The notes beneath the pieces were generated by a model. The model had not been told where the DNA came from. It made no database searches and was given only the letters and a program-made list of their open reading frames with translations. This document shows, one piece after another, positions 1 to 64,000 of a stretch of 64,000 nt of DNA; positions within the stretch are counted from its first letter, which is position 1, and every line of letters begins with the position of its first letter. The DNA lies in the NCBI GenBank assembly GCA_026393835.1, contig JAPKZK010000021.1, positions 62,001 to 126,000 on the forward strand, written 5' to 3'. The position numbers were made by a program, and so were the translations under genes. The stretch is from Candidatus Aminicenantota bacterium (GTDB taxonomy: Bacteria > Acidobacteriota > Aminicenantia > UBA2199).

Positions 1-171
1 AATCAAGCCCCTTTACATTTCCAGGCTAATTTTCCCCCTCCATCGGACATCGTGGTCAACAACTCCAATGCAAACAATGGTTCATTTTTTTTATGTGTTT
101 TGAAGATGGGGCAGGTTAATGCTTATCCCCGGTATTCTTTTTACGATCCTCCCGGTGGTGGGCTTATTTGA
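1..171 (+). CDS. C-terminal end of an unrecognised protein (5' end outside window)
   Basis: Frame 1 is open from the first base to a TGA at 169-171, giving 56 codons. The peptide is rich in Asn, Pro and Gly and ends in PPGGGLI. I do not recognise the family. The stop overlaps the 3' end of the minus-strand radical SAM gene by a few bases, a common arrangement for two convergent real genes, and the codon choice resembles neighbouring genes. An open frame this short can occur by chance, so the call is tentative; the sequence left of the window would settle it. Confidence 0.4.
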   Translation, partial: NQAPLHFQANFPPPSDIVVNNSNANNGSFFLCVLKMGQVNAYPRYSFYDPPGGGLI

Positions 172-1345
172 TTTTTAACTGCCGGATATACTCACTTCTA
201 TACCCAATGAGCCGCTCATCCTGGGATAACCGGGCCGGAACCTGGCCGATGTCACATATTTTTAAGCGCCAACGGATAGCTTCAAGTTTACACGAGGCCA
301 TTATCCCTAATTTAAAAGCTTCGCAGTGATGCGTTGTCCGTTTCGCCGTATCGCCGTTTAATTGGTAGTTAAACCCGATACAGGTAGGGCATGATGGAGC
401 AAGATTGCATTTAGCGCATTTTTCAGGTTTCCAACGGGTTTGCCGGTTTACAGGACCATCCGGCAGCGGTTTGCCTGTACATAATGGCAGAAAACGATGG
501 CATGGATAGCGTGTACCGTCAACATCCACGGTTACCATTTCATACCCTGCGCCGCAAAAACGACAGGACTCGTTTTTTTATTGTTCGATTTCAGGAGTAG
601 GTCTGCCCAGGTATTCGGGTAATTCCGCAAAAAGGGGCGATGGCGGATATAACCGCGGCCTCTGGGCGTAAAAATCCACCAGGATCGCCAATTGATCTTC
701 ATATATTTCCAGGAGTTTCTTTTTTCTTTCAGCATCCCCCCATATATCTTCCAGGATAAGGCCGCCATTAAAATTCAGATTCAAATTTTCCAGGTGAATT
801 ACACTTTGGGCTATATAGGGAATCGTTTTGTCATTGACAGTGATTTTAGCCGGTTGATGGGGCCAGTATTTTTTTAAAAAAGGTATATTGGCGAAGATTA
901 AATCATAAGAATTACTCCGATTTAAATCATGAGCTTCTTTACAGCCGTTAATACTGAACCCCACGATTATTTTCCTTGCATATTTTGCTAACCATTCTTT
1001 CATTTCAGCGGTTAAAAGCGTCCCATTTGTCTGTAATCCAAAATGAGCTCTCTTTTTCCATGAATGAGAATGGAACCATTCGACAATTTCTTTTATTAGC
1101 GGGAAAACCAGTAGAGGTTCACCGCCAAAAAATTCAATCGATACGTTTTCATGGCCGTCATCTCTTTCCATATAATGAATTATTGCATCTTGCGCAGTAG
1201 AAAAATCCATTTGCCCTTTATCTCGCTCAGATGTTTGTTCATAGCAATAGGAACATTTCAGATTGCAGTTCCTGGCCACAAAAAGTGTTAAGTTTAACCT
1301 TTTCAATTCTTCTTTTGCATATTCCTTAAAATCTATCAACGGCAT
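164..1345 (-). pseudogene. Radical SAM/SPASM maturase interrupted by an in-frame TAA
   Basis: The N-terminal part (1345-578, 255 codons) is a radical SAM domain. Its CxxxCxxC iron-sulfur motif is C27, C31, C34, followed by FFGGEP, the usual GGEP motif for SAM binding. Codon 256 is TAA (578-580). The same frame then continues without a shift through CRFCGAGYE and a Cys-rich SPASM-like domain (CHRF, CAKC, CPTC) to the stop at 164-166. Read through, it would be about 392 residues, normal for a SPASM peptide maturase or an anaerobic sulfatase-maturase-like enzyme. Both halves look well conserved, so this is a recent nonsense mutation, a sequencing error or a programmed event. The 245 bp upstream, toward mazG, hold no convincing precursor peptide gene. 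Confidence 0.8.
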
Positions 1346-1590
1346 TTTTCATCTCCATAAAGAAATGAGCCTTTGAATTACCACCTAAAAGGGCGATTAA
1401 GCCAAAGGCCCATTAAAAAATTAGTCTTTTGGCGGATCAGGGATAGTTACTTCCTCGGTTGTTCTATCCGATCGGCAATACCAGGAACAGGTAATAAAAT
1501 TACCTGCTCCTGCATGCCATGGGGCCCAATGCGGCCGGTGTTGTCGGGACCGCCCTCGCTGCCGGGATTTTGATCTCTATTTTGAAATAA

Positions 1591-2364
1591 TTATTTTGAA
1601 AAGCCCACTTTGGACTGCTGCCACAGCGCTTCCATTTCGTCCAGGCCGGTTTTGTTAATGTCCTTACCCTGCTCCTTAAGCTGCTCCTCGATGTACCGGA
1701 ACCGCGAGACAAACTTTTGGTTGGTATTTTTCAAGGCAAATTCCGGGTTGGCCTTTGCCAACCGCGCCACATTCGCCACCGCAAACAAAATATCGCCGAT
1801 TTCCTCAACTACCCGTTCATGGCTTCCGGTGCGGAACTCTTCTTTCAACTCCTCTATTTCCTCTTCCACCTTGACCAGTGCTTTCAACGGGTCGTTCCAA
1901 TCGAATCCCACACTGGAGGCCTGCTCCGCGATACGTTTCGCATGCGCCAGGGCCGGCATGCGGGCAGGATAATCGGACAGGATACTGGGTTTCTTGTTTT
2001 CCGTCTTTTTAATTTTTTCCCAGTTCCGCCTCACTTCCTCCGCCGTCCGCGCCGTGGCATTGCCGAAAATATGCGGGTGCCTCCGGATCAATTTCCTATT
2101 GAGGGTATTGATGACATCCTTGATGGTAAAATGCCCTTTTTCCCGGTGCAGTTGCGATAAAAAGATAATCTGCAACAACAGGTCGCCCAGTTCCTCTTTT
2201 TGTTTGTCCGCCGATTCCATTTCAATCGCTTCCACCAGTTCGTACGCCTCTTCCAGCACATATTCCTTCAACGAATTGGGCGTTTGCTTCCGGTCCCACG
2301 GACAGCCGTTGATGGGGTTTCGCAGCCGCTTCAAAATTTTTACAAGTTTATTAAATGATTCCAT
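1591..2364 (-). CDS. mazG: Nucleoside triphosphate pyrophosphohydrolase MazG
   Basis: The 257-residue product hydrolyses NTPs to NMP and pyrophosphate in the cytoplasm, acting in nucleotide-pool sanitation. Two MazG repeats are visible: an early one with CPWDRKQT, LEEAYELVEAIE and KEELGDLLLQ, and a second near residue 165 with KVEEEIEELKEE and EEIGDILFAVAN. These supply the EExxE and ExxD magnesium-binding residues. The frame is open further upstream, but the ATG at 2364 is preceded by TAGGA and gives the family N-terminus (MESFNKLVKILKRLR). The longer reading would run antisense across the DUF1844 gene. It is divergent from that gene, with 85 bp of AT-rich sequence between. Confidence 0.92.
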   Translation of the reverse strand: MESFNKLVKILKRLRNPINGCPWDRKQTPNSLKEYVLEEAYELVEAIEMESADKQKEELGDLLLQIIFLSQLHREKGHFTIKDVINTLNRKLIRRHPHIFGNATARTAEEVRRNWEKIKKTENKKPSILSDYPARMPALAHAKRIAEQASSVGFDWNDPLKALVKVEEEIEELKEEFRTGSHERVVEEIGDILFAVANVARLAKANPEFALKNTNQKFVSRFRYIEEQLKEQGKDINKTGLDEMEALWQQSKVGFSK

Positions 2365-2449
2365 CTTGTATTTTATTCCTAATAATGATATAAATAAAGA
2401 GTAAATATAATAATACTTTTTTTCATGGAGTGCAAGCTGGATAATTAAA

Positions 2450-2725
2450 ATGCAACAGGAAATAAAAAGAGACATCAAATCGATCGCCGTGCTGCTGGCC
2501 ACCCAGGGTATGATCAACCTGGGGGAGATCAAAGACCCTATCTCCCAACAAAGCAAACTGGACCTGGCAGGCGCCCGCCTATTTATCGACCTGCTGGAAG
2601 TCCTGGGAAAGAAAACCAGCGGAAACCTGACCGCTGACGAAGAAGAATTTCTCACCGAGATCGTCTCCAATATAAAAAAGGTCTATGAAAAAAAAATAAA
2701 TAAACTGCGACCACAGGACAATTAA
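2450..2725 (+). CDS. DUF1844 family protein
   Basis: A 91-residue acidic, helical protein with the DUF1844 signature: a segment around MINLGEIKDP, then LAGARLFIDLLEVLGKKTSGNLT and an amphipathic C-terminal helix ending near KVYEKK. The family is small, widespread and of unknown function, often found beside central envelope and metabolism genes. It is the first gene of the long plus-strand block and stops 1 bp before the next ATG. No signal peptide or membrane segment is seen, so a cytoplasmic location is likely. Confidence 0.82.
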   Translation: MQQEIKRDIKSIAVLLATQGMINLGEIKDPISQQSKLDLAGARLFIDLLEVLGKKTSGNLTADEEEFLTEIVSNIKKVYEKKINKLRPQDN

Positions 2726-2726
2726 A

Positions 2727-4502
2727 ATGAAAAACAAATGGCTATTTTTTATTTTATTTCTTTGTACCGCCGTCTTCATCTTCCCTGAGAACCCTAATCC
2801 ATGGGGAAACCTCAAAAAAATCCATTTCTACCATTCCATAAATGACGACGGGAAAATGCTGGAAAACCTGGAAAGCCTAAATTGTGACGGTATCGACAGG
2901 AAAGAGAAAGACAAAATCGCCGCGGAATTAACCCGGTTCGGGGATTACTACTTCTCCCCAGGGGAGAACAAAACCGCGGAGTACAAAAATGCCGAGGCCT
3001 TTTATCGAAAAGCCCTGGCTATCTCCCCGTCTCACTGGTTTCTCTATAATAAACTAGAGGAAGTCGAACGGAAAAAGGGCGGCGGCTTTATCCATATAAA
3101 AAATGCCTTCCTGCAACTGGCGCTGCTCCTGGAAAACTTCAATTCCTCCTTCTTGCTGGTTAATACCTTCTTCGTCATGATATTCTTTGCCGGCCTCCTG
3201 GTGTTCTTCATATTTTCCATAATGATGTTCATAAAGTATTTTAAATTAGCCGGCAACGACCTATTGATCGATGAACACGGCATCTTCTCAACCAAAAAGG
3301 CGGCCTTCCTGCTCATCTTACTCTTGTGGCCTGTGCTGGCGCTGACCGGCTGGATGATCTACCCCTTCCTGGTGGCCGGGCTCCTATGGGTCTATCTAAA
3401 TGAAAATGAAAAGAAAGCCATTCTCTATTTTCTAATATTAATCATCGTTTTGGCCCTGGCCTACAGCTTTAACCTGGCGCTGGGAAAAAACGCCCAAAGT
3501 AAAAATTTCAAAATGATTCAAGAGGTCTACAACGGCCGCCTGTTCGACCGGCAGGATTATGAGAAATTCGATAATGAGCTAAAAGTTATCCAGGCCTTTT
3601 CATATTATGAAAAGAATGAATATGATTCGGCCCTGGACATATTAATTTCCACCGGCGGGGGCTTCAAAAACAAATTAAAATTCGATTTAATGGGAAATAT
3701 CGAATACAAGGCCGGGCGTTATTCCGAAAGCATTGCCAACTACAACGAATCGCTCCGTTATGACGACAAAAACCCCGTCACCTTAAATAATTTTACCCTG
3801 GCCCTTTTGAAAGACAATAAAGAAGAGGTATTCGACTCTTACGCCAAAAGATATCCCGAGATCGGGGAGTACCGGAAAAATGTCTCCGCTTTGAAAGAAA
3901 TAAAACCGGCTTCATCTCTTTTCTTATGGAAACGACTCTTAAATCCCACGGCGGCGCGAATCGATTTCTTCCTGGTGGTCAAAAGTATCCTGCTGGAATT
4001 CTTCCAATTACCCATCATTTATTATATCCTGGTGTTCGTCATCTACATTATCGGGTTGAAAAAACTCTCTACTCCCATGGGGGGCAGCAACTACTGCTCC
4101 AAATGTTCGAAAATTATCAAAGAAGCGGCTGTCCACAAATCTCAAAAATTATGCGATGAGTGCTACCAGTTGTTTATGATCAAAGATGTAATCTTTCTTG
4201 AGGCCAAGATATTAAAGGAAAAGGACCTGGCCAAGAAGTCCAGGCAGAAATATATAATCAGGCTCATTTTTTCCCTTTTCATCCCCGGCTTAAACCTGAA
4301 TTCCAAAGAAAGCAACCGGCTGTTTATCAACATGGCCACCCTGTTTTATTTCCTGCTGGGATTGGCCGTAATCGGCGGCCTTACCTTCAGTAAAATATTT
4401 TCCACGGCCCCGCTTATTTTTTATCTAGTAGGGATGCTGGCGTTTATTTTATATTTTATCGCGAATTTAATTTCGATATTGGGAGATTACGATGGCTTTT
4501 AA
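2727..4502 (+). CDS. Multi-pass membrane protein with TPR region and zinc ribbon
   Basis: A 591-residue protein beginning with a signal-like hydrophobic segment. A TPR-like stretch (about residues 60-115) is followed by several membrane spans (about 135-165, 190-250), a second TPR-like region (about 285-375), another span near 430, a CxxC...CxxC zinc ribbon (YCSKC and LCDEC, about residues 455-480) and final spans. The layout resembles BatE/BatD-like or zinc-ribbon-anchored TPR proteins, but I cannot name a family. It overlaps the DUF4388 gene by 11 bp, so the two are probably cotranslated. Role unknown; a scaffold in the inner membrane is the simplest guess. Confidence 0.75.
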   Translation: MKNKWLFFILFLCTAVFIFPENPNPWGNLKKIHFYHSINDDGKMLENLESLNCDGIDRKEKDKIAAELTRFGDYYFSPGENKTAEYKNAEAFYRKALAISPSHWFLYNKLEEVERKKGGGFIHIKNAFLQLALLLENFNSSFLLVNTFFVMIFFAGLLVFFIFSIMMFIKYFKLAGNDLLIDEHGIFSTKKAAFLLILLLWPVLALTGWMIYPFLVAGLLWVYLNENEKKAILYFLILIIVLALAYSFNLALGKNAQSKNFKMIQEVYNGRLFDRQDYEKFDNELKVIQAFSYYEKNEYDSALDILISTGGGFKNKLKFDLMGNIEYKAGRYSESIANYNESLRYDDKNPVTLNNFTLALLKDNKEEVFDSYAKRYPEIGEYRKNVSALKEIKPASSLFLWKRLLNPTAARIDFFLVVKSILLEFFQLPIIYYILVFVIYIIGLKKLSTPMGGSNYCSKCSKIIKEAAVHKSQKLCDECYQLFMIKDVIFLEAKILKEKDLAKKSRQKYIIRLIFSLFIPGLNLNSKESNRLFINMATLFYFLLGLAVIGGLTFSKIFSTAPLIFYLVGMLAFILYFIANLISILGDYDGF

Positions 4503-5466
4503 AGGAACCTTAAAAGAATTTAAAGTCCCGGATATACTCCAGCTCATTTCACTCCAGAGGAAAACCGGAATATTGACCTTTACCAGCGGCGACGGCTTTA
4601 TTACCCTGATCTTTGACCAGGGATTGATCGTCGGCGTGGATTCGTTTCCCAAGAAATTGGAAACAAGGGTGGGAAATGTGTTGGTAAAACAAGATTTCAT
4701 CAGCGAGGAGATGCTCCAGCGGGCCCTAACCATCCAGAAAAGGACCAACCAGAAGATCGGGGAGATTCTGATCGGCATGGGCATGATCGGCGAAGAAACC
4801 ATTAACGAATCCCTGAAAACCCAGGCCGTGGAAGTCATTCTTTCCCTCTTTAGATGGAAAAAAGGAGAATACAATCTTAAAGTAATGGATCACCTGGACC
4901 GCAGCATGCACATGATCGAACCCATTCCCACGGACAATTTAATCATGGAAGGCGTTCAAATGCTTGATGAGTGGCCGCTGCACAAGAAGTTGGTACCGGA
5001 TGAAAACATGGTCTTCCAGCCTGTCCAGGTAGAAACCAGGGATATCGAGATCATCGATGAATACGATGAAGAACAACATGCCATCGATGAAGAGAAAATC
5101 TATTTGAATGAAACCGAAGCCAGCCTTTTAAAATACATCAACGGCCAACATTCCGTCCGCGACCTGGTGGAAATGGGGGTTTTTACCGAATATAAGGTCT
5201 ATAAAAGCCTCTTTAGCCTGATTAAGAAAAACATCATCAAAATCAAACACAAAACCGAGCCGGATATAATCAAAGAAGAACGGTTGCTGGCCGATCTAAA
5301 AGCGGCCTCCGGGAAGACCGTGAACCGCTTTTGTAACGCCGTATTGATCATACTGTTGTTGATCTTCATCTTCACTTTTTTCAAGCCCTTGACTCCCTTT
5401 AAACAGGGCAAAGTGTTGTTGAATACCGGTTTGTATGAAACTCTTGTAAACCAAGAAAAAGAATAA
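4492..5466 (+). CDS. DUF4388 (PatA N-terminus-like) domain protein
   Basis: A 324-residue protein. The first ~110 residues match the DUF4388 pattern (FKGTLKEFKVPDILQLISLQRKTGIL, then FDQGLIVGVDS), a domain linked to signalling proteins in deltaproteobacteria, cyanobacteria and Acidobacteria-like phyla. The middle contains a winged-helix-like region (about residues 205-245, SLLKYINGQHSVRDLVEMG). One hydrophobic segment lies near residues 283-300, leaving a short tail outside. The start overlaps the preceding gene, and the stop is 3 bp from ribF. A membrane-tethered regulator is plausible; no partner is evident in the window. Confidence 0.8.
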   Translation: MAFKGTLKEFKVPDILQLISLQRKTGILTFTSGDGFITLIFDQGLIVGVDSFPKKLETRVGNVLVKQDFISEEMLQRALTIQKRTNQKIGEILIGMGMIGEETINESLKTQAVEVILSLFRWKKGEYNLKVMDHLDRSMHMIEPIPTDNLIMEGVQMLDEWPLHKKLVPDENMVFQPVQVETRDIEIIDEYDEEQHAIDEEKIYLNETEASLLKYINGQHSVRDLVEMGVFTEYKVYKSLFSLIKKNIIKIKHKTEPDIIKEERLLADLKAASGKTVNRFCNAVLIILLLIFIFTFFKPLTPFKQGKVLLNTGLYETLVNQEKE

Positions 5467-5469
5467 ACC

Positions 5470-6369
5470 ATGAACAATAAAGATAACAAAGGAAGCGTCG
5501 CCGCCGTCGGTAATTTTGACGGCTTTCACCTGGGGCACCGGAAACTGGTGGAAACCCTGAAGCAAATCGCCCTTGAAAAAAACCTGGCGTCCCTCATCAT
5601 TACCTTCATGCCCAATCCCAAAGTGTATTTTAATAAAGAATTAACCTTAATCAACAGCGATGAGCAAAAAAAAAAGATACTGGAGAGCCTGGGCGTGGAT
5701 AATGTCGTTTTCCTCGATTTTAGCCGGGTGCTGGATATGCCGGGTGAAGCCTTTGTAAAAGATATATTGATCGATCGCTGCAACGTGAAATACATCGTCA
5801 TGGGCGAGAATTTTAAATTCGGAAAAAACAGGCAGTGCGACTCGGAATCCTTAAAAAAGATGGCGGAAAAGTTCGGCTTTGAATTTATTGTCGTCACCCC
5901 GGTCATATTGGACGGGACACCCATCTCCAGTTCGCTGATCCGAAAAAAACTGGGCAGCGCTGAAATCGAAGATTCCAACCGCATGCTGGGACGCCTATAT
6001 TATATCGACGGAACCGTGGTCGAAGGCGATAAAATCGGTAGAGAACTGGGCTTTCCCACCATTAACATCAAAACCGATAACGAAATACTGCCCGAGGGCG
6101 TATTCAAAACCAGGACCGAAATAGAAGGGCGACCGCCGGTTTATGATTCCATTTCCTATATCGGTACAAGCCCCACTTTTCCAGGCAAAGAAAAAAAAGT
6201 AGAAACCCATATCCTGGACTTTAATGAAAATATTTACCACCAAAAGGTACGGGTCTATTTCGAAAAAAAAATAAGGGAGGACATGAGATTCGATTCCAGG
6301 ACGACGCTGATCGATCAAATAAAAAAAGATATTCAACATTTAAAAGTTGACAAACCATTATTTTTTTGA
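5470..6369 (+). CDS. ribF: Bifunctional riboflavin kinase / FAD synthetase
   Basis: A 299-residue cytoplasmic enzyme that phosphorylates riboflavin to FMN and adenylates FMN to FAD. The N-terminal nucleotidyltransferase half has GNFDGFHLGH (residues 14-23) and ISSSLIRKKL. The C-terminal kinase half has RELGFPTINIK, with its PTxN substrate-binding motif, and the ETHILDF segment carrying the catalytic glutamate. Length and domain order are normal for RibF. It lies between the DUF4388 gene and tig in the same direction. Confidence 0.95.
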   Translation: MNNKDNKGSVAAVGNFDGFHLGHRKLVETLKQIALEKNLASLIITFMPNPKVYFNKELTLINSDEQKKKILESLGVDNVVFLDFSRVLDMPGEAFVKDILIDRCNVKYIVMGENFKFGKNRQCDSESLKKMAEKFGFEFIVVTPVILDGTPISSSLIRKKLGSAEIEDSNRMLGRLYYIDGTVVEGDKIGRELGFPTINIKTDNEILPEGVFKTRTEIEGRPPVYDSISYIGTSPTFPGKEKKVETHILDFNENIYHQKVRVYFEKKIREDMRFDSRTTLIDQIKKDIQHLKVDKPLFF

Positions 6370-6403
6370 TATTGATAAACTTAACTAATTTCAGGAGATT
6401 TAA

Positions 6404-7849
6404 ATGACTACGGATAACGAAGAAAACAACAAAACGGAAGCTGCCGCCAAACCCAAAAGAACAAGGGCCAGGGCAAAGGCGAAACCCGAACCCGGGACCG
6501 CCGAATCGATGGAGACGACGGAGACGACGGCAGCGGTGGAAGCGGCTAAAAAATCCGGGACAGGAACAGCGCCGGCCCCGGAAGCGGAAACGCAAGAAAA
6601 CCAACTGATCGTAGAGTTTACCATCGAGATAAAAAAAGAAGAAATCGAAAAAAAATTTAATGAGACGTTGGACAAATATGCGGCGGAAATTAAGCTGCCG
6701 GGGTTCCGGGCCGGTAAAGCCCCCATGGAAGTAGTAAGAAACAGGCTCAAAGACGCCGTCAGCGAGGAAGTGGTTAACCAGATGTTGAGTGAAGCCGTCA
6801 TGGAAAAGATCAACAAAGAAAAAATGCGGGTGATTTCAAAACCCATCGTAAAGAAGCTCGAGCATGAGGAAGGTAAAGACTTGAGGGCCGAGATGGCGAT
6901 GGAGGTACTCCCCGAAATAGAATTACCCGACCTGGAAACCCTGGAAATAGAAATTCCCGTTAAAGACCTGGAACACGAACCCTTCGATGAACAGAAAACC
7001 ATAGACCGGCTGCTGGAGTCCCATATGCGCCAGGTCCCGGTGACCGACCGCGGGATCAAAGGGAACGATATGGTGATGTTGAAGTACCAGTCCAAAATCC
7101 TCGCTACCAAGCGGATGGATCGTATAAAGAGCAACTATTATCTAGCGATGAAAAAGGACGCCTTTGAAATCCTCGATCTCTACGACGAAATCGTCGGTAA
7201 AAATATCCACGATCGCTTAACCGTAAAGAGAACATATCCGGCGGATTATCAAAAGAAAATCTGGGCCGGCAAAGAAGTCGAACACTATATCGAAATCGAG
7301 AAAATATTTGAAATGGTCAAACCCAACCTGGACGAGAAATTTCTTAAGGCCCGGGGCGTTAACGATGAGGCGGAACTCAAGCAGCGCTTAAAAGAAGAAC
7401 ATGAAGAGCACAGCAAAATGCACCGGGAGGAGAAAAAAACCGGGTTTATCATCGATAAATTAAGTGAAGCAATAAATTTCCCGCTTCCCCATGCCCTGGT
7501 GGAGGAGGAAATGACCCGGATGATCCAGCAAAACCCCTATCAATTCACCTTTAATCATCACGATGAAAATGAAAGAAAAAAAGTCGTCGAAACACTGAAA
7601 GCCAGCGCTGAAAAATCAGTGCGGTCTTCCTTAATTATTGAAACCGTAAAGGAAAAGTATAACTTGAAAGTAACTAGCGAAGACCTGGAAAACCAATACA
7701 AAAGCATTGCGGCAACAAATCACCTGGAATTCAAGGAAGTTCGCAACTACTATATGAAACCGGAAAACAAGGACTACCTGGAAGAGAGCTTAATCAGCAG
7801 TAAAGTAGTCGATCTATTAAAAGAAAAAATAAAAATAAAAGAGGTTTAA
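6404..7849 (+). CDS. tig: Trigger factor, ribosome-associated chaperone and prolyl isomerase
   Basis: A 481-residue protein that binds the ribosome exit tunnel and folds nascent chains. The ribosome-binding domain starts near residue 66 and has the [10 protein letters not shown] signature. An FKBP-like segment follows (about 210-310, diverged), then a helical SurA-like C-terminal domain. The first ~65 residues are an unusual low-complexity extension rich in Ala, Lys, Glu, Thr and Pro that the family lacks. The start has an AGGAG box 8 bases upstream (caggag at 6392-6397). The stop is followed within 3 bp by clpP, the usual tig-clpP-clpX-lon order. Confidence 0.93.
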
Positions 7850-7851
7850 AA

Positions 7852-8487
7852 ATGTCGTTAATACCAATGGTAATAGAACAAAGCGGGAATGTAGAACGGG
7901 CCTATGATATCTATTCAAGGCTTTTGAAAGACGGGATCATCTTTTTAGGTTACCCCATCGATGACAATATCGCCAATGTAGTCATTGCGCAGATGCTGTT
8001 CTTAGAAGCGGAAGACCCGGAAAAAGATATTTCCCTGTACATAAATACCCCCGGGGGTATTATTACAGCCGGGATGGCGATTTACGATACCATGAAGTTC
8101 ATTAAGAACGATATCGTCACCATCTGCATCGGCCAGGCCTCATCTATGGGGGCCATTTTGTTGGCGGCCGGCGCCCCGGGCAAGCGGTTCGCCCTGCCCA
8201 ATTCAAAGGTTTTAATCCACCAACCCCTGGGCGGATACCAGGGGCAGGCCACCGATATCCTGATCCATGCCGAAGAAATCAAGAAAGTAAAGGAGAGCTT
8301 AATCGATATATTGGCTTTCCATACCGGCCAGAAACAAAAGAAAATCGCCGCGGATATCGAAAGGGATTATATTATGAATGCCCAGGAGGCCATGGAGTAT
8401 GGCATCGTGGACAGCGTCATCAGCGAACGTAAGAAAATAAACATCGAGAAAGACAAAGATAGCGGCGAGGGAAAAGTGACGCCATGA
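7852..8487 (+). CDS. clpP: ATP-dependent Clp protease proteolytic subunit
   Basis: A 211-residue serine peptidase that forms the tetradecameric chamber of ClpXP. The catalytic triad is visible as Ser98 (GQASSMGA), His123 (LIHQPLGG) and Asp172 (ADIERD), at positions equivalent to the E. coli enzyme. It has no long propeptide. A lysine-rich tail of about 15 residues follows the conserved end. Its TGA overlaps the clpX ATG by 4 bp, indicating translational coupling. Confidence 0.97.
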
Positions 8488-9713
8488 CTATGAATATACA
8501 CCGAAAAGGAAACAAATGCAGCTTTTGCGGGCTTCATCAATCCGAAGCCTTCAAATTGATCGCGGGCCCAAATATCTTCATCTGCGACGAATGCGTAAAA
8601 ACCGCTTATAACCTTATCTATAAAGATAAACAGGCGGGGGCTGAAGACCCCCGGAAAAAGAAACGTGAGCGCCTCATCCCCGAGGAAATCAAGATGCGAC
8701 TCGATCAATACGTTATCTCGCAGGATGTGGCCAAAAAGAAATTGGCCGTGGCAGTTTACAATCATTACAAGCGCGTCAATGAGAATAGCAATCTCTCCGA
8801 TGTCGAGATCAAGAAGAGCAATCTCCTCTTCATCGGGCCCACGGGTACAGGAAAGACGTTACTGGCGGAAACGCTGGCAAGGATACTGGATGTACCTTTT
8901 GCCATGGCCGATGCCACCACCCTTACCGAAGCCGGTTATGTCGGCGAGGATGTGGAGAATATTTTGTTAAAACTCTACCAGGCGTCCGGCGAGAATAAAG
9001 CGCTGGCGGAACAGGGAATCATCTACATCGATGAGATCGACAAAATATCCCGGAAGAGCGAGAACACCTCCATTACCCGCGACGTCTCCGGCGAAGGCGT
9101 CCAGCAGGCGTTGTTGAAGATCATCGAAGGGGTCGAAGCCAGTGTGCCACCGCTGGGTGGCCGAAAGCACCCCTACCAGGAGTACCTGAAGATCGATACC
9201 CGGAACATCCTATTCATTGCCGGCGGCGCCTTTGTGGGGCTGGATAAAATCATCAAGCGCCGAATGAAAAAAAATGCCATCGGCTTCAACGCCGATAATA
9301 AGATCCAGAGAATGAATAGGGAATACGATAACCTTTTTCACTACGCGGAAACCGACGACCTGATTAAGTTCGGTTTGATCCCCGAATTGGTGGGGCGGTT
9401 CCCCATCATCGGCGTCCTGGATGACCTTTCCGAGGATCAGTTGTACCGCATACTGCTGGAACCCAGGAATGCCCTCGCGAAACAATACAAAGCATTGCTC
9501 GAAATCGACGGTTTCGAACTGGAATTCTCAGACCAGTTGCTGCGAAATATTGCCAGGGAGGCGGTCCGGAGGGAAATCGGGGCCCGGGGACTGAGGGCCA
9601 TTTTCGAAGAAATAATGCTGGATATGATGTATGAAATGCCCTCTAAAAAAGGAAAAATAGATAAAATCCTGGTGGACGACAGTTTTTTGAAAGAAAAAAA
9701 ATGGATCGCGTAA
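8484..9713 (+). CDS. clpX: ATP-dependent Clp protease ATPase subunit ClpX
   Basis: A 409-residue AAA+ unfoldase delivering substrates to ClpP. The N-terminal Cys4 zinc-binding domain is C12, C15, C34, C37. Walker A is GPTGTGKT, Walker B is IYIDEIDKI, and the pore and box II regions ([23 protein letters not shown]) are intact. Length and order are typical. The ATG overlaps the clpP stop; a second in-frame ATG two codons later is an alternative start. Confidence 0.97.
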
Positions 9714-9754
9714 ACGTTCGGCCGGTTAAGAATTTTAAAAGATAAGTGACAGCT

Positions 9755-12064
9755 ATGAAAAGAGATGTTGTGCTTCCCTTGATACCTTTAAGGGAATTGG
9801 TTAGCTTCCCTTCAGCCATCATCCCCATATTGGTGGGCAGGGAGCGGTCCATCAATGCATTAAAGTATGCCAGGGAGAAGTATAATAATTATATTTTTCT
9901 CTCCGTACAGAAGAACCAGATCAGCGAGAACCCCCTGGCAGCCGAAATAGCGGATATCGGGATCATCGCCAGGGTGGAAAAATCCGCCGAACAGGTGAAC
10001 GGCAGTTTTAGGGTCATTATCCAGGGCCTGGAACGGGCCATTCTCCGGGAGTTCTTAGGAGAGGACGAATATTTCCTGGTCAGGGTTACCACGTTGGAAG
10101 AGATTACGGATAACAGCAAGCAATTAGTCGAGCTATCCAGGGATCTGATCGCCATGTTCGAGGAGTATGTTACTTTAAAAAAAGTGCGCCTCCACGGCAT
10201 CGTGGCCAAACTCCAGGCCAACCAGGTTTCCGAAATCACCGATGTCATCATCTCCGTGATCAATATCCCCATCAGTATCAAGCAGTCCCTCCTGGAAGAA
10301 CTGAATGTCCGGGAACGGGCCATGAAAGTATATAATATCCTGAAAAAAGAAGTATTTCGTTTAAGGGCCGAAAGCGGCGTCAGGGAACCCAGGAGACCCG
10401 GCAGTGAACCCGCTGAAAACGATATCGAAGAATACAAACGGAAGATCGAAAACGCCGAATTTCCCGATTATGTCAAGAAAAGGGCCAAAGAAGAACTGGA
10501 ACGCCTCGGCATGATGCCCCCCTTTTCCGCTGAGAGCACGGTTTCACGCTCTTACCTGGACTGGCTCCTGGCCATCCCCTGGACCAGGGTAAAAGAAGAA
10601 AACAAAGATATAAAAAGGGCCTCCGCCATCCTTGAAGAAGACCATTACGGACTGGAAAAAGTAAAAGATAGGATACTGGATTACCTGGCGGTGCGGCAGT
10701 TGGTAACAAAACCCGCCGGCGAAATTTTATGTTTCGTAGGTCCGCCCGGGGTAGGGAAGAGCTCCCTGTCCAAATCCATTGCCCGCGCCCTGGACAGGGC
10801 GTTTGTCAGAGTTTCCCTGGGCGGCGTCAGGGACGAGGCCGAGATCCGGGGCCACCGGCGCACCTATATCGGTTCTTACCCCGGCCAGATCATCCAGGGC
10901 TTAAAGAAGGCCAAATTCAAAAACCCCGTGTTCCTGCTGGATGAAATCGACAAGTTAAATTCCGATTTCAGGGGCGACCCCGCCTCCGCTTTACTGGAAA
11001 CCCTGGACCCCGAACAGAACGCCGAATTTGTCGATCATTACCTGGACCTGGAAATCGATCTTTCCCAGGTATTTTTTATCACCACCGCCAATACCACCGA
11101 CCCCATTCCGCCAGCGCTTAAAGACCGCATGGAGGTCATCGAATTACCCGGTTACACCGAACGGGAAAAACTGGCCATCGCCAAAAATTTCCTGGCCAAA
11201 AAACAGGCTGAAAAGAACGGTTTAAAACCCGGGGACTATGTGTTCAGCAATGAACTGATCCTGGAAATGATCAACCATTATACCCGGGAAGCCGGGGTCA
11301 GGAACCTGGAACGACAAATCGCGGTGATCATGAGAAAGATCGCCAGGTATTTCGTCGAAGAGGGAAAAACTGCACCATTTGTCCTGACCCATGAATATGT
11401 CCATAAATTCCTGGGCATTCCCAGGTTCACACGGTTGAAAATGTTAAACAAAAACGAAGTAGGCGTGTCCCTGGGGCTAGCCTGGACCCAGGCGGGCGGG
11501 GATATCCTCATTATCGAATCCCGCTGCCTGAGGGGCAAAGGCGATTTGATACTCACCGGCCGGCTGGGGGACGTCATGAAAGAATCGTCATCCACTGCCT
11601 TCAGTTTTGCCAAAGTGAAACTCTCAGAGCTGGATTTCGATATCGATGAACTGGAAAAATACAATATCCACTTGCATTTACCCGAAGGCGCAGTGCCCAA
11701 AGAAGGACCTTCGGCCGGGGTGACGCTGGCCGTGTCCATCATATCGCTTCTCACCGGCATACCCGTTAAATCCGAGTACGCCATGACCGGCGAGATCACC
11801 CTGCGGGGAAAAATATTGCCCGTGGGCGGCATCAAGGAAAAAATCATTGCCGCCCACCGGTACGGTATCGCCAATGTGTTGATTCCCTCTGAAAACGAAA
11901 AAGATTACCGGGAAGATATCCCGGAAGATATCAAGCAGGACATGCACATCCACCTGGTGGATAATATGGATGAATTACTGGATATCGTCCTGGAAAAGCC
12001 CATCAAGATTAAAAATATTAATAGTAAAGTGATCAGACCCTTTTTGCAGTCGGCAATCCAGTAA
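9755..12064 (+). CDS. lon: ATP-dependent protease Lon
   Basis: A 769-residue Lon (a GTG nine bases upstream is also in frame, but the ATG gives the family start [15 protein letters not shown]). It has the N-terminal substrate-binding domain, an AAA+ module with GPPGVGKS and FLLDEIDKL, and a C-terminal peptidase with the Ser-Lys dyad (Ser in KEGPSAGV, Lys in GGIKEK). It degrades misfolded and regulatory proteins in the cytoplasm. It completes the tig-clpP-clpX-lon quality-control block. Confidence 0.97.
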
Positions 12065-12076
12065 AGGGCGTCGGCG

Positions 12077-12093
12077 ACCGGCCGTCAGCCGGT
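12077..12093 (+). other. Small GC-rich hairpin after lon
   Basis: Six-base arms ACCGGC and GCCGGT flank a five-base loop in the 52-bp gap between lon and engB. There is no following T-tract, so it is not a standard terminator. It could be an mRNA processing or stabilising structure, or chance. Confidence 0.3.
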
Positions 12094-12116
12094 AAGGGGT
12101 TTATCGGCGCCGGTTT

Positions 12117-12743
12117 ATGATCATGGAAAAAATGAAAAATATGGAAAAAAATGAGACACTGAAAATTAAAGAGGTGCAACTGGCAGCCACGGTTTTTGCC
12201 GGGGGCAATCTCATTGCCGACGACCTGCCCAAAATCATATTCGTCGGCCGGTCCAATGTGGGAAAATCCTCTTTCATTAATAAGATCATTAACCGCAAAA
12301 ACTTTGCCAAAACCAGTTCCACGCCCGGGAAAACCGTCAGTATCAATTATTATCTCATTAACCGGGAGTTTTACTTTGTCGATCTGCCCGGGTACGGGTA
12401 TGCCCGGGTATCCAAAAAAGAGGGCCAGCGCATCCGGGAGTTGATCTCTTTATTTTTCGAAAAAGTTAAGAATGTCCGGTTAATAATAATACTGATCGAT
12501 TCCCGGCGGGGATTCATGGATTCCGATATCGAAATTTTAGCCAAAATTTTAAATAAAGAATTTAGGATGTTGACAGTCTTAACAAAAAGTGATAAACTAA
12601 CAAACTCTGAGTTGGTCATTCAAAAAAATAATTTTCAAAAAGAATATGGTTTGAAAGTGATAACGTTTTCCATCAAATCAAAAGACAACGATGAAAAGAG
12701 AGAAGAAATTTTGAAAAAAATAAATCAAGCAATAATGGAGTAA
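12117..12743 (+). CDS. engB: Ribosome biogenesis GTPase EngB (YihA/YsxC)
   Basis: A 208-residue P-loop GTPase required for large ribosomal subunit assembly. G1 is [10 protein letters not shown]3 is DLPGYGYA and G4 is TKSDKL. The family N-terminal segment is present ([29 protein letters not shown] region). Four in-frame ATGs lie within the first 25 bases, so the exact start is uncertain by up to eight residues. It ends 2 bp before rho. Confidence 0.93.
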
Positions 12744-12745
12744 GC

Positions 12746-14011
12746 ATGGTATCTTTAAAAGAATTACAAGAAATGAAAGTATCCGAGTTAAAGAAAGTAA
12801 TCACACAGTTTGAGCTGGATCCCAAGGATATAAAGGATAAAAACTCACTCTTTTTCAATATCCTCAATGCACAGGCAAGCGCCAACGGTAAGTTGTTTGC
12901 AGAGGGAGTAATCGAGGTATTAAGCGAGGGGTATGGCTTTTTGCGATTCCAGGAGTATTCGTACCTTTCCAGCTCCGAAGACATTTACGTGTCGCCGTCG
13001 CAAGTACACAAGTTCGACTTGCGCACCGGCGATACCGTTTCCGGTTCCGTGCGGCCGCCCAAAGGGGGAGAAAAGTATTTTGCACTGCTTACCGTCGAGG
13101 CGGTTAATTCCGAAGACCCCGAGACAGTACTGCAATTGAGGAAAAACAAGAAGTTTGAAAAATTAACCCCCCTGTACCCGGAGCAACAAATATGCCTGGA
13201 GACCCTGCCGGAGAACCTGACCGGCCGCGTAATGGACCTCTTGACCCCCATCGGTAAAGGCCAGCGCGGCCTGATTGTCGCCGCCCCCCGGACCGGTAAA
13301 ACCATGATCCTGCAAAGCATCGCCAAATCCATCGAGGTCAATCACCCGGAAATCTCCTTGATCGTGCTGCTGATTGATGAACGGCCCGAAGAAGTGACCG
13401 ATATGTCCCGCAACGTAAGGGGCGAGGTTATTTCTTCCACCTTCGATGAAGTTCCTATCCGGCATACCAAGGTGGCGGACATCGTACTGGAAAAAGCCAA
13501 ACGCCTGGTGGAAATGGATAAAGATGTGGTTATCCTGTTGGATTCCATTACCCGCCTGGCCAGGGCGCATAACGCCATCACCCCACCCTCCGGTAAAGTA
13601 CTTTCCGGCGGTGTGGATGCCAATGCGCTGAACAAGCCCAAGAAGTTCTTCGGCGCCGCCCGGAATATCGAAGGCGGCGGCAGTTTGACCATCCTGGCCA
13701 CTGCCCTGGTGGATACCGGCAGCCGGATGGACGAAGTCATCTTCGAAGAGTTCAAAGGCACCGGCAACATGGAAATCAACCTCGACCGCAGACTGGTAGA
13801 TAAGCGCGTCTTCCCGGCTATCGATCTTTTCCGCTCCGGCACCCGCAAGGAAGAACTGCTCATCGGCCAGGAAGAACTCAATAAGATCTGGATCCTGAGA
13901 AAAGTGCTGGCCCAGATGAGTGAAGTGGAAGCCATGGAACTGCTGAACGATAAACTGTCTAAAACCAAAACCAATAAAGATTTCATGAAAATGATGTCAC
14001 ATGGGATGTAA
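12746..14011 (+). CDS. rho: Transcription termination factor Rho
   Basis: A 421-residue RNA-dependent hexameric helicase. The N-terminal helical region is followed by the cold-shock-like primary RNA-binding site ([15 protein letters not shown]... and [15 protein letters not shown]). The ATPase core has a P-loop in [21 protein letters not shown], and the Q/R-loop regions ([28 protein letters not shown] area). Length matches standard Rho without large insertions. Its 3' end overlaps the start region of the phosphotransbutyrylase-like gene. Confidence 0.97.
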
Positions 14012-14012
14012 A

Positions 14013-14918
14013 ATGATGATTCTAAATTTAAAACAATTAATGGAAGAGGCCAAAAAGAAAGAAGGCGTCGTGGTGGGAGTTCCTTCCCCCGAGGACGAGA
14101 CTTCCATTAAGACTATCATTAACGCCCGGCAGGAGAATCTCGCCAGTTTCGTATTGACCGGCAACAAAGAGAAAATCGCGGCTATGCTGGCAGAGTTCGG
14201 AGGTCGTACGGCGGATTATGAAATCATTTCCGCCCAAAGCGAAGAAGAATCCGCGGCAAAGATCGTGGAACTGGCCAACCAGGGAAAAGTCCAGGTCATA
14301 TTGAAAGGTTTTTTGCCCACCGCGGCTTTGATGAAACCCATCCTGGATAAAGAAAAAGGACTGCGCACCGGCAACCTACTGTCCGATATCCTGGTAGTGG
14401 AAAACCCCGCCGGCAATTACGAGGGGCTGCTGGGCATGACCGACGGCGGCCTCAATATCCTGCCCACCCTGGAGCAAAAAAAGCAGATCGTGGAAAATGC
14501 CGTAAAAGTATTTCACAAGCTGGGTTATGAGAAACCCAGGGTCGGCGTCATGGCCGCGGTTGAGACCGTTAAAGATTCCATGCCCGCCACTCTCGACGCC
14601 GCGGCTTTAACCGTGATGAACCGGGAAGGGCAAATCGCCGGCTGCGAAGTGTACGGCCCCCTGGCGCTCGATATTGCCGTTTCCCCTGGAGCCGCCAAAC
14701 ACAAAGGCATCGATAACCCCGTGGCCGGGATGACCCAGATACTGGTGGTCCCCAATATCGAAGCCGGCAATCTCCTGGGTAAAGCCTATACCTATTACCT
14801 GCACCTCACCGTGGCCCACGTCATCATGGGCGCCAGGATACCCATCCTGATCCCTTCGCGAAATGAAAGCGACATGGACAAAATTCACTCCGTGGCCCTG
14901 GGGGTCATTTGTGCGTAG
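14013..14918 (+). CDS. ptb: Phosphate butyryltransferase-like acyltransferase
   Basis: About 301 residues of the phosphate acetyl/butyryltransferase fold, exchanging CoA for phosphate on an acyl group. Family landmarks include [50 protein letters not shown] and the C-terminal [16 protein letters not shown]...[14 protein letters not shown]. These fit Ptb better than Pta. No butyrate kinase gene is adjacent. The ATGs at 14001, 14013 and 14016 are all in frame; 14013 is chosen because it lies beyond the rho stop. The 3' end overlaps the proposed lolA GTG start by 8 bp. Confidence 0.88.
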
Positions 14919-15560
14919 TAAGAGCGTTTTTTTTTTGTCCTAATTTCCATTTTTATCAGGGCTGTCGCGATCAGTGCTGCCGGGAGTGAGAGTAACCGAC
15001 AAGCCAACGCTGAGGCCCTGGTAAAAAAAGTCAGGGAAAGCTTAAACCGTATCAAACCCTTTCAACTCCAATTTGTTCAACAGGTCTATACCGATGAAGA
15101 GTTGGATATCGAGGAATCCGGGGAAATCCTTTTCAAAGACGACCGTCACCTCAGGTGGACCTATTTAAAGCCCGATTTCAAGGTTTTTCTTTTGCAGGAG
15201 GACGATTATAAATTTTATGATGAAGAGAACCGGCAGTTAACCGTCGGTAAGGTCAATGACCGCAGCCGGCAGTGGCTCTGGCAATTGTTCTTTTCCGATG
15301 ATATTCTTCGGTATACATATACCACCGGGACCGGGGGAAAAAAATTTTTCATAAAAAAGCCGCAGCCTGAAGAACCGCTGGATATCGAAATCCTGTTGAA
15401 CAACGATTACTTGCCCGTGCAGGTGGTCCAGCAAGACCCCAACACCGGCGCCCGTATGATCTTTTATTTTAAAGATTACAAGGAAAAGCTCCCAATACCC
15501 GCGGATGCCTTTGAGTTGAAAGTACCAAAGGATGTGGAGACCGTCGAGGAAAATGGCTGA
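14911..15560 (+). CDS. lolA: Outer-membrane lipoprotein carrier LolA; N-terminus joined across a T10 run
   Basis: LolA carries lipoproteins across the periplasm to the outer membrane. The body is clear from about 15030: IKPFQLQFVQQVYTDEE, SGEILFKDDRHLRWTY, then a beta-rich domain to FKDYKEKLPIPADAFELKVP. Its frame opens at 14922 but has no ATG, GTG or TTG before the signal-like segment. A GTG at 14911, in another frame and preceded by CTGGGGGT, reads MRSKSVFF and then meets ten Ts at 14927-14936. A -1 shift inside the run joins it to FVLISIFIRAVAISAAG, giving a good signal peptide. So there is either a one-base error in the homopolymer or transcriptional slippage. Identity of the family is firm, the exact start is not. 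Confidence 0.75.
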
Positions 15561-15635
15561 ACAAGTGAGAGAGAGGAACCGCAAATTTCAAAAAAAATCA
15601 AGAATTCAAAACCTTTTTTGCGGTAATTACGTAAA

Positions 15636-16208
15636 ATGAGTCTGGATGATGATCAAGTTTTAATTGAAAAGATACTCGCCGGTAAGCGGTCATCCTTCGA
15701 GGAACTAATGAAAAAACATAATAAAAGAATCTTCGGTTATATATATCGCATGGTCAGGGACGAAGAGGTAGCCATCGAACTAACCCAGGATTTTTTTTTA
15801 AAACTGTACCATATCCTGGACAAGTATAATTTCGAGTACAAATTTACCACCTGGGCTTACCGGATATGTTACAACATGGTGATCGATCACGTCAGGAAGA
15901 ACCCCGTACATATCGAATCCCTGGAGAATGAAAGCATTATCCCCAAATTGATGGAATCTGAAAATTTCGTCAAGGAAGATGCTCTTGAAGACCTGGTTAA
16001 GGAAGAGATAAGAGAGTATACCTGGGGTGTCGTCGATCGGATTCCCTTGAAGTTCAGGGAACTCATTTTAATGCGGTATTTGCAGGAATTGAAATACGAG
16101 GAAATTGCCGACATCACTAAAATGCCTGTAGGAACTGTAAAAAACAGGCTTTTTAAGGCCAAAGAAATATTAAAAATGGAGCTTGAGAAAGATGGCTTGC
16201 TTAAGTGA
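15636..16208 (+). CDS. ECF-type RNA polymerase sigma factor
   Basis: A 190-residue sigma-70 family protein. Region 2 contains FEELMKKHNKRIFGYIYRMVRDEEVAIELTQD and WAYRICYNMVIDHVRK. Region 4 has the helix-turn-helix RYLQELKYEEIADITKMPVGTVKNRLFKAKE. Region 3 is absent, as in ECF sigmas. The 3' end overlaps the next gene, which encodes its likely zinc-finger anti-sigma partner. Target promoters cannot be told from the window; the neighbouring envelope genes suggest an envelope-stress role (inference). Confidence 0.93.
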   Translation: MSLDDDQVLIEKILAGKRSSFEELMKKHNKRIFGYIYRMVRDEEVAIELTQDFFLKLYHILDKYNFEYKFTTWAYRICYNMVIDHVRKNPVHIESLENESIIPKLMESENFVKEDALEDLVKEEIREYTWGVVDRIPLKFRELILMRYLQELKYEEIADITKMPVGTVKNRLFKAKEILKMELEKDGLLK

Positions 16209-16749
16209 TATCAAAATACAAGAGTACATCGAAGGCGGCCTGGCTGCCGTTGAGAAATCGCTGGTTAGGGACCATTTGATCGTTTGCGCAAAATGTCGCG
16301 CCTGTTATCAACTTTATGAAAAACTAGAAAAAAGCCTGGGCGAGCCCGTTTACATCACCCCACCACCCATTATCGAGAGGAATGTATTAAGGATGTTGTT
16401 TCCCCGCATTCCCAGTTACAGTTCCATAGTCGCGCTCCTGGCCGCCAGTTTCCTGTTGCTCATTACCAGTATATATATCTATTTCGATTTTGCCAATAAC
16501 AGTATCGTTCAAGCCTTTCAAATGTCTTCCCATGATACCTCCAACTGGATCGGCTCTATCATTAAAGCCATTTCCACTATTTTTTCTACTGTATATGCCG
16601 TCTTTAAAGCCATCAACGCTTTTTTTGAAGTCATCTTTAAGGTGAACATGGGGGTGGAGATTATCGGTCTCGGTATGCTGCTGCTTTTGAGCTTGAGTTT
16701 TTATTCGTTTTCCCAGTTAGTATTAAAAAAAATAAAAGGAAGTAATTGA
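16192..16749 (+). CDS. Putative zinc-finger anti-sigma factor, membrane anchored
   Basis: A 185-residue protein with an N-terminal ZAS-like domain: VRDHLIVCAKCRACY gives the HxxxCxxC motif. Two hydrophobic segments follow, near residues 75-97 and 148-175. It would hold the adjacent ECF sigma at the inner membrane. The ATG at 16192 starts inside the sigma gene (17-bp overlap), so the two are translationally coupled. The stop overlaps the region just before the next ATG. Confidence 0.85.
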   Translation: MACLSDIKIQEYIEGGLAAVEKSLVRDHLIVCAKCRACYQLYEKLEKSLGEPVYITPPPIIERNVLRMLFPRIPSYSSIVALLAASFLLLITSIYIYFDFANNSIVQAFQMSSHDTSNWIGSIIKAISTIFSTVYAVFKAINAFFEVIFKVNMGVEIIGLGMLLLLSLSFYSFSQLVLKKIKGSN

Positions 16750-16751
16750 CG

Positions 16752-17642
16752 ATGAAAAAGTTAATCTTACTGTTGGTCATAGAAATTCTAATTGTTACTG
16801 GGCTGTTGTTCCCCGCGTCGGATTTTAAACTGGAAAAAGATGTCACGCTGCCGGAGAATGAAACCTGCAGCCACAGTATCATATCCCTCAATGGTAGGTT
16901 GGATATTAAAGGCAGCGTTAAAGAGTCAGTACTCCTGGTGGGGGGCAGCTTAACCCTGGATGGGGTCGTGGCAGAGGATGTGATATGCTTCGCCTCCCGG
17001 GTAACCATCGGGAAAAATGCCGTTATAAAACGGGACCTCTTTATCATCGGCGGAGCCCTGGAAAAAGACCCCGGCGCTAAAGTGGAAGGGGAGTACTTTT
17101 ATTTTAAATTCGACCTGAAAAGAATTGAAAATACCATCATTCCCATTTTGTCCGATTCCCGTACCATCTCCTTCTTCAAAGCCGTTAACATTATTCTCTG
17201 GTTTATTATCGCACTCATCGTATTTGCCATGGTTCCGCAGAGGATCAACCGCGCCGAGGAAATTTTCGAGGCTCACCGGCTGAAAATAGGTGTTATCGGT
17301 CTCCTGGCCCTCTTTTGTTTTATCTTTTTACTGTTCATCTCTATTATCCTGAGTTTCGTAATTATCGGGATTCCCCTGTTTATTGCGTTGATACTCTTCT
17401 GTTTTATTACCTATGTATTCGGAAGAACCGTGATGTTTTATTTTATCGGTATAAAATTGACCCACCTGGTGAAATTAAAAACCATTCCACCTGCTGTTTT
17501 TATCCTGGTGGGAGTGATTTTTTATGCACTGCTGAAATTCCTGCCAATCCTGGGGCCAGTTTTATTGGTGGTATTAAATATTTTCGAGTTTGGCATCGGG
17601 GTCGGTTATTTCTTTAGAAAGAGATTGGGGGTTGGAAGATAG
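16752..17642 (+). CDS. Membrane protein with bactofilin-like (polymer-forming) repeats
   Basis: About 296 residues. After a signal/anchor segment, residues ~20-115 form short beta-strand repeats typical of polymer-forming cytoskeletal domains (LNGRLDIKGSVKESVLLVGGSLTLDGVVAEDVICFASRV region), predicted to lie outside the inner membrane. The C-terminal half has five or so membrane spans. A GGAAG box precedes the ATG at 16752. It closes the sigma/anti-sigma operon, so it may be an effector or sensor for that pair (inference). Confidence 0.75.
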   Translation: MKKLILLLVIEILIVTGLLFPASDFKLEKDVTLPENETCSHSIISLNGRLDIKGSVKESVLLVGGSLTLDGVVAEDVICFASRVTIGKNAVIKRDLFIIGGALEKDPGAKVEGEYFYFKFDLKRIENTIIPILSDSRTISFFKAVNIILWFIIALIVFAMVPQRINRAEEIFEAHRLKIGVIGLLALFCFIFLLFISIILSFVIIGIPLFIALILFCFITYVFGRTVMFYFIGIKLTHLVKLKTIPPAVFILVGVIFYALLKFLPILGPVLLVVLNIFEFGIGVGYFFRKRLGVGR

Positions 17643-17735
17643 TCAAAAGTTTTGTGGGGAATTAATTGCATATCCCCTAATCGACTTCCTTAATAATACT
17701 TGAATTATTGCACCATTTATGGTAAATATAAAACC

Positions 17736-18439
17736 ATGGAAAACATATTACTTACATCAACCACGCTGTCTGCCGGTGTAAATCCCAACAGCAGCATCCT
17801 CTCCCTGCTGTCTGAAGCCACAACGGTGAGTAAATTCGCCATGCTTTTGCTGTTGGTATTCTCAATCGTGTCATGGGCGATTATCATTTTCAAACTGATC
17901 GAATATTCGAAAGCAAAAAAAAATTCGGAAAAATTCGTAGACCATTTCCGGCGCACTAAAAACTTTTCCGAGATCAATAAGTTTGCGGCCACAGCGCTCA
18001 ATAGCCCACTGGGTATGATTTTCAGGTATGGCTACAAAGAATTGTCGCAGCAGATGGGACCCAATAACGCCGCGTCAAATATTAACATGGAGTGTCTCAA
18101 CCGGTCGCTGATACGGGCCTCCAATACGGAGATAACCCGGCTGGAACGTTTGAACGGTTTCCTGGCTACCACCGCTTCGGTAAGCCCCTTTGTGGGACTC
18201 TTCGGTACAGTCTGGGGCATCTTTACCGCTTTCCAGCAAATCGGCGAACAAATGAACGCCAACCTCGCTACCGTGGCCCCCGGTATCGCCGAAGCCCTTA
18301 TCGCTACCGCCCTGGGCCTGTTCGCCGCGATACCGGCCGTTATCTTTTACAATTTATTGCTGAATAAATTGAAAGTCATGATCGCTTCCATGGAAGATTT
18401 TATCCTGGAATTTCTCAATGTCAGCGAGAAACTAAAATA

Positions 18440-18440
<1 letters not shown>
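17736..18440 (+). CDS. tolQ: TolQ/ExbB proton channel subunit
   Basis: A 234-residue inner-membrane protein with three spans. The first is near residues 30-50, and the second and third contain the family motif [19 protein letters not shown] and [23 protein letters not shown]. With TolR it uses the proton motive force to energise the Tol-Pal machine during outer-membrane constriction. An upstream TTG in frame is less likely than this ATG. Its TAA shares a base with the tolR ATG. Confidence 0.93.
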
Positions 18441-18867
<427 letters not shown>

Positions 18868-18871
<4 letters not shown>

Positions 18872-19710
18872 AATTCAAATTCAGTTTTGCGATAGTCATC
18901 TCCATTATCTTCCATGTTTCCCTTTTTGCCCTGGCCATATATTTGCCGCGGATGCAGAAAAGCAGCGGCCCGGTTTATTACGTGGACCTGATGATGACGC
19001 CTGGCGGCGGCGGCGGAAACGGGCAGGACGCCGGCGGCGGCATGAACGGCCACAGCGGGGGCGTGAACGGCACAGAAGGCCAGTTGATCGAGTCCGGCAG
19101 CATCAAGGACCTGACCGTTAAAAAAGATGAACCCACTTCCGGCCTCCGCTACCCGGATCAAAAAAATAAAGATAAAAGCCCCAAAGAACAAAAAGAAAAA
19201 CAAAACCTGGTTACAGTAGTTAAAAAAAATAAAAATGACGATAAATCAAAAACCGATAACTCCAAACTTATCACCACCCAACGTAAGGGAACAGGCGGCG
19301 ATGGACTTCGCACCGGCATATCTTCCGGTTCCGGTCCAGGTTCCGGCGGCGGCTCCGGTGGAGGTATCGGCAGGGGCATCGGCCCCGGGTACGGCGACGG
19401 TTCCGGCATCGGCCCCGGGTTTTTCCCCTATGCTTATTATGTCGAAACCCTCAAGGGCAAGATATCCGCTTCCTGGTACAGTTCGCTGGTCTCGCCCGGG
19501 CTGAAAGGAAAATTTACCACCGTAGTCTATTTTAAAATCCTTCGGAACGGCAACGTCGCGGACCTGGAATTGGAGGAAGGGAGTGGGAACAATTCCCTCG
19601 ACCTATCTTCGCTGCGGGCCGTCAAAGAGGCCGCCCCTTTTCCACCACTGCCGACCGATTTCCCCGGCCAATACCTGGGCGTTCATTTTGAATTCGAATG
19701 GGAGAAATAA
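18868..19710 (+). CDS. TolA/TonB-like energy transducer with a Gly-rich linker
   Basis: A 280-residue protein. It has one membrane span at residues ~5-24, a Gly-rich stretch soon after (GGGGGNGQDAGGG region), a Lys-rich charged middle, a second Gly/Ser/Pro-rich segment around residues 145-185 and a C-terminal TonB-like domain (about 190-280, with WYSSLVSPGLKGKFTTVVYFKI). Position between tolR and tolB supports a TolA role, reaching across the periplasm. Classical TolA has a long Ala/Lys-rich helix; here flexible Gly-rich linkers replace it. Confidence 0.85.
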
Positions 19711-21014
19711 TGAAACTTGAAAAAAGAATGTTAATCATTTGTCTAATTGCTGCGGTGAGTATGATGACGGCCGTTCGGTTGCCGATCCATGCCCAGCAGG
19801 AAGTACGCATAAAAATCACCGAAGGCATGCCCATGATCCCGGTGGCGCTGCCGGAATTTTATTTTAGCCCCCAATCCGTTGTTGATGAAGTCATAAAAAC
19901 CGAATTGTACACCACCCTCTGGGATGACCTGGCTTACTCGCGGGTATTTAAAACAGTACCCAAGGAATATTACTCCTTTATTCCCAAACATGATCCCTCC
20001 CAGATTAATTACAAAGACTGGGCCTCCATCCAGGCCAATATATTAATATCCGGCCAGGTGGAAGTCTCCACGGACCAACGCATCATTTTTTCCATCAATG
20101 TGTATGATGTGAAAGGAGAGAAATTCATATTCGGCCGGAATTTTGGCGGGAAGCAGGAATTTGCCACACTCATTGCCCACCGGGCGGCCGATGCCATGAT
20201 GACCTATTTCGGCGAAAAAACCATATTCACCACCAAAATCGCTTTTGTCTCCACCAGGGACGGCAATGACGAGATATATATCATGGACTATGACGGCAAA
20301 CGGCAGACGCGCGTCACCTACAACCAGGATATCGACCTGCTGCCCAACTGGAGTTTCGATAGAGAAAAAATCCTTTATACCTCTTACCGCAAAGGCAACC
20401 CCGATCTATACATGTTTTACCTTTACACCGGCAAGACCGAACTACTGGCCACGGGGCAGGCCAATTATTCCGCCGACTGGTCCAGGGAAGGGGACCGCAT
20501 CGTTTATACCTCCACCCGCACCGGCGATGCGGAGATTTTTATCAAGGATATGAATACCCGGAAAGACAAACAGGTGACATTTAACACCGCCATCGATACA
20601 TCGCCCTGTTGGAGCCCCAACAGTAGGGAGATTGCTTTTATATCTAACCGCAACGGGACCGCGCAGGTGTATCTCATGGATGCCGAAGGATCCAATATCC
20701 GGCGTATCACCTCCGAAGGCGTCCGCCATGATTCCCCGGAATGGTCGCCCGACGGCGCCCAACTGGCCTATACGTTAATGATCGGCTCCGGGATCGACAT
20801 TTACATCTATAATTTAAAGAACAATACCATCTCCAAACTTACGGAAAACGCAGGGAGGAATGAGAACCCCGCCTGGTGCCCGGACAGCCGGCATATTATT
20901 TTTTCTTCCAACCGCTCCGGCGCCTACCAATTGTATACCGTGGATTATGACGGCGCCAATCTCCGGCAGTTGACCTCCGGGGGTGAAAATAAAATGCCGG
21001 CCTGGCAAAAATAA
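19710..21014 (+). CDS. tolB: Tol-Pal system beta-propeller protein TolB
   Basis: A 434-residue periplasmic protein with a cleavable signal peptide (cut near IHAQQ). The N-terminal domain (about 25-165) is followed by a six-bladed propeller of PD40-type repeats: STRDGNDEIYIMDYDGK, SYRKGNPDLYMF, STRTGDAEIF, SNRNGTAQVYLMDAEG, then two more, ending SNRSGAYQLYTVDYDG. It links Pal to TolA. The ATG at 19710 overlaps the preceding stop and has a GGGAG box; an ATG 12 bp upstream is in frame but less well placed. Confidence 0.94.
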   Translation: MKLEKRMLIICLIAAVSMMTAVRLPIHAQQEVRIKITEGMPMIPVALPEFYFSPQSVVDEVIKTELYTTLWDDLAYSRVFKTVPKEYYSFIPKHDPSQINYKDWASIQANILISGQVEVSTDQRIIFSINVYDVKGEKFIFGRNFGGKQEFATLIAHRAADAMMTYFGEKTIFTTKIAFVSTRDGNDEIYIMDYDGKRQTRVTYNQDIDLLPNWSFDREKILYTSYRKGNPDLYMFYLYTGKTELLATGQANYSADWSREGDRIVYTSTRTGDAEIFIKDMNTRKDKQVTFNTAIDTSPCWSPNSREIAFISNRNGTAQVYLMDAEGSNIRRITSEGVRHDSPEWSPDGAQLAYTLMIGSGIDIYIYNLKNNTISKLTENAGRNENPAWCPDSRHIIFSSNRSGAYQLYTVDYDGANLRQLTSGGENKMPAWQK

Positions 21015-21043
21015 GGAAAAATCTTTTATAGTGCTTTTTGCTC

Positions 21044-21072
21044 TTGAAATTTAATTTTTTATATTATAAGAT
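21044..21072 (+). promoter_or_regulatory. Candidate sigma-70 promoter for pal
   Basis: TTGAAA (21044-21049) and TAAGAT (21067-21072) are 17 bp apart in an AT-rich 93-bp gap between tolB and pal. A second TATAAT (21072-21077) follows at once. An AAAGGAG ribosome site lies before the pal ATG. This would let pal be expressed separately and strongly, as is common for this abundant lipoprotein. Confidence 0.45.
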
Positions 21073-21107
21073 ATAATCTTAAATAAAATAATAAAAGGAG
21101 ACAAATT

Positions 21108-21653
21108 ATGAAGAGAGTGATGATCGGTGTTTTAGTTGTTTTAATAATGGTGGCTTTCTTTAATTCCTGCCAGAAGAAAGTGGCCACCGAGCCGGTGAAA
21201 GAAGCCCCCACGTCCAAAGTAGAAGCGGTGGATGAAAAAGCCCCGCAAATCGAGAAACCCCAGTTGACCGAAGAAGAAATCTTTCAACGCAATACCCTCG
21301 AAGAAGTCAACCGGCAAGGTTACTTGCAAAAGATACATTTCGAATATGATAAGTATCTTGTCAAGGATGATATGAAGCCTATCATGGCAGAAAACGCCGA
21401 ATGGCTGCTGCAGCACCCCGCCGTTGAAATTAGAATAGAGGGGCACTGCGATGAGAGGGGAACGACGGAATACAACATTGCCCTTGGTGAAAAAAGGGCC
21501 GATTCCGCCCGGAAATACCTTGTTTCGTTGGGCGTAGCCGAAAGAAAAATCCAGGTCGTTTCCTATGGAAAAAGCAAACCCCTGGTGAAAGCCGTCGATG
21601 AAATCTCTTATTATCAAAACAGGAGAGATGAATTCGTTATCACCAAAAAGTAA
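21108..21653 (+). CDS. pal: Peptidoglycan-associated lipoprotein Pal
   Basis: A 181-residue outer-membrane lipoprotein. The signal ends in a lipobox at FFNSC (Cys near residue 20). The OmpA-like peptidoglycan-binding domain spans about residues 70-181, with IHFEYDKYLVKDDMKPIM, IRIEGHCDERGTTEYNIALGEKRA and VVSYGKSKPLV. It binds peptidoglycan and TolB, tethering the outer membrane. Confidence 0.95.
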   Translation: MKRVMIGVLVVLIMVAFFNSCQKKVATEPVKEAPTSKVEAVDEKAPQIEKPQLTEEEIFQRNTLEEVNRQGYLQKIHFEYDKYLVKDDMKPIMAENAEWLLQHPAVEIRIEGHCDERGTTEYNIALGEKRADSARKYLVSLGVAERKIQVVSYGKSKPLVKAVDEISYYQNRRDEFVITKK

Positions 21654-21674
21654 CCCCAATTGAAAGCAGCGATC

Positions 21675-22463
21675 ATGAGACAATATATAATTATATCCCT
21701 GGTGTTGGTAGTGTTGGCGTCGTTTTTGGCGGCGCCCCTGCACCCCGCAAAAAAAGATACAAAATCATTATTGGACGAGGTGCAAAACTTAGCGGCCACT
21801 GTCAAGATTTTGGAAGAAAAAATAAATACCATGGCCGGTCAAACTACCGATATGTATAAAAAAATAGAGATCATCGATGAAAAAATCAGCGCCATATCCC
21901 AAAACCAGGCGGACAATAACCAGGACCGGGAAAACCTACTGTTAAGCTTGCAGTTTATCAAGGAAGAACTCAACGAGTTAAAGAACGGCATCGGTAAAGT
22001 CAATGACAGGCTTTTATCCATGCCGGCCATGACAGCCCCGGCTGGCGCGGAGAGCCCGGGAGCGGCCGCCGAAAACGGTTCTGCCCAATCCCCGGAAAGC
22101 ATCTATTATACCGCTTATTCCGATTATATAAAGAAAAATTATGACCTGGCCGTCGAAGGATTTAAACAATTTATCAGGCTTTACCCCAATAACGGCCTGG
22201 CAGACAACTCATTATACTGGATCGGCGAATGCTATTACTCCCAGAAAAAGTACCAGGAAGCGGTGGATACATTTAAAGAATTGAAAACCAATTACGCCGA
22301 TGGGGATAAAGTACCGGACGCCATTCTCAAAGAGGGATTCGCATTGATCGAAATGGGAAAACAGACCGATGGCATCGACGTACTGAAAGAGGTGATTTCA
22401 AAGTTCCCATTATCGGAAGAAGCCTCCCTGGCGCAGCAAAAAATAAAAGAGGTATCGGAATAG
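21675..22463 (+). CDS. cpoB: CpoB/YbgF-like coiled-coil TPR periplasmic protein
   Basis: About 262 residues. A signal peptide is followed by a heptad coiled coil (roughly residues 30-120) and a C-terminal TPR domain with repeats YTAYSDYIKKNYDLAVEGFKQFI, NSLYWIGECYYSQKKYQEAVDTF and a third. This is the CpoB layout, and the gene sits in its usual place after pal. It coordinates Tol function with peptidoglycan synthesis in other bacteria. An in-frame TTG at 21660 could add five residues. Confidence 0.9.
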   Translation: MRQYIIISLVLVVLASFLAAPLHPAKKDTKSLLDEVQNLAATVKILEEKINTMAGQTTDMYKKIEIIDEKISAISQNQADNNQDRENLLLSLQFIKEELNELKNGIGKVNDRLLSMPAMTAPAGAESPGAAAENGSAQSPESIYYTAYSDYIKKNYDLAVEGFKQFIRLYPNNGLADNSLYWIGECYYSQKKYQEAVDTFKELKTNYADGDKVPDAILKEGFALIEMGKQTDGIDVLKEVISKFPLSEEASLAQQKIKEVSE

Positions 22464-22472
22464 GATTGAAAA

Positions 22473-23039
22473 ATGGCAAATAGACGAAGTATAAATCGTG
22501 TGATCCTGGTGGGTAATGTCGGTAAAGAACCGGAAATTACCCATATTCCCAGCCTGGCAAAAGATGTCGCCAAGTTCAGCCTGGCCACCACCGAAGTTTT
22601 CATGGATAAGAAGACCAACCAGTTCCAGGAATCGACGGAATGGCATAATATCGTGGCCTGGGGTTGGGCCGCCAAAAAGGTCGAACGGGATGTACACAAA
22701 GGTTCGCTGGTATTGGTGGAAGGCAAAATAAGAACCAGGAAATGGAAGGATAAAAACGACCAGGACCGGTGGACCACGGAGATCGCCGGGGAAACCATCG
22801 TGAACCTGGACAAAGCCGCCTCCAGGGAATCGCCCTATACCGGGACCGGCGACGGCCGTAATGGGCGTGATATGCGCGAAGGATCGGGCGGCGGTTACCC
22901 CGGCGGCGGTCCAGCATCGGGCGGCCCCATGAACCAGAGGGGACCCGGTCCCAATGACTATTCCTTCCCCGAACCCCAGGCCCCACCGGAAATGCAGATC
23001 GATGACATCCCGTATGATGAAGAGACCGATCCCTTTTAA
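22473..23039 (+). CDS. ssb: Single-stranded DNA-binding protein
   Basis: A 188-residue SSB. The OB fold occupies residues ~1-115 (RVILVGNVGKEPEI..., STEWHNIVAWGWAAKKVE, KGSLVLVEGKIRTRKW). A Gly/Pro-rich linker leads to the acidic tip DDIPYDEETDPF, which recruits partner enzymes. It lies between cpoB and the GTPase gene in the same direction. Confidence 0.96.
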   Translation: MANRRSINRVILVGNVGKEPEITHIPSLAKDVAKFSLATTEVFMDKKTNQFQESTEWHNIVAWGWAAKKVERDVHKGSLVLVEGKIRTRKWKDKNDQDRWTTEIAGETIVNLDKAASRESPYTGTGDGRNGRDMREGSGGGYPGGGPASGGPMNQRGPGPNDYSFPEPQAPPEMQIDDIPYDEETDPF

Positions 23040-23109
23040 TATTCATGGCGCAATGGTGCAATGGTGCAGCGGTGAAAAAGAATATAAATATTAATAAAAG
23101 GGGACGAAG

Positions 23110-24267
23110 ATGGCATTCGTAAATTATAACAACAAAGAAATTACAGTAAAGATCGTGTATTACGGTCCGGCGTTGAGCGGTAAGACCACCTGCTTACAGT
23201 ATACGTATAACAGTAAAGAGTATAAGAAAAAAGGTAAACTCATCACACTGGATACCGACGGCGACCGGACGCTTTTTTTTGATTTCCTGCCCATCGAGAT
23301 CGGGAAATTAGGGGATTATGCCATAAAGATGCAGCTCTACACCGTACCGGGCCAGGTGGCATATGATACCACCCGGAAACTGGTTCTCCAGGGCTCCGAC
23401 GGCGTCGTTTTTGTGGCCGATTCCCAGGTGGTGATGCGGGAACAGAATATCTCCAGTCTAAAAAATTTAAGAGAAAACTTAAAGGCCAATAAAATTTCCT
23501 TCGCCGAAATCCCCCTGATTTTACAATACAATAAACGCGACCTCAGGGAGATATTGCCCGTCGAAGTCCTCAATAGAGATTTGAACCCCGATAATAAACC
23601 CTTTTTCGCCACCATAGGAACCACCGGCGACAATGTCCTGGAAGCCCTTCATACCATCATGAAAATGGTGATTATTTATTTGAAGAATAAACTCACCGTA
23701 TTCCAGAAAGATAAAACCGTGATGTTCTCCCGTGAAGAAGCCACCGATACCATCATCGCTCCCCGGGGAGCGGGGGCGGGGGTAGGCGTAAAACCGCCTA
23801 TTACAAAGGAAGCGGTCATGCCCGACCGGGCCAATGAAGATACGGAGAAAGAGGATTTGTTCGAACTTTCCAGTCCCATGCCGCTGGAGGAAGAATCGCT
23901 TAAAACCCATGATTATCATCAGGGACAGCATGAACAGGACGAAGAAATCTTTAATCTCGGGGATGATAGTATGATGGGAGCGGATGAAGATTCCCTGGAA
24001 ATCCCGGAAGCAAATTTAAGGGATGAACTGGGGGAGATCAGGGAGGAACCGAAGCGCCGTATATTCGAAACGCAACCCGGACCCATTGCACAATCCCCTG
24101 ATATGGACATGAAGAACAAGCAAAGACCTGCGATATATACCCAACCCTCCACCGGTGTCGCCGCCGTCGATAAAATCATCGAAGTACCGTTGAATATCCT
24201 GATACCGGAAGATAAAGATGAGATTAAAATTAACCTTAATCTCCAGATCGTGATCAAGAGACAATAA
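23110..24267 (+). CDS. MglA-like small GTPase with long C-terminal extension
   Basis: A 385-residue protein. Residues ~1-195 are a Ras-like GTPase of the MglA/gliding-motility type: GPALSGKTTCL (G1), TVPGQVAYDTTRKLVLQGSDG (G3 region) and NKRDL (G4). In polarity and motility systems such GTPases set the cell pole. The following ~190 residues are acidic, low complexity and probably disordered, then a short conserved-looking end (VAAVDKIIEVPLNILIPEDKDE region). No MglB (roadblock) partner gene is adjacent. An AAGGGGA box precedes the ATG. Confidence 0.85.
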   Translation: MAFVNYNNKEITVKIVYYGPALSGKTTCLQYTYNSKEYKKKGKLITLDTDGDRTLFFDFLPIEIGKLGDYAIKMQLYTVPGQVAYDTTRKLVLQGSDGVVFVADSQVVMREQNISSLKNLRENLKANKISFAEIPLILQYNKRDLREILPVEVLNRDLNPDNKPFFATIGTTGDNVLEALHTIMKMVIIYLKNKLTVFQKDKTVMFSREEATDTIIAPRGAGAGVGVKPPITKEAVMPDRANEDTEKEDLFELSSPMPLEEESLKTHDYHQGQHEQDEEIFNLGDDSMMGADEDSLEIPEANLRDELGEIREEPKRRIFETQPGPIAQSPDMDMKNKQRPAIYTQPSTGVAAVDKIIEVPLNILIPEDKDEIKINLNLQIVIKRQ

Positions 24268-24277
24268 GAAAATCCGA

Positions 24278-25765
24278 ATGAGGCGCAACCAGGGACCCAT
24301 TTTTCATATGGTTTCGTGCGTTTTGGCGTTTTTTGTTTTTATCCTCTCCGGCCCGGGTATGCGTTGCGGTTATGCCCAGGGATTGGAAACCCTGGCCGGG
24401 AAAGTGTCCAATAGTATTCTCGATTATTTTACCGCTCAAGGGGAGGGCAATACCAGGTTTTCCATTATAAAATTTGAGAATTTTTCCGGGGTCACGGACC
24501 TGGCCGCCCATAAATTTTACCAGCAGGTGGCGGCCCGCCTGGAGGGTCGGCCGCAGGCGCTGTATAACGACCTGATGATCGATTTTAGTCAGAAGAAGGG
24601 AGAATTCAACCTGAACCGGGTCGATCGATTGGATTATTTAATTTACCTCAAATTGATAAAGAACCTGGATAAGGTGGGGGCGGGAATCGCCATATTTTCC
24701 AGGTCCCTGGATAAAATCGTTTCTATCAAATATTTCGAAGAAGATTTTTCCCCCGGTGAAAGCAATATCTATGAGACAGTGGATTACGGGTTTAAAGGAT
24801 TGGGCTTTTCCAGGCAGATCGAGATCGACGCCGATAAATATTTACTGGATTTTAAAAGCATTTCAAACCCTGCCGGAGATCGCGAGCTCGAGATCGGGGT
24901 CCAGTACTTTTTCTTTTACCCGGGAGAAATTGAAATATTTAAAACCCAGGACAAGCAATTTAAGAAAATTTTTTCCTTTAAATTAGAGTGGGGGAGGCCC
25001 TATTACCCGGTTATGGATTATGAGGGCAAGCTGTGTCTTTTTTACCGGGTCGGGGACGACGGCAACCCCGTGTTATATTTGACGGCGGGAAGTAATTTTT
25101 CGCCGCGGTCCAAAGTCCTGACTTATAAAAACAACTTGTGGCAGGAGGTGGCCGTCCTTGATTTCGTTCCCATCAAAGCGATCCGGTTAAACAACAGCGA
25201 CTACCTTGCCGGGGCCCTTTACGATGAGGGAAAGAATTATTTTAAAGAGAAATTGGTCCTGGTTCCTTTTACAGCCGGGAAATTGGATACGGAAAATCCC
25301 CTGGAGAAGAAAGTCGTTCCTTTTTACGCCGTGGATTTTTCGATCCTGTCCCGGGGGCTCCGGGATGCATCGGATGCGTCCGAGAGTGGGGAGAATGTGA
25401 CCGGTGTGCATTTGATCGACAGCGACTATAATTACAGGTTCTATGCCGGGGATTTCCAGGAGCGGGGACCGGCGCTTGAAAGACGAGGTTCGGCCCTTGC
25501 CGCCCTCGACGGTCAATGGCTGGCGCTAAGCGATTATTCCTTTTCCACCCAGAAGGATAAATTGTATTTTTATAAAATCGAGGAAGGGAGCAAACAAGCG
25601 GTTTATGAAAACATCATAAACGGCCGGGTTATCTTTATATCCGCCGGTTCATGGCAGGAGCGCCCGGGGTTCTGGGTTTATGTGGAAGAGGTGAAGAACG
25701 ATAACCCGGTTTATCGTTTGCAGTTCTGGAGTAAGAATATCGATAAAGAAGAAGGGAATAATTAA
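24278..25765 (+). CDS. Exported protein of unknown function
   Basis: A 495-residue protein with an N-terminal signal peptide (hydrophobic core in residues ~10-28, cut near GYAQG). The first domain (about 45-130) reads like a periplasmic assembly protein (FSIIKFENFSGVTDLAAHKFYQQVAARL), a pattern seen in proteins that sense or measure envelope components. The rest is beta-rich and may be a propeller. It starts 10 bp after the GTPase gene and is followed by the solute-binding-like gene, so the three may act together. I do not recognise a named family. Confidence 0.75.
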   Translation: MRRNQGPIFHMVSCVLAFFVFILSGPGMRCGYAQGLETLAGKVSNSILDYFTAQGEGNTRFSIIKFENFSGVTDLAAHKFYQQVAARLEGRPQALYNDLMIDFSQKKGEFNLNRVDRLDYLIYLKLIKNLDKVGAGIAIFSRSLDKIVSIKYFEEDFSPGESNIYETVDYGFKGLGFSRQIEIDADKYLLDFKSISNPAGDRELEIGVQYFFFYPGEIEIFKTQDKQFKKIFSFKLEWGRPYYPVMDYEGKLCLFYRVGDDGNPVLYLTAGSNFSPRSKVLTYKNNLWQEVAVLDFVPIKAIRLNNSDYLAGALYDEGKNYFKEKLVLVPFTAGKLDTENPLEKKVVPFYAVDFSILSRGLRDASDASESGENVTGVHLIDSDYNYRFYAGDFQERGPALERRGSALAALDGQWLALSDYSFSTQKDKLYFYKIEEGSKQAVYENIINGRVIFISAGSWQERPGFWVYVEEVKNDNPVYRLQFWSKNIDKEEGNN

Positions 25766-25776
25766 GGATAATAATA

Positions 25777-27168
25777 ATGATGTCTACGATGTCTACGATG
25801 TCTACAGGGGTAAAAATAATCATCATAACGGTCGCGCTGTCGGTAATGATCTGCGCTGTCAAGCCCTATTACGGTGGGGAAGTCTCCATCCGCTTAAATG
25901 AACCTACCAATTTCTCGTATACCCCTTCCGATTACTCGAACCTGGTTTTTTATTCGCTGCTTTATGAGAACCTGTTTTATTTAAAAAGTAACGGCGAGGT
26001 GTTTTCCAATATATTCAGGTATTATAAATACGATGGAACCGAACGGACTCTGGTGTTGGACTTAAAAGAGAATCTCAGTTTTTCCAATGGCGACCCGGTT
26101 CGCGTCGAAAGCATCAAACTCTCCTTTAATTTGTTCCTGGATATGAGAATAGAGAACGCCTTAAAACTCCGGCGCATTATAAAAAGCATTGAGATAAAAC
26201 CGGGTGAAAACCGGGTGATTGTCCGGTTGTTGTATGATTACCCGGGTATTGTCGCCCTGCTAACTGCGCCGGAACTGGTACTGATGTCCGGCGGCCGCGG
26301 GGTATTTTCAGGGATGTTCTATCCGGTGGAGTGGGAACAGAACCGCTTCCTCCGGTTGGTTCCCAATAAATATAACCCGGGGGGGAGAACCTACCTGGAT
26401 GGTGTGAAAATCGTTTTTTACGATTATCAATATCCCGATATTTTTTTAGCGAAACCCGGGTTAGTCGACGATGCGTTCAGGGAGTTTGACGCCGGGATTT
26501 ATCAAAATATTTACCTGGGTTTCCCTGCCGGCAAGGTGAGTCCCAATATCCAGGTGGCCCTGTACTCGCTGTTGAGGGAGTTTGCCGGGGACATCGATAT
26601 GGAACCGCTAAATGCCCTTACCGCGGACGACGAATCGCCGGTCACATTAAAGATAAGAACTTTCTCCGACCGGGAAGCCCGTTCTATTTTAAGACGTTCG
26701 CGGGTGAAGCTTTATATTCTTGCATCCTTAAAGGAATTCGAAGGAAAACTGGAGGAATTTCTAAAACGCAAGGATGTCCGCCTGGAAACTGTTTATTTGA
26801 ATGATAATACGTTGGTTAATTTCATGGACAGCGCCCAGGTGAATTATCTTTTATTGGTAAAGGTTTTTAATAAGCGCGTCCCCCTGGAGGAGAAGATCAA
26901 ACGGATCATCAATGAAATGAGTTTTTCCCGGTTTGATGAAACCTACCTGAAATTGGTAAATGAGTTGGAGGAAGTGACGTCTTTGAAGAACGAGGAATTC
27001 CTGTTGGAGCAGGTTTCCCGGTTGATCGAGAAGATAGTGAATGATGGGCTTTTGCTGCCGTTGTACCGGAAGCGGTATTCCTTTTATGTGCGGAAAGGGG
27101 TCAAGGACATTGAGATGGATCATTATGGCCGCCCGTTATTCCAGCGTATGCAGATTGTTAAACAGTAA
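25777..27168 (+). CDS. Family 5 extracellular solute-binding-like protein
   Basis: A 463-residue protein resembling peptide/nickel-type SBP_bac_5 proteins: an early FYSLLYENLFYLKSNGEVFSN segment, then LVLDLKENLSFSNGDPVRVESIKLSFNLFL, which is the family landmark, and VPNKYNPGGRTYLDGVKI. Signal-like residues follow an odd N-terminus encoded by three copies of a 9-bp repeat (MSTMSTMST). There are no ABC permease or ATPase genes nearby, and the middle of the protein is divergent. It may have been recruited as a binding or scaffold protein with the preceding exported protein. Confidence 0.75.
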   Translation: MMSTMSTMSTGVKIIIITVALSVMICAVKPYYGGEVSIRLNEPTNFSYTPSDYSNLVFYSLLYENLFYLKSNGEVFSNIFRYYKYDGTERTLVLDLKENLSFSNGDPVRVESIKLSFNLFLDMRIENALKLRRIIKSIEIKPGENRVIVRLLYDYPGIVALLTAPELVLMSGGRGVFSGMFYPVEWEQNRFLRLVPNKYNPGGRTYLDGVKIVFYDYQYPDIFLAKPGLVDDAFREFDAGIYQNIYLGFPAGKVSPNIQVALYSLLREFAGDIDMEPLNALTADDESPVTLKIRTFSDREARSILRRSRVKLYILASLKEFEGKLEEFLKRKDVRLETVYLNDNTLVNFMDSAQVNYLLLVKVFNKRVPLEEKIKRIINEMSFSRFDETYLKLVNELEEVTSLKNEEFLLEQVSRLIEKIVNDGLLLPLYRKRYSFYVRKGVKDIEMDHYGRPLFQRMQIVKQ

Positions 27169-27202
27169 TCAGTAAGGTACTCTAATAATATAAGGAGATA
27201 AT

Positions 27203-27685
27203 ATGATTAAAAAAATAATTCCCATCATGGTAATGATTTTGGTGTTAGGCAGCGGTTATGCTTTTGGGTTGGAAGTAGGGTTAACCGGTGGGGCCATGAG
27301 TAAGAAGATCGATTCCGGTTTTCATTATGGTCTTGCCGTTACCACGGGGTTCCTGGTACCCATGGTAAAATTCGAGTTTGAAGTGTACAAGATGAAGGAG
27401 AATGTGGCGACCGCGGCCGTGGCCGGTAAAGAAAAAGCCTTATGCGTTGGGGTCAAATTCCGGCCCAAATTGGGCAGTTTTGCGCCTTATGCGATTGTCG
27501 GCGTGGGGGGTGAATTCGACAAGTTTGGTTTCGATTTCGGCGACTACCACAAATTTACTTTTATCGGGGGCGGGTGCCACTTCTTTTTAATGGACATGCT
27601 TTCCATCCGGGCGGATATTCGCGTCATGCATTTTAAAGATATGAATAAGACCCGTTTCAGCGCAGGAGTTTTTCTTCACATTTGA
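27203..27685 (+). CDS. Small outer-membrane beta-barrel protein
   Basis: A 160-residue protein with a signal peptide cut after YAFG. The rest alternates hydrophobic and polar residues in about eight strands (FHYGLAVTTGFLV, VKFEFEVYKMK, FAPYAIVGVGGEFDKF, LSIRADIRVMHF) and ends with a hydrophobic strand. This is the OmpX/OmpW-like small-barrel pattern. Function unknown. It has an AAGGAG box and is the last plus-strand gene of the core block. Confidence 0.75.
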   Translation: MIKKIIPIMVMILVLGSGYAFGLEVGLTGGAMSKKIDSGFHYGLAVTTGFLVPMVKFEFEVYKMKENVATAAVAGKEKALCVGVKFRPKLGSFAPYAIVGVGGEFDKFGFDFGDYHKFTFIGGGCHFFLMDMLSIRADIRVMHFKDMNKTRFSAGVFLHI

Positions 27686-27707
27686 CTAATTAAAAGTTTT
27701 AGGGGGT

Positions 27708-27737
27708 GTCGGGACCTTTTTTCAAAAAGGTCCTGAC
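27708..27737. terminator. Hairpin between convergent genes
   Basis: GTCGGGACCTTTTT pairs with AAAAAGGTCCTGAC around a very short loop in the 84-bp gap between the beta-barrel gene and the SurA-like gene. The A and T runs let it work on both strands as a bidirectional terminator. A related sequence lies at 40365-40406. Confidence 0.6.
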
Positions 27738-27769
27738 CCGCCGGAGGCATAATTCATGGTGAATCCAGG

Positions 27770-28762
27770 TTATTTGTATTCTTCATAAATTTTGATGAGG
27801 CTGTCTTTTTTCAATTGTTCGAGGAATTCTTTCAATTTGACTTCCTGTTCCCTGGCCATGAGTAGATTTTCGATATCGTTGCGGACCATTTTGTATTCGA
27901 GCACTTCCGGGTCCTTACGTTCTTTCAGTAGAACAATGTACCAGCCGGTGTCTGTCTCAACCCAGGGAGAGTGTTCCCCTTGTTTCAATTTTTGGGTCGC
28001 TTCTTCGAGTTTGGCGTTTAGCTCGCCCTGTTTAAACCGGCCCAGGAAGAAATTGTTTTCAGCGCCCTGCAGTTGGGAATATTTTTTTGCCACTTCTTCA
28101 AAATTACCGTTTCCCAGTTCGGCATCGATGGCCTGCATTTTTTCCGAGAGGGCTTGAGGAACAATATATTTCGCTTTATCAAGATAAATACAATCGAGGG
28201 TGAGTTCTAAGGGTTTGGTGAACTCTTTGATATTGCTTTTATAATAATCCATGATCTGGGCGTTATCGATTTTGATTTTATAACCGATCTCTTCCCGGAT
28301 TAAGCGGTGCTGCATGCTGGTATCTTTTAATTGTTTCAGCCACTCATCGTAATCCAGTCCCTGGGAACGAATGGCTTGTTTCAATTCATCATCCGAGTTC
28401 ATATTGTATTGTTTCTTGATATCCTTGATAATCATTTCTATTTCGGCGTCCACCTCGTAATTTTTTTCTTTGGCAATGGACAATAAAAGTTTTTGTTCGA
28501 TCAATTGGTTCAGCAGGTTTTTTTTCATTTCCGCGATTTTTTCCGCCAGTTGTTCCTCGGTGCTGCCCGGGAATTGTTGTTGTACGACCCGCGACATTTC
28601 AATTTCTGTATTTTTCAGTTCCGAATAGGTGATTAATTCACCGTTAACCACGGCGTAAATTTTTTCGATGACTTCCGCATTAACGGTTATCGGCGCTGGG
28701 CCTGTTACCAGTACCAGCACCAGTATTATTTGAATCATCGATTTTTTAGTTAGTTTCGACAT
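27770..28762 (-). CDS. SurA-like periplasmic peptidyl-prolyl isomerase
   Basis: A 330-residue exported chaperone. After the signal peptide (cut near VNAEV) comes a SurA_N-type helical domain (IEKIYAVVNGELITYSELKNTEIE... and QLIEQKLLLSIAKEKNYEVDAEI). One parvulin domain follows (about 195-305; NFFLGRFKQGELNAKLEEATQKLKQGEHSPWVETDTGWYIVLL). SurA assists outer-membrane protein folding. Its GGAG box lies inside the upstream parvulin gene, and the genes overlap by 17 bp. Confidence 0.88.
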   Translation of the reverse strand: MSKLTKKSMIQIILVLVLVTGPAPITVNAEVIEKIYAVVNGELITYSELKNTEIEMSRVVQQQFPGSTEEQLAEKIAEMKKNLLNQLIEQKLLLSIAKEKNYEVDAEIEMIIKDIKKQYNMNSDDELKQAIRSQGLDYDEWLKQLKDTSMQHRLIREEIGYKIKIDNAQIMDYYKSNIKEFTKPLELTLDCIYLDKAKYIVPQALSEKMQAIDAELGNGNFEEVAKKYSQLQGAENNFFLGRFKQGELNAKLEEATQKLKQGEHSPWVETDTGWYIVLLKERKDPEVLEYKMVRNDIENLLMAREQEVKLKEFLEQLKKDSLIKIYEEYK

Positions 28763-29717
28763 TTTGTTCTCCTTTAATCGTTTGGTAAGGGAAGAATAGC
28801 GATTGGTATTTCGCGTTTATATTCAACTCCTCTTTTAACCCGGTTAAGAAATCTTCATAGGCGGCGCCCAGTTTCTCCGAGAGTAATTTATTTTTAATTT
28901 GGTTTTTAACGGCTTCCAGGAATAACAACCGTTCTTTTTTTAGTTTAGTTACCTTAAAAATATGAAAGCCGTAAGGTGAATTCAACACAGGGCTGACGGT
29001 ATTCAGTTCTAAGGCAAAAACCACGTCTTCCATATCTTTAGGGAGGGTTCCCTTTTCGAAATATCCCATACTGCCGCCGTCTTTGGCCTCAAGGGAGATG
29101 GATTCTTTTTTGGCCAGTTCTTCGAATTTTTCCGGCGACTTCAACAGGGTTTCCCGTATTTCATAAGCTTTCGCCTTATTATTTACCACGATCTGGAATA
29201 AAAAAACTTCCGTCGATTTCCTGTAGTTATCGATGTTCCGGTCGTAATACCGGCGGATTTCGTCGTCTGTTACATCGATATCTTTATACAGTTTAAAATA
29301 GAGGTATTTTTGGGCTTTGGCGCTTTCCTTCATCCAGGGGTTGCTTTCCAGGTCCGGAGGTAGGGTTGTCTCTTTCAGGTAATTATCGATTTCCGCCCGG
29401 TCCATTTTGATATTTGCCTGATCTACGCTGTGCATGACGGTTTTGTGTTCGATAAACATATCGAAAATACGGGAAGCCAGCCTGACATTGATGTCTTTGA
29501 AAGAGAAGTCGGGGTACCTACTTTTTATGAATTCCTTCAACTGTTTATTGGTGAATTTCTCATTATCGATGGCTAAGATGATGTTGTCATCTCCGGGCAT
29601 GGCGATGGATTCCTGGGGTGCGGCGGTTTTTTTCGCTCCCGGGGCCTGGGTTTCTTTCCCGCAGTGGAAACACAGCAAAACAAGTATGATTATGAGTGTC
29701 AGTTTTAGTTTTTTCAT
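28746..29717 (-). CDS. PpiC-type parvulin lipoprotein
   Basis: A 323-residue lipoprotein; the signal ends in the lipobox LLCFHC. A SurA/PrsA-like N-terminal helical domain precedes a parvulin domain at roughly residues 170-270 (EVFLFQIVVNNKAKAYEI, GGSMGYFEKGTLPKDMEDVVFAL, PYGFHIFKVTKL). It is the first gene of a two-gene parvulin operon with the SurA-like gene and would act at the membrane surface in the periplasm. Confidence 0.88.
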   Translation of the reverse strand: MKKLKLTLIIILVLLCFHCGKETQAPGAKKTAAPQESIAMPGDDNIILAIDNEKFTNKQLKEFIKSRYPDFSFKDINVRLASRIFDMFIEHKTVMHSVDQANIKMDRAEIDNYLKETTLPPDLESNPWMKESAKAQKYLYFKLYKDIDVTDDEIRRYYDRNIDNYRKSTEVFLFQIVVNNKAKAYEIRETLLKSPEKFEELAKKESISLEAKDGGSMGYFEKGTLPKDMEDVVFALELNTVSPVLNSPYGFHIFKVTKLKKERLLFLEAVKNQIKNKLLSEKLGAAYEDFLTGLKEELNINAKYQSLFFPYQTIKGEQNVETN

Positions 29718-29802
29718 TGTAGGGCTAATTATATACTATTTCAAGCCTATTTTCAATTTGGTTCCGGCGATTTCGGCAATTTTATTTTCACCTGGGATTT
29801 AG

Positions 29803-30000
29803 CCCACGAATGACACGAATTAACACGAAAAAAAATGAGCCACGGACGAACGCGGTTTGCAATTTAGGATTTCCCGGCGAGCCTGGCCTTTTGATTCTCT
29901 TTATATTTTTCATTTCGCTTGTATTTTATCATAAAAAGCATTGTGAAAGCAACTGGCCCGGGACGCAGCAGCAATTCTCATTTTGAATAATCTTAGGCCA
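29803..30000. repeat. Intergenic region with dispersed-repeat fragments
   Basis: The 326-bp gap between the parvulin gene and the LURP-like gene has no gene. It holds a fragment with CCCACGAATGACACGAATTAA, similar to text near 58,880, and a 17-bp copy of the inverted-repeat end of the element at 30738-30902 (29969-29985, CAGCAATTCTCATTTTG). These look like remnants of short non-coding mobile elements. Confidence 0.5.
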
Positions 30001-30043
30001 CCACTTCCCCCCCGGTCCCAGTGTGTGGCCTTGGGCCGATTTG

Positions 30044-30673
30044 CTACTTTGAAACCAGATCGATAACTAACACAGCGGACAGGATTAAAATATCATCTTC
30101 CCCGGGTTTGATGGCGACCCCGTACGAATCGGGCAAGGAAAAAAATCGTTTGGAAATATAGGCCACTTCTTCTCCGTTTCGAGTGACCGTGTATTCGTAT
30201 TTAAAAAAATCACCCACCACTTTATAATTATCCTGTCCCGGGACATCGATCGTATACGACGGTTTGAAAAGAGTGATTCTTTTTACTATAGTTGCGGTTG
30301 GTTCATTTTCCCTGAAAATTTTATAGCGAGGTGTAAAACTGAATAATCTCTGGGAAATATACGCCAATTCATTTCCACTGGTGTCCTGGAGCGACAATTT
30401 ATCGCCGATGGAAATTATTTTTCCTTTCACGATAAAAACCGGGGTATGGGTTTCATCTTTTATGACAAAGAAGTCCAGGTTAAAAAATTCTCTTTTTAAG
30501 AGATATTTTTTCCATTCGGCCCGTTTGGAAGATTCGGGCGAATCGATATGGTAGCCGCGGCTGCTGCAGCCGGTGGTCAGTAAGGGGCACAAGTTGAGAA
30601 ATGCAATACATAACAGTAGGGTAATCGTGTGGCCGCGAGCTTTTTTCAAAACCTTCTCCGTTGTAATAGACAT
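30044..30673 (-). CDS. LURP-one-related lipoprotein
   Basis: About 209 residues. The signal ends at a lipobox (LLTTGC). The mature part has the tubby/LURP-one pattern: KREFFNLDFFVIKDETHTPVFIVKGKIISIGDKLSLQDTSGNELAYISQRLFSFTPRYKIF, then a second similar strand set. This fold binds lipids or acts as a scaffold in eukaryotes; bacterial roles are mostly unknown. The start at 30673 is chosen over 30688 because it has a perfect GGAGG at the right distance. It is isolated from other genes. Confidence 0.78.
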   Translation of the reverse strand: MSITTEKVLKKARGHTITLLLCIAFLNLCPLLTTGCSSRGYHIDSPESSKRAEWKKYLLKREFFNLDFFVIKDETHTPVFIVKGKIISIGDKLSLQDTSGNELAYISQRLFSFTPRYKIFRENEPTATIVKRITLFKPSYTIDVPGQDNYKVVGDFFKYEYTVTRNGEEVAYISKRFFSLPDSYGVAIKPGEDDILILSAVLVIDLVSK

Positions 30674-30737
30674 TTTATTTACCTCCATCTTTTATTATAA
30701 GAATTGCCATAGGAAAGTCAAGTCCCTCTGTAATTAA

Positions 30738-30902
30738 CCAGCAATTCTCATTTTGGCTTAAAGAAATGAAATTTTAATCGGGCGCACACGGGGGCGCGCC
30801 CCTACAGAAGAAAAAATCCCTGGTTATTTGGATAATTCGATCAAATTTTGTAGGGGCGTCCCCCCGTGGACGCCCGAAATTTTTCAAAATTAGAATTGCT
30901 GG
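30738..30902. repeat. Palindromic MITE-like element of 165 bp
   Basis: The ends are an 18-bp inverted repeat with 17 matches (CCAGCAATTCTCATTTTG at 30738 and its complement at 30885-30902). Inside is a second, 28-bp inverted pair, 30779-30806 and 30849-30876, built on GGGGCG and CGCCCC. The whole could fold into a long hairpin. There is no ORF. Half copies occur at 29969-29985. This is the structure of a non-autonomous transposable element or a REP-type repeat. Confidence 0.65.
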
Positions 30903-31285
30903 CAATTAACAAGCAAGGGGATATATAGACTATAGGGGACACTCAAAAAAAAGACTTTTCAAGGTATTAAGATGAATTTATAATGATCTAATATCTTTGC
31001 CAGCAATTCGATGTTATTATAATCCAATAAAGCTCCCCTATTTTTAAAAGAAAGAGCTGCCTCTACTTCCGCTCGATCGAAAAGGGGAGGATACGGGACA
31101 GGCCAATTATCATGTTGGAAACTGCCGGGAGCCCTTATTTAACAGCCGGGAATGCGCCGGATTCTTCCAGGTGTCATGAAATGGAATGGTCAACGGCAGA
31201 AATAACTGGTCTTTACCCCGGCCCCAACCCCCAGACCGTTGGGGAAACTTCGGGGATTTCAGTAGGGAACAGGCAGTGCCGGTTC

Positions 31286-31810
31286 CCTACTTCCCGGGAC
31301 CTCGAACAATCTTACCTGGGGCAACGAAAAACTTCCCCGGCCTTAGATAAATCTTCCCAGACCATTAAAAAATCTTGTCCGGCCCAGGGAAAAACTCCCC
31401 GGACCCTCAAAAAATCTTGCCGGGGCCTGGAAAAATCTTACCAGACCCATGGAAAAACTTCCCGGAGGCTAGAAAAAACTTCCCGGACCATTAAAAAATC
31501 TTGTCAGGGCCAAGAAAAAACTTCCCAGACCATTAAAAAATCTTGTCGGGGCCTCAAAAAATCTTGTCTGGGTCCTGATAAAACTTCCCAGAGCATCAAA
31601 AAATCTTTCCAGGGCCTGGAAAAATCTTATTGGGAGCGAAGAAAATCTTCCCGAAGCTTCGAGGAGTCTTATCGGGAGCGAGGAAAATCTTATCAGGGCC
31701 ACAAAAAATCTTCCCCGAGCTTTAAGCGATGTTACCGGGAGCGAGAAAAATGTTGCCAGGAGCGCGGAAAATCTTCCCCGGGCTTTGGGGAAACTCTCCC
31801 GGCGAGGTAT
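31286..31810 (+). repeat. Tandem array 1: 25 units of exactly 21 bp
   Basis: Twenty-five successive 21-bp units with consensus near AAATCTTSCCRGGSCCTNGAA; every unit is 21 bp although they differ at several positions. Units start with a run of three to six A. The array lies inside an open frame (31112-31837, ATG start, 241 codons) that would encode a Lys/Ser/Cys heptad repeat such as KTSQTIK and KSCRGLE. The frame begins with ordinary non-repetitive sequence. I cannot tell whether it is translated; no family is recognised. The A-tracts are spaced by two helical turns, which would bend the DNA. Confidence 0.7.
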
Positions 31811-31921
31811 AGAACAATAAAGACAACCTATATGTAAAAGAGGTCATGTTCCCGGACCGTGTAGACATTCCCGGTATACTGTATCTCTATCAAACCTACC
31901 TGGATGAATTGCCGCAGGTGA

Positions 31922-32536
31922 TTTTTCCGGCCTGTCCCCTCTTTTTCCACACCCGCTGCGTCGATTACCCTCTTATATACTAATACGGACTGGAAACCTT
32001 TATCTGTTTTATGGTCTACAGGTACATCCAACACTACTGTAAATTTGAAAATTATGTTAGAAGCACAACCCACTGGCGCGGGAAACGATATTGGCATGGA
32101 TAACCTATCGTTTTCCAGGTGTGAAAAGATTGCATCTTGCAACTGTGGTACCTGGGTGACCACAACGGTGAGTTGGACCAATCCTTGTGATAGCGTTTCT
32201 CCCCTGGTATTAAAGGGGAGTGATTCCACTATAAAGAAGCTGTGTTGTGTGTGTATTTGTTACCCAGTAAATCTCACTTTCAATTACAAGTGTGAACCGT
32301 ACTCTTGCTCTACCACATATGCCTGGAAAGTAAGCGGACCCAATGGCTTCATCAAAAATGGTTCAAACAATCCATGCCGGTTCAAGCCGACAATGCCTGC
32401 CGTTTACACGATAAACGTTACACCGTTTTGCGGTGGAAAAGAATGCCCCCGTTGTACAATTAAATTGAGGATAATTGGACTGATCGACTGTGAAGATTAT
32501 TATTCTACTCAGCCGGAGTCAGCCGATATTAACTAG
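31922..32536 (+). pseudogene. C-terminal fragment of a large Cys-rich surface protein
   Basis: The frame is open from 31922 after a TGA but lacks a plausible start. The translation has features of big secreted proteins: NTDWKPLSVLWSTGT, then GAGNDIGMDNLSFSRC (like the NDFxLDDISF motif in many adhesin-like proteins), then a domain with many Cys (SCNCGTWV, CCVCICYP, YAWKVSGPNG, FCGGKECPRC). It probably is the 3' remnant of a larger gene. A minus-strand frame over the same bases (32229-31828) is treated as its shadow. Confidence 0.5.
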
Positions 32537-32727
32537 TAGAATCCGATAAAAGCCAATTGATTAGTATAACTTCATTTGTTATTAGAAGTTAACGGCATCC
32601 AGCCGTTCCCTTTTTTTTATTGTTCAAATGGCGGTAAGTCTTTAGATAAACTGGTGGATATGTTCGGTTTCTGCGAAGAGGCTTGTCCCCGACCTGTACC
32701 ATATCTCCCTTTTTTATTGACATTCAC

Positions 32728-32756
32728 TTGACAAATTAAAATCATAACCCTATAAT
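32728..32756 (+). promoter_or_regulatory. Perfect consensus sigma-70 promoter
   Basis: TTGACA (32728-32733), 17 bp, TATAAT (32751-32756): both hexamers match the consensus exactly. A second TTGACA begins at 32717. Transcription would start near 32763, leaving about 60 bases before the ATG at 32822. It should be strong. The downstream leader resembles that at 33784-33835. Confidence 0.8.
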
Positions 32757-32821
32757 TTCTACGTGAATAGAATAAAGATAAAAAAGAATGTTAGACCACC
32801 GAAAAAAAGAGGGCTGAGCAT

Positions 32822-33301
32822 ATGGTGCCAGTAAATATCGATCAGTATATAGTAGGATTACTTGCGAGTTTTCTTGCCGGGACACTTCTCGTACTAACGG
32901 AAAGACTATTCCGTTACCTCATTAAGAAAACTCACCAGGAGAAGATTAATCAAGCATCGCAGAAGACATATGTGGAAAGGCTCTCGATGCTTACTGAAAA
33001 TCTCATGAAAGCATCTCATGAGGTCGATTCCGTTCTGGCGGAGTTGTTGCAGGTCACAAAGGACCGTGCGGAGGCAGTCAAGAAACTCGAAACTGACCTG
33101 GCTATCATGGAGGGGCGTGAGAAAGAACTGAAAAACACAATCGAGACTCTGGAGCGAACCCCGCTGGCAGTAGCGGAGCATTTCGCAATGCTTGTTGCGC
33201 CTAGTGAGAGACGAAGCGCAATGCGAGACTATCTTTTATTCGGAGCAGGCGTTGTCGTCTCAACAGTGATTGGTATTATCATCCAGATATTAGTGAGATA
33301 A
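32822..33301 (+). CDS. Coiled-coil protein with two membrane segments
   Basis: A 159-residue protein: membrane span at residues ~9-32, a long charged coiled coil (about 38-118), and a second span at the C-terminus (about 137-157). It would form a rod between two membrane anchors or a hairpin. No family is recognised. It is alone, after a consensus promoter, and about 570 bp before the next operon. Codon use differs from the core block, which suggests acquisition. Confidence 0.65.
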   Translation: MVPVNIDQYIVGLLASFLAGTLLVLTERLFRYLIKKTHQEKINQASQKTYVERLSMLTENLMKASHEVDSVLAELLQVTKDRAEAVKKLETDLAIMEGREKELKNTIETLERTPLAVAEHFAMLVAPSERRSAMRDYLLFGAGVVVSTVIGIIIQILVR

Positions 33302-33755
33302 GCGTACGGTCACAATCAAAGAGAGCACGAATACGCATTGAATGCATGATGACCAAAGCTCGGCATAACAATTAAATAAATCGCAGCAGGAAAACGTTGT
33401 AGGCTATGTTGCCAGTTGGAACCTTCGCTGACGGGAAGTGTTACTGCAATAATTAATACTAAAGGTCTTTCACGTGATCACATAATTACTGAAATGGGTA
33501 TTATTTTGTTTGTAACGCTGGGGTAACTTGATCGGTAGTCCCTATCAATCTATAATCCGGCATTTAAAACAGGCTATGAATGATTAAAAGAAAATAGCAG
33601 GCAAATGGTTTTTTTAATTTCTGTAATTTTGGCCAAATTCTGAACATTGAACGGTTGTACTAACAGCCTTAATCGCTCCTTTCCCACCATCATAATCCTT
33701 CTTCTATTGCATTTTAAAATATTTTTTTTTAAAAGTATTTTTACGGATATTTCTC
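33302..33755. other. No gene or clear structure seen
   Basis: A 454-bp AT-rich stretch between the coiled-coil membrane protein and the promoter at 33756. All frames are broken by stops. No tRNA, inverted repeat or tandem repeat was recognised. Confidence 0.5.
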
Positions 33756-33783
33756 TTGACTTTTTTTTAGGGATGGGTAAAAT
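33756..33783 (+). promoter_or_regulatory. Candidate sigma-70 promoter for the acyltransferase operon
   Basis: TTGACT (33756-33761), 16 bp, TAAAAT (33778-33783). The following leader, with AGAATAAGTGTAAAAG and GATGTTAGGC, resembles the leader after the promoter at 32728. It would make a leader of roughly 85 bases before the ATG at 33876, which has GGAGGG upstream. Confidence 0.6.
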
Positions 33784-33875
33784 AGAATCATGTGTAGAAT
33801 AAGTGTAAAAGAAGATGTTAGGCAGGGCAACGCCATGTTGATTCCAGGTGTTAGCTTGCGCAATGGAGGGAATGA

Positions 33876-34610
33876 ATGCTTCATGAAGTGATGTCTATGG
33901 CCTGGGTCAGCGGGAAAGCGATCATCGGTCGTGGTGTTTTGCTTGGTCGAAATACACGTATATGGGGACCAGCACGAATAGGTGATGGTTGCATCATTGA
34001 CGATGGTGTACAAATCGGCTATCCGTCGCCGATTGAACAACAGGCGGCTCGCAATGGTCTTGCAGTGATTACATTGACTTCACTCGACTGTATTGACGAA
34101 TTCGTACAAGCCGAAACCGTTATTGGCGAGCGATCTGTCATACGCTCACACAGTGTTATTTACAGCGGTTCCAAGATCGGCCCTGATTTCGATTGTGCTC
34201 ATTATGTGACCATCCGCGAAGGCTGCAATATTGGATACAATACATATATCAAGGTCGCTACTGAGTTGCGCCGGGATGTCACAGTTGGTAATGATTGTGT
34301 TCTGGCTGGTACCATTGCCGATCGTAGCGTGTTGAGTAATGGCATCACGTGCCTTGGGCATCTCGTGCACAAGTATTACACAGGCAAACGAGGACAGATA
34401 GAAGACGCACCTCGTCTTCTGGATCGCTGTTTTGTTGGCCGGCGGGCATGTATCATAGGAGCCGTCACACTCGATGAAGAGTGCTATGTTGCCGCCGGTG
34501 CTATAGTCACGTTCGATGTCCCAAAGGGTGCGCTAATACGCTCCCCAAAGGGTGTTCTCATTCACGGGGGGTCGCCTCTACGTACTCCCTCCACCGAGGC
34601 GAGGAGTTAG
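33876..34610 (+). CDS. Left-handed beta-helix (hexapeptide) acyltransferase
   Basis: A 244-residue protein of hexapeptide repeats: IIGRGVLLGRNTRIWGPARIGDGCIIDDGVQIG, VIGERSVIRSHSVIYSGSKIG, TVGNDCVLAGTIADRSVL, CIIGAVTLDEECYVAAGAIV. This is the trimeric fold of acetyl- and acyl-transferases acting on sugars or amino sugars, though some members only bind. A loop around residues 50-75 interrupts the helix. It heads a tight four-gene operon. The substrate is unknown. Codon use (many CGT, GGT) differs from the core block. Confidence 0.82.
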   Translation: MLHEVMSMAWVSGKAIIGRGVLLGRNTRIWGPARIGDGCIIDDGVQIGYPSPIEQQAARNGLAVITLTSLDCIDEFVQAETVIGERSVIRSHSVIYSGSKIGPDFDCAHYVTIREGCNIGYNTYIKVATELRRDVTVGNDCVLAGTIADRSVLSNGITCLGHLVHKYYTGKRGQIEDAPRLLDRCFVGRRACIIGAVTLDEECYVAAGAIVTFDVPKGALIRSPKGVLIHGGSPLRTPSTEARS

Positions 34611-34612
34611 TC

Positions 34613-35398
34613 ATGAAAGGGGACACACGTATCCGCTCGTCATCTTCTCATATTGAGTTGCATGTGCATTACAGAATTGTAGATGAAGAAGGCCGACTTC
34701 CAACAATACTTTTTTCGCATGGTTTCACCGTCGACGGCACAGAGAGCCACAGGATGTTTCTGAAGGTCGCTGATGGCTACAACGAAAAAGGGTTCAATAC
34801 AGTCTTGTTTGATCATCGTGGTTGTGGTTACAGCGATGGTTCTTTTGAGGACTTCATATTTTCATCCGCAGTGGAAGACATCAGAGTTGTAGCAGAGTGG
34901 GTAAAGAAGACTCTTGCTGGTCGTTCACGCTCACTAGTGATTCACGGACAGAGCTTAGGAACAGCAATCGCCGCCGTTGCCTTTCATGAATCTCCAATGG
35001 TTGAGGCGTTCGTCCTGTGGAATCTGTCAGCTCAAATCTATGACCGGTACTTGAAGATGTTGGGAACCAATATACTCAAGACCGGTAAGGCCTGTGTTGA
35101 ACAGAAAGGATTCTTCGTGCGTCAGGCATTTCTTGAGGATGTTAAGAGTTACAACATCCTAAGGTTTTTCGAAAATTGGAATCGGCCTATTCTCTTTGTG
35201 TCCTCAGGTGCTGATACGCTGGGGAATCCCGAGTTCGCTGAACAGGCGGCGAAAACTGTCGGAGAGATAGGTAAGAGAGTCGTTATTGATGGGGCTCACC
35301 ACTCCTTTCGATGTCAACCTGAGCTAGAGGATCAAGCGATCCAGGAGTCAATAAAATGGGTTAGTACCATCTCGAGTCGGAAGGATGCCGAACAATGA
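34613..35398 (+). CDS. Alpha/beta hydrolase
   Basis: A 261-residue hydrolase. The nucleophile elbow is GQSLGT, the oxyanion region FSHGFTVDG, a likely acid Asp is in SSGADTLG, and the base His is in GAHHSF. The middle FDHRGCGYSDG is typical of the acyl-esterase/CocE-like subfamily. The ATG at 34613, with GAGGAG upstream, is preferred over an upstream start that would run antiframe through the acyltransferase gene. The start lies 2 bp after that gene's stop. It may remove or transfer an acyl group in the same pathway (inference). Confidence 0.85.
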   Translation: MKGDTRIRSSSSHIELHVHYRIVDEEGRLPTILFSHGFTVDGTESHRMFLKVADGYNEKGFNTVLFDHRGCGYSDGSFEDFIFSSAVEDIRVVAEWVKKTLAGRSRSLVIHGQSLGTAIAAVAFHESPMVEAFVLWNLSAQIYDRYLKMLGTNILKTGKACVEQKGFFVRQAFLEDVKSYNILRFFENWNRPILFVSSGADTLGNPEFAEQAAKTVGEIGKRVVIDGAHHSFRCQPELEDQAIQESIKWVSTISSRKDAEQ

Positions 35399-36657
35399 CC
35401 TTCCAAATTCCACTTATTGATGCTCGTTTTGTTTTTACTGTAGATGCACATCACTTTGTCGAGGGCACTACGACGTTTGATCTCGCAGCTTTTGGATTTT
35501 CCGACCAGATACTGTCTTCACTTGCATCCCACGTTTTGGTATTAACCGCTAGTCGCACTGCGTCTGCATTCCAACTCATTAGCCGTCCAGAAAAAAACAC
35601 CCTCCCGCAATACGACTTTGCGGCTTTGGCCCCTTTTGAGGTCTGCTTGCGAGAGCCCATCAGGCAGGCTGTCGGAATCTTTAATATCTCTCTCGATCGC
35701 TTTCTTATCTCTCGCGAAGGAACGCTTGCGTACCCATTTTCGGTCTGTATGGCTAAGGATACTGATGATCGGTCTTGTGCAGATGTGTCATCTGTCGTTA
35801 GCTTACTTACCGAAGTGCGTAGGATCATACCGGAGTCACTTTGCCGTGCAATTCAGCTTAGCTTTCGTATTCTGATGGAGAGTTCGGAACCTAGCCTCGC
35901 ATGCGTGTTTGAGCAACCAGATGCTCAGACGGTACTACGTCGGTGTCACTCGTTCGAGTTGTTTGATTTCAGCAGCAAGATACCCAAGATGCTCACCTCA
36001 ACAGACGCAAAGGCACTAACGGGCTTTCTCCGAATGACGCGTCAAGGTGTGTGGGAGAAATACACCGAGGATACTGTCCAGCGGGTATTCGAAGCTAATC
36101 TAGGCAACCGTCGTGATGAATTGTGGATAGCTCTTGGCAATAGGTTTTTTCGCATGCATCCAGAAAGTACAACACGAAGGGACGTACGTCTTTGGTTCGA
36201 AGATTTGCATCTTGCAGTGATAATCCTACTACTGAAGATCGCAGGACTAGAGTATCTTTGCTACTCTATACGCGAATCGCTACGTAAAGACCAATTTCGG
36301 CCGCAGTTCATACCGCGTAACCAACTATCTGAAGCATGGAATCACTTGGTTGAAATTCAGAATGCTACCGCGAGGGCTGCTGACCCTAGGTTCTTGGAGA
36401 GAAATGTTACCCATTCTTTCTTCCGGAATGTATTAAGGGCAATTGAGGACCAGCTTGGCTACCAGGATCTTGTAGAGAATGCGTCTCGTCTCCTCGCCGA
36501 CTATCGCGCCAACGTAACCGCCATGGCATCTCATTCCTCTGCTCTGAGCGCCATTGATGTGGCAGCTAGTACAGAAAGGCTAACTCGCCTAGTCTTGTGG
36601 CTCACTGCAGTTGCGTTGATAGTAATGGGTGTTCAGCTCATTCTTGCTCTAAGGTGA
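35395..36657 (+). CDS. Unknown protein with C-terminal membrane anchor
   Basis: A 420-residue protein not recognised as any family. The body is mixed helix and strand without obvious catalytic motifs. A single membrane segment lies at the very C-terminus (LVLWLTAVALIVMGVQLILAL). The ATG overlaps the hydrolase stop by 4 bp (ATGA), and the Nudix gene starts 6 bp after its stop. Its place in the operon implies a link with the acyltransferase, hydrolase and Nudix. A tail-anchored cytoplasmic protein is the likely topology. Confidence 0.7.
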   Translation: MTFQIPLIDARFVFTVDAHHFVEGTTTFDLAAFGFSDQILSSLASHVLVLTASRTASAFQLISRPEKNTLPQYDFAALAPFEVCLREPIRQAVGIFNISLDRFLISREGTLAYPFSVCMAKDTDDRSCADVSSVVSLLTEVRRIIPESLCRAIQLSFRILMESSEPSLACVFEQPDAQTVLRRCHSFELFDFSSKIPKMLTSTDAKALTGFLRMTRQGVWEKYTEDTVQRVFEANLGNRRDELWIALGNRFFRMHPESTTRRDVRLWFEDLHLAVIILLLKIAGLEYLCYSIRESLRKDQFRPQFIPRNQLSEAWNHLVEIQNATARAADPRFLERNVTHSFFRNVLRAIEDQLGYQDLVENASRLLADYRANVTAMASHSSALSAIDVAASTERLTRLVLWLTAVALIVMGVQLILALR

Positions 36658-36663
36658 GGATTC

Positions 36664-37104
36664 ATGGAATCGGTGGTTTCCACAAGCTCAATCCGTCCGG
36701 TTGTTGTAGTAAATGCAATTGTCATTAACTCGAGTGCAGAAGTTCTTCTCACCCGTCGTCGAGATAATGGCTTGTGGTGCTTACCTGGTGGCTATCTTGA
36801 ATTTGGTGAAACGTTGGCCGATGCTGTACGTCGCGAGGTATTTGAAGAAACAGGCGTATGCGTCGAAGTGTCTGCATGTACCGGGCTTTACTCAGAACCT
36901 AATCTCTCCATTATACCACCAGCCAAGGTCCCTGTCGTCATTATCGCATTCATATCCGTTCCCATTGCTGGCACCCCCTGCCCTTCAGATGAGGCATCAG
37001 AGGTACGATACTTTCAGTTGGACCAGCTTCCTGAAATGATACGAACACATCCGGCTCGTATCAACGATGCTATAAAATTTACAGGGGCAGCATGTATAGC
37101 CTGA
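36664..37104 (+). CDS. Nudix hydrolase
   Basis: A 146-residue Nudix enzyme. The Nudix box, GGYLEFGETLADAVRREVFEETGV, matches GX5EX7REUXEEXGU with all catalytic glutamates. The family cleaves nucleoside diphosphates linked to other groups; the substrate here is not evident. It is the last gene of the operon that starts at 33876. Confidence 0.9.
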   Translation: MESVVSTSSIRPVVVVNAIVINSSAEVLLTRRRDNGLWCLPGGYLEFGETLADAVRREVFEETGVCVEVSACTGLYSEPNLSIIPPAKVPVVIIAFISVPIAGTPCPSDEASEVRYFQLDQLPEMIRTHPARINDAIKFTGAACIA

Positions 37105-37315
37105 GGAAGAGATTCTGGTACTGAAAGGGATAGGCTATATTACCGGGAACTCGAAAATGTGATAAACGGCTGGTGATCATTATAACAAGATGAGGTTACC
37201 GCTGGGATCGAATAGTAGGGGTGCCGGGGACGATTTATTACTCCCAGTGTGGATAAACCTATAAATGCTGTGAAATGAGGAAGCATTTTTTCTTTATTTT
37301 TCCCAGGTGAATGGC

Positions 37316-37344
37316 TTTATATATAAAAGTAATAGTGATATAAT
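37316..37344 (+). promoter_or_regulatory. Candidate promoter for the nucleotidyltransferase gene
   Basis: TTTATA (37316-37321), 17 bp, TATAAT (37339-37344), 22 bp before the ATG. The -35 is weak, the -10 is perfect. Confidence 0.45.
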
Positions 37345-37366
37345 ATAACCCTGAAAGAGTGCCAAT

Positions 37367-37675
37367 ATGGATGACAGATATATTACAGAAAAGATACCTG
37401 AGAGTCACCGAAAAGATATCAGGACCGCTGTGGATATCCTGAGCAGGGAAGGCTGCAAAGAAATTTACCTGTTTGGGTCCCTGGCTAAAGGGGATTTTTC
37501 AGATCGATCGGATATCGATTTAGCCGTGAAAGGAATAAATAAGAAGAGTTTTTTCAAAATTTTGGGGAAGTTATTAATGGCGCTGGACCATCCAGTGGAT
37601 TTAATAAACCTGGAGAAAGAAGACCGGTTTTCAACCATGTTAAAAAAAAGGGGAGCCCTGGTTCGTGTTGCCTGA
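37367..37675 (+). CDS. MNT-type nucleotidyltransferase (antitoxin-like)
   Basis: A 102-residue minimal nucleotidyltransferase with FGSLAKGDFSDRSDIDLAV, which gives the GS-X10-DxD active site. Such proteins pair with HEPN RNases; MntA-type members neutralise HepT by adding AMP. The gene overlaps by 11 bp a short frame that looks like the beginning of a HEPN partner. If the partner is lost, this antitoxin is an orphan. Confidence 0.82.
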   Translation: MDDRYITEKIPESHRKDIRTAVDILSREGCKEIYLFGSLAKGDFSDRSDIDLAVKGINKKSFFKILGKLLMALDHPVDLINLEKEDRFSTMLKKRGALVRVA

Positions 37676-37766
37676 GGAAATTAGAGAGCAATTAGATTTC
37701 GAGATCGAAGAGATCGAATCGCTAAAAGCAGCATATGACTTTTCTATCAATGGAGCTTTAAAATAA
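37665..37766 (+). pseudogene. Truncated N-terminus of a HEPN (HepT-like) partner
   Basis: From GTG 37665, the 33-residue peptide LPEEIREQLDFEIEEIESLKAAYDF... resembles the first helix of the ~150-residue proteins that follow nucleotidyltransferase genes. It stops directly before the next ATG (37767), so the rest has apparently been deleted by insertion or recombination with the KilA-N gene. The HEPN RxxxxH catalytic motif is absent. Confidence 0.55.
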
Positions 37767-38603
37767 ATGAGTAAAATTCAAACTTCAATAACTGTTCAGG
37801 GAACCGAAATCACGATATACTCCATCGCACAAAAGGATTATATTTCATTAACGGATATTGCCAGGTACAGAAACAACGATGCACCGGCAGATGTTGTCAA
37901 AAACTGGCTTCGCAGCCGAAGTACCATAGAATTCCTGGGTTTATGGGAAAAACTGAATAATCCGGATTTTAAACTGGTCGAATTCGACCAGTTTAGGACC
38001 GATGCCGGCAGCAATTACTTTGTTTTATCTCCAAAAAAGTGGATCGATTCAACCAATGCCATCGGCATTACTTCAAAATCGGGTAAATACGGCGGCACCT
38101 TTGCCCACCAGGATATCGCTTTTGAGTTTGCCTCGTGGATAAGCGCGGAACTTAAGCTCTACATTCTCAAGGAATTTCAGAGATTAAAACATGATGAAAT
38201 TCAAAAGAGAAAACTGGAATGGAGCGTTTCGCGAACCATTGCCAAGGTTAATTATGTTATCCATACAGACGCCGTAAAAGCACATCTGATTCCTGAAGAC
38301 ATTTCCAAGCACAGGAAAAAATTCATTTATGCCGATGAAGCAGATCTTCTGAATATCGCTCTTTTCGGGAAAACAGCGCAGGAATGGCGAAGCGAAAATC
38401 CGCAACTGAAAGGCAATATCAGGGATCATGCCACACTGGAACAGCTTGTGGTGCTTTCTAACCTTGAGAGTTATAACTCCGAATTGATAAAACAGCATGT
38501 CCCGGCGGACAAGCGGATGCTTCAATTAAATAAAATCGCAATAGACCAAATGGGTGTACTTATCGAGAACAAATCAATAAAGAAAATAGGGCTTGATATA
38601 TGA
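37767..38603 (+). CDS. KilA-N domain protein
   Basis: A 278-residue protein. The N-terminal ~140 residues are a KilA-N domain (KDYISLTDIARYRN, DVVKNWLRSRSTIEFLGLWEKLNNPDF, GGTFAHQDIAFEFASWISAELKLYI), a DNA-binding domain common in phages and mobile elements. The C-terminal half has a second helical domain (RKFIYADEADLLNIALFGKTA-like). Its role is unknown; phage-derived antirepressors or defence components are known relatives. It begins at once after the truncated HEPN frame. Confidence 0.85.
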   Translation: MSKIQTSITVQGTEITIYSIAQKDYISLTDIARYRNNDAPADVVKNWLRSRSTIEFLGLWEKLNNPDFKLVEFDQFRTDAGSNYFVLSPKKWIDSTNAIGITSKSGKYGGTFAHQDIAFEFASWISAELKLYILKEFQRLKHDEIQKRKLEWSVSRTIAKVNYVIHTDAVKAHLIPEDISKHRKKFIYADEADLLNIALFGKTAQEWRSENPQLKGNIRDHATLEQLVVLSNLESYNSELIKQHVPADKRMLQLNKIAIDQMGVLIENKSIKKIGLDI

Positions 38604-38665
38604 GCCCGGTGAAATCAGCGACGATTAGAGGCTTGTCCCCGGCCTGTCCCATATCTGCCTCTTTG

Positions 38666-38815
38666 CCATGAAAATAGCCACAAAGGCACGAAGGCACAAA
38701 GAAACACCAAGGGGTTTATTATATAGCCGCGAAGAACGCGAAGGACCGCGAAGAAAAAAACTTGTATCTTGGTGTTCCTTGGTGCCTTGGTGTCTTTGTG
38801 GCAATGTTTTCATGG
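38666..38815. repeat. Imperfect palindromic dispersed repeat
   Basis: A left arm (38666-38712, CCATGAAAATAGCCACAAAGGCAC...) and a right arm (38767-38815) are imperfect inverted copies. The middle holds GCCGCGAAGAACGCGAAGG. Related fragments occur near 43120-43165, 51715-51740, 57632-57665 and 58845-58885. No coding capacity. It directly adjoins array 2. Confidence 0.55.
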
Positions 38816-38859
38816 TCTCCGGCGACGGCGGGCCGTCATGAGGACCTGCCATTGGACAT

Positions 38860-39342
38860 TGACGGATTACCGCCGAACATTGATACCTTACCAACGGACA
38901 TTGACGGATTACCAACGGATATTGGTTCCTTCCCATCGGATATTGACAGATTACCAACGGATATTGGTTCCTTCCCGTCGGACATTGACAGATTACCGAC
39001 GGACATTGGTTCCTTACCATTGGACATTGACGGATTACCGTCGGACATTGGTTCCCTCCCGTCGGATATTGACAGATTACCAACGGATATTGATTCCTTC
39101 CCGTCGGATATTGACAGATTACCAACGGATATTGGTTCCTTCCCGTCGGATATTGACAGATTACCAACGGATATTGGTTCCTTACCATTGGATATTGACA
39201 GATTACCAACGGATATTGATGGATTACCGTCGGACATTCATACCTTACCAACGGATATTGATGGATTACCGTCGGACATTCATACCTTACCAACGGACAT
39301 TGATGGATTACCGCCGGATATTGGTTCCTTACCAACGGACAT
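38860..39342. repeat. Tandem array 2: 23 units of exactly 21 bp
   Basis: Twenty-three perfect-length 21-bp units (plus a partial at the left). Two sub-types alternate in part, near TGACAGATTACCAACGGATAT and TGGTTCCTTCCCGTCGGATAT, forming a 42-bp higher order. Four frames are open across it simply because the period is a multiple of three; one would give (DIDRLPT)(DIGSFPS) heptads. No start codon with a ribosome site stands out. On the right, 39367-39434 holds three further ~23-bp copies of CGACAATTAGATTT-like text. Confidence 0.7.
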
Positions 39343-39626
39343 TGAAGCGTGAGGATAATAATGATCAGCGACAATTAGATTTACCTCCTAACGACAATTA
39401 AATTTGCCATTCAACGACAACTAGAATTTTGCAATAATGAAAATTTGATTTAAGCTATTCGATCTCTCAAAGGTACTCTTATCCATGCCAAAAGCTTAGC
39501 CCCTAACATTATCAGAAAATTTGAACGAAGATATCAATGGATAATAAAGATCGAAATGACTCTTTTGATACTGGGCCGAAAGTCCCTTTTTGAAAAAAAA
39601 GGACTTTAGTCCCGGTCTTTTTCACA

Positions 39627-39655
39627 TTGCCGGATATAAATACCTGTGTTATAAT
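39627..39655 (+). promoter_or_regulatory. Candidate sigma-70 promoter for the nitroreductase gene
   Basis: TTGCCG (39627-39632), 17 bp, TATAAT (39650-39655). A GGAGG ribosome site then precedes the ATG at 39681. The remaining part of the 39353-39680 gap holds short repeats but no gene. Confidence 0.6.
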
Positions 39656-39680
39656 TCCTTCCTCAATTGGAGGTACGTCT

Positions 39681-40259
39681 ATGACTTTAAGAGAATTACT
39701 ATTAATAAACCGCAGCTACCGTCGCTTTTACCAGGAAGTAAAAATAACCGGCGACGAATTGAAAGATATGGTGGAAAATGTCCGTTTCACCCCTTCCGCC
39801 GCTAATAAACAACCGCTAAAGTTTATCCTGGTGAGCGATGAAAGCATGAACCGGGATATTTTTCCCCATCTCAAGTGGGCCGGATATTTACCGGATTGGG
39901 ATGGTCCGGGAGTAGGGGAGCGGCCTACCGCTTACATTATTATGCTGGGCAAGCGAAAAGAAAGCCCTAATATCGATGCGGATTACGGCATCGCCATGCA
40001 AACGATCCTGCTGAGCGCCGCGGAAAAGGGTTACGGCGGGTGTCTCATCGGCTCCCTCGATAAGGATAAAATCCGCCTCCTCCTGGATATCCCCGATGAA
40101 CTGGAAATCTCCGTCATTATCGCCCTGGGAAAACCGAAAGAAAAAGTGGTCATCGATGAAGTTAAAAACGGGGATATTAAATACTGGAGAGATGAACACC
40201 AGGTCCATCACGTCCCCAAAAGATCATTGGCAGAACTGGTTTATAGAGAAATAAAGTAA
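39681..40259 (+). CDS. Nitroreductase family protein
   Basis: A 192-residue FMN-dependent oxidoreductase fold: INRSYRRFYQEVKI, FTPSAANKQPLKFILVSDE (FMN and substrate loop), DYGIAMQTILLSAAEKGYGGCLIGSLDKDKI, ELEISVIIALGKPKEKV. It is a compact nitroreductase; the substrate is unknown. The start at 39681 follows GGAGG at the right distance. It converges on hrpB. Confidence 0.87.
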   Translation: MTLRELLLINRSYRRFYQEVKITGDELKDMVENVRFTPSAANKQPLKFILVSDESMNRDIFPHLKWAGYLPDWDGPGVGERPTAYIIMLGKRKESPNIDADYGIAMQTILLSAAEKGYGGCLIGSLDKDKIRLLLDIPDELEISVIIALGKPKEKVVIDEVKNGDIKYWRDEHQVHHVPKRSLAELVYREIK

Positions 40260-40364
40260 AGTCTCTTTTAATAATTATTAATGGTCAATTATTAATGATT
40301 AATTGTTAATGAAAGCGGCCCCTTCGGGGAGGTAATTATAAAGGGTGCAGCAGCCTGCTGCTCC

Positions 40365-40406
40365 CGACACCCCCAAAAACTTTTGATAGTTAAAAGCTTT
40401 GGGAAG
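40365..40406. repeat. Copy of an intergenic hairpin-linked repeat
   Basis: CCCGACACCCCCAAAAACTTTT, seen in reverse complement near 27694-27715, lies in the gap between the convergent nitroreductase and hrpB genes. A short GCAGCAG/CTGCTGC hairpin precedes it. It appears to be a repeated end-of-gene module that may act in termination. Confidence 0.5.
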
Positions 40407-40421
40407 TATCGGAGGCAGCAA

Positions 40422-42995
40422 TTATTTCAGCAAACGTTTTAATGCCACGGGTTTTGCCTGCGCGGGATTTTCCGGCCAATAGTGTTTGGGGTAACGACGG
40501 GATAATTCTTTGTGCACCTGCCGGTAAGAACCGGCCCAAAATCCAATTAAATCACCCGTAACCTGCGCCGGCCTGCGATTGGGCCCCAATAAATGTAGTA
40601 TAATCCGCTGTTTCCCCGCCGGGACGGATGGATGTTCGACCAACCCGAAACAGTCAAATATGAGCACCTCTGCCCAGGGCTCTTTACCTTCACGGTACCG
40701 GACTTTCAGCCGTTTCCCGTTTTTGAGGTTCATTTCCAGGGGGGTATAGGCGTCCAGCAAGGTTTTGTCTTCCAGGGATAATTGATGATAGATATAATAT
40801 TCAAGGGTTTTTTCCGCCAGTCGTTTCAATGAATCGATGCCTTCGCATATATACTCGAAAAAAGTTTCCAACATCTCGCCGCTAAAGAGGGGACAATGGT
40901 TGGGAATCCGGAAACGGTTCAACAATTCGACCCTACCGTGGTAGGTTTTCAGGGATTCGTCGTCATCAAAGGGAAATGGCCAGTTTTTAGCCAGTTGGCG
41001 GGCCAGGTTTTGCCCTTCGACTGCGGGCGCCGCCAGGTATTGGCTTTCTATCTTCAGGTTCCCGTAATAGATTTCCTGGCGATGGATTTGAACCCCTTTT
41101 CCCCTGTCGAATTCTTCTTTCTTTATAGTTTTGAGCATGTGGCCCGGGTCTTCTTTGAGTATATCCGGGCGCAGGGTGGAACAGACCCGGATGGTGATTC
41201 CCCGGGCGGCGTCTTTTTTCAGGCTTTCCACGGCGTCGACGACTACCAGGAGCGCTGGTTTGCGATTGACCACAAAACTTTCTTTGCCGATGATCCCCCC
41301 CCGTCCCTGGCAGAAATTGTAGAGGTTATCGATTTCCCGGCGCTGGGCTACCCGGTCGGGATAACCGCGCAGTAGGCAGCGGGAAAGTTTAATGGGGTCG
41401 GTGGGGGTGGGGGGAAGAATGGGCGCCAGGCCGCAGGTTTTGGCCAGGGAGCGGTACAGGTCCGGCACTTGTTTTTTCCTACGTTGGTCCAACAATTGGA
41501 TAGGGTAGGGGCTGTGTTCGGGCCGGTGGTGCAGGAAAGCTTTTAAGAGATCGATTTGCACGGAGAGGTCGCAGGGTTCGTCGTTATCGTCTTTCGACGC
41601 ATCGATGGCGTCCCGCTTGATGACAAAACCTTCGCTGATGAGGCAAGCCGCGGCCAGGGCGTCTTCGCCGCAGCCGGCGTCCCGACCGGCCTCGACCACG
41701 GCCGCGAGCCGCGGATGCAAGGGCAGCATTGAAAATGTCTTACCCTTTGGCGTGATGACGCCGGCGTCGTCGATTGCCCCCAGCATGCGTAATAATTGGA
41801 GCGCGGCTTCGAGGTTTTTTGCTTCCGGCGGTTCGTACCAGGGCAGCCGCGTAGGCGAATAGCCCAGGTTCATCAATTCCAGGATCACATGGGAAATATC
41901 GATGCGCCGGATATCCGGCGGTGTGAATTGCTCGCGGTTCATAAAATCCGGTTTGCTGTACAGCCTGTAGACGAGACCGTTCGCTGTTCTCCCGGCCCGG
42001 CCTGCCCGCTGGATGGCGGAAGATTGACTGATCCGCTTGATCTCAAGCGTCGGCAAGCCGCTCCAGGGCGCCAGTACCGGGATTTTGGCCAGGCCCACAT
42101 CGATTACGCCGGTAATGCCCGGGATTGTCAGGGAAGTTTCCGCTACATTGGTGGAAAGTACAATCTTGCGTGGTCCTTCTTTGCTAAATACCCGCTGTTG
42201 GTCGTGTAACGGCAGGTCCGCGGCCAGGGGTAATATCTCCGCCCCCTGGGTGGGTAGCTCTTTTTGCAGCCTGGATTTTAATTCCATGATCTCGCCCAGG
42301 CCGGCAAGAAAAACCAGGATATCCCCGGGACAGCGGGGGTCGGTCAGCATTCGTTTTACGGCGGCGGTGGTTTCCCGGGGCCACTTTTTTTCCTTGGGGA
42401 TCCCCGGGTTTTCACCGGGGTAATACTCGATTTCCACGGGAAAAATCCTTCCCCCCACGTCGAATATTATCGCATCTTCCAGGTATTTTTCCAGGGAAGA
42501 GGTATCCAGGGTGGCGGACATTACCAGGAGTTTGAGGTCGGGTCGTTGGGTCTGCTGTAGGGTGCGAACCAGGGCCAGGGCAATGTCCGTATATATATTG
42601 CGTTCATGGAATTCATCGATGATGACGGCCCCGACGCCTTCGAGGGTAGGATTGTTTCTCAGCAGCCTGAGGAAGAGGCCTTCGGTGATAAAGGTCAGCC
42701 GTGTATGGTGGGATACGCTGGATTGTTGGCGAATCCGGAAGCCCACGTGATGGCCGCAGGGTTCATCCAGGAACCAGGCGCAGCGTTCCGCGGCCAGGCG
42801 TGCGGCTAATCGGCGCGGCTCCAGCACCAGGATGCCGCCGTCGATAATAGAGAGTAAATAAAGAGGAACGCGGGTGGTTTTACCTGCGCCCGGTTCTGCT
42901 TTGATCAAGCAGGTGGAACTCTTACCCCCCTTTTGCAGGGCGGCGCCGATGCCGGACAGGTGTGTATCGATGGGATACTCGCCAAACTCTTTCAT
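40422..42995 (-). CDS. hrpB: ATP-dependent helicase HrpB
   Basis: About 857 residues. DEAH-type motifs: EPGAGKTT (Walker A), IIDEFHERN (DEFH), SAT, and QRAGRAGR (motif VI). A helical linker and the HrpB C-terminal domain follow (LLGPNRRPAQVTGDL, WAGSYRQVHKELSRRYPKHYWPENP), the family hallmark. HrpB is an RNA helicase-like enzyme, in some bacteria tied to mRNA handling or virulence. The ATG at 42995 is preferred to a TTG at 43025. Confidence 0.92.
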   Translation of the reverse strand: MKEFGEYPIDTHLSGIGAALQKGGKSSTCLIKAEPGAGKTTRVPLYLLSIIDGGILVLEPRRLAARLAAERCAWFLDEPCGHHVGFRIRQQSSVSHHTRLTFITEGLFLRLLRNNPTLEGVGAVIIDEFHERNIYTDIALALVRTLQQTQRPDLKLLVMSATLDTSSLEKYLEDAIIFDVGGRIFPVEIEYYPGENPGIPKEKKWPRETTAAVKRMLTDPRCPGDILVFLAGLGEIMELKSRLQKELPTQGAEILPLAADLPLHDQQRVFSKEGPRKIVLSTNVAETSLTIPGITGVIDVGLAKIPVLAPWSGLPTLEIKRISQSSAIQRAGRAGRTANGLVYRLYSKPDFMNREQFTPPDIRRIDISHVILELMNLGYSPTRLPWYEPPEAKNLEAALQLLRMLGAIDDAGVITPKGKTFSMLPLHPRLAAVVEAGRDAGCGEDALAAACLISEGFVIKRDAIDASKDDNDEPCDLSVQIDLLKAFLHHRPEHSPYPIQLLDQRRKKQVPDLYRSLAKTCGLAPILPPTPTDPIKLSRCLLRGYPDRVAQRREIDNLYNFCQGRGGIIGKESFVVNRKPALLVVVDAVESLKKDAARGITIRVCSTLRPDILKEDPGHMLKTIKKEEFDRGKGVQIHRQEIYYGNLKIESQYLAAPAVEGQNLARQLAKNWPFPFDDDESLKTYHGRVELLNRFRIPNHCPLFSGEMLETFFEYICEGIDSLKRLAEKTLEYYIYHQLSLEDKTLLDAYTPLEMNLKNGKRLKVRYREGKEPWAEVLIFDCFGLVEHPSVPAGKQRIILHLLGPNRRPAQVTGDLIGFWAGSYRQVHKELSRRYPKHYWPENPAQAKPVALKRLLK

Positions 42996-43119
42996 TTGCT
43001 CAATACTCGGTATACCGGAAACCAATTATAAATTATTAATGATAAATGATAAATTATAAATGGAAGCGGAACTTTATCGTTTATAATGTAGCATACCGAA
43101 ATTCCGGGATAGAGAAAAT

Positions 43120-43165
43120 ATCACCTTTTTCCCTTCGCGTGTCTTCGCGCTCTTCGCGGCTCATA
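43120..43165. repeat. Fragment of the GCGAAGAACGCGAAG dispersed repeat
   Basis: CTTCGCGTGTCTTCGCGCTC followed by TTCGCGGCT is the complement of text in the palindromic repeat at 38666-38815. It lies just after the hicB stop. Confidence 0.5.
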
Positions 43166-43166
43166 T

Positions 43167-43379
43167 TTACGCAAAAGCCAACATTTCACTTTCGGTATGC
43201 TGTGCCGGCATTGGGATGCCTTCTTCCCGGAGTCCTTCGAGATGGAATTTGATGGCTTCGTAGATATTTTCTTCCACCTCTGTTTTCGTTTCCCCGGTGG
43301 CCACGCATCCCGGGAGGTCCGGGATATAGGCGCTGTAACCGGTATCAGTTTTCTCATATATGACCAGATACTTTATCAT
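43167..43379 (-). CDS. hicB: HicB-like antitoxin
   Basis: A 70-residue protein with the HicB fold: KYLVIYEKTDTGYSAYIPDLPGCVATGETKTEVEENIYEAIKFHLEGL. It normally neutralises the HicA RNase. The ATG at 43379 is preceded by GAGGGAG. It lacks a C-terminal DNA-binding domain. The cognate hicA upstream is truncated, so this antitoxin has no intact partner in the window. Confidence 0.85.
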   Translation of the reverse strand: MIKYLVIYEKTDTGYSAYIPDLPGCVATGETKTEVEENIYEAIKFHLEGLREEGIPMPAQHTESEMLAFA

Positions 43380-43455
43380 TATTAATGCTCCCTCGTTGTC
43401 TTGCTTCATACCATCCGTCATCTTCAAGCATTTTTATAACTTCTTTTACTTTCAT
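43354..43455 (-). pseudogene. Truncated hicA toxin remnant
   Basis: The 33-residue frame begins MKVKEVIKMLEDDGWYEARQRGS, a clear HicA N-terminus. In HicA this is followed by the catalytic His (GSHRQF). Here the frame runs instead into the hicB start region and stops. The missing ~35 residues include the catalytic core, so the toxin is dead. Confidence 0.72.
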
Positions 43456-43612
43456 GGGAATTCCTCTGGTTATTATAATTCATATGGCCCTATTTTTCAA
43501 GAAGCAATATTTTTGTCTGCCCCATTGTTCCTTAATTGTTCCTGCTCGTAGGAAACCCTTTTGTAAGGTTTCCGCCGGTTCGGTCCCCCTTTATCAAGCA
43601 CCCGGTAAAAGT

Positions 43613-43641
43613 TTGCTTTATCCGTTGGCTTTTGATACAAT
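43613..43641 (+). promoter_or_regulatory. Candidate sigma-70 promoter for AAA-nuclease gene A
   Basis: TTGCTT (43613-43618), 17 bp, TACAAT (43636-43641). The expected start leaves a leader of roughly 28 bases with AAGGAG before the ATG at 43676. Confidence 0.6.
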
Positions 43642-43675
43642 AGGCGCGGAAACGAAATATGAAAAGGAGCCGAAT

Positions 43676-45259
43676 ATGAGACGATTTAGTTCGTATGGAC
43701 CGATTAATACCCATTTGCATTATTACGCGCCCAGGAAAGAATTAATTGCCCGGGCATTCACACAATTAGTAGGTGAAAATCCTTCGGAAGGCGGCCATTA
43801 CATCACCGTATGGGCGCCCCGGCAAACCGGCAAAACATCGGTCATGCAGGAAATTCTCTTTCAACTGAAAAAAGACCCGCTCTTCGATGTGCTTAAAATC
43901 AACCTGGAAAACCTGAAAAATGAAACGGATGTCGGGACTATTATCGGGGCTATTTGCGAGGAAATCGGCGCGGGATTAAATAAAACCTTCACCGGCATTA
44001 ATACCCAACAGCAATTCCAGAAAATATTCAATCGAGACGTACTTGATAAACCCCTTATTCTTATACTGGACGAATTTGACGCCCTTGCGGAAAATGCGAT
44101 AAATACCATTGTCGGCGCCTTTCGAAACATCCATATCAACCGCTCCGATGAAAAGGATAAAACCACGGAACAAAAAACCTACCTCCTTCATGCCGTGGCG
44201 CTAATCGGGGTCCGAAGCGTCCTGGGCATCGAAAACGAAAAAGGCTCGCCCTTTAATGTCCAGCGTAGCGTTCATATTTCCAATTTGACCTTTGAAGAAG
44301 TAGAGGGGATGTTCAAATGGTATGAGCGGGAAAGCGGCCAGGCGGTAGAAGAAGAAGTTATCCTCGCGCTTTACGATGAAATGCGCGGCCAACCGGGTTT
44401 AACCTGCTGGTTCGGCGAACTGCTTACCGAAACCTATAATCCCGATCCAAAGAAACCCATCTCCATGTCTAATTTTGACGAAGCCTACGGCGCCGCCACG
44501 CACATCCTCCCCAATAACAATATCCTGAACCTTATCAGTAAGGTCGATAAACCCCCTTATGATGAAACGGTCATTAAATTTTTCCAAACCGATGAAAAAA
44601 CCGTTTTTAATTACGACGACAAAAATCTCAATTATTTGTACATGAATGGGGTCATCGCCGCGGAAAAAGTCGGCTCGAAGGAATATTATGTAAAATTTTC
44701 CTGTCCCTTTGTGCAAAAACGAATCTTCAACTTTTTTTCCAATCGATTCTTCAGCTACCTGGGCCAGTTGATCCACCCGCTGGACCCCATGGAAGACGCC
44801 GTGGATGAAGAAAACCTCTATATTCCCAATATCATTAAACGCTACCAGGCTTATTTGACGAAAAACCAGGCAGTTTTTTTCAAGGATGTGCCGCGGCGCA
44901 AGACCGATATGAAAATCTATGAAGCTATTTTTCATTTTAATTTATTTCGCTACTTATTTGATTTACTGAAAAAACGGGGAGTAGAAGTGATACCGGAATT
45001 CCCTACCGGGAATGGGAAAATCGATTTAATATTGAAGTACCGTAAGAATACATATGCACTGGAGTTAAAGAGTTTCTCGGATATGTCCGATTTCCACCGG
45101 GGCATTGAGCAGGCCGCGGACTATGGCAGGCAAACCGGTTTAAAGGAAATCTCATTCGTCGTATTCGTTGAATTAAGCCCGGCAGAGGTGAAACAATTGG
45201 AAAAAGTAGTGGAAAAAAACGGCGTCAACGTGACGGTATTGCCGATTGGGATTTTATAA
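43676..45259 (+). CDS. AAA ATPase with C-terminal PD-(D/E)XK-like domain (paralogue A)
   Basis: A 527-residue protein. Walker A is WAPRQTGKTS (about residue 43), and Walker B is LILILDEFDAL. The AAA part covers residues ~20-300, followed by a winged-helix-like region. The C-terminal ~110 residues carry GKIDLILKYRKNTYALELK, giving the D...ExK core of PD-(D/E)XK nucleases. This layout is that of AAA-ATPase-like/DUF1703-type proteins, thought to belong to mobile or defence contexts (function not known). The ATG follows AAGGAG; an upstream extension of 97 codons is judged spurious. Confidence 0.82.
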   Translation: MRRFSSYGPINTHLHYYAPRKELIARAFTQLVGENPSEGGHYITVWAPRQTGKTSVMQEILFQLKKDPLFDVLKINLENLKNETDVGTIIGAICEEIGAGLNKTFTGINTQQQFQKIFNRDVLDKPLILILDEFDALAENAINTIVGAFRNIHINRSDEKDKTTEQKTYLLHAVALIGVRSVLGIENEKGSPFNVQRSVHISNLTFEEVEGMFKWYERESGQAVEEEVILALYDEMRGQPGLTCWFGELLTETYNPDPKKPISMSNFDEAYGAATHILPNNNILNLISKVDKPPYDETVIKFFQTDEKTVFNYDDKNLNYLYMNGVIAAEKVGSKEYYVKFSCPFVQKRIFNFFSNRFFSYLGQLIHPLDPMEDAVDEENLYIPNIIKRYQAYLTKNQAVFFKDVPRRKTDMKIYEAIFHFNLFRYLFDLLKKRGVEVIPEFPTGNGKIDLILKYRKNTYALELKSFSDMSDFHRGIEQAADYGRQTGLKEISFVVFVELSPAEVKQLEKVVEKNGVNVTVLPIGIL

Positions 45260-45292
45260 ACCAAAAGATCGTTTATAATTTGCCATCGGCGA

Positions 45293-45324
45293 CCAGGGAA
45301 CCTTTTTATAAAAAGGTTCCCTGG
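45293..45324. terminator. Perfect 14-bp-arm hairpin between convergent genes
   Basis: CCAGGGAACCTTTT and its exact complement flank a four-base TATA loop. It sits between AAA gene A and nifJ. The T and A runs make it a likely bidirectional terminator. It resembles the hairpin at 27708-27737. Confidence 0.7.
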
Positions 45325-45342
45325 ACCCTCCCAAAATTTTTA

Positions 45343-48300
45343 TTACATCTCGCTGAATTTTTTATAGAATGTGTGTTTGTCTTTCTTAAATTGAGAAGCC
45401 TGCTGAAAAAGATCGTCCACTACCTCGGGGAACTGATGCTTCAACGTCGTATACCGAATCTCTCCATTCAAGAAATCCTTCATTTCAGTTTTCGGATCTT
45501 TCGATTCATATATAAAAGGATTCTTTCCTTCCTTTTTCAAATCGGGATTGTACCTGAAAAGATTCCAGTATCCGGCTTCAACCGCTTTCTTTTCCTCTTC
45601 GATGGTCTTACCCATATCAATGCCGTGGGCAATACATGGAGAATATGCGATGATAATCGATGGCCCATCATATGCTTCCGCTTCCAACATGGCTTTCACC
45701 AACTGGTTCATATTGGCGCCCAGGCAAACCGAAGCGACATAAATATGCCCGTAACTCATACTGATAAGCCCCAGGTCCTTTTTATTGGTCCGCTTCCCGG
45801 CGGAAGCAAACTTTGCCACCGAACCCAGCGGCGTGGATTTGGACGCCTGGCCGCCGGTATTGGAATAAACTTCCGTATCCAGCACCAACACATTTATGTT
45901 GCGCGTAGAAGCCAACACATGGTCCAGGCCGCCGTAACCGATATCGTACGCCCAACCATCGCCGCCGATACACCAGATGGACTTATCTACAAAGTAACTC
46001 CCCAACTCGATCATCTTCCGGATAAACGGTTCCGTATCCTTAGACGCTTTTTTCAGCGCCTCGGGTAACAGTCTCTTTACCATATCCGCCGCCTTTTGCG
46101 CCTCATCATCTTTTTTCAACCACAAGGCCATACTCTTATTCAACGCATCCACCAGTTCAGGCATCGTTCCCTTTGCCAGCAACTGTTCCACGTTCCATTG
46201 CAACTGTTTCCGGTTGGCGTCGACAGACAGCCTCATACCGTAACCGTATTCGGCGTTATCCTCGAACAGGGAGTTGGCCCAGGCAGGACCCCGGCCCTCT
46301 TTGTTTTTAGTATAGGGGGTGGTGGGAAAGGTTCCGCTGTATATGGAAGAACAACCCGTGGCATTGGCGACAAGCATACGCTCGCCGAACAATTGAGAGA
46401 GCAGCTTCAAATAAGGCGTCTCACCGCAGCCGCCGCACGCGCCGGAGAACTCGAACATCGGCGTCCGGAACTGCGCACCCTTGAACATGGAAATTTGCGT
46501 CCCATCCATTATATTGTCGGGTAACGCATCGAAGAAAGCGGCATTGGCGATCTCGCCCGCTTCCCATTCCGCGGCTATGGGCTTGAATACCAGGGACATT
46601 TTGGATTCGTCGGCCGCTTTTTTATTGACCGGGCAAATATCGATACAATTGCCGCAGCCGGTGCAATCTTCCGTATAGACCTGGACTTTGAACAGCAAGT
46701 TCCGATCGTTTTTGGTATTGGATTTAAGCGTTTTAAAAGAAGCAGGCGCCCCGGTCAGTTTCCCCGGTTCGATCTGCTTGGCCCGAACAGCGGCGTGCGG
46801 ACAAACCATGGAACATTGGTTGCACTGGATACAATTCTCGGAAACCCAGTGCGGCACCCTGGGCGCAATACCGCGTTTCTCCAGTCTGGCAGTGGATGTG
46901 GGAACTTTGCCGTCCAGGGACATCCGGGAAACCGGTATATCATCGCCCCTCAGCACCATGACTTTCTCAATGACGGTTTTGGCAAAATCGCCGGCGTCGT
47001 CTGCTATCAGTTTTTTCGGGATAAAAGATTCCGTGATCTGGTCCACACTTGAAGGCGTTTTCACTTGCTCCAGGGCTGCTTTGGCTTTATCTACCGCATT
47101 CCAGTTCATTTCCACGATATTCTCACCCTTCTTTTCAAAGGTTTTTTTGATGGAGTTTTTGATCAATTGGATGGCTTTTTCTTCTTCCAGGATGCCGGAG
47201 ATAATAAAGAAAGCCGCCTGCATGACGGTGCTGATACGGCCGCCCAGGCCCACTTCGTTGGCGATTTTCAAAGCATCGATGTTATAGAATTTGATTTTTT
47301 TCTTAATAATGGTTTCCTGCATATTGCGGGGCAGGTGGTTGAAGACTTCCTGGTTGTCAAATTCCGAATTCAATAGGAAGGTTCCGCCTTCGATCATCTC
47401 CCTCAACACATCGTAACGGCCGATATAGGCAGAATTGTGAAGAGCGATGAAGTTTGCCCTGGTAATGAGGTAAGGCGCCTGGATTTTACTCTTACCGAAT
47501 CTCAGGTGGGAAATGGTAATTCCGCCGGATTTCTTGGAATCGTAAGAGAAATATCCCTGGGCGTTCATATCGGTGTTGTCGCCGATGATCTTGATGGAGT
47601 TTTTATTGGCGCCCACCGTACCGTCGGAACCTAAACCCCAGAAAATGCAGCGTTTGACATCTCCCGGTTCGGTATCGATTTCTTCTTTAATGGGTATCGA
47701 TTTATGGGAGACGTCGTCGTTGATGCCCACGGTAAAGTTATGGAAAGCAGCGTCGTCCAGGTGATCGAAGACCGCTTTGGCCATGGAGGGGGTGAACTCT
47801 TTGGAACTTAAGCCGTAGCGGCCGCCGATGATTTTAATATTCCTGTCCTTTAAAGAGGTTACCACATCCAGGTAAAGGGGTTCGCCGATAGAGCCGGGTT
47901 CTTTGGTGCGGTCCAGGACGGCGATTTTTTTCACCGAAGCCGGGATGGCTTTGATCAGGGCTTCGACAGGGAAAGGCCTGTAGAGGCGGACTTTGATAAG
48001 ACCGACTTTTTGACCTTTTTTGTTGAGGTAATTAACCGTTTCTTCGATAGTTTCGGCGCCGGAGCCCATGATGATAATGATTTTTTCAGCATCCGGTGCG
48101 CCGACGTAATCGAACAGGTGGTATTGGCGGCCCGTTTTTTGGGCCAGCAGGTTCATGTATTTTTGCACGATGTCCGGGGTTTTGTCATAATAGAGGTTTA
48201 CGGTTTCGCGGCCCTGGAAGTAGACGTCCGGGTTCTGTGCGCCTACTTTTAGCACCGGGTTATCCGGGGTCAGGGCGCGTTTCCTGAAATCTTCCACGTA

Positions 48301-48897
48301 TTTCATATCCAGCATGGATTTCATTGTTTCGTAGTCGATCATGTCCACTTTCTGGACTTCGGAAGAGGACCTGAACCCGTCGAAGAAGTGCAGGAAGGGG
48401 ACCCAGGATTCAAGGGTAGATAGGTGTGAGACGACGGCCATGTCCATGATTTCCTGGGGTGAACCGGAAGCCAATAAGGCGAAGCCGGTGTTCCTGACCG
48501 CCATGACGTCCGAGTGATCGCCGAAAATGGAGAGGGCCTGGCACGCCAGGGAGCGGGCCGACACGTGGAAAACCGTGGGCAGCATTTCGCCGGCGATTTT
48601 GTGCATGTTGGGGATCATTAATAAAAGGCCCTGGGAGGCGGTAAAGGTGGTGCAAAGGGAACCGGCGGAGAGGACCCCGTGAACGGCCCCCGCGGCGCCG
48701 CCCTCGGATTGCATCTCGATAACGTCCAGTTTCTGGCCGAAGATATTTTTCCGGTCGTGGGCGGCCCATTCGTCAGCGAGTTCTCCCATTGTAGAGGAAG
48801 GCGTAATGGGATATATAGCTGCGATTTCGCTGAAGGCATACGCTGCATGCGTTGCCGCTGTGTTGCCATCGATTGTTTCTTGGTTTAATTTACTCAT
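45343..48897 (-). CDS. nifJ: Pyruvate:ferredoxin (flavodoxin) oxidoreductase
   Basis: A single 1184-residue chain fusing all domains: TPP Pyr domain with [20 protein letters not shown], the gamma domain, an EKR region, two 4Fe-4S clusters ([14 protein letters not shown] and [13 protein letters not shown]), and the TPP-binding PP domain with [20 protein letters not shown] and [17 protein letters not shown]. It converts pyruvate and CoA to acetyl-CoA, CO2 and reduced ferredoxin, the central anaerobic route. AAGGAG precedes the ATG. Confidence 0.97.
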   Translation of the reverse strand: [1184 protein letters not shown]

Positions 48898-48990
48898 TTT
48901 GCTCCTTGTAATAATTTATTTAAAAAGTATCTTTTTCTCATTAAATTGTCCTGCTGGGATTTCCAATTTATTTTTTTGCTTTTAGATAAG

Positions 48991-49019
48991 AAATTAACAC
49001 ATTCCTACCTACGTGTCAA
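48991..49019 (-). promoter_or_regulatory. Candidate promoter for nifJ
   Basis: On the minus strand, TTGACA (49019-49014), 17 bp, TAATTT (48996-48991). The -35 is perfect, the -10 weak. It gives an AT-rich leader of about 85 bases. Confidence 0.5.
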
Positions 49020-49037
49020 GGAGATCAAGGCAAAATG

Positions 49038-50237
49038 TTAAAATTGTAAGTGTGTAAGTACGTCTTTTATATTGAGAGAGGTTTTGAATAGGATGGCATT
49101 GGCGGGAAGTCCCGGGATTTTTTCCGCCACTGCTTCCGCCGCAGCTACCAGGATATGATGCTCTTTGAAGACCTGTAAGTTTTCAAGTTTTGCCTGCAAA
49201 TACTCCGGCGTCCAGAACCCCACGATCTCCAGGTAAACCCTCCGGCCATCTACATGCTCCAACACAAAATCCGGTATAAATACTTTCTGTCCTTTTTGCA
49301 GGATGCCCCCTTCCCGGACCAACCGCCAGCCGTCCCTGGGTTCATCCCCCCATTTACCGGCAAAGGTCTCTTCATAACTGGAATCGAATTCTTCCGGTCC
49401 CGGCAGATGGCTTTTCAATTTGTCCGCGCTTGAAAGCTGGAACGCGGCGGTAAAACCCTTTCTCCTGGTTTGGATACGGGCTTCCATTTTCCAATCGTTG
49501 CAGGCCAGCAGCGCCGGGAGGAATTTGGCCATGAATATGCCGTACCGTCGTGTATTCCGCAGGATAGACGCGGGTCCCTCGAAAATAAACCGGTAGCGCC
49601 CCGGTTCCAGCGGCTGGATAGTATGGATCAACCGCGCCAATTTTGCATAGCGCAGGATGGTTTTGAAATCGCTTCCCACCCAGACCACCATCTTTACGGC
49701 CCGGAACAACGTTGCCTGGGCCTGCGCCACATTGTAACGGGATAAAAGCTCTTCGCCGCTCCCATAACCTTTAAACTCTTTTAAGCGGTGGCATTCCATT
49801 ACATCGGCAAACATAGCCTCTTCGATTTGCGGCCAGTCTTTTTTCAATTCCGCGGCGATTTTTGCTTTCACTGTGTCTTCGCTGTGATCGAAAAGCCGGT
49901 CCACGGACCGGACCAGCGGATGAAACGGCGCCGCCAGCCGGAAGATATGTATGCGCAGCGCAGCCGACTTTTTGCCTTTATCATGGTCATATACGCTGGC
50001 GTCATCCAGCAGTTTGCAAAACGAATCGATGCGGCGCGGCGGGCATGCCGGTTCTTCCTTGAAAATCGCATGAACTTGGCGGTGAAGTTCTTTTCGCATT
50101 GTACCCTTGCCTTCCCGGTAAATTTCCAGCATCTGTTCCGCATAGCCGGCATAGTGCGCATGACTTTGGCGGGTGAGACGGTCCGGGAATATCCTGCCGT
50201 TTTTATATTTGCTGATGGCGTGTTCCCTGGTAAGCAT
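49038..50237 (-). CDS. Bax1-like nuclease (DUF790)
   Basis: A 399-residue protein, start ATG 50237 after AGAAGGAG. It has the DUF790 N-terminus (LTREHAISKYKNGRIFPDRLTRQSHAHYAGYAEQMLEIY) and a C-terminal restriction-like motif, FIPDFVLEHVDGRRVYLEIVGFW, where PD...ExV lines the active site. In archaea this family is Bax1, which binds the XPB helicase and cuts DNA near bubbles. The XPB-type gene is directly upstream with a 35-bp overlap. That pairing supports the call. Confidence 0.83.
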   Translation of the reverse strand: MLTREHAISKYKNGRIFPDRLTRQSHAHYAGYAEQMLEIYREGKGTMRKELHRQVHAIFKEEPACPPRRIDSFCKLLDDASVYDHDKGKKSAALRIHIFRLAAPFHPLVRSVDRLFDHSEDTVKAKIAAELKKDWPQIEEAMFADVMECHRLKEFKGYGSGEELLSRYNVAQAQATLFRAVKMVVWVGSDFKTILRYAKLARLIHTIQPLEPGRYRFIFEGPASILRNTRRYGIFMAKFLPALLACNDWKMEARIQTRRKGFTAAFQLSSADKLKSHLPGPEEFDSSYEETFAGKWGDEPRDGWRLVREGGILQKGQKVFIPDFVLEHVDGRRVYLEIVGFWTPEYLQAKLENLQVFKEHHILVAAAEAVAEKIPGLPANAILFKTSLNIKDVLTHLQF

Positions 50238-51624
50238 CGCTTCTCCTTCTCTGACGTGAACGCTGCACTTCGCCGGTTTCTTCGCAGACCACTTCGTAAA
50301 GAATGCCCCGTTTATTGCCTTTTTTGCGCAGGATGCGGCCCAGCCGCTGCTTGGCCTGGCGCGAAGAGGTCCCGCCGCCAACCACCACAGCCACTTTGGC
50401 CCCGGGAATATCCACACCCTCATCCAGCACCATGTTGGCTACCAGGACCGGGTAGACGTTGTTTTTAAAACCGTCCAGCACTTCCATCCGTTCCCGTTTC
50501 CCGCAGTGGTTCAGCAGGCAGGGGACCAGGAAACGGCAGGAGATATCGCGGGCCATGGCATTGGAGCCCGTGAAAACCATCACGGGTTCCCCGATGTGAA
50601 TGCGGAAGATATCTTCCAATACGCGGAACTTTTCTTCCGCGCGGTCCTGGATGGATTGTTTCAGGTAGAAGGCCGTTTGCACCGCCCGGGCTTCCGGGTC
50701 ATTGGCTGTTTCCGCCATCAGGTCCAGCCAATCGAAAGAGGGGTCGTCTTTTTTTTTCAGGATTATATATTCGCGGACGCGGCGGGAGGCGGCGTTGTAA
50801 CGTTCCTGTTCCTGTTGGGAGAGATGAACCGGGATACGAACGATATCGTAATCGGCCAGGGTTGTCCCGCGGACGGAAGCGATGGGCAGGTGATACACCA
50901 GGGGGCCGATCAAGCGATCGAGGTCTATATGGCGTTCGTCGGCCCGTTCGGGGGTGGCGGTGAGACCCAGGCGCATGGGGGCCGCGCTCATTAATGCGGC
51001 CTCGCGCCGGATTTCTCCCGGTAAATGGTGGCATTCGTCGAAAATAATCAACTGGAAATCGGCCCCCAGTTTATCCATGTGGATAAAGGCGCTTTCGTAT
51101 GTGGTAACGGAAACCGGCAGGACATTGTAGATATTATCGCCGATGATGCCGGCGTCGTATCCCAGGCCGTTTAAGATGCGTCGCTGCCATTGGTACATCA
51201 AGTCGCGAACCGGGGACACGATCAACGTCGCAACCCCCAGTTCCCGCATGATATAAAGGGCCACTTCGGTCTTGCCGGTTCCCGTGGGCATGACGACGAC
51301 GCCGCGTTTTCCCGGCATCCAGGCGTTTACTGCTTCTTTTTGTTCCGTTCGGAGGGGTGGGATTCGGGGGTTTTCCCAGCGGACCTGACGCCAGCGGGGG
51401 ACGTTATCTTCGAAATGATACCCGGCTTCCCGGACCCGTTGGCATATTGTGGCATAATGGAGCGCATCGCAGCGCCAAACCCCCGGTTCCACGCGCGAAT
51501 CATAGGTAAATGGCATGTCCCGCATGATTTCCATGAATATACCGGTTTTCCCGCGAACAATCGCCGCTTCCAGCGTACCTCTTACAAAAGACAATTTAAA
51601 AATAGTATCTGTATTAAGATTCAT
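50203..51624 (-). CDS. XPB-like DNA helicase
   Basis: A 473-residue superfamily 2 helicase. An N-terminal damage-recognition-like domain (about 1-85) precedes Walker A MPTGTGKTEVAL, a DECHH box (IIFDECHHLPG), SAT-like LTATPERADE, and C-terminal motifs VLVANMVLDEGVDIPGA and QAKQRLGRILRKKG. The DECHH and its Bax1 neighbour indicate XPB/Rad25 rather than a restriction helicase. Predicted role: opening DNA at damage for Bax1 to cut. Confidence 0.85.
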   Translation of the reverse strand: MNLNTDTIFKLSFVRGTLEAAIVRGKTGIFMEIMRDMPFTYDSRVEPGVWRCDALHYATICQRVREAGYHFEDNVPRWRQVRWENPRIPPLRTEQKEAVNAWMPGKRGVVVMPTGTGKTEVALYIMRELGVATLIVSPVRDLMYQWQRRILNGLGYDAGIIGDNIYNVLPVSVTTYESAFIHMDKLGADFQLIIFDECHHLPGEIRREAALMSAAPMRLGLTATPERADERHIDLDRLIGPLVYHLPIASVRGTTLADYDIVRIPVHLSQQEQERYNAASRRVREYIILKKKDDPSFDWLDLMAETANDPEARAVQTAFYLKQSIQDRAEEKFRVLEDIFRIHIGEPVMVFTGSNAMARDISCRFLVPCLLNHCGKRERMEVLDGFKNNVYPVLVANMVLDEGVDIPGAKVAVVVGGGTSSRQAKQRLGRILRKKGNKRGILYEVVCEETGEVQRSRQRRRSDAYQGTRHQQI

Positions 51625-51761
51625 AAGCGCCTTTTTTTGGATAATTTACTACAAAATGGATAAAGAGTCAAGGCCCACGAAAAGAAAGAAGGTAAGAGGT
51701 TGAGAGGGTGTCGTGCCTTGGTGGCTATTTTCATGGTAGGCCAATTTTCCTTCCGCGGGGC

Positions 51762-51790
51762 TTGTATGGCGCCTTTTTTTTTGCTATACT
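51762..51790 (+). promoter_or_regulatory. Candidate sigma-70 promoter for AAA-nuclease gene B
   Basis: TTGTAT (51762-51767), 17 bp, TATACT (51785-51790). The start would lie near 51797, leaving a leader of about 16 bases with AGGTGA before the ATG. Confidence 0.6.
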
Positions 51791-51812
51791 ATCCTGGACA
51801 GTAGGTGAAACA

Positions 51813-53393
51813 ATGAAAAAACGATTTAATATAACGGGAGTATGTTTCCCGGAAGAACATTATATGGTGGATGTCTCCAACAAAATAAACGATATTTTTG
51901 CCATGGTTGACCAGGGCGATTATTTCGTCATTAACCGGCCGCGCCAATATGGGAAAACCACGACGCTCTACCTGTTGAACCGGCTTCTTAAAACGTCCGG
52001 TGATTTTTTTCCCATCAACACAAGCTTTGAAGGCATCGGCGAAGAGGGTTTTGCCAACGCGGCAGTATTTATCGATGCATTTTTCCTCTTACTGAAGGAA
52101 AAATTTTCATCCTCTGGCGATGACAAACTGGTGAAATTTATCGACTCCGAAACCCTCCCCGATCGCATCGATAAACTGGGTCTGTGGATCAACAAACTGG
52201 TTAAAGAATCCGGGAAAAAAATCGTCCTCATGATCGACGAAGTCGATAAAAGCAGCAATAACCAATTATTCCTGGATTTCCTGGGCATGCTGAGAAATAA
52301 ATACTTGAACCGGCGTGAACCCGGGCAGTTTACTTTCCACAGCGTGATTTTAGCGGGCGTACATGATGTGAAAAGCTTAAAAGCCAAAATTAAAAAAAAA
52401 GATGAAGAACCCAAATTAAACAGCCCCTGGAACATCGCCGTCGATTTTAAAGTGGACCTTTCATTTTCTGTAAATGAAATTCAGTCGATGCTGGAGGATT
52501 ACTCAACCGAACAACAGGTAACCCTGGATATTCCCTATTTTGCCGAACGACTGTTTTACCTGACCTCCGGCTATCCGTTCCTGGTCAGCCAGTTGTGTAA
52601 AATCATCCACGAAGAATTTTTACCCACCAAAAAGAATAGGAATGAATGGCAGCCGGAAGACCTGGATAAAGCCCTTCAAATCGCCCTTAATACCGATAAT
52701 ACCAATACCGAAAGTTTGACTCAAAACCTGGAAAATAACCCGGACCTGTATGAATTGGTTTTCGATATCATGATGAACGGGGCCGAATATACATTTAATC
52801 GAAATACACCCCTGATTCATTTTGGAGTGCTGTATGGTATATTCAAAGACGAAACCGGCAAAGTGAGGATTCACAACCGGGTTTACGAACAGATCATCTA
52901 TCACTATATGGCCTCTAAATTGGAAATCACAGGGAAAGCAAAGTTCAATGACATTATCGCCAGGTATCTCGACGAAACCGGTGACCTGGATATCAAAAAG
53001 GTTATCCTGAAATTCCAGGAATTTATGAAAGAGCACTACAGTCAAAAGGACCGGGATTTCCTTGAACGAAACGGCAGGCTCCTGTTCCTGGCGTTTATCC
53101 GACCGATTCTCAATGGCCGGGGTTTTGATTTCAAAGAGGTCCAGGTTTCCGAGGAAAAGCGGTTGGACATCGTGGTGACTTTCGGCAGCCAAAAATACAT
53201 TATTGAATTAAAGAAATGGTATGGCGAAGAAGCGCATGGGAAAGGATTAAATCAACTGAAGGATTACCTGGACCGACAGGACCAAAACCTCGGGTTTCTC
53301 ATCATTTACGATTCCCGCCGCCAGAGCAATAAGATCGGCCAAAACGAGACGGTAAATATCGGTTCAAAACAAATCTTCATGGTTTGTGTGTAA
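51813..53393 (+). CDS. AAA ATPase with C-terminal PD-(D/E)XK-like domain (paralogue B)
   Basis: A 526-residue protein. Walker A is RPRQYGKTTTL (about residues 42-52), Walker B is IVLMIDEVDKSS. A winged-helix region is near 330-390. The C-terminus has KRLDIVVTFGSQKYIIELKKW, giving D...ExK. It shares layout with paralogues A and C but little exact sequence, so the set is old or acquired separately. The ATG at 51813 is preferred; the upstream frame covers the promoter. Confidence 0.82.
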   Translation: MKKRFNITGVCFPEEHYMVDVSNKINDIFAMVDQGDYFVINRPRQYGKTTTLYLLNRLLKTSGDFFPINTSFEGIGEEGFANAAVFIDAFFLLLKEKFSSSGDDKLVKFIDSETLPDRIDKLGLWINKLVKESGKKIVLMIDEVDKSSNNQLFLDFLGMLRNKYLNRREPGQFTFHSVILAGVHDVKSLKAKIKKKDEEPKLNSPWNIAVDFKVDLSFSVNEIQSMLEDYSTEQQVTLDIPYFAERLFYLTSGYPFLVSQLCKIIHEEFLPTKKNRNEWQPEDLDKALQIALNTDNTNTESLTQNLENNPDLYELVFDIMMNGAEYTFNRNTPLIHFGVLYGIFKDETGKVRIHNRVYEQIIYHYMASKLEITGKAKFNDIIARYLDETGDLDIKKVILKFQEFMKEHYSQKDRDFLERNGRLLFLAFIRPILNGRGFDFKEVQVSEEKRLDIVVTFGSQKYIIELKKWYGEEAHGKGLNQLKDYLDRQDQNLGFLIIYDSRRQSNKIGQNETVNIGSKQIFMVCV

Positions 53394-53506
53394 GATTCAG
53401 ACCCCCCATTTTTTTAGCGGGCGGCGCCCGCACCCTACTGTAGAACCATTGAAGGAGGTTAGGGATTCGTTGCATCATCCTGCTGATTTTTTTTCCGCAA
53501 CGGGTA

Positions 53507-53534
53507 TTGATTTATTTCAATTAAGTATTATAAT
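53507..53534 (+). promoter_or_regulatory. Candidate sigma-70 promoter for the toxin-antitoxin operon
   Basis: TTGATT (53507-53512), 16 bp, TATAAT (53529-53534). The predicted start is just upstream of a 15-codon frame at 53557. Confidence 0.55.
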
Positions 53535-53556
53535 TATTGGAGAGGTTAAAAGCAGC

Positions 53557-53604
53557 ATGGATGTTTTAGGTTTGACCGAGAAAAAACAAGAAGGTGGTGT
53601 GTGA
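53557..53604 (+). CDS. Possible 15-codon leader peptide before the antitoxin
   Basis: ATG 53557 opens MDVLGLTEKKQEGGV; its TGA shares its last base with the antitoxin ATG (53604). A GGAGAGG lies about 11 bases before the start. Stop-start overlap suggests translational coupling, though so short a frame may be chance. Confidence 0.35.
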   Translation: MDVLGLTEKKQEGGV

Positions 53605-53840
53605 TGAATACCGCACAATTAAAAGACCGGGTAGTCGACAAAATTTACGGTATAAATGATGAGGATTACCTGAACGCAATAACTAAAATACTGGATACCA
53701 GTTATCCGGCCAGGCAAATTTATCATTTGAATGGGAAGCAAAAATTACGTATTGAGCTTGGTCGGCGGCAAATTTCCGAGGGCGATCATATATCCAATGA
53801 GGAATTGGAAAAAGAAGAAGATAAATGGCTAAACGAGTAA
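53604..53840 (+). CDS. Antitoxin of a RelE/ParE-type module
   Basis: A 78-residue acidic, helical protein (DEDYLNAITKILDTSYPARQIYHLNGKQKLRIELGRRQISEGDHISNEELEKEEDKWLNE region). The acidic C-terminus, the 16-bp overlap with the next gene and its small size fit the antitoxin of the following toxin. I do not recognise a specific DNA-binding fold. Confidence 0.75.
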   Translation: MNTAQLKDRVVDKIYGINDEDYLNAITKILDTSYPARQIYHLNGKQKLRIELGRRQISEGDHISNEELEKEEDKWLNE

Positions 53841-54121
53841 TTTGGTCGCGAAAAGCCAGGGACGATAGAAGGAAAATCCTCGAATATTGGGAAAAGAGGA
53901 ATGGGGATAAAATCTACAGCAAGAAACTTGCGGCGCAATTCCGGAAAAAAGTGAAATATATAGTTCAATATAATTATTTAGGAACAGAAACTGATATGGA
54001 AAATGTGAGAGTGACTGTTTGCGGCAATTATTTGTTATTTTATGAGATCGATGAGAAGTGTGTTAAAATTCTGGCAGTATGGGACAACAGGAGAGACCCC
54101 GAAGATTTAACGCTCTATTAA
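53825..54121 (+). CDS. RelE/ParE family toxin
   Basis: A 98-residue basic protein: IWSRKARDDRRKILEYWEKRNGDKIYSKKLAAQFRKKVKYIVQYNYLGTETDMENVRVTVCGNYLLFYEI, typical of the RelE/ParE fold (helix pair, then a four-stranded sheet ending with LAVWDNRRDPE). It would inhibit translation or gyrase, depending on subtype. The module looks complete, unlike its damaged neighbours. Confidence 0.85.
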   Translation: MAKRVIWSRKARDDRRKILEYWEKRNGDKIYSKKLAAQFRKKVKYIVQYNYLGTETDMENVRVTVCGNYLLFYEIDEKCVKILAVWDNRRDPEDLTLY

Positions 54122-54322
54122 TGGAATGTCCTTCCTGGATTTCCGAAGCGATTCCCCAATACAGTTTGGGGTGGGGCGCTTTCTGGCTGTCCCCTAATCT
54201 CCAAAAGCGACGATGTTTTGCCGCGATGCGCGTAATGTCGTGCAAGCATCCTGCTTGCGTTTTTTTGCCTTTCAAGCGGGACGCTTGGGCTACATTTGCC
54301 GATTGCCAGAACCAACCTATAC

Positions 54323-54351
54323 TTGACAAATGACAGCCCATGCCTTAAAAT
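54323..54351 (+). promoter_or_regulatory. Near-consensus promoter placing the start at the ATG
   Basis: TTGACA (54323-54328), 17 bp, TAAAAT (54346-54351). The start codon ATG is at 54359, about 7 bases after the -10. Predicted transcription start and the ATG coincide, so the mRNA would be leaderless. No ribosome site is visible. Confidence 0.6.
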
Positions 54352-54358
54352 ATCATCC

Positions 54359-56035
54359 ATGAAGGAAAAACCAGCAGACCAACAGGAAAAAAAATATCAG
54401 AAACCGATACGCTATTTTGAACGGCGGGGCACTGTCAGCCCAGAGAAGTCCTATTATGTGGAGATAGATCGTGTCTTCAATAGCGAAAAGCAAGATATCA
54501 AAACCGTGGTGGACATGGGCCGCTACTTCTCCATTTTTGCGTCCAGGCAAAGCGGCAAAACCACCTTCCTGGAAAGACTGCGAGACAAATTACATAAAGA
54601 CCCCACCTATGTTATGATATTATTGGACTTCCAGGAATATAATGATTTGGAACTATCCCAATTTTATACACTGCTTAAAAAATCACTCTATGAACAATTG
54701 ATCAATAGACTGCAAAACGTGCAGTGCGAAAAAACCGGGGCGGTTCAAGAGTTCCTCCTGTCTCACCCACTGACGGACCATATCTCTTTCCACATGCTTT
54801 TTGAGAGATTAAACCAGATACTGCAATATAAAAAAATAATCGTTTTTATTGATGAATTCGACGGTATTCCGATGTCTGCACTATCAGGGTTTCTGACTTC
54901 TTTGCGGGGACTCTATCTGAAATACAAACATACGGACCAAAAAGCCCTCTACTCCGTTGGACTGATCGGGATTCGTAATATAACCAAACTCATCGTGGGC
55001 GGCGTCTCCCCCTTTAACATCGCGGACCACATCGAAATCCCACCCTTCTCCTTCCAAAACATCCACGACCTCTATGCCCAATACACGGACGAAACCAACC
55101 AACCCTTCACAGAAAACGCGGTAAATAAAATCTATGAAGAAACCGCGGGCCAGCCCTGGCTGGTCAACCGCCTGGGAGCTATTCTAACGGTTCAGGTGAA
55201 ACCGGAAACGGTCACGCCTATCGATGAAAAAGATGTGGAAAATGCAATCCAACTGCTGCTCAAAGAAAACAACGATCACTTCGATAACCTCTATGAAAAA
55301 GCGAAACTCTACAAGGAAACCTTCATCGAAATTGTGTTTGACCACGTGGAATACTACCCGGATGACGAGGACCAAGCGTGGCTGAAACAATATGGACTGA
55401 TCAAAGAGATCGATAATAAAGCGGTGGTGGCCAATGCTATTTATAAAGCCCGATATGTCAAAACCTTTTTCCGTGAAGCCCGCGCCACCAAAATATTCGC
55501 CCCGGAAGATTACTCCCTGCCCAACCGGCATCTGGACATGGAAAGCCTGCTGCAAAACTTCAGCCAATACATCTCCCAAATTGGCGTCAAAGCCTTCTAC
55601 GAAAAAGGAAAACCCTATGAAAAAACCGGCCAATTCCTCCTCACTGCATGGCTCTTTCAACTGGTTACCGGCAGCGAAGGTTCGTTACAATACGAGGTGA
55701 ACACCGGCTTGGGCAGAATGGATATCCTCATCTCCTATAAAGGAATTAAATACATTATCGAAACAAAAGTAAACCATCTGGACGATATCTCCATCATCCG
55801 CACCGATGGCGTCCGCCAATTGGCGCGAAAATACCTGACTACTGAAATGGTCGCGGAAGGGTTCCTGGTTATCTTCGACACCCATACCCAAACCGGCGCC
55901 TCCTGCAAACCTTCATACTTATATGAAGGTAATAAAAAAGTGACCAGCTTCACCATCGGCATCGGTCGCAATGAATTAAAAAAAAGTCCCCGGATTAAAA
56001 AAGATAAAACCTCCAGCCCACCAATGAACAGGTAA
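54359..56035 (+). CDS. AAA ATPase with C-terminal PD-(D/E)XK-like domain (paralogue C)
   Basis: A 558-residue protein. Walker A is ASRQSGKTTFL (about residues 60-70), Walker B is IIVFIDEFDGI. The nuclease-like core is GRMDILISYKGIKYIIETK near residue 470, giving D...ExK. The middle is helical with a winged-helix-like stretch. It follows the toxin-antitoxin module and appears to be read from a leaderless mRNA. Confidence 0.82.
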   Translation: MKEKPADQQEKKYQKPIRYFERRGTVSPEKSYYVEIDRVFNSEKQDIKTVVDMGRYFSIFASRQSGKTTFLERLRDKLHKDPTYVMILLDFQEYNDLELSQFYTLLKKSLYEQLINRLQNVQCEKTGAVQEFLLSHPLTDHISFHMLFERLNQILQYKKIIVFIDEFDGIPMSALSGFLTSLRGLYLKYKHTDQKALYSVGLIGIRNITKLIVGGVSPFNIADHIEIPPFSFQNIHDLYAQYTDETNQPFTENAVNKIYEETAGQPWLVNRLGAILTVQVKPETVTPIDEKDVENAIQLLLKENNDHFDNLYEKAKLYKETFIEIVFDHVEYYPDDEDQAWLKQYGLIKEIDNKAVVANAIYKARYVKTFFREARATKIFAPEDYSLPNRHLDMESLLQNFSQYISQIGVKAFYEKGKPYEKTGQFLLTAWLFQLVTGSEGSLQYEVNTGLGRMDILISYKGIKYIIETKVNHLDDISIIRTDGVRQLARKYLTTEMVAEGFLVIFDTHTQTGASCKPSYLYEGNKKVTSFTIGIGRNELKKSPRIKKDKTSSPPMNR

Positions 56036-56053
56036 AAAGGTGGAAAAAAGGGA

Positions 56054-56140
56054 CAGGCAGAAAAAATCTTAAGCGATTATCGCAGTCAATATACATCGCT
56101 TGAGCTTCAAAAGAAAGCCCTTGAATGGCGTGAGAGTTAA
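56054..56140 (+). pseudogene. C-terminal remnant of an antitoxin
   Basis: A short open frame, QAEKILSDYRSQYTSLELQKKALEWRES, ending at 56140, looks like the tail of an antitoxin that precedes PIN genes. There is no start codon. It stands 3 bp before the PIN remnant. Confidence 0.4.
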
Positions 56141-56143
56141 AAC

Positions 56144-56362
56144 GTGTACCTGGTTGATACAAATATATGGCTGGGAAGGCTTCTTGGACAGGATAAATCA
56201 GAAATAGTCGAGAAATTTAAAATCTATTTTGACGACGCCTATCAATATACGGCAGCTCAAAAGTTCAACTTTACCGTAGTGAGCTTTGATAAAGACTTCG
56301 ACAGAACGCCTTCGGGAAGAAAAACACCCCAGGATATCTATCAACGAAAAAAGAAGAAATAA
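56144..56362 (+). pseudogene. PIN-domain toxin with internal deletion
   Basis: From GTG 56144, the 72-residue frame has a VapC-like N-terminus, MYLVDTNIWLGRLLG with the first catalytic Asp, then jumps to a C-terminal PIN part (TAAQKFNFTVVSFDKDFDRTPSGRKTPQDIY). A full PIN toxin is about 130 residues; the middle with further acidic residues is missing. It is probably inactive. Confidence 0.65.
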
Positions 56363-56474
56363 CGTGATAGGATACGGGACAGGCCAATTTTCAATATGGC
56401 CAGGGATTTGAATAACCTGGGGTTTCTGGTGGCCGAAGGCAATAGTTGGTGGTAAATTCAAACATCATTGGCAG

Positions 56475-56503
56475 TTGATTAAAAAATCCGGGCATGTTAT
56501 AAT
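56475..56503 (+). promoter_or_regulatory. Near-consensus promoter placing the start at the ATG
   Basis: TTGATT (56475-56480), 17 bp, TATAAT (56498-56503). The ATG at 56510 lies 7 bases after the -10, so the mRNA is predicted leaderless. Confidence 0.6.
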
Positions 56504-56509
56504 TCTTTT

Positions 56510-57598
56510 ATGAAAGAAGAGAACGAACCTTATCGCCAGTATGTCGCCTTTATCGATAGACAAAAAGAACTGACTGATTTAGGGCTTTTTATTGATAAAC
56601 AACCTTCGGAAATTCTTTTTGTCCACGGCCCGAAATCTTCGGGAAAAACAACCCTACTCTACAAATTCCTCGAACAAATCCAAAAGGAACAAAAATTGAA
56701 TGTTAAGTTCTTGGATTTGCGAGAAACTTTTACCAATGTATATGAAGATTTTCTTAAAACTTTTTTTCTTGTTGAAACAAAAGGAGAAAAAAAAGAAACC
56801 CTGTCATCTAACATTAATGTCGGTTTTTTTAAAATCGACTCCACCGTGGAAAAGAAAATCCTGGAAAAACGGGCCGATCCTTTTAAAGTCATGAAAGCAG
56901 AATTACTGGAACTTACCCGGCAAGGGATTAAACCGGTTTTAATCATCGACGAACTCCAGGCCCTGGATAAAATTTACCTCGATAATGACAAAGAACGTCA
57001 ATTGATTACGGCGTTATTTAATTTTTTCGTGGCCATGACCAAACAGGCCCACCTGGCCCACATTATCATCGCTTCTTCGGACGGGTATTTCTTAAATACC
57101 GTGTTTACCGATTCTAAACTTAAAAAGTGTTCCAGGTTTTATAAGGTGGATTATCTCGCTAAAAAAGATGTTATGGAGTGGCTGTTGAACCTGGAAAAAT
57201 ACTCGAAAATAAAGGATTATACCCTGGCTGAAGCAGATGCGCAAAAAATATGGGATACGGTAGGCGGCAGCATGTGGGAAATCCAGTATTTATTGACGGA
57301 ACTTTTCGACAATCCGCTCGATGACGTATTAAGCCTCTATAAAAAGAAAATCAAAGGGATGATTAAATATTATATCGGGATGGATATGCGCAAAGAAAAA
57401 ATCCTGGAGGTTTTTTTGAAAAAGGAAACCGCGGATATTAAAGATTTCGCGCCCCTGGGAATAGTAACAGGTGAGTTGGAAGGACTTTTACAGGATATGG
57501 TCCGTAATAATATCCTTTATTTTGATCCTACCGAAGCAGTATATTATCCACAGGGAAAAAGCTACTACTGGGGAATTCGCCTCTATTTCGGACATTAA
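56510..57598 (+). CDS. Archaeal-type AAA ATPase without nuclease domain (paralogue D)
   Basis: A 362-residue ATPase of the ATPase_2 type common in archaea: an opening RQKELTDLGLFIDKQPSEILFVHGPKSSGKTTLL (Walker A GPKSSGKT), Walker B PVLIIDELQAL, a sensor-like IIIASSDGYFL, and a C-terminal winged helix (FLKKETADIKDFAPLGIVTGELEGLLQDMVRNNILYF). It lacks the C-terminal nuclease present in A-C. It has no visible ribosome site, consistent with the leaderless promoter. Confidence 0.83.
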   Translation: MKEENEPYRQYVAFIDRQKELTDLGLFIDKQPSEILFVHGPKSSGKTTLLYKFLEQIQKEQKLNVKFLDLRETFTNVYEDFLKTFFLVETKGEKKETLSSNINVGFFKIDSTVEKKILEKRADPFKVMKAELLELTRQGIKPVLIIDELQALDKIYLDNDKERQLITALFNFFVAMTKQAHLAHIIIASSDGYFLNTVFTDSKLKKCSRFYKVDYLAKKDVMEWLLNLEKYSKIKDYTLAEADAQKIWDTVGGSMWEIQYLLTELFDNPLDDVLSLYKKKIKGMIKYYIGMDMRKEKILEVFLKKETADIKDFAPLGIVTGELEGLLQDMVRNNILYFDPTEAVYYPQGKSYYWGIRLYFGH

Positions 57599-57799
57599 GA
57601 ACCCGCCTTACGGACAAACACGGACCATTAGCCGCGAAGAACTCGAAGACACACGAAGAAAAGCTATTGTCCACAGATTACACTGATGACGCTGATTACA
57701 CTGATTAAAGACTTTTTATTTTCAATCTTCGGAATCTGTGGTTCAGACATTTCCTTGCTAGTTCGCCCGTTTATTGGCTATTGGCCGGAGCCTCTGATG
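57599..57799. repeat. Intergenic region with dispersed-repeat fragments
   Basis: No gene. 57632-57665 matches the GCCGCGAAGAACTCGAAG family seen at 38666-38815. 57670-57710 has a short direct repeat (TTACACTGATGACGCTGATTA). Confidence 0.45.
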
Positions 57800-58084
57800 C
57801 TATAAAAAACGTTCCACCGGGACTTGAAATAATTGACAGAGCTTTTTGGCCACCTCTTTGCCGATAGTACGTTTCCCATTTTCCAAATCGGATATTTTTT
57901 GCCTACTAAATTTCCCCAATTTCCGGCCTAGCTCTTCCTGGGTAAGTTCCGCATTTTGCCGGTAAATTTTCAAAACCTCACCGGGAGTTGTAGTGGAATT
58001 TATTTTTTTATACCAGTCTGTCTCAAAAATATTGACCATATCTTCGTCTTCCATTGGAACATCGTACCCTTTTTCAGGGTACAT
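57800..58084 (-). CDS. XRE-family helix-turn-helix protein
   Basis: About 94 residues from ATG 58084. The HTH is clear: VLKIYRQNAELTQEELGRKLGKFSRQKISDLENGKRTIGKEVAKKLCQLFQV. It resembles antitoxin-type HigA regulators. The frame is open further upstream to 58183 but would overlap a convergent remnant. The start is uncertain. A perfect inverted pair GTACCCT/AGGGTAC (58064-58082) near the start could be an operator. Confidence 0.75.
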   Translation of the reverse strand: MYPEKGYDVPMEDEDMVNIFETDWYKKINSTTTPGEVLKIYRQNAELTQEELGRKLGKFSRQKISDLENGKRTIGKEVAKKLCQLFQVPVERFL

Positions 58085-58127
58085 GTCAACAAGAAAATCA
58101 ATGTGTTTTTCTTTAGTGTCACCTATC

Positions 58128-58235
58128 GCCACCAATGATTTGGATGAATTAGTGCAGAAAGGCAAAGGCTTGTTCGAAAACACAGGTACAAGAAGTCCTG
58201 GGACATATTATAAAATTAAGAAGGGCAATAATTAG
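58128..58235 (+). pseudogene. C-terminal fragment resembling a Fic-family winged helix
   Basis: The frame ATNDLDELVQKGKGLFENTGTRSPGTYYKI followed by a short tail looks like the C-terminal winged helix of Fic or similar proteins (TxxRDLxxLVxKG...TYY). No Fic catalytic domain is in the window. It faces the XRE gene. Confidence 0.4.
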
Positions 58236-58314
58236 ATACGGTCCCCTGTTAATACAAATGTATTACGCATCATAGAGAACGCTTTTCGCGCATGTATTAG
58301 TTACAAAGGGGGAA

Positions 58315-58671
58315 AATGACTTCCCGCGCAACGATAATGACCTCCCGCACAACAATAATGACTTCCCGCGCAACGGCAATGAACTCCCGCGCAACTATAA
58401 TGACTTCCCGCACAACGATAATGTCCCCCCGCGCACAGATGAAGTTACCCCGCGCACAGAACTAGTTCCCCCGCGCACGGATGCAGTTTCCCCGCGCACA
58501 AAAGTAGTTTTCCCGCGCACAAATAAAGTTACCCCGCGCACAGAAGTAGTTTCCCCGCACATAGATGAAGTTCTCCCGCGCACAGAAATAGTTTCCCCGC
58601 GCACAAAAGTAGTTTCCCCGCGCACAGATAAAGTTCTCCCGCGCACAAAAGTAGTTTCCTCACGCAACGTA
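58315..58671. repeat. Tandem array 3: 17 units of exactly 21 bp
   Basis: Seventeen successive 21-bp units; the constant core is CCCGCGCA. The first six units begin AATGAC or AATGTC, the later ones GTAGTT or AAAGTT. Degenerate heptads continue to about 58800 on the minus strand (open frame 58805-58395, with RGETTFV-type repeats). The plus frame is also open but lacks a start codon. The remaining sequence to 58984 shows no gene. Confidence 0.75.
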
Positions 58672-58984
58672 TTTATCTTAATTTGCCATGAGAATGACTT
58701 CCCAAAGGCGCTTTTTAACTTACTTTGCAGGATAAGCGATCTCCCTTGCCGGGTTTTCGTTTTCCCGCGGCAAATAATCGTTTTCCTTTTTAATGATAAC
58801 ATCATACCTTGCGATGATTTATTCCTAAATTCATCATCAACTATTGCCTTCGCGGCTAATTTTCTTCGTGTTTATCGGGGTAATTCGTGGGCTGTGCTAG
58901 AGCCTATCCGAAAAGGTATGCACGGGGCGTAAATTGGTAGGGAACAGGCATTGCCTGTTCCTCAAATGCCCAGTTGGAACAGGC

Positions 58985-61015
58985 TTAATGTACCGAGTTT
59001 ACCAATATCCCCGCGGAAAGCATTTCTTTTATTTGAGAAATAATCTCCGCTGTTATAAAGCTTTTCTCTTCCGCTGAAATTTCACCAAATGAATCGATAA
59101 TGGACGGGAAGGCATCTCTCACTTTCTTACTCTCCCGGAATTCCACCAATATTACATAAGCAAATGAAGATAATATACTCTCTGTTACACCTTTAGCCCC
59201 TGCCTTTAAAAGTACAAAAAACGACTGGGGTTCCCGACCTATATTTTTAAGCCATTGCTCCGCTGTTTTTTTTAAATCCCAATCCCATTGGCAGGCATGA
59301 AGACGCACATCCGCATCCAATTTTAGGGATAGATCGAGTATTTCCGCGGCCCCCAGCGCCTGCCACTTTTCCGCCCCGCGCCGCTGCAGCCTTTCCTTGA
59401 TATATAACAGGTTGTGACTGGGGATACCTTCATCCATTTTTTTTATCTCCATTTCCAGGCCGGCAATTTCGGACATATATTCCCGCTGGTTCACCGGTAG
59501 GGAAAGAATAGCCAGCCGCAGGAAATCATTGAACCGGTTCTTCAAGACATGTTTCTCTTCTTGCCCCCCTTCATCCTGTTTAAAAAAATCATCCAGTTGC
59601 CGCGGTAGAAGCGTTTCGGCCAGGGCGATGCTTCGTTTGAAATAACGGTTTAAAACCATTTTCTTGATCCCGGGTAAAGAGATAGAGATATAAGGCAGAG
59701 TAAGAGTCGGCGGTTTGCCGCCGGCGGCGCAGCCCCCAACCACAGGAAGCAAAATAGAAGGAACTCTCTGTGGTTCCAATACCCTCAAATAAAAATAACC
59801 GATGCCGGGGTCGCCCCTGAAAAAACTGGAATTCCCCGCTCTATTATCAAAGCGGAGGCCCGAGGGATAATAGTTATGTTCTTTCCGGTAGGCCAGGGTT
59901 TTTACAGCGATGGCTTCCGCCAGGGTTAAGTAATAAGGGTCATTAAATATTGCGGCGCTTTGCAGGAAAAGTTCGGCATTCCCGGTTTCGCCTTCCGACA
60001 GTGTGAACATGGGAAATATTGGCTCATTTTCCCCACCCTGGCGCATGGTCCGGGCGATGGCGTTCTTTGCTTCTTGCTCATATATGGGTTTCTTTAATAA
60101 TTCGAACGCGCGTAAACGGGTGAGCCCGATGCCGGCGGCGCCGTGCGCCCAGTAATTGACATCGCCGCCCCTGGTAAAGAAATCCAGGTTCCCTTCCAGG
60201 TAAGCGGCTTCATGGGCTTTATAATCCTCATATTTGTGGAATACCTTGCGTAAATCCCGCCAGTTTTGAATCGACTCATCATAAAAACATGACTCATACA
60301 AAAACGCCTGCTGGGCCAGCCAGTAGAAGGCCTCATTGTTAAAATACCGCCCCAGTTCCAGCAGCGTGAACCCGATGCCGGCCGCGCCGTTGCCAAAGCC
60401 GCACAAACCGTTGATGTTTTTATTCGAGCGGTCCCAATAGACGCCTTTGGGACCGGGGTGAGAATTCTCAAGTAAATAACGGATAAAAGGTTCCATTTTT
60501 TCCAGCAGCCATTTTTCCCCCGAAGCGCAATGGAGATGGAGTAAACCCAGGATCGTTCCCGAAGCCCCGTTAAGCCAAAAACTCACCAGGCGGGAATCAT
60601 TTAAAAAATCGAGACAATCTTCGGCAATGGACAATGCCCGCTGGAGATACCGGTTCTCTTTGGTGGTTTCAGCCATTTTTAAAAAGGTATAGGAAACGCC
60701 CATGCGGCCATTTAAGAAGCTGTAAAAAGCCGAAGGTTCGCGGCGGCATTGGTAATCCAGCCAACGTGCGCCTTCGCCGGCGGCGTCCAGGTATTTTTCT
60801 TTTTGAGATACTTTATAGAGTTCAATGAGAAAGAGCGCCACGCCGGAGACGCCGGTAAAAATATCTTCCAGTTTATAAGCAGTAAGGCTGTTATCTTTTT
60901 CTATAGTCGTGATATTCCATGACATACCGTTCTCATCGCGGTGGGCGATGGTTAAAAGGTTATCGCCGATTCGTTCGGCTTCGGTTAATATTTCGCTCCT
61001 GATTTTATCATCCAT
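58985..61015 (-). CDS. LanC-like toroid protein lacking zinc ligands, with a C-terminal extension
   Basis: A 676-residue protein. Residues ~50-410 form seven GxxG-type toroid repeats (FTGVSG 53-58, LNGRMG 101, LNGASG 148, FGNGAAG 207, AHGAAG 290, SEGETG 340, FRGDPG 399). In lanthipeptide cyclases the zinc is held by Cys (WCHG-type) and Cys-His (CHG). Here these positions read WAHG (289-292) and LSEG (339-342), so the metal site is absent. Residues ~425-676 are a helical region with no family I recognise. The start follows AGGAG. It is divergent from the two precursor genes, so it probably acts on them, but catalysis by the usual mechanism is doubtful. Confidence 0.82.
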   Translation of the reverse strand: MDDKIRSEILTEAERIGDNLLTIAHRDENGMSWNITTIEKDNSLTAYKLEDIFTGVSGVALFLIELYKVSQKEKYLDAAGEGARWLDYQCRREPSAFYSFLNGRMGVSYTFLKMAETTKENRYLQRALSIAEDCLDFLNDSRLVSFWLNGASGTILGLLHLHCASGEKWLLEKMEPFIRYLLENSHPGPKGVYWDRSNKNINGLCGFGNGAAGIGFTLLELGRYFNNEAFYWLAQQAFLYESCFYDESIQNWRDLRKVFHKYEDYKAHEAAYLEGNLDFFTRGGDVNYWAHGAAGIGLTRLRAFELLKKPIYEQEAKNAIARTMRQGGENEPIFPMFTLSEGETGNAELFLQSAAIFNDPYYLTLAEAIAVKTLAYRKEHNYYPSGLRFDNRAGNSSFFRGDPGIGYFYLRVLEPQRVPSILLPVVGGCAAGGKPPTLTLPYISISLPGIKKMVLNRYFKRSIALAETLLPRQLDDFFKQDEGGQEEKHVLKNRFNDFLRLAILSLPVNQREYMSEIAGLEMEIKKMDEGIPSHNLLYIKERLQRRGAEKWQALGAAEILDLSLKLDADVRLHACQWDWDLKKTAEQWLKNIGREPQSFFVLLKAGAKGVTESILSSFAYVILVEFRESKKVRDAFPSIIDSFGEISAEEKSFITAEIISQIKEMLSAGILVNSVH

Positions 61016-61086
61016 TTTTAATCTCCTGGGAAAGTTAAGGATTAAAAATAATATATTTTTTTTCTCAAGTCAACCCTAAAAAAATA

Positions 61087-61115
61087 TTGCATTGAAATTA
61101 AAAATGAGATATAAT
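61087..61115 (+). promoter_or_regulatory. Promoter of precursor gene 1
   Basis: TTGCAT (61087-61092), 17 bp, TATAAT (61110-61115), about 34 bases before the ATG, with AGGAGG upstream of it. The same spacing recurs before precursor 2. Confidence 0.65.
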
Positions 61116-61149
61116 GACGGCATCCAAAAAATCAACATAGGAGGAATAA

Positions 61150-61389
61150 ATGCCTAAAAAAACCAAACTTAACATTCAAGATCTAAAGGTACAGAGTTTT
61201 GTCACATCATTGGAAGAAGATTCCAAATCAAAGGTTAAAGGTGGTTTGCCTTACACCTGCAATACCTGTAACATGGATTGTTCTTACACTTATCTCTGGG
61301 TCTGTCCCCCCACTGAAACCTTTGATCCCAACTGCCGCACAGCTTGTATTTGTACTAACCAGCAAGCGACTTATTGCCCCTGTTTATAG
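61150..61389 (+). CDS. Lanthipeptide-like precursor peptide 1
   Basis: A 79-residue precursor. The leader (1-32) has KLNIQDLKVQSFVTS, a motif found before class I lanthipeptide cores in Bacteroidota and other phyla, and ends in Gly31-Gly32, a double-glycine cleavage site. The core (33-79) has nine Cys (37, 40, 44, 52, 62, 66, 68, 76, 78) and nine Ser/Thr (36, 39, 45, 47, 55, 57, 64, 69, 74), an equal number as required for lanthionine rings. It is the first of two related tandem genes. No LanB dehydratase or exporter is in the window. Disulfide or other thiol chemistry is an alternative. Confidence 0.85.
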   Translation: MPKKTKLNIQDLKVQSFVTSLEEDSKSKVKGGLPYTCNTCNMDCSYTYLWVCPPTETFDPNCRTACICTNQQATYCPCL

Positions 61390-61431
61390 TCGATTTGGGA
61401 GTGTTTAAAACGGATCGTTGTTAATTCAAAA

Positions 61432-61471
61432 GGCCGGTTAAATGTTTCTCAACTTTAACCGGCCATTTTTT
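61432..61471 (+). terminator. Rho-independent terminator after precursor 1
   Basis: An 11-bp stem, GGCCGGTTAAA with TTTAACCGGCC, around an 11-base loop, then ATTTTTT. The identical stem is used after precursor 2. Confidence 0.88.
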
Positions 61472-61506
61472 CCCAAATGGGTAGTCGCAATCTATGGAAA
61501 AAAAAC

Positions 61507-61535
61507 GTGTATTGAAAGTCGAAATTATATATAAT
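61507..61535 (+). promoter_or_regulatory. Promoter of precursor gene 2
   Basis: GTGTAT (61507-61512), 17 bp, TATAAT (61530-61535). The -35 is weak but aligns base for base with the promoter of precursor 1. TAGGAGG lies before the ATG. Confidence 0.6.
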
Positions 61536-61575
61536 GATGGCATCTAAAATCAAAAAATATAGATAGGAGGAAAAA

Positions 61576-61818
61576 ATGCCCAAAAAAATCAAACTTAACA
61601 TTCAGGATCTAAAGGTACAAAGTTTTGTCACATCGATGGACGATGATTCCAAGGCAAAGGCTAAAGGTGGCGCGAATATACCCCTAACTTGCAATACCTG
61701 TGATCTGTGTTCTTGGACTTATGTTTGGTACTGTCCCCCCTCTGATACCCTTGTGGAGTGGTGTCACTCAGCTTGTCATTGTACTGTCCTGGCAGCGACT
61801 TATTGCCCTTGCGTATAG
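61576..61818 (+). CDS. Lanthipeptide-like precursor peptide 2
   Basis: An 80-residue paralogue. The leader (1-32) is nearly the same as in peptide 1 (KLNIQDLKVQSFVTSM, ending in Gly-Gly). The core differs at many sites but keeps nine Cys (39, 42, 45, 53, 63, 67, 69, 77, 79) and nine Ser/Thr (38, 41, 46, 48, 56, 58, 65, 70, 75) in register with peptide 1, apart from one single-residue gap between the second and third Cys. Selection on ring positions rather than on the rest is implied. The two could be a two-component pair or separate products of one enzyme set. Confidence 0.85.
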   Translation: MPKKIKLNIQDLKVQSFVTSMDDDSKAKAKGGANIPLTCNTCDLCSWTYVWYCPPSDTLVEWCHSACHCTVLAATYCPCV

Positions 61819-61860
61819 TCGCTTGAGAATGTTTAGAAAGAATTACTGTTAATTTCAAAA

Positions 61861-61899
61861 GGCCGGTTAAATGTTTCACAAGTTTAACCGGCCATTTTT
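61861..61899 (+). terminator. Rho-independent terminator after precursor 2
   Basis: Same stem as at 61432 (GGCCGGTTAAA / TTTAACCGGCC) with a slightly different loop and ATTTTT. It lies directly before the nuclease-like gene at 61913. Confidence 0.88.
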
Positions 61900-61912
61900 C
61901 CTCCTTAACGAC

Positions 61913-62836
61913 ATGAAAATACGACTCTTAACTTACAATCTCGCCATGCTCCCTGGCCCATTTGGAACAGCAAAAGAAAAACGGGCGGAAGGATTTGTCA
62001 AAAAAATTATGAAAAAGCCCGTCTACGATATCATCTGCCTCCAGGAAATTTTCGCTGAAGATATCCGCGCTTATCTAACCCGCGGCCTTCAAGCGAATTA
62101 CCCTTATATTGTCGATAAATCCGGCAGCCTTAATCCTTTAAACCAGGACAGCGGCCTGTTTTTTGCGTCTAAATTCCCTATTTTGCGCCATACTTTCCGG
62201 GAATTCCGCGACAAGAGCTTGCTTACGCCGGATGTAATTGCCGATAAAGGAATATCGGCCGCCTACTTCCAATTCGGCCCCGCTGCCGGCGCCGCCGGCG
62301 CCACAATCCTGCGCGTCTTCCTGACGCACCTGCAATCCAGGGAATCCGAATTTAAAACAAGAGAAAAACAACTGTCCCAAATCCGCGGGTTTATCGCCCG
62401 TTCATCAACCCCTGGAAAAAAGAGGAAGGACCCCGCGAAAATCCATACCATTCTCGTGGGAGATTTTAATGTCGCCGGCGATAACGGCGAAGAATATAAA
62501 AAAATGTTGGACCTGCTGCATTATCCCAGGGATCTCTTCCGTGAGAAAAACCCCAAAAAGAAAGGTTTTTCCTGGAATTCGCAAGAGAATCTTTTTCTAA
62601 AAAGTGTCTATCAAGACGATACCGATATGCAGCGGCTGGATTATATATTTACCTATGACCATATACCCTATGCACACAAGAAACAGGGACGCGAAAGCGT
62701 AAAACTGGGAAAAGTCGTCTGTCACTCCTGCGGCATATTCAGACCGAAACTGTCGGGCAACCCGGGCGAGCTCCCGGGTAAGTGCGATCTCTCCGACCAT
62801 TACGGGGTAGAAGCCGTCATCGAGATCCCAGGCTAA
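61913..62836 (+). CDS. Endonuclease/exonuclease/phosphatase family hydrolase
   Basis: A 307-residue protein of the DNase I/sphingomyelinase-like fold: ICLQEIF (catalytic Glu), THLQS, LVGDFNVAGDN, LDYIF and CDLSDHYGVEA, all active-site motifs. No signal peptide is seen. The neutral sphingomyelinase-like subgroup fits best, but the substrate is unknown. The ATG at 61913 is preferred; the upstream frame overlaps the terminator. Confidence 0.87.
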   Translation: MKIRLLTYNLAMLPGPFGTAKEKRAEGFVKKIMKKPVYDIICLQEIFAEDIRAYLTRGLQANYPYIVDKSGSLNPLNQDSGLFFASKFPILRHTFREFRDKSLLTPDVIADKGISAAYFQFGPAAGAAGATILRVFLTHLQSRESEFKTREKQLSQIRGFIARSSTPGKKRKDPAKIHTILVGDFNVAGDNGEEYKKMLDLLHYPRDLFREKNPKKKGFSWNSQENLFLKSVYQDDTDMQRLDYIFTYDHIPYAHKKQGRESVKLGKVVCHSCGIFRPKLSGNPGELPGKCDLSDHYGVEAVIEIPG

Positions 62837-62879
62837 AGGATAACGGCTAACGGCTAACGGATTTTTACTTTACTATTTT

Positions 62880-63248
62880 CTATTTTCGGCGCCACTGACC
62901 ATCCGGGTTCTGCAGCCAATGCCCCGGGCTGGCCAGGTTGGCAATTTGCAGCGCCCGCCGTTTGCCCACTTCCAGCGACGTGATGTTGAGACCCCCGGCA
63001 ATCTCCTGGTAGACGGTTTCCCGGTCTGTATTTTCAGCATTCACTATTTCATTTTCCTTCGCGTTCACTTGCCCACGGACAACCAGTTTTCCCACATTGT
63101 TTTCGCCCACTTTCTCCTGGTTTTTCAATGCATCGATGGCCGGTTTCCGTTGTATAAACCGCTCCTTCAATGCCTGCGTCTCGGCCGTCAAAAAAACAGC
63201 CGCCAGGAACAACCCGATAAAAATCAGTACATTCCTTTTTGAGTTCAT
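62880..63248 (-). CDS. ydbL: YdbL-like periplasmic protein (DUF1318)
   Basis: A 122-residue protein with a signal peptide and the DUF1318 pattern: ALKERFIQRKPAIDALKNQEKVGENNVGKLVVRG, then NAENTDRETVYQEIA and a C-terminal GHWLQNPDGQW. In E. coli it accompanies YdbH and YnbE in the phospholipid transport bridge. It overlaps ynbE by 4 bp. Confidence 0.85.
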   Translation of the reverse strand: MNSKRNVLIFIGLFLAAVFLTAETQALKERFIQRKPAIDALKNQEKVGENNVGKLVVRGQVNAKENEIVNAENTDRETVYQEIAGGLNITSLEVGKRRALQIANLASPGHWLQNPDGQWRRK

Positions 63249-63460
63249 TTCTTTCCCTCCTCTACCGCCGGCTTTTCATTTTTTTTGTCAGCGCCGGAAT
63301 TGTCGATATCGCCAAAGAAATCATTCAATGCCTTATCTACTTTCACGGTTATTTCGACGATCACATGAATCGGTTGGATGGTTATATCATGTTTCATCTT
63401 GATGCAACCGGGAAAGATGAATAAAAGGCAAAGAAAAGAAAAAAACATTTTATTCTTCAT
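63245..63460 (-). CDS. ynbE: YnbE-like lipoprotein
   Basis: A 71-residue lipoprotein with the lipobox FPGC and the short YnbE segment HDITIQPIHVIVEITVKVDKALNDFF. In E. coli YnbE forms the outer-membrane partner of YdbH. AAAGGAG precedes the ATG. The gene is between ydbH and ydbL. Confidence 0.82.
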   Translation of the reverse strand: MKNKMFFSFLCLLFIFPGCIKMKHDITIQPIHVIVEITVKVDKALNDFFGDIDNSGADKKNEKPAVEEGKK

Positions 63461-63501
63461 CTTGTATCTCCTTTACAATTTTATTAAATTTTTATTTTTT
63501 A

Positions 63502-64000
63502 TCAGGGCATTTTTTTATCCTGGGAATATATTTTCATTCCGCCCTTCATGAGGCGCTTCAAATCCAGGTCGTTGAAGCGGAGTTCCAGGAGCAGCCCTTT
63601 CAATTCCAGGTTACGCTTGCCCCCTTTTTCACGGACAATGTCCTTGCTTTTGGTATCATAGGTTAAAGGCAATTTCCGGGCAGGTACGCCATTAATATAA
63701 GCCGTAATATTTAACTTGTCATTTAATATGTTTGTGTTGATTTTCAACTTGATCCACTCATAATTAAAATCCTTTATTGCTTCTTCCACCAGCAGCACCC
63801 CGCCTGAAATCGCGTCGCTTCTAAGAAACTTGATATTTCCGCCTACACCGGGGGTCGAATAGAGGTAGCCGTCGCGAAAAACCGGGATGCCGTCGGAAAG
63901 TCCGACAGTTATCATGCCGTTTAATTCCGCGCCGCCTGATGCAATTTTATCGCCCTGCAGTGCATTCACCATTTTGGCAAAATCGATGCGGTCGCCATAC
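63502..64000 (-). CDS. ydbH: YdbH-family intermembrane transport protein, C-terminal part
   Basis: The frame is open to the window edge, so the gene is 5'-incomplete; at least 165 residues are seen. The C-terminal dicarboxylate-transport-like domain has VNALQGDKIASGGAELNGMITVGLSDGIPVFRDGYLYSTPGVGG and LELRFNDLDLKRLMKGGMKIY. YdbH is an AsmA-like bridge for phospholipids across the periplasm. ynbE and ydbL follow, the conserved order. Confidence 0.82.
   Translation of the reverse strand, partial: YGDRIDFAKMVNALQGDKIASGGAELNGMITVGLSDGIPVFRDGYLYSTPGVGGNIKFLRSDAISGGVLLVEEAIKDFNYEWIKLKINTNILNDKLNITAYINGVPARKLPLTYDTKSKDIVREKGGKRNLELKGLLLELRFNDLDLKRLMKGGMKIYSQDKKMP

Follow-up and report, generated by a model that had tools for sequence, protein, structure and literature searches.

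The window, i.e. the complete stretch of 64,000 nucleotides that was analysed, is part of contig C179 (62001-126000) in a draft genome of Candidatus Aminicenantes (G000; 8.19 Mb, completeness 91.7%, contamination 6.6%). A sequence-only reading of the region 61150-61818 had singled out two tandem precursor ORFs, each with a core of exactly nine Cys and nine Ser/Thr. Both ORFs and both counts were confirmed. A gene for a LanC-like protein, located outside of those coordinates, precedes them on the opposite strand. The features of the locus are as follows.

58985-61015, minus strand: LanC-like protein of 676 aa, divergent from P1 with 134 bp between the starts; PF05147 match of 139.6 bits
58988-59329, minus strand: predicted winged-helix C-terminal part of the LanC-like protein, residues about 563-676 (from a model of residues 431-676 and Foldseek)
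61110-61115 and 61530-61535, plus strand: TATAAT, candidate -10 elements of P1 and P2, respectively; repeat family D3, 79% identical between the units
61139-61144 and 61565-61570, plus strand: AGGAGG, ribosome-binding sites of P1 and P2 assigned by sequence
61150-61389, plus strand: ORF of precursor P1, 79 aa; the leader comprises residues 1-32 and ends with KGG
61246-61386, plus strand: P1 core LPYTCNTCNMDCSYTYLWVCPPTETFDPNCRTACICTNQQATYCPCL, 47 aa after Gly-Gly, nine Cys and nine Ser/Thr
61428-61468, plus strand: terminator-like hairpin AAAAGGCCGGTTAAA...TTTAACCGGCCATTTTT 3' of P1; inverted repeat I2, direct repeat D4
61576-61818, plus strand: ORF of precursor P2, 80 aa; the leader comprises residues 1-32 and ends with KGG
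61672-61815, plus strand: P2 core ANIPLTCNTCDLCSWTYVWYCPPSDTLVEWCHSACHCTVLAATYCPCV, 48 aa after Gly-Gly, nine Cys and nine Ser/Thr
61857-61897, plus strand: matching hairpin 3' of P2; inverted repeat I3, direct repeat D4, 96% identical

Each precursor unit has its own TATAAT, AGGAGG and GGCCGGTTAAA hairpin, and the spacing from unit to unit is 420-432 bp. This indicated that an entire transcription unit had been duplicated in tandem. A promoter scan gave no match better than chance at the two units, and a -10 function of TATAAT is putative. A terminator scan yielded nothing above chance; nevertheless, both hairpins are visible as repeats.

Several other genes of the window were inspected. The gene at 61871-62836 (plus strand), right after P2, encodes an endonuclease/exonuclease/phosphatase-family protein (a sphingomyelinase-type match was below cut-off, 46 vs 248 bits) and shows no sign of belonging to the lanthipeptide locus. 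Upstream of the locus are two tandem AAA-type ATPases, possibly defence-like genes. The first (54296-56035) has a weak C-terminal PD-(D/E)XK nuclease match, the second (56510-57598) a weak PADLOC match to PDC-S27. Tandem repeats with a 21-bp unit, equal to seven codons, form arrays at 31290-31786, 38854-39344 and 58315-58666, and one array lies immediately downstream of the LanC-like gene. ORFs with similar 7-residue repeats occur on further contigs, both of this genome and of relatives (e.g. L018 16923-17276, L053 1343-1603, L056 886-1137).

Comparison of the two cores bore out the claim that Cys and Ser/Thr stand at matching positions. All nine Cys columns are identical, and each of the nine Ser/Thr columns has Ser or Thr in both cores; in two of these, Thr is replaced by Ser. 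The other residues vary, as had been observed before; only 10/28 are identical (Fisher P = 0.0007), a contrast that weakens to P = 0.025 when these residues are scored by chemical class. The alignment has the single-residue internal gap described earlier, but one gap does not account for the whole since the P2 core starts with two extra residues. Both leaders end with Gly-Gly (KGG) and share the motif LKVQSFVTS, which turned out to be part of a longer common stretch, KLNIQDLKVQSFVTS.

A search for a RiPP precursor family, as proposed with the first reading, identified NCBIfam NF038180 (pinensin family lanthipeptide, leader_pinensin). P1 and P2 scored 43.5 and 44.9 bits (E about 1e-11) at a cut-off of 24 bits; the model spans the leader only, thus the cores have no family match. 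The genome contains six NF038180 leader matches on five contigs, one of which is a fragment (contig C140). Ten and seven matches were found in two genomes of the same genus (G002 and G003), and six in G006 of the same family. In all 18 pinensin-leader precursors examined Ser/Thr equalled or exceeded Cys (18/18). With length removed, Ser/Thr tracked Cys at a partial r of 0.65 compared to 0.35 for the best of 267 control residue sets (n = 18).

Some of these sister precursors are unusual in their own right. In the region G000:C190:41075-41158 an orphan pinensin-leader precursor (L014 9898-10164, minus strand) has a 59-residue core with 14 Cys and 15 Ser/Thr; similarly dense cores exist in G002 on contigs C484 (15 Cys) and C245 (14 Cys). 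At the other extreme are very short pinensin-leader precursors with a single Cys and a conserved ...PIFC or ...IRIFC end (L006, L007, L030, L044 and L045 in G000, G002 and G003). An 86-aa Cys-rich precursor-like ORF with another leader type (MKSKKITKKLSLNKLTISHLGHVQAG...; L088 4850-5107, plus strand) was seen in G001 near a LanB/long-LanC operon.

For the core, matches among 142 genomes of the class were limited to G000, G002, G003, G006 and G013. Those of G002 and G003, the same genus, were leader-type, G006 contained homologous cores, and G013 of the same family had one weak match (2e-4). Across 396 sampled genomes of the phylum, only the own genome was retrieved, at 1e-7. Viral origin or spread was dismissed, as a scan of viral contigs with the precursor alignment retrieved no relative. 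In G006 (Ca. Aminicenantes isolate Ww63) contig C499 encodes the core IPYSCNSCQLDCSVTYIWYCPPTATDEPFCYTACVCG with seven Cys and seven Ser/Thr, and contig C556 two tandem cores, YKYTCLTCDHYDCSGSVYVVCS with four Cys and five Ser/Thr and LPWTCVSCDAYCSGSRYMVCDVVFD with four Cys and four Ser/Thr. When four homologous cores from two genera were compared with P1, Cys was kept at 24/24 positions and the Ser/Thr class at 24/25, often with Ser and Thr swapped. The other residues were kept at 39/74 positions even by chemical class (P = 3e-5 vs Ser/Thr; P1 is common to all pairs, so the comparisons are not fully independent). A drift of Ser/Thr with retention of Cys, which had been named beforehand as evidence against a lanthipeptide, was not what the homologues displayed.

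P1 and P2 both have the order tCtCCttCttCtCCttCC when hydroxyl residues are written as t and thiol residues as C. The orders of the homologues end at tCtCCttCttCtCC and tCtCCttC, both balanced, and the third homologue adds one terminal Ser. In all five cores the third Cys is preceded by only two Ser/Thr. Because of these two hydroxyls ahead of the third Cys, ordinary rings are limited to a maximum of eight in P1 and P2 and to six or three in the homologues. Hence, the earlier argument that equal counts are what full cross-linking requires does not extend to nine ordinary rings; a ninth would need one reversed ring.

Could P1 and P2 be disulfide-rich secreted peptides with a borrowed leader instead of lanthipeptides? 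The paired, conserved Cys residues and the lack of an adjacent LanB would agree with such peptides. However, the hydroxyl positions are conserved with swaps and their counts match those of Cys in short and long homologues, as is predicted by thioether pairing and not by disulfides. The leader family, the LanB sets of the genome and the adjacent LanC-family gene also speak against it. Therefore, we regard disulfide-only peptides as improbable.

The surroundings of P1 and P2 are devoid of a LanB, and there is none near any of the six pinensin-leader matches of the genome. LanB domains are present in G000 at two places only. Contig C71 carries a LanB of 749 aa, SpaB_C (331 aa), LanC (411 aa), a C39-type peptidase/export transporter (729 aa) and HlyD (459 aa). 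Contig C53 carries a LanB of 998 aa, a SpaB_C-type elimination protein (353 aa) and a LanC of 682 aa. The recommended search for lanB thus failed near the precursors and succeeded elsewhere in the genome, where a C39 exporter was found as well. With LanB on C71 and C53 only, maturation of P1 and P2 would have to occur in trans. A LanB could also be absent from the draft or misbinned, given the completeness of 91.7% and contamination of 6.6%.

Both sets have a split LanB, the type reported for pinensins, which are class I lanthipeptides of family I 17 (PMC7268733). The likeness covers the leader motif, which is above cut-off in P1 and P2, the LanB with a separate elimination domain, and the LanC-like neighbour, which is related to LanM cyclase domains as reported for LanCs paired with pinensin precursors (PMC7268733). 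In contrast to pinensins the cores of P1 and P2 are very Cys-rich, the precursors are unlinked to LanB, the adjacent LanC lacks catalytic residues and the host belongs to Ca. Aminicenantes, not to Bacteroidota. A full-text search of the open-access literature retrieved no publication that deals with lanthipeptides or RiPPs of Aminicenantes. The lanthipeptide interpretation proposed at the outset is supported by the leader match, the retention of Ser/Thr in homologues and the split LanB sets in the genome. Taken together, the sequences support an assignment of P1 and P2 as class I lanthipeptide precursors of the pinensin-leader family.

A class II origin was considered and set aside: G000 has no match to the LanM domain DUF4135, although the same search was blank in every control genome, so that absence is not proven. 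The scattering of many precursors over the genome and their putative maturation in trans by few enzymes is reminiscent of the prochlorosins, where ProcM matures scattered precursors (PMC11251773). That system, however, uses a class II LanM with a three-Cys zinc site and Nif11-type leaders, as opposed to class I LanB sets and pinensin-type leaders here.

The LanC-like protein has PF05147 as its only Pfam match above cut-off and is a stand-alone protein without kinase or lyase domains. Its best NCBIfam match is LanM. With the LanB-linked LanC of contig C53 it shares 45% identity across 683 aa. This full-length identity ruled out a glycoside hydrolase-type relative, a kinship which has been suggested for LanB-less Bacteroidales LanCs (PMC10352776). 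We then compared the catalytic residues in NisC numbering; the positions were set by alignment and residue roles were taken from PMC10604976. All five catalytic or zinc positions are replaced: D141 by F146, H212 by N209, C284 by A290, C330 by S340 and H331 by E341. Thus, neither the zinc ligands Cys284, Cys330 and His331 nor the acid/base residues Asp141 and His212 are retained. The replacements are concentrated at the active site. Across 21 zinc-type homologues 65 columns are near-invariant, including four of the five catalytic positions. In the window protein these four are all changed compared to 5/61 elsewhere (56/61 kept; P = 2e-4). This loss of the active site in the adjacent LanC-like protein, a gene which the sequence-only reading had passed over, is the most unusual feature of the locus.

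A second zinc-less LanC was found in G006 on contig C556. This protein of 650 aa has T, N, S, S and E at the same five positions and no LanB beside it; its gene adjoins the tandem precursor pair of that contig, whose cores are of the same family as those of P1 and P2. It has diverged more generally, with 13/61 of the other near-invariant columns changed. The gene order differs; LanC is divergent from the precursors in the window and convergent in G006. No LanC is near the homologous precursor on contig C499. A 172-aa ORF directly upstream of the LanC gene on C556 (L049 2522-3037, plus strand) has no counterpart beside the window gene. The two zinc-less LanCs, both from draft metagenome assemblies and the only known members, form one clade (support 100/99 in a 9-row tree and 100/100 in a 27-row tree), and the LanB-linked LanC relatives in these genomes all keep the site. 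A single loss that predates the split of the two genera is, therefore, the simplest account. As judged from sequence and gene neighbourhood, the association of a zinc-less LanC with this precursor family is kept across two genera.

The missing catalytic residues, the absence of a nearby LanB and the precursor fragment on contig C140 might suggest a decaying relic, i.e. an inactivated LanC with leftover, functionless precursors. Yet the frames of 676 and 650 aa are intact in two genera, the loss is common to both members as a clade, and the two duplicated precursors are intact with constrained cores. Since frames and fold are preserved and the changes in the window copy are concentrated on the active site, we consider decay to be very unlikely.

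An AlphaFold2 model of the window LanC had a pLDDT of 91.6 and a pTM of 0.91. In Foldseek searches the predicted N-terminal 420 residues matched LanCL2, LanCL1, LicM2, CuvL, MadC and NisC. Residues 431-676 were modelled alone with a pLDDT of 92.5; a helical domain (residues about 447-560) precedes the winged helix. By sequence the C-terminal domain had no match in Pfam or the PDB. By predicted fold it matched TglHI (E 5.9e-5) and, more weakly, the dehydratase MibB, PqqD and the leader-bound RRE of TbiB1 (E 0.02-0.8). With the small RREs the TM-scores by target were 0.68-0.74 at E values of 0.1-0.8. From the fold we read the C-terminal part as a helical domain followed by a putative RRE-like leader-binding domain.

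Long LanCs, extended at the C-terminus by about 230 residues, are a more widespread type. They were encountered in genomes of KSB1, Chloroflexi, Planctomycetota and Bacteroidota, commonly as part of LanT-HlyD-LanB-SpaB_C-LanC operons and several times with pinensin-leader precursors. Within this type a loss of zinc ligands is not unique to the Aminicenantes clade. The LanCs of Chitinophaga, Pedobacter and Sphingobacterium (L141-L165, L171, L172, L176, L190) have Ala for Cys284 and Ser for His331 (H-A-C-S or H-A-V-S), and an orphan LanC from a Bacteroidetes MAG (L135) has T-Q-S-C-S; the Chitinophaga and Pedobacter LanCs and L135 lost parts of the site independently. Like the window LanC, the Chitinophaga-type proteins are without C284 and H331; unlike it, they have retained D141 and H212 (in those rows that were checked), reside in complete LanT-LanB-SpaB_C-LanC operons (in those read) and occupy a separate tree branch. 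The clade described here is set apart by the loss of all five positions and by its orphan location next to precursors.

What might a LanC without zinc ligands do? In class III lanthipeptide synthetases the LanKC domains in general have no zinc ligands (PMC7268733). In ThurKC, Ser726, Phe770 and Asp771 take their places, and rings no longer form when either Phe770 or Asp771 is mutated (PMC10604976). A LanC fold thus can close rings without these ligands. The window protein resembles ThurKC in that the zinc ligands and both acid/base residues are replaced and an acidic residue is at the His331 position: Glu341, corresponding to Asp771 in ThurKC, is also Glu in the second member. It differs from class III LanKC as a stand-alone protein fused to a putative RRE-like domain, without kinase or lyase domains, and it arose separately within the class I pinensin LanC family. 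This leaves two functions for the protein, either a metal-independent cyclase or a leader-binding scaffold for a zinc LanC.

As a pseudoenzyme it would be an RRE-bearing scaffold or chaperone which passes precursors to LanB and a zinc LanC acting in trans. The loss of all five catalytic positions, the retention of the putative RRE-like C-terminal domain and of the remaining fold, and the presence of both LanB and a complete zinc LanC elsewhere in the genome argue for a scaffold; the class III cyclase domains that catalyse without the same ligands (PMC10604976) and the acidic residue kept at the His331 position in both members argue against it. We consider this a serious possibility, somewhat short of probable.

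More tentative is a proposal by analogy, in which the protein would be active as a metal-independent cyclase, would have converged on class III LanKC and would form lanthionine or labionin-like links. Such links would suit the odd order tCtCC. Each exchange has a parallel in ThurKC (H331 to E in D771, C284 to A/S in S726, C330 to S in F770, D141 to F/T in S608, H212 to N in D667), and the zinc-less form was maintained across the split of two genera. However, the likeness to ThurKC is one of position only and Ser is present where ThurKC needed Phe. Its more specific version is equally doubtful; here the LanC would be a dedicated, metal-independent protein which stands alone, has a leader-binding domain of its own and processes the dense 9-Cys/9-hydroxyl family together with a LanB encoded elsewhere, in convergence with class III. 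Between the two functions the scaffold has a slight edge.

Since the zinc-less LanC has stayed beside this precursor family, the protein is most likely dedicated to these precursors. The locus is probably best explained by pinensin-leader class I precursors, a LanB acting in trans and a dedicated zinc-less LanC as cyclase or scaffold. In the pathway we propose, the leader would be bound by RRE-type domains of maturation proteins, and the conserved Ser/Thr residues would be dehydrated by the split LanB pair of contig C53 (998 aa and the 353-aa SpaB_C-type protein) or by the pair of C71. Addition of the Cys thiols would then generate ordinary (methyl)lanthionine rings, eight at most, while one Cys would stay free or take part in a reversed ring. 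A C39-type exporter, as in the C71 operon, may cut after Gly-Gly and export the product. The long LanC of the window may have been born by duplication of a LanB-linked zinc-type LanC. The duplicate would have retained the fold and the putative leader-binding C-terminal domain while zinc ligands and both acid/base residues were replaced, and it would now act as a metal-independent cyclase or assist a zinc LanC as a recruiter or chaperone without catalytic activity.

Activity of the zinc-less LanC would show that lanthionine formation without metal has evolved repeatedly. An inactive protein would instead be a scaffold specific to these precursors, a function which we did not find described for the LanC family in the open-access literature. 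The zinc-type paralog with 45% identity in the same genome is a comparison partner for the zinc-less LanC. Either way, the locus offers a defined pair of substrates and a natural swap of an active site, in a genome whose scattered class I precursors would be matured in trans.
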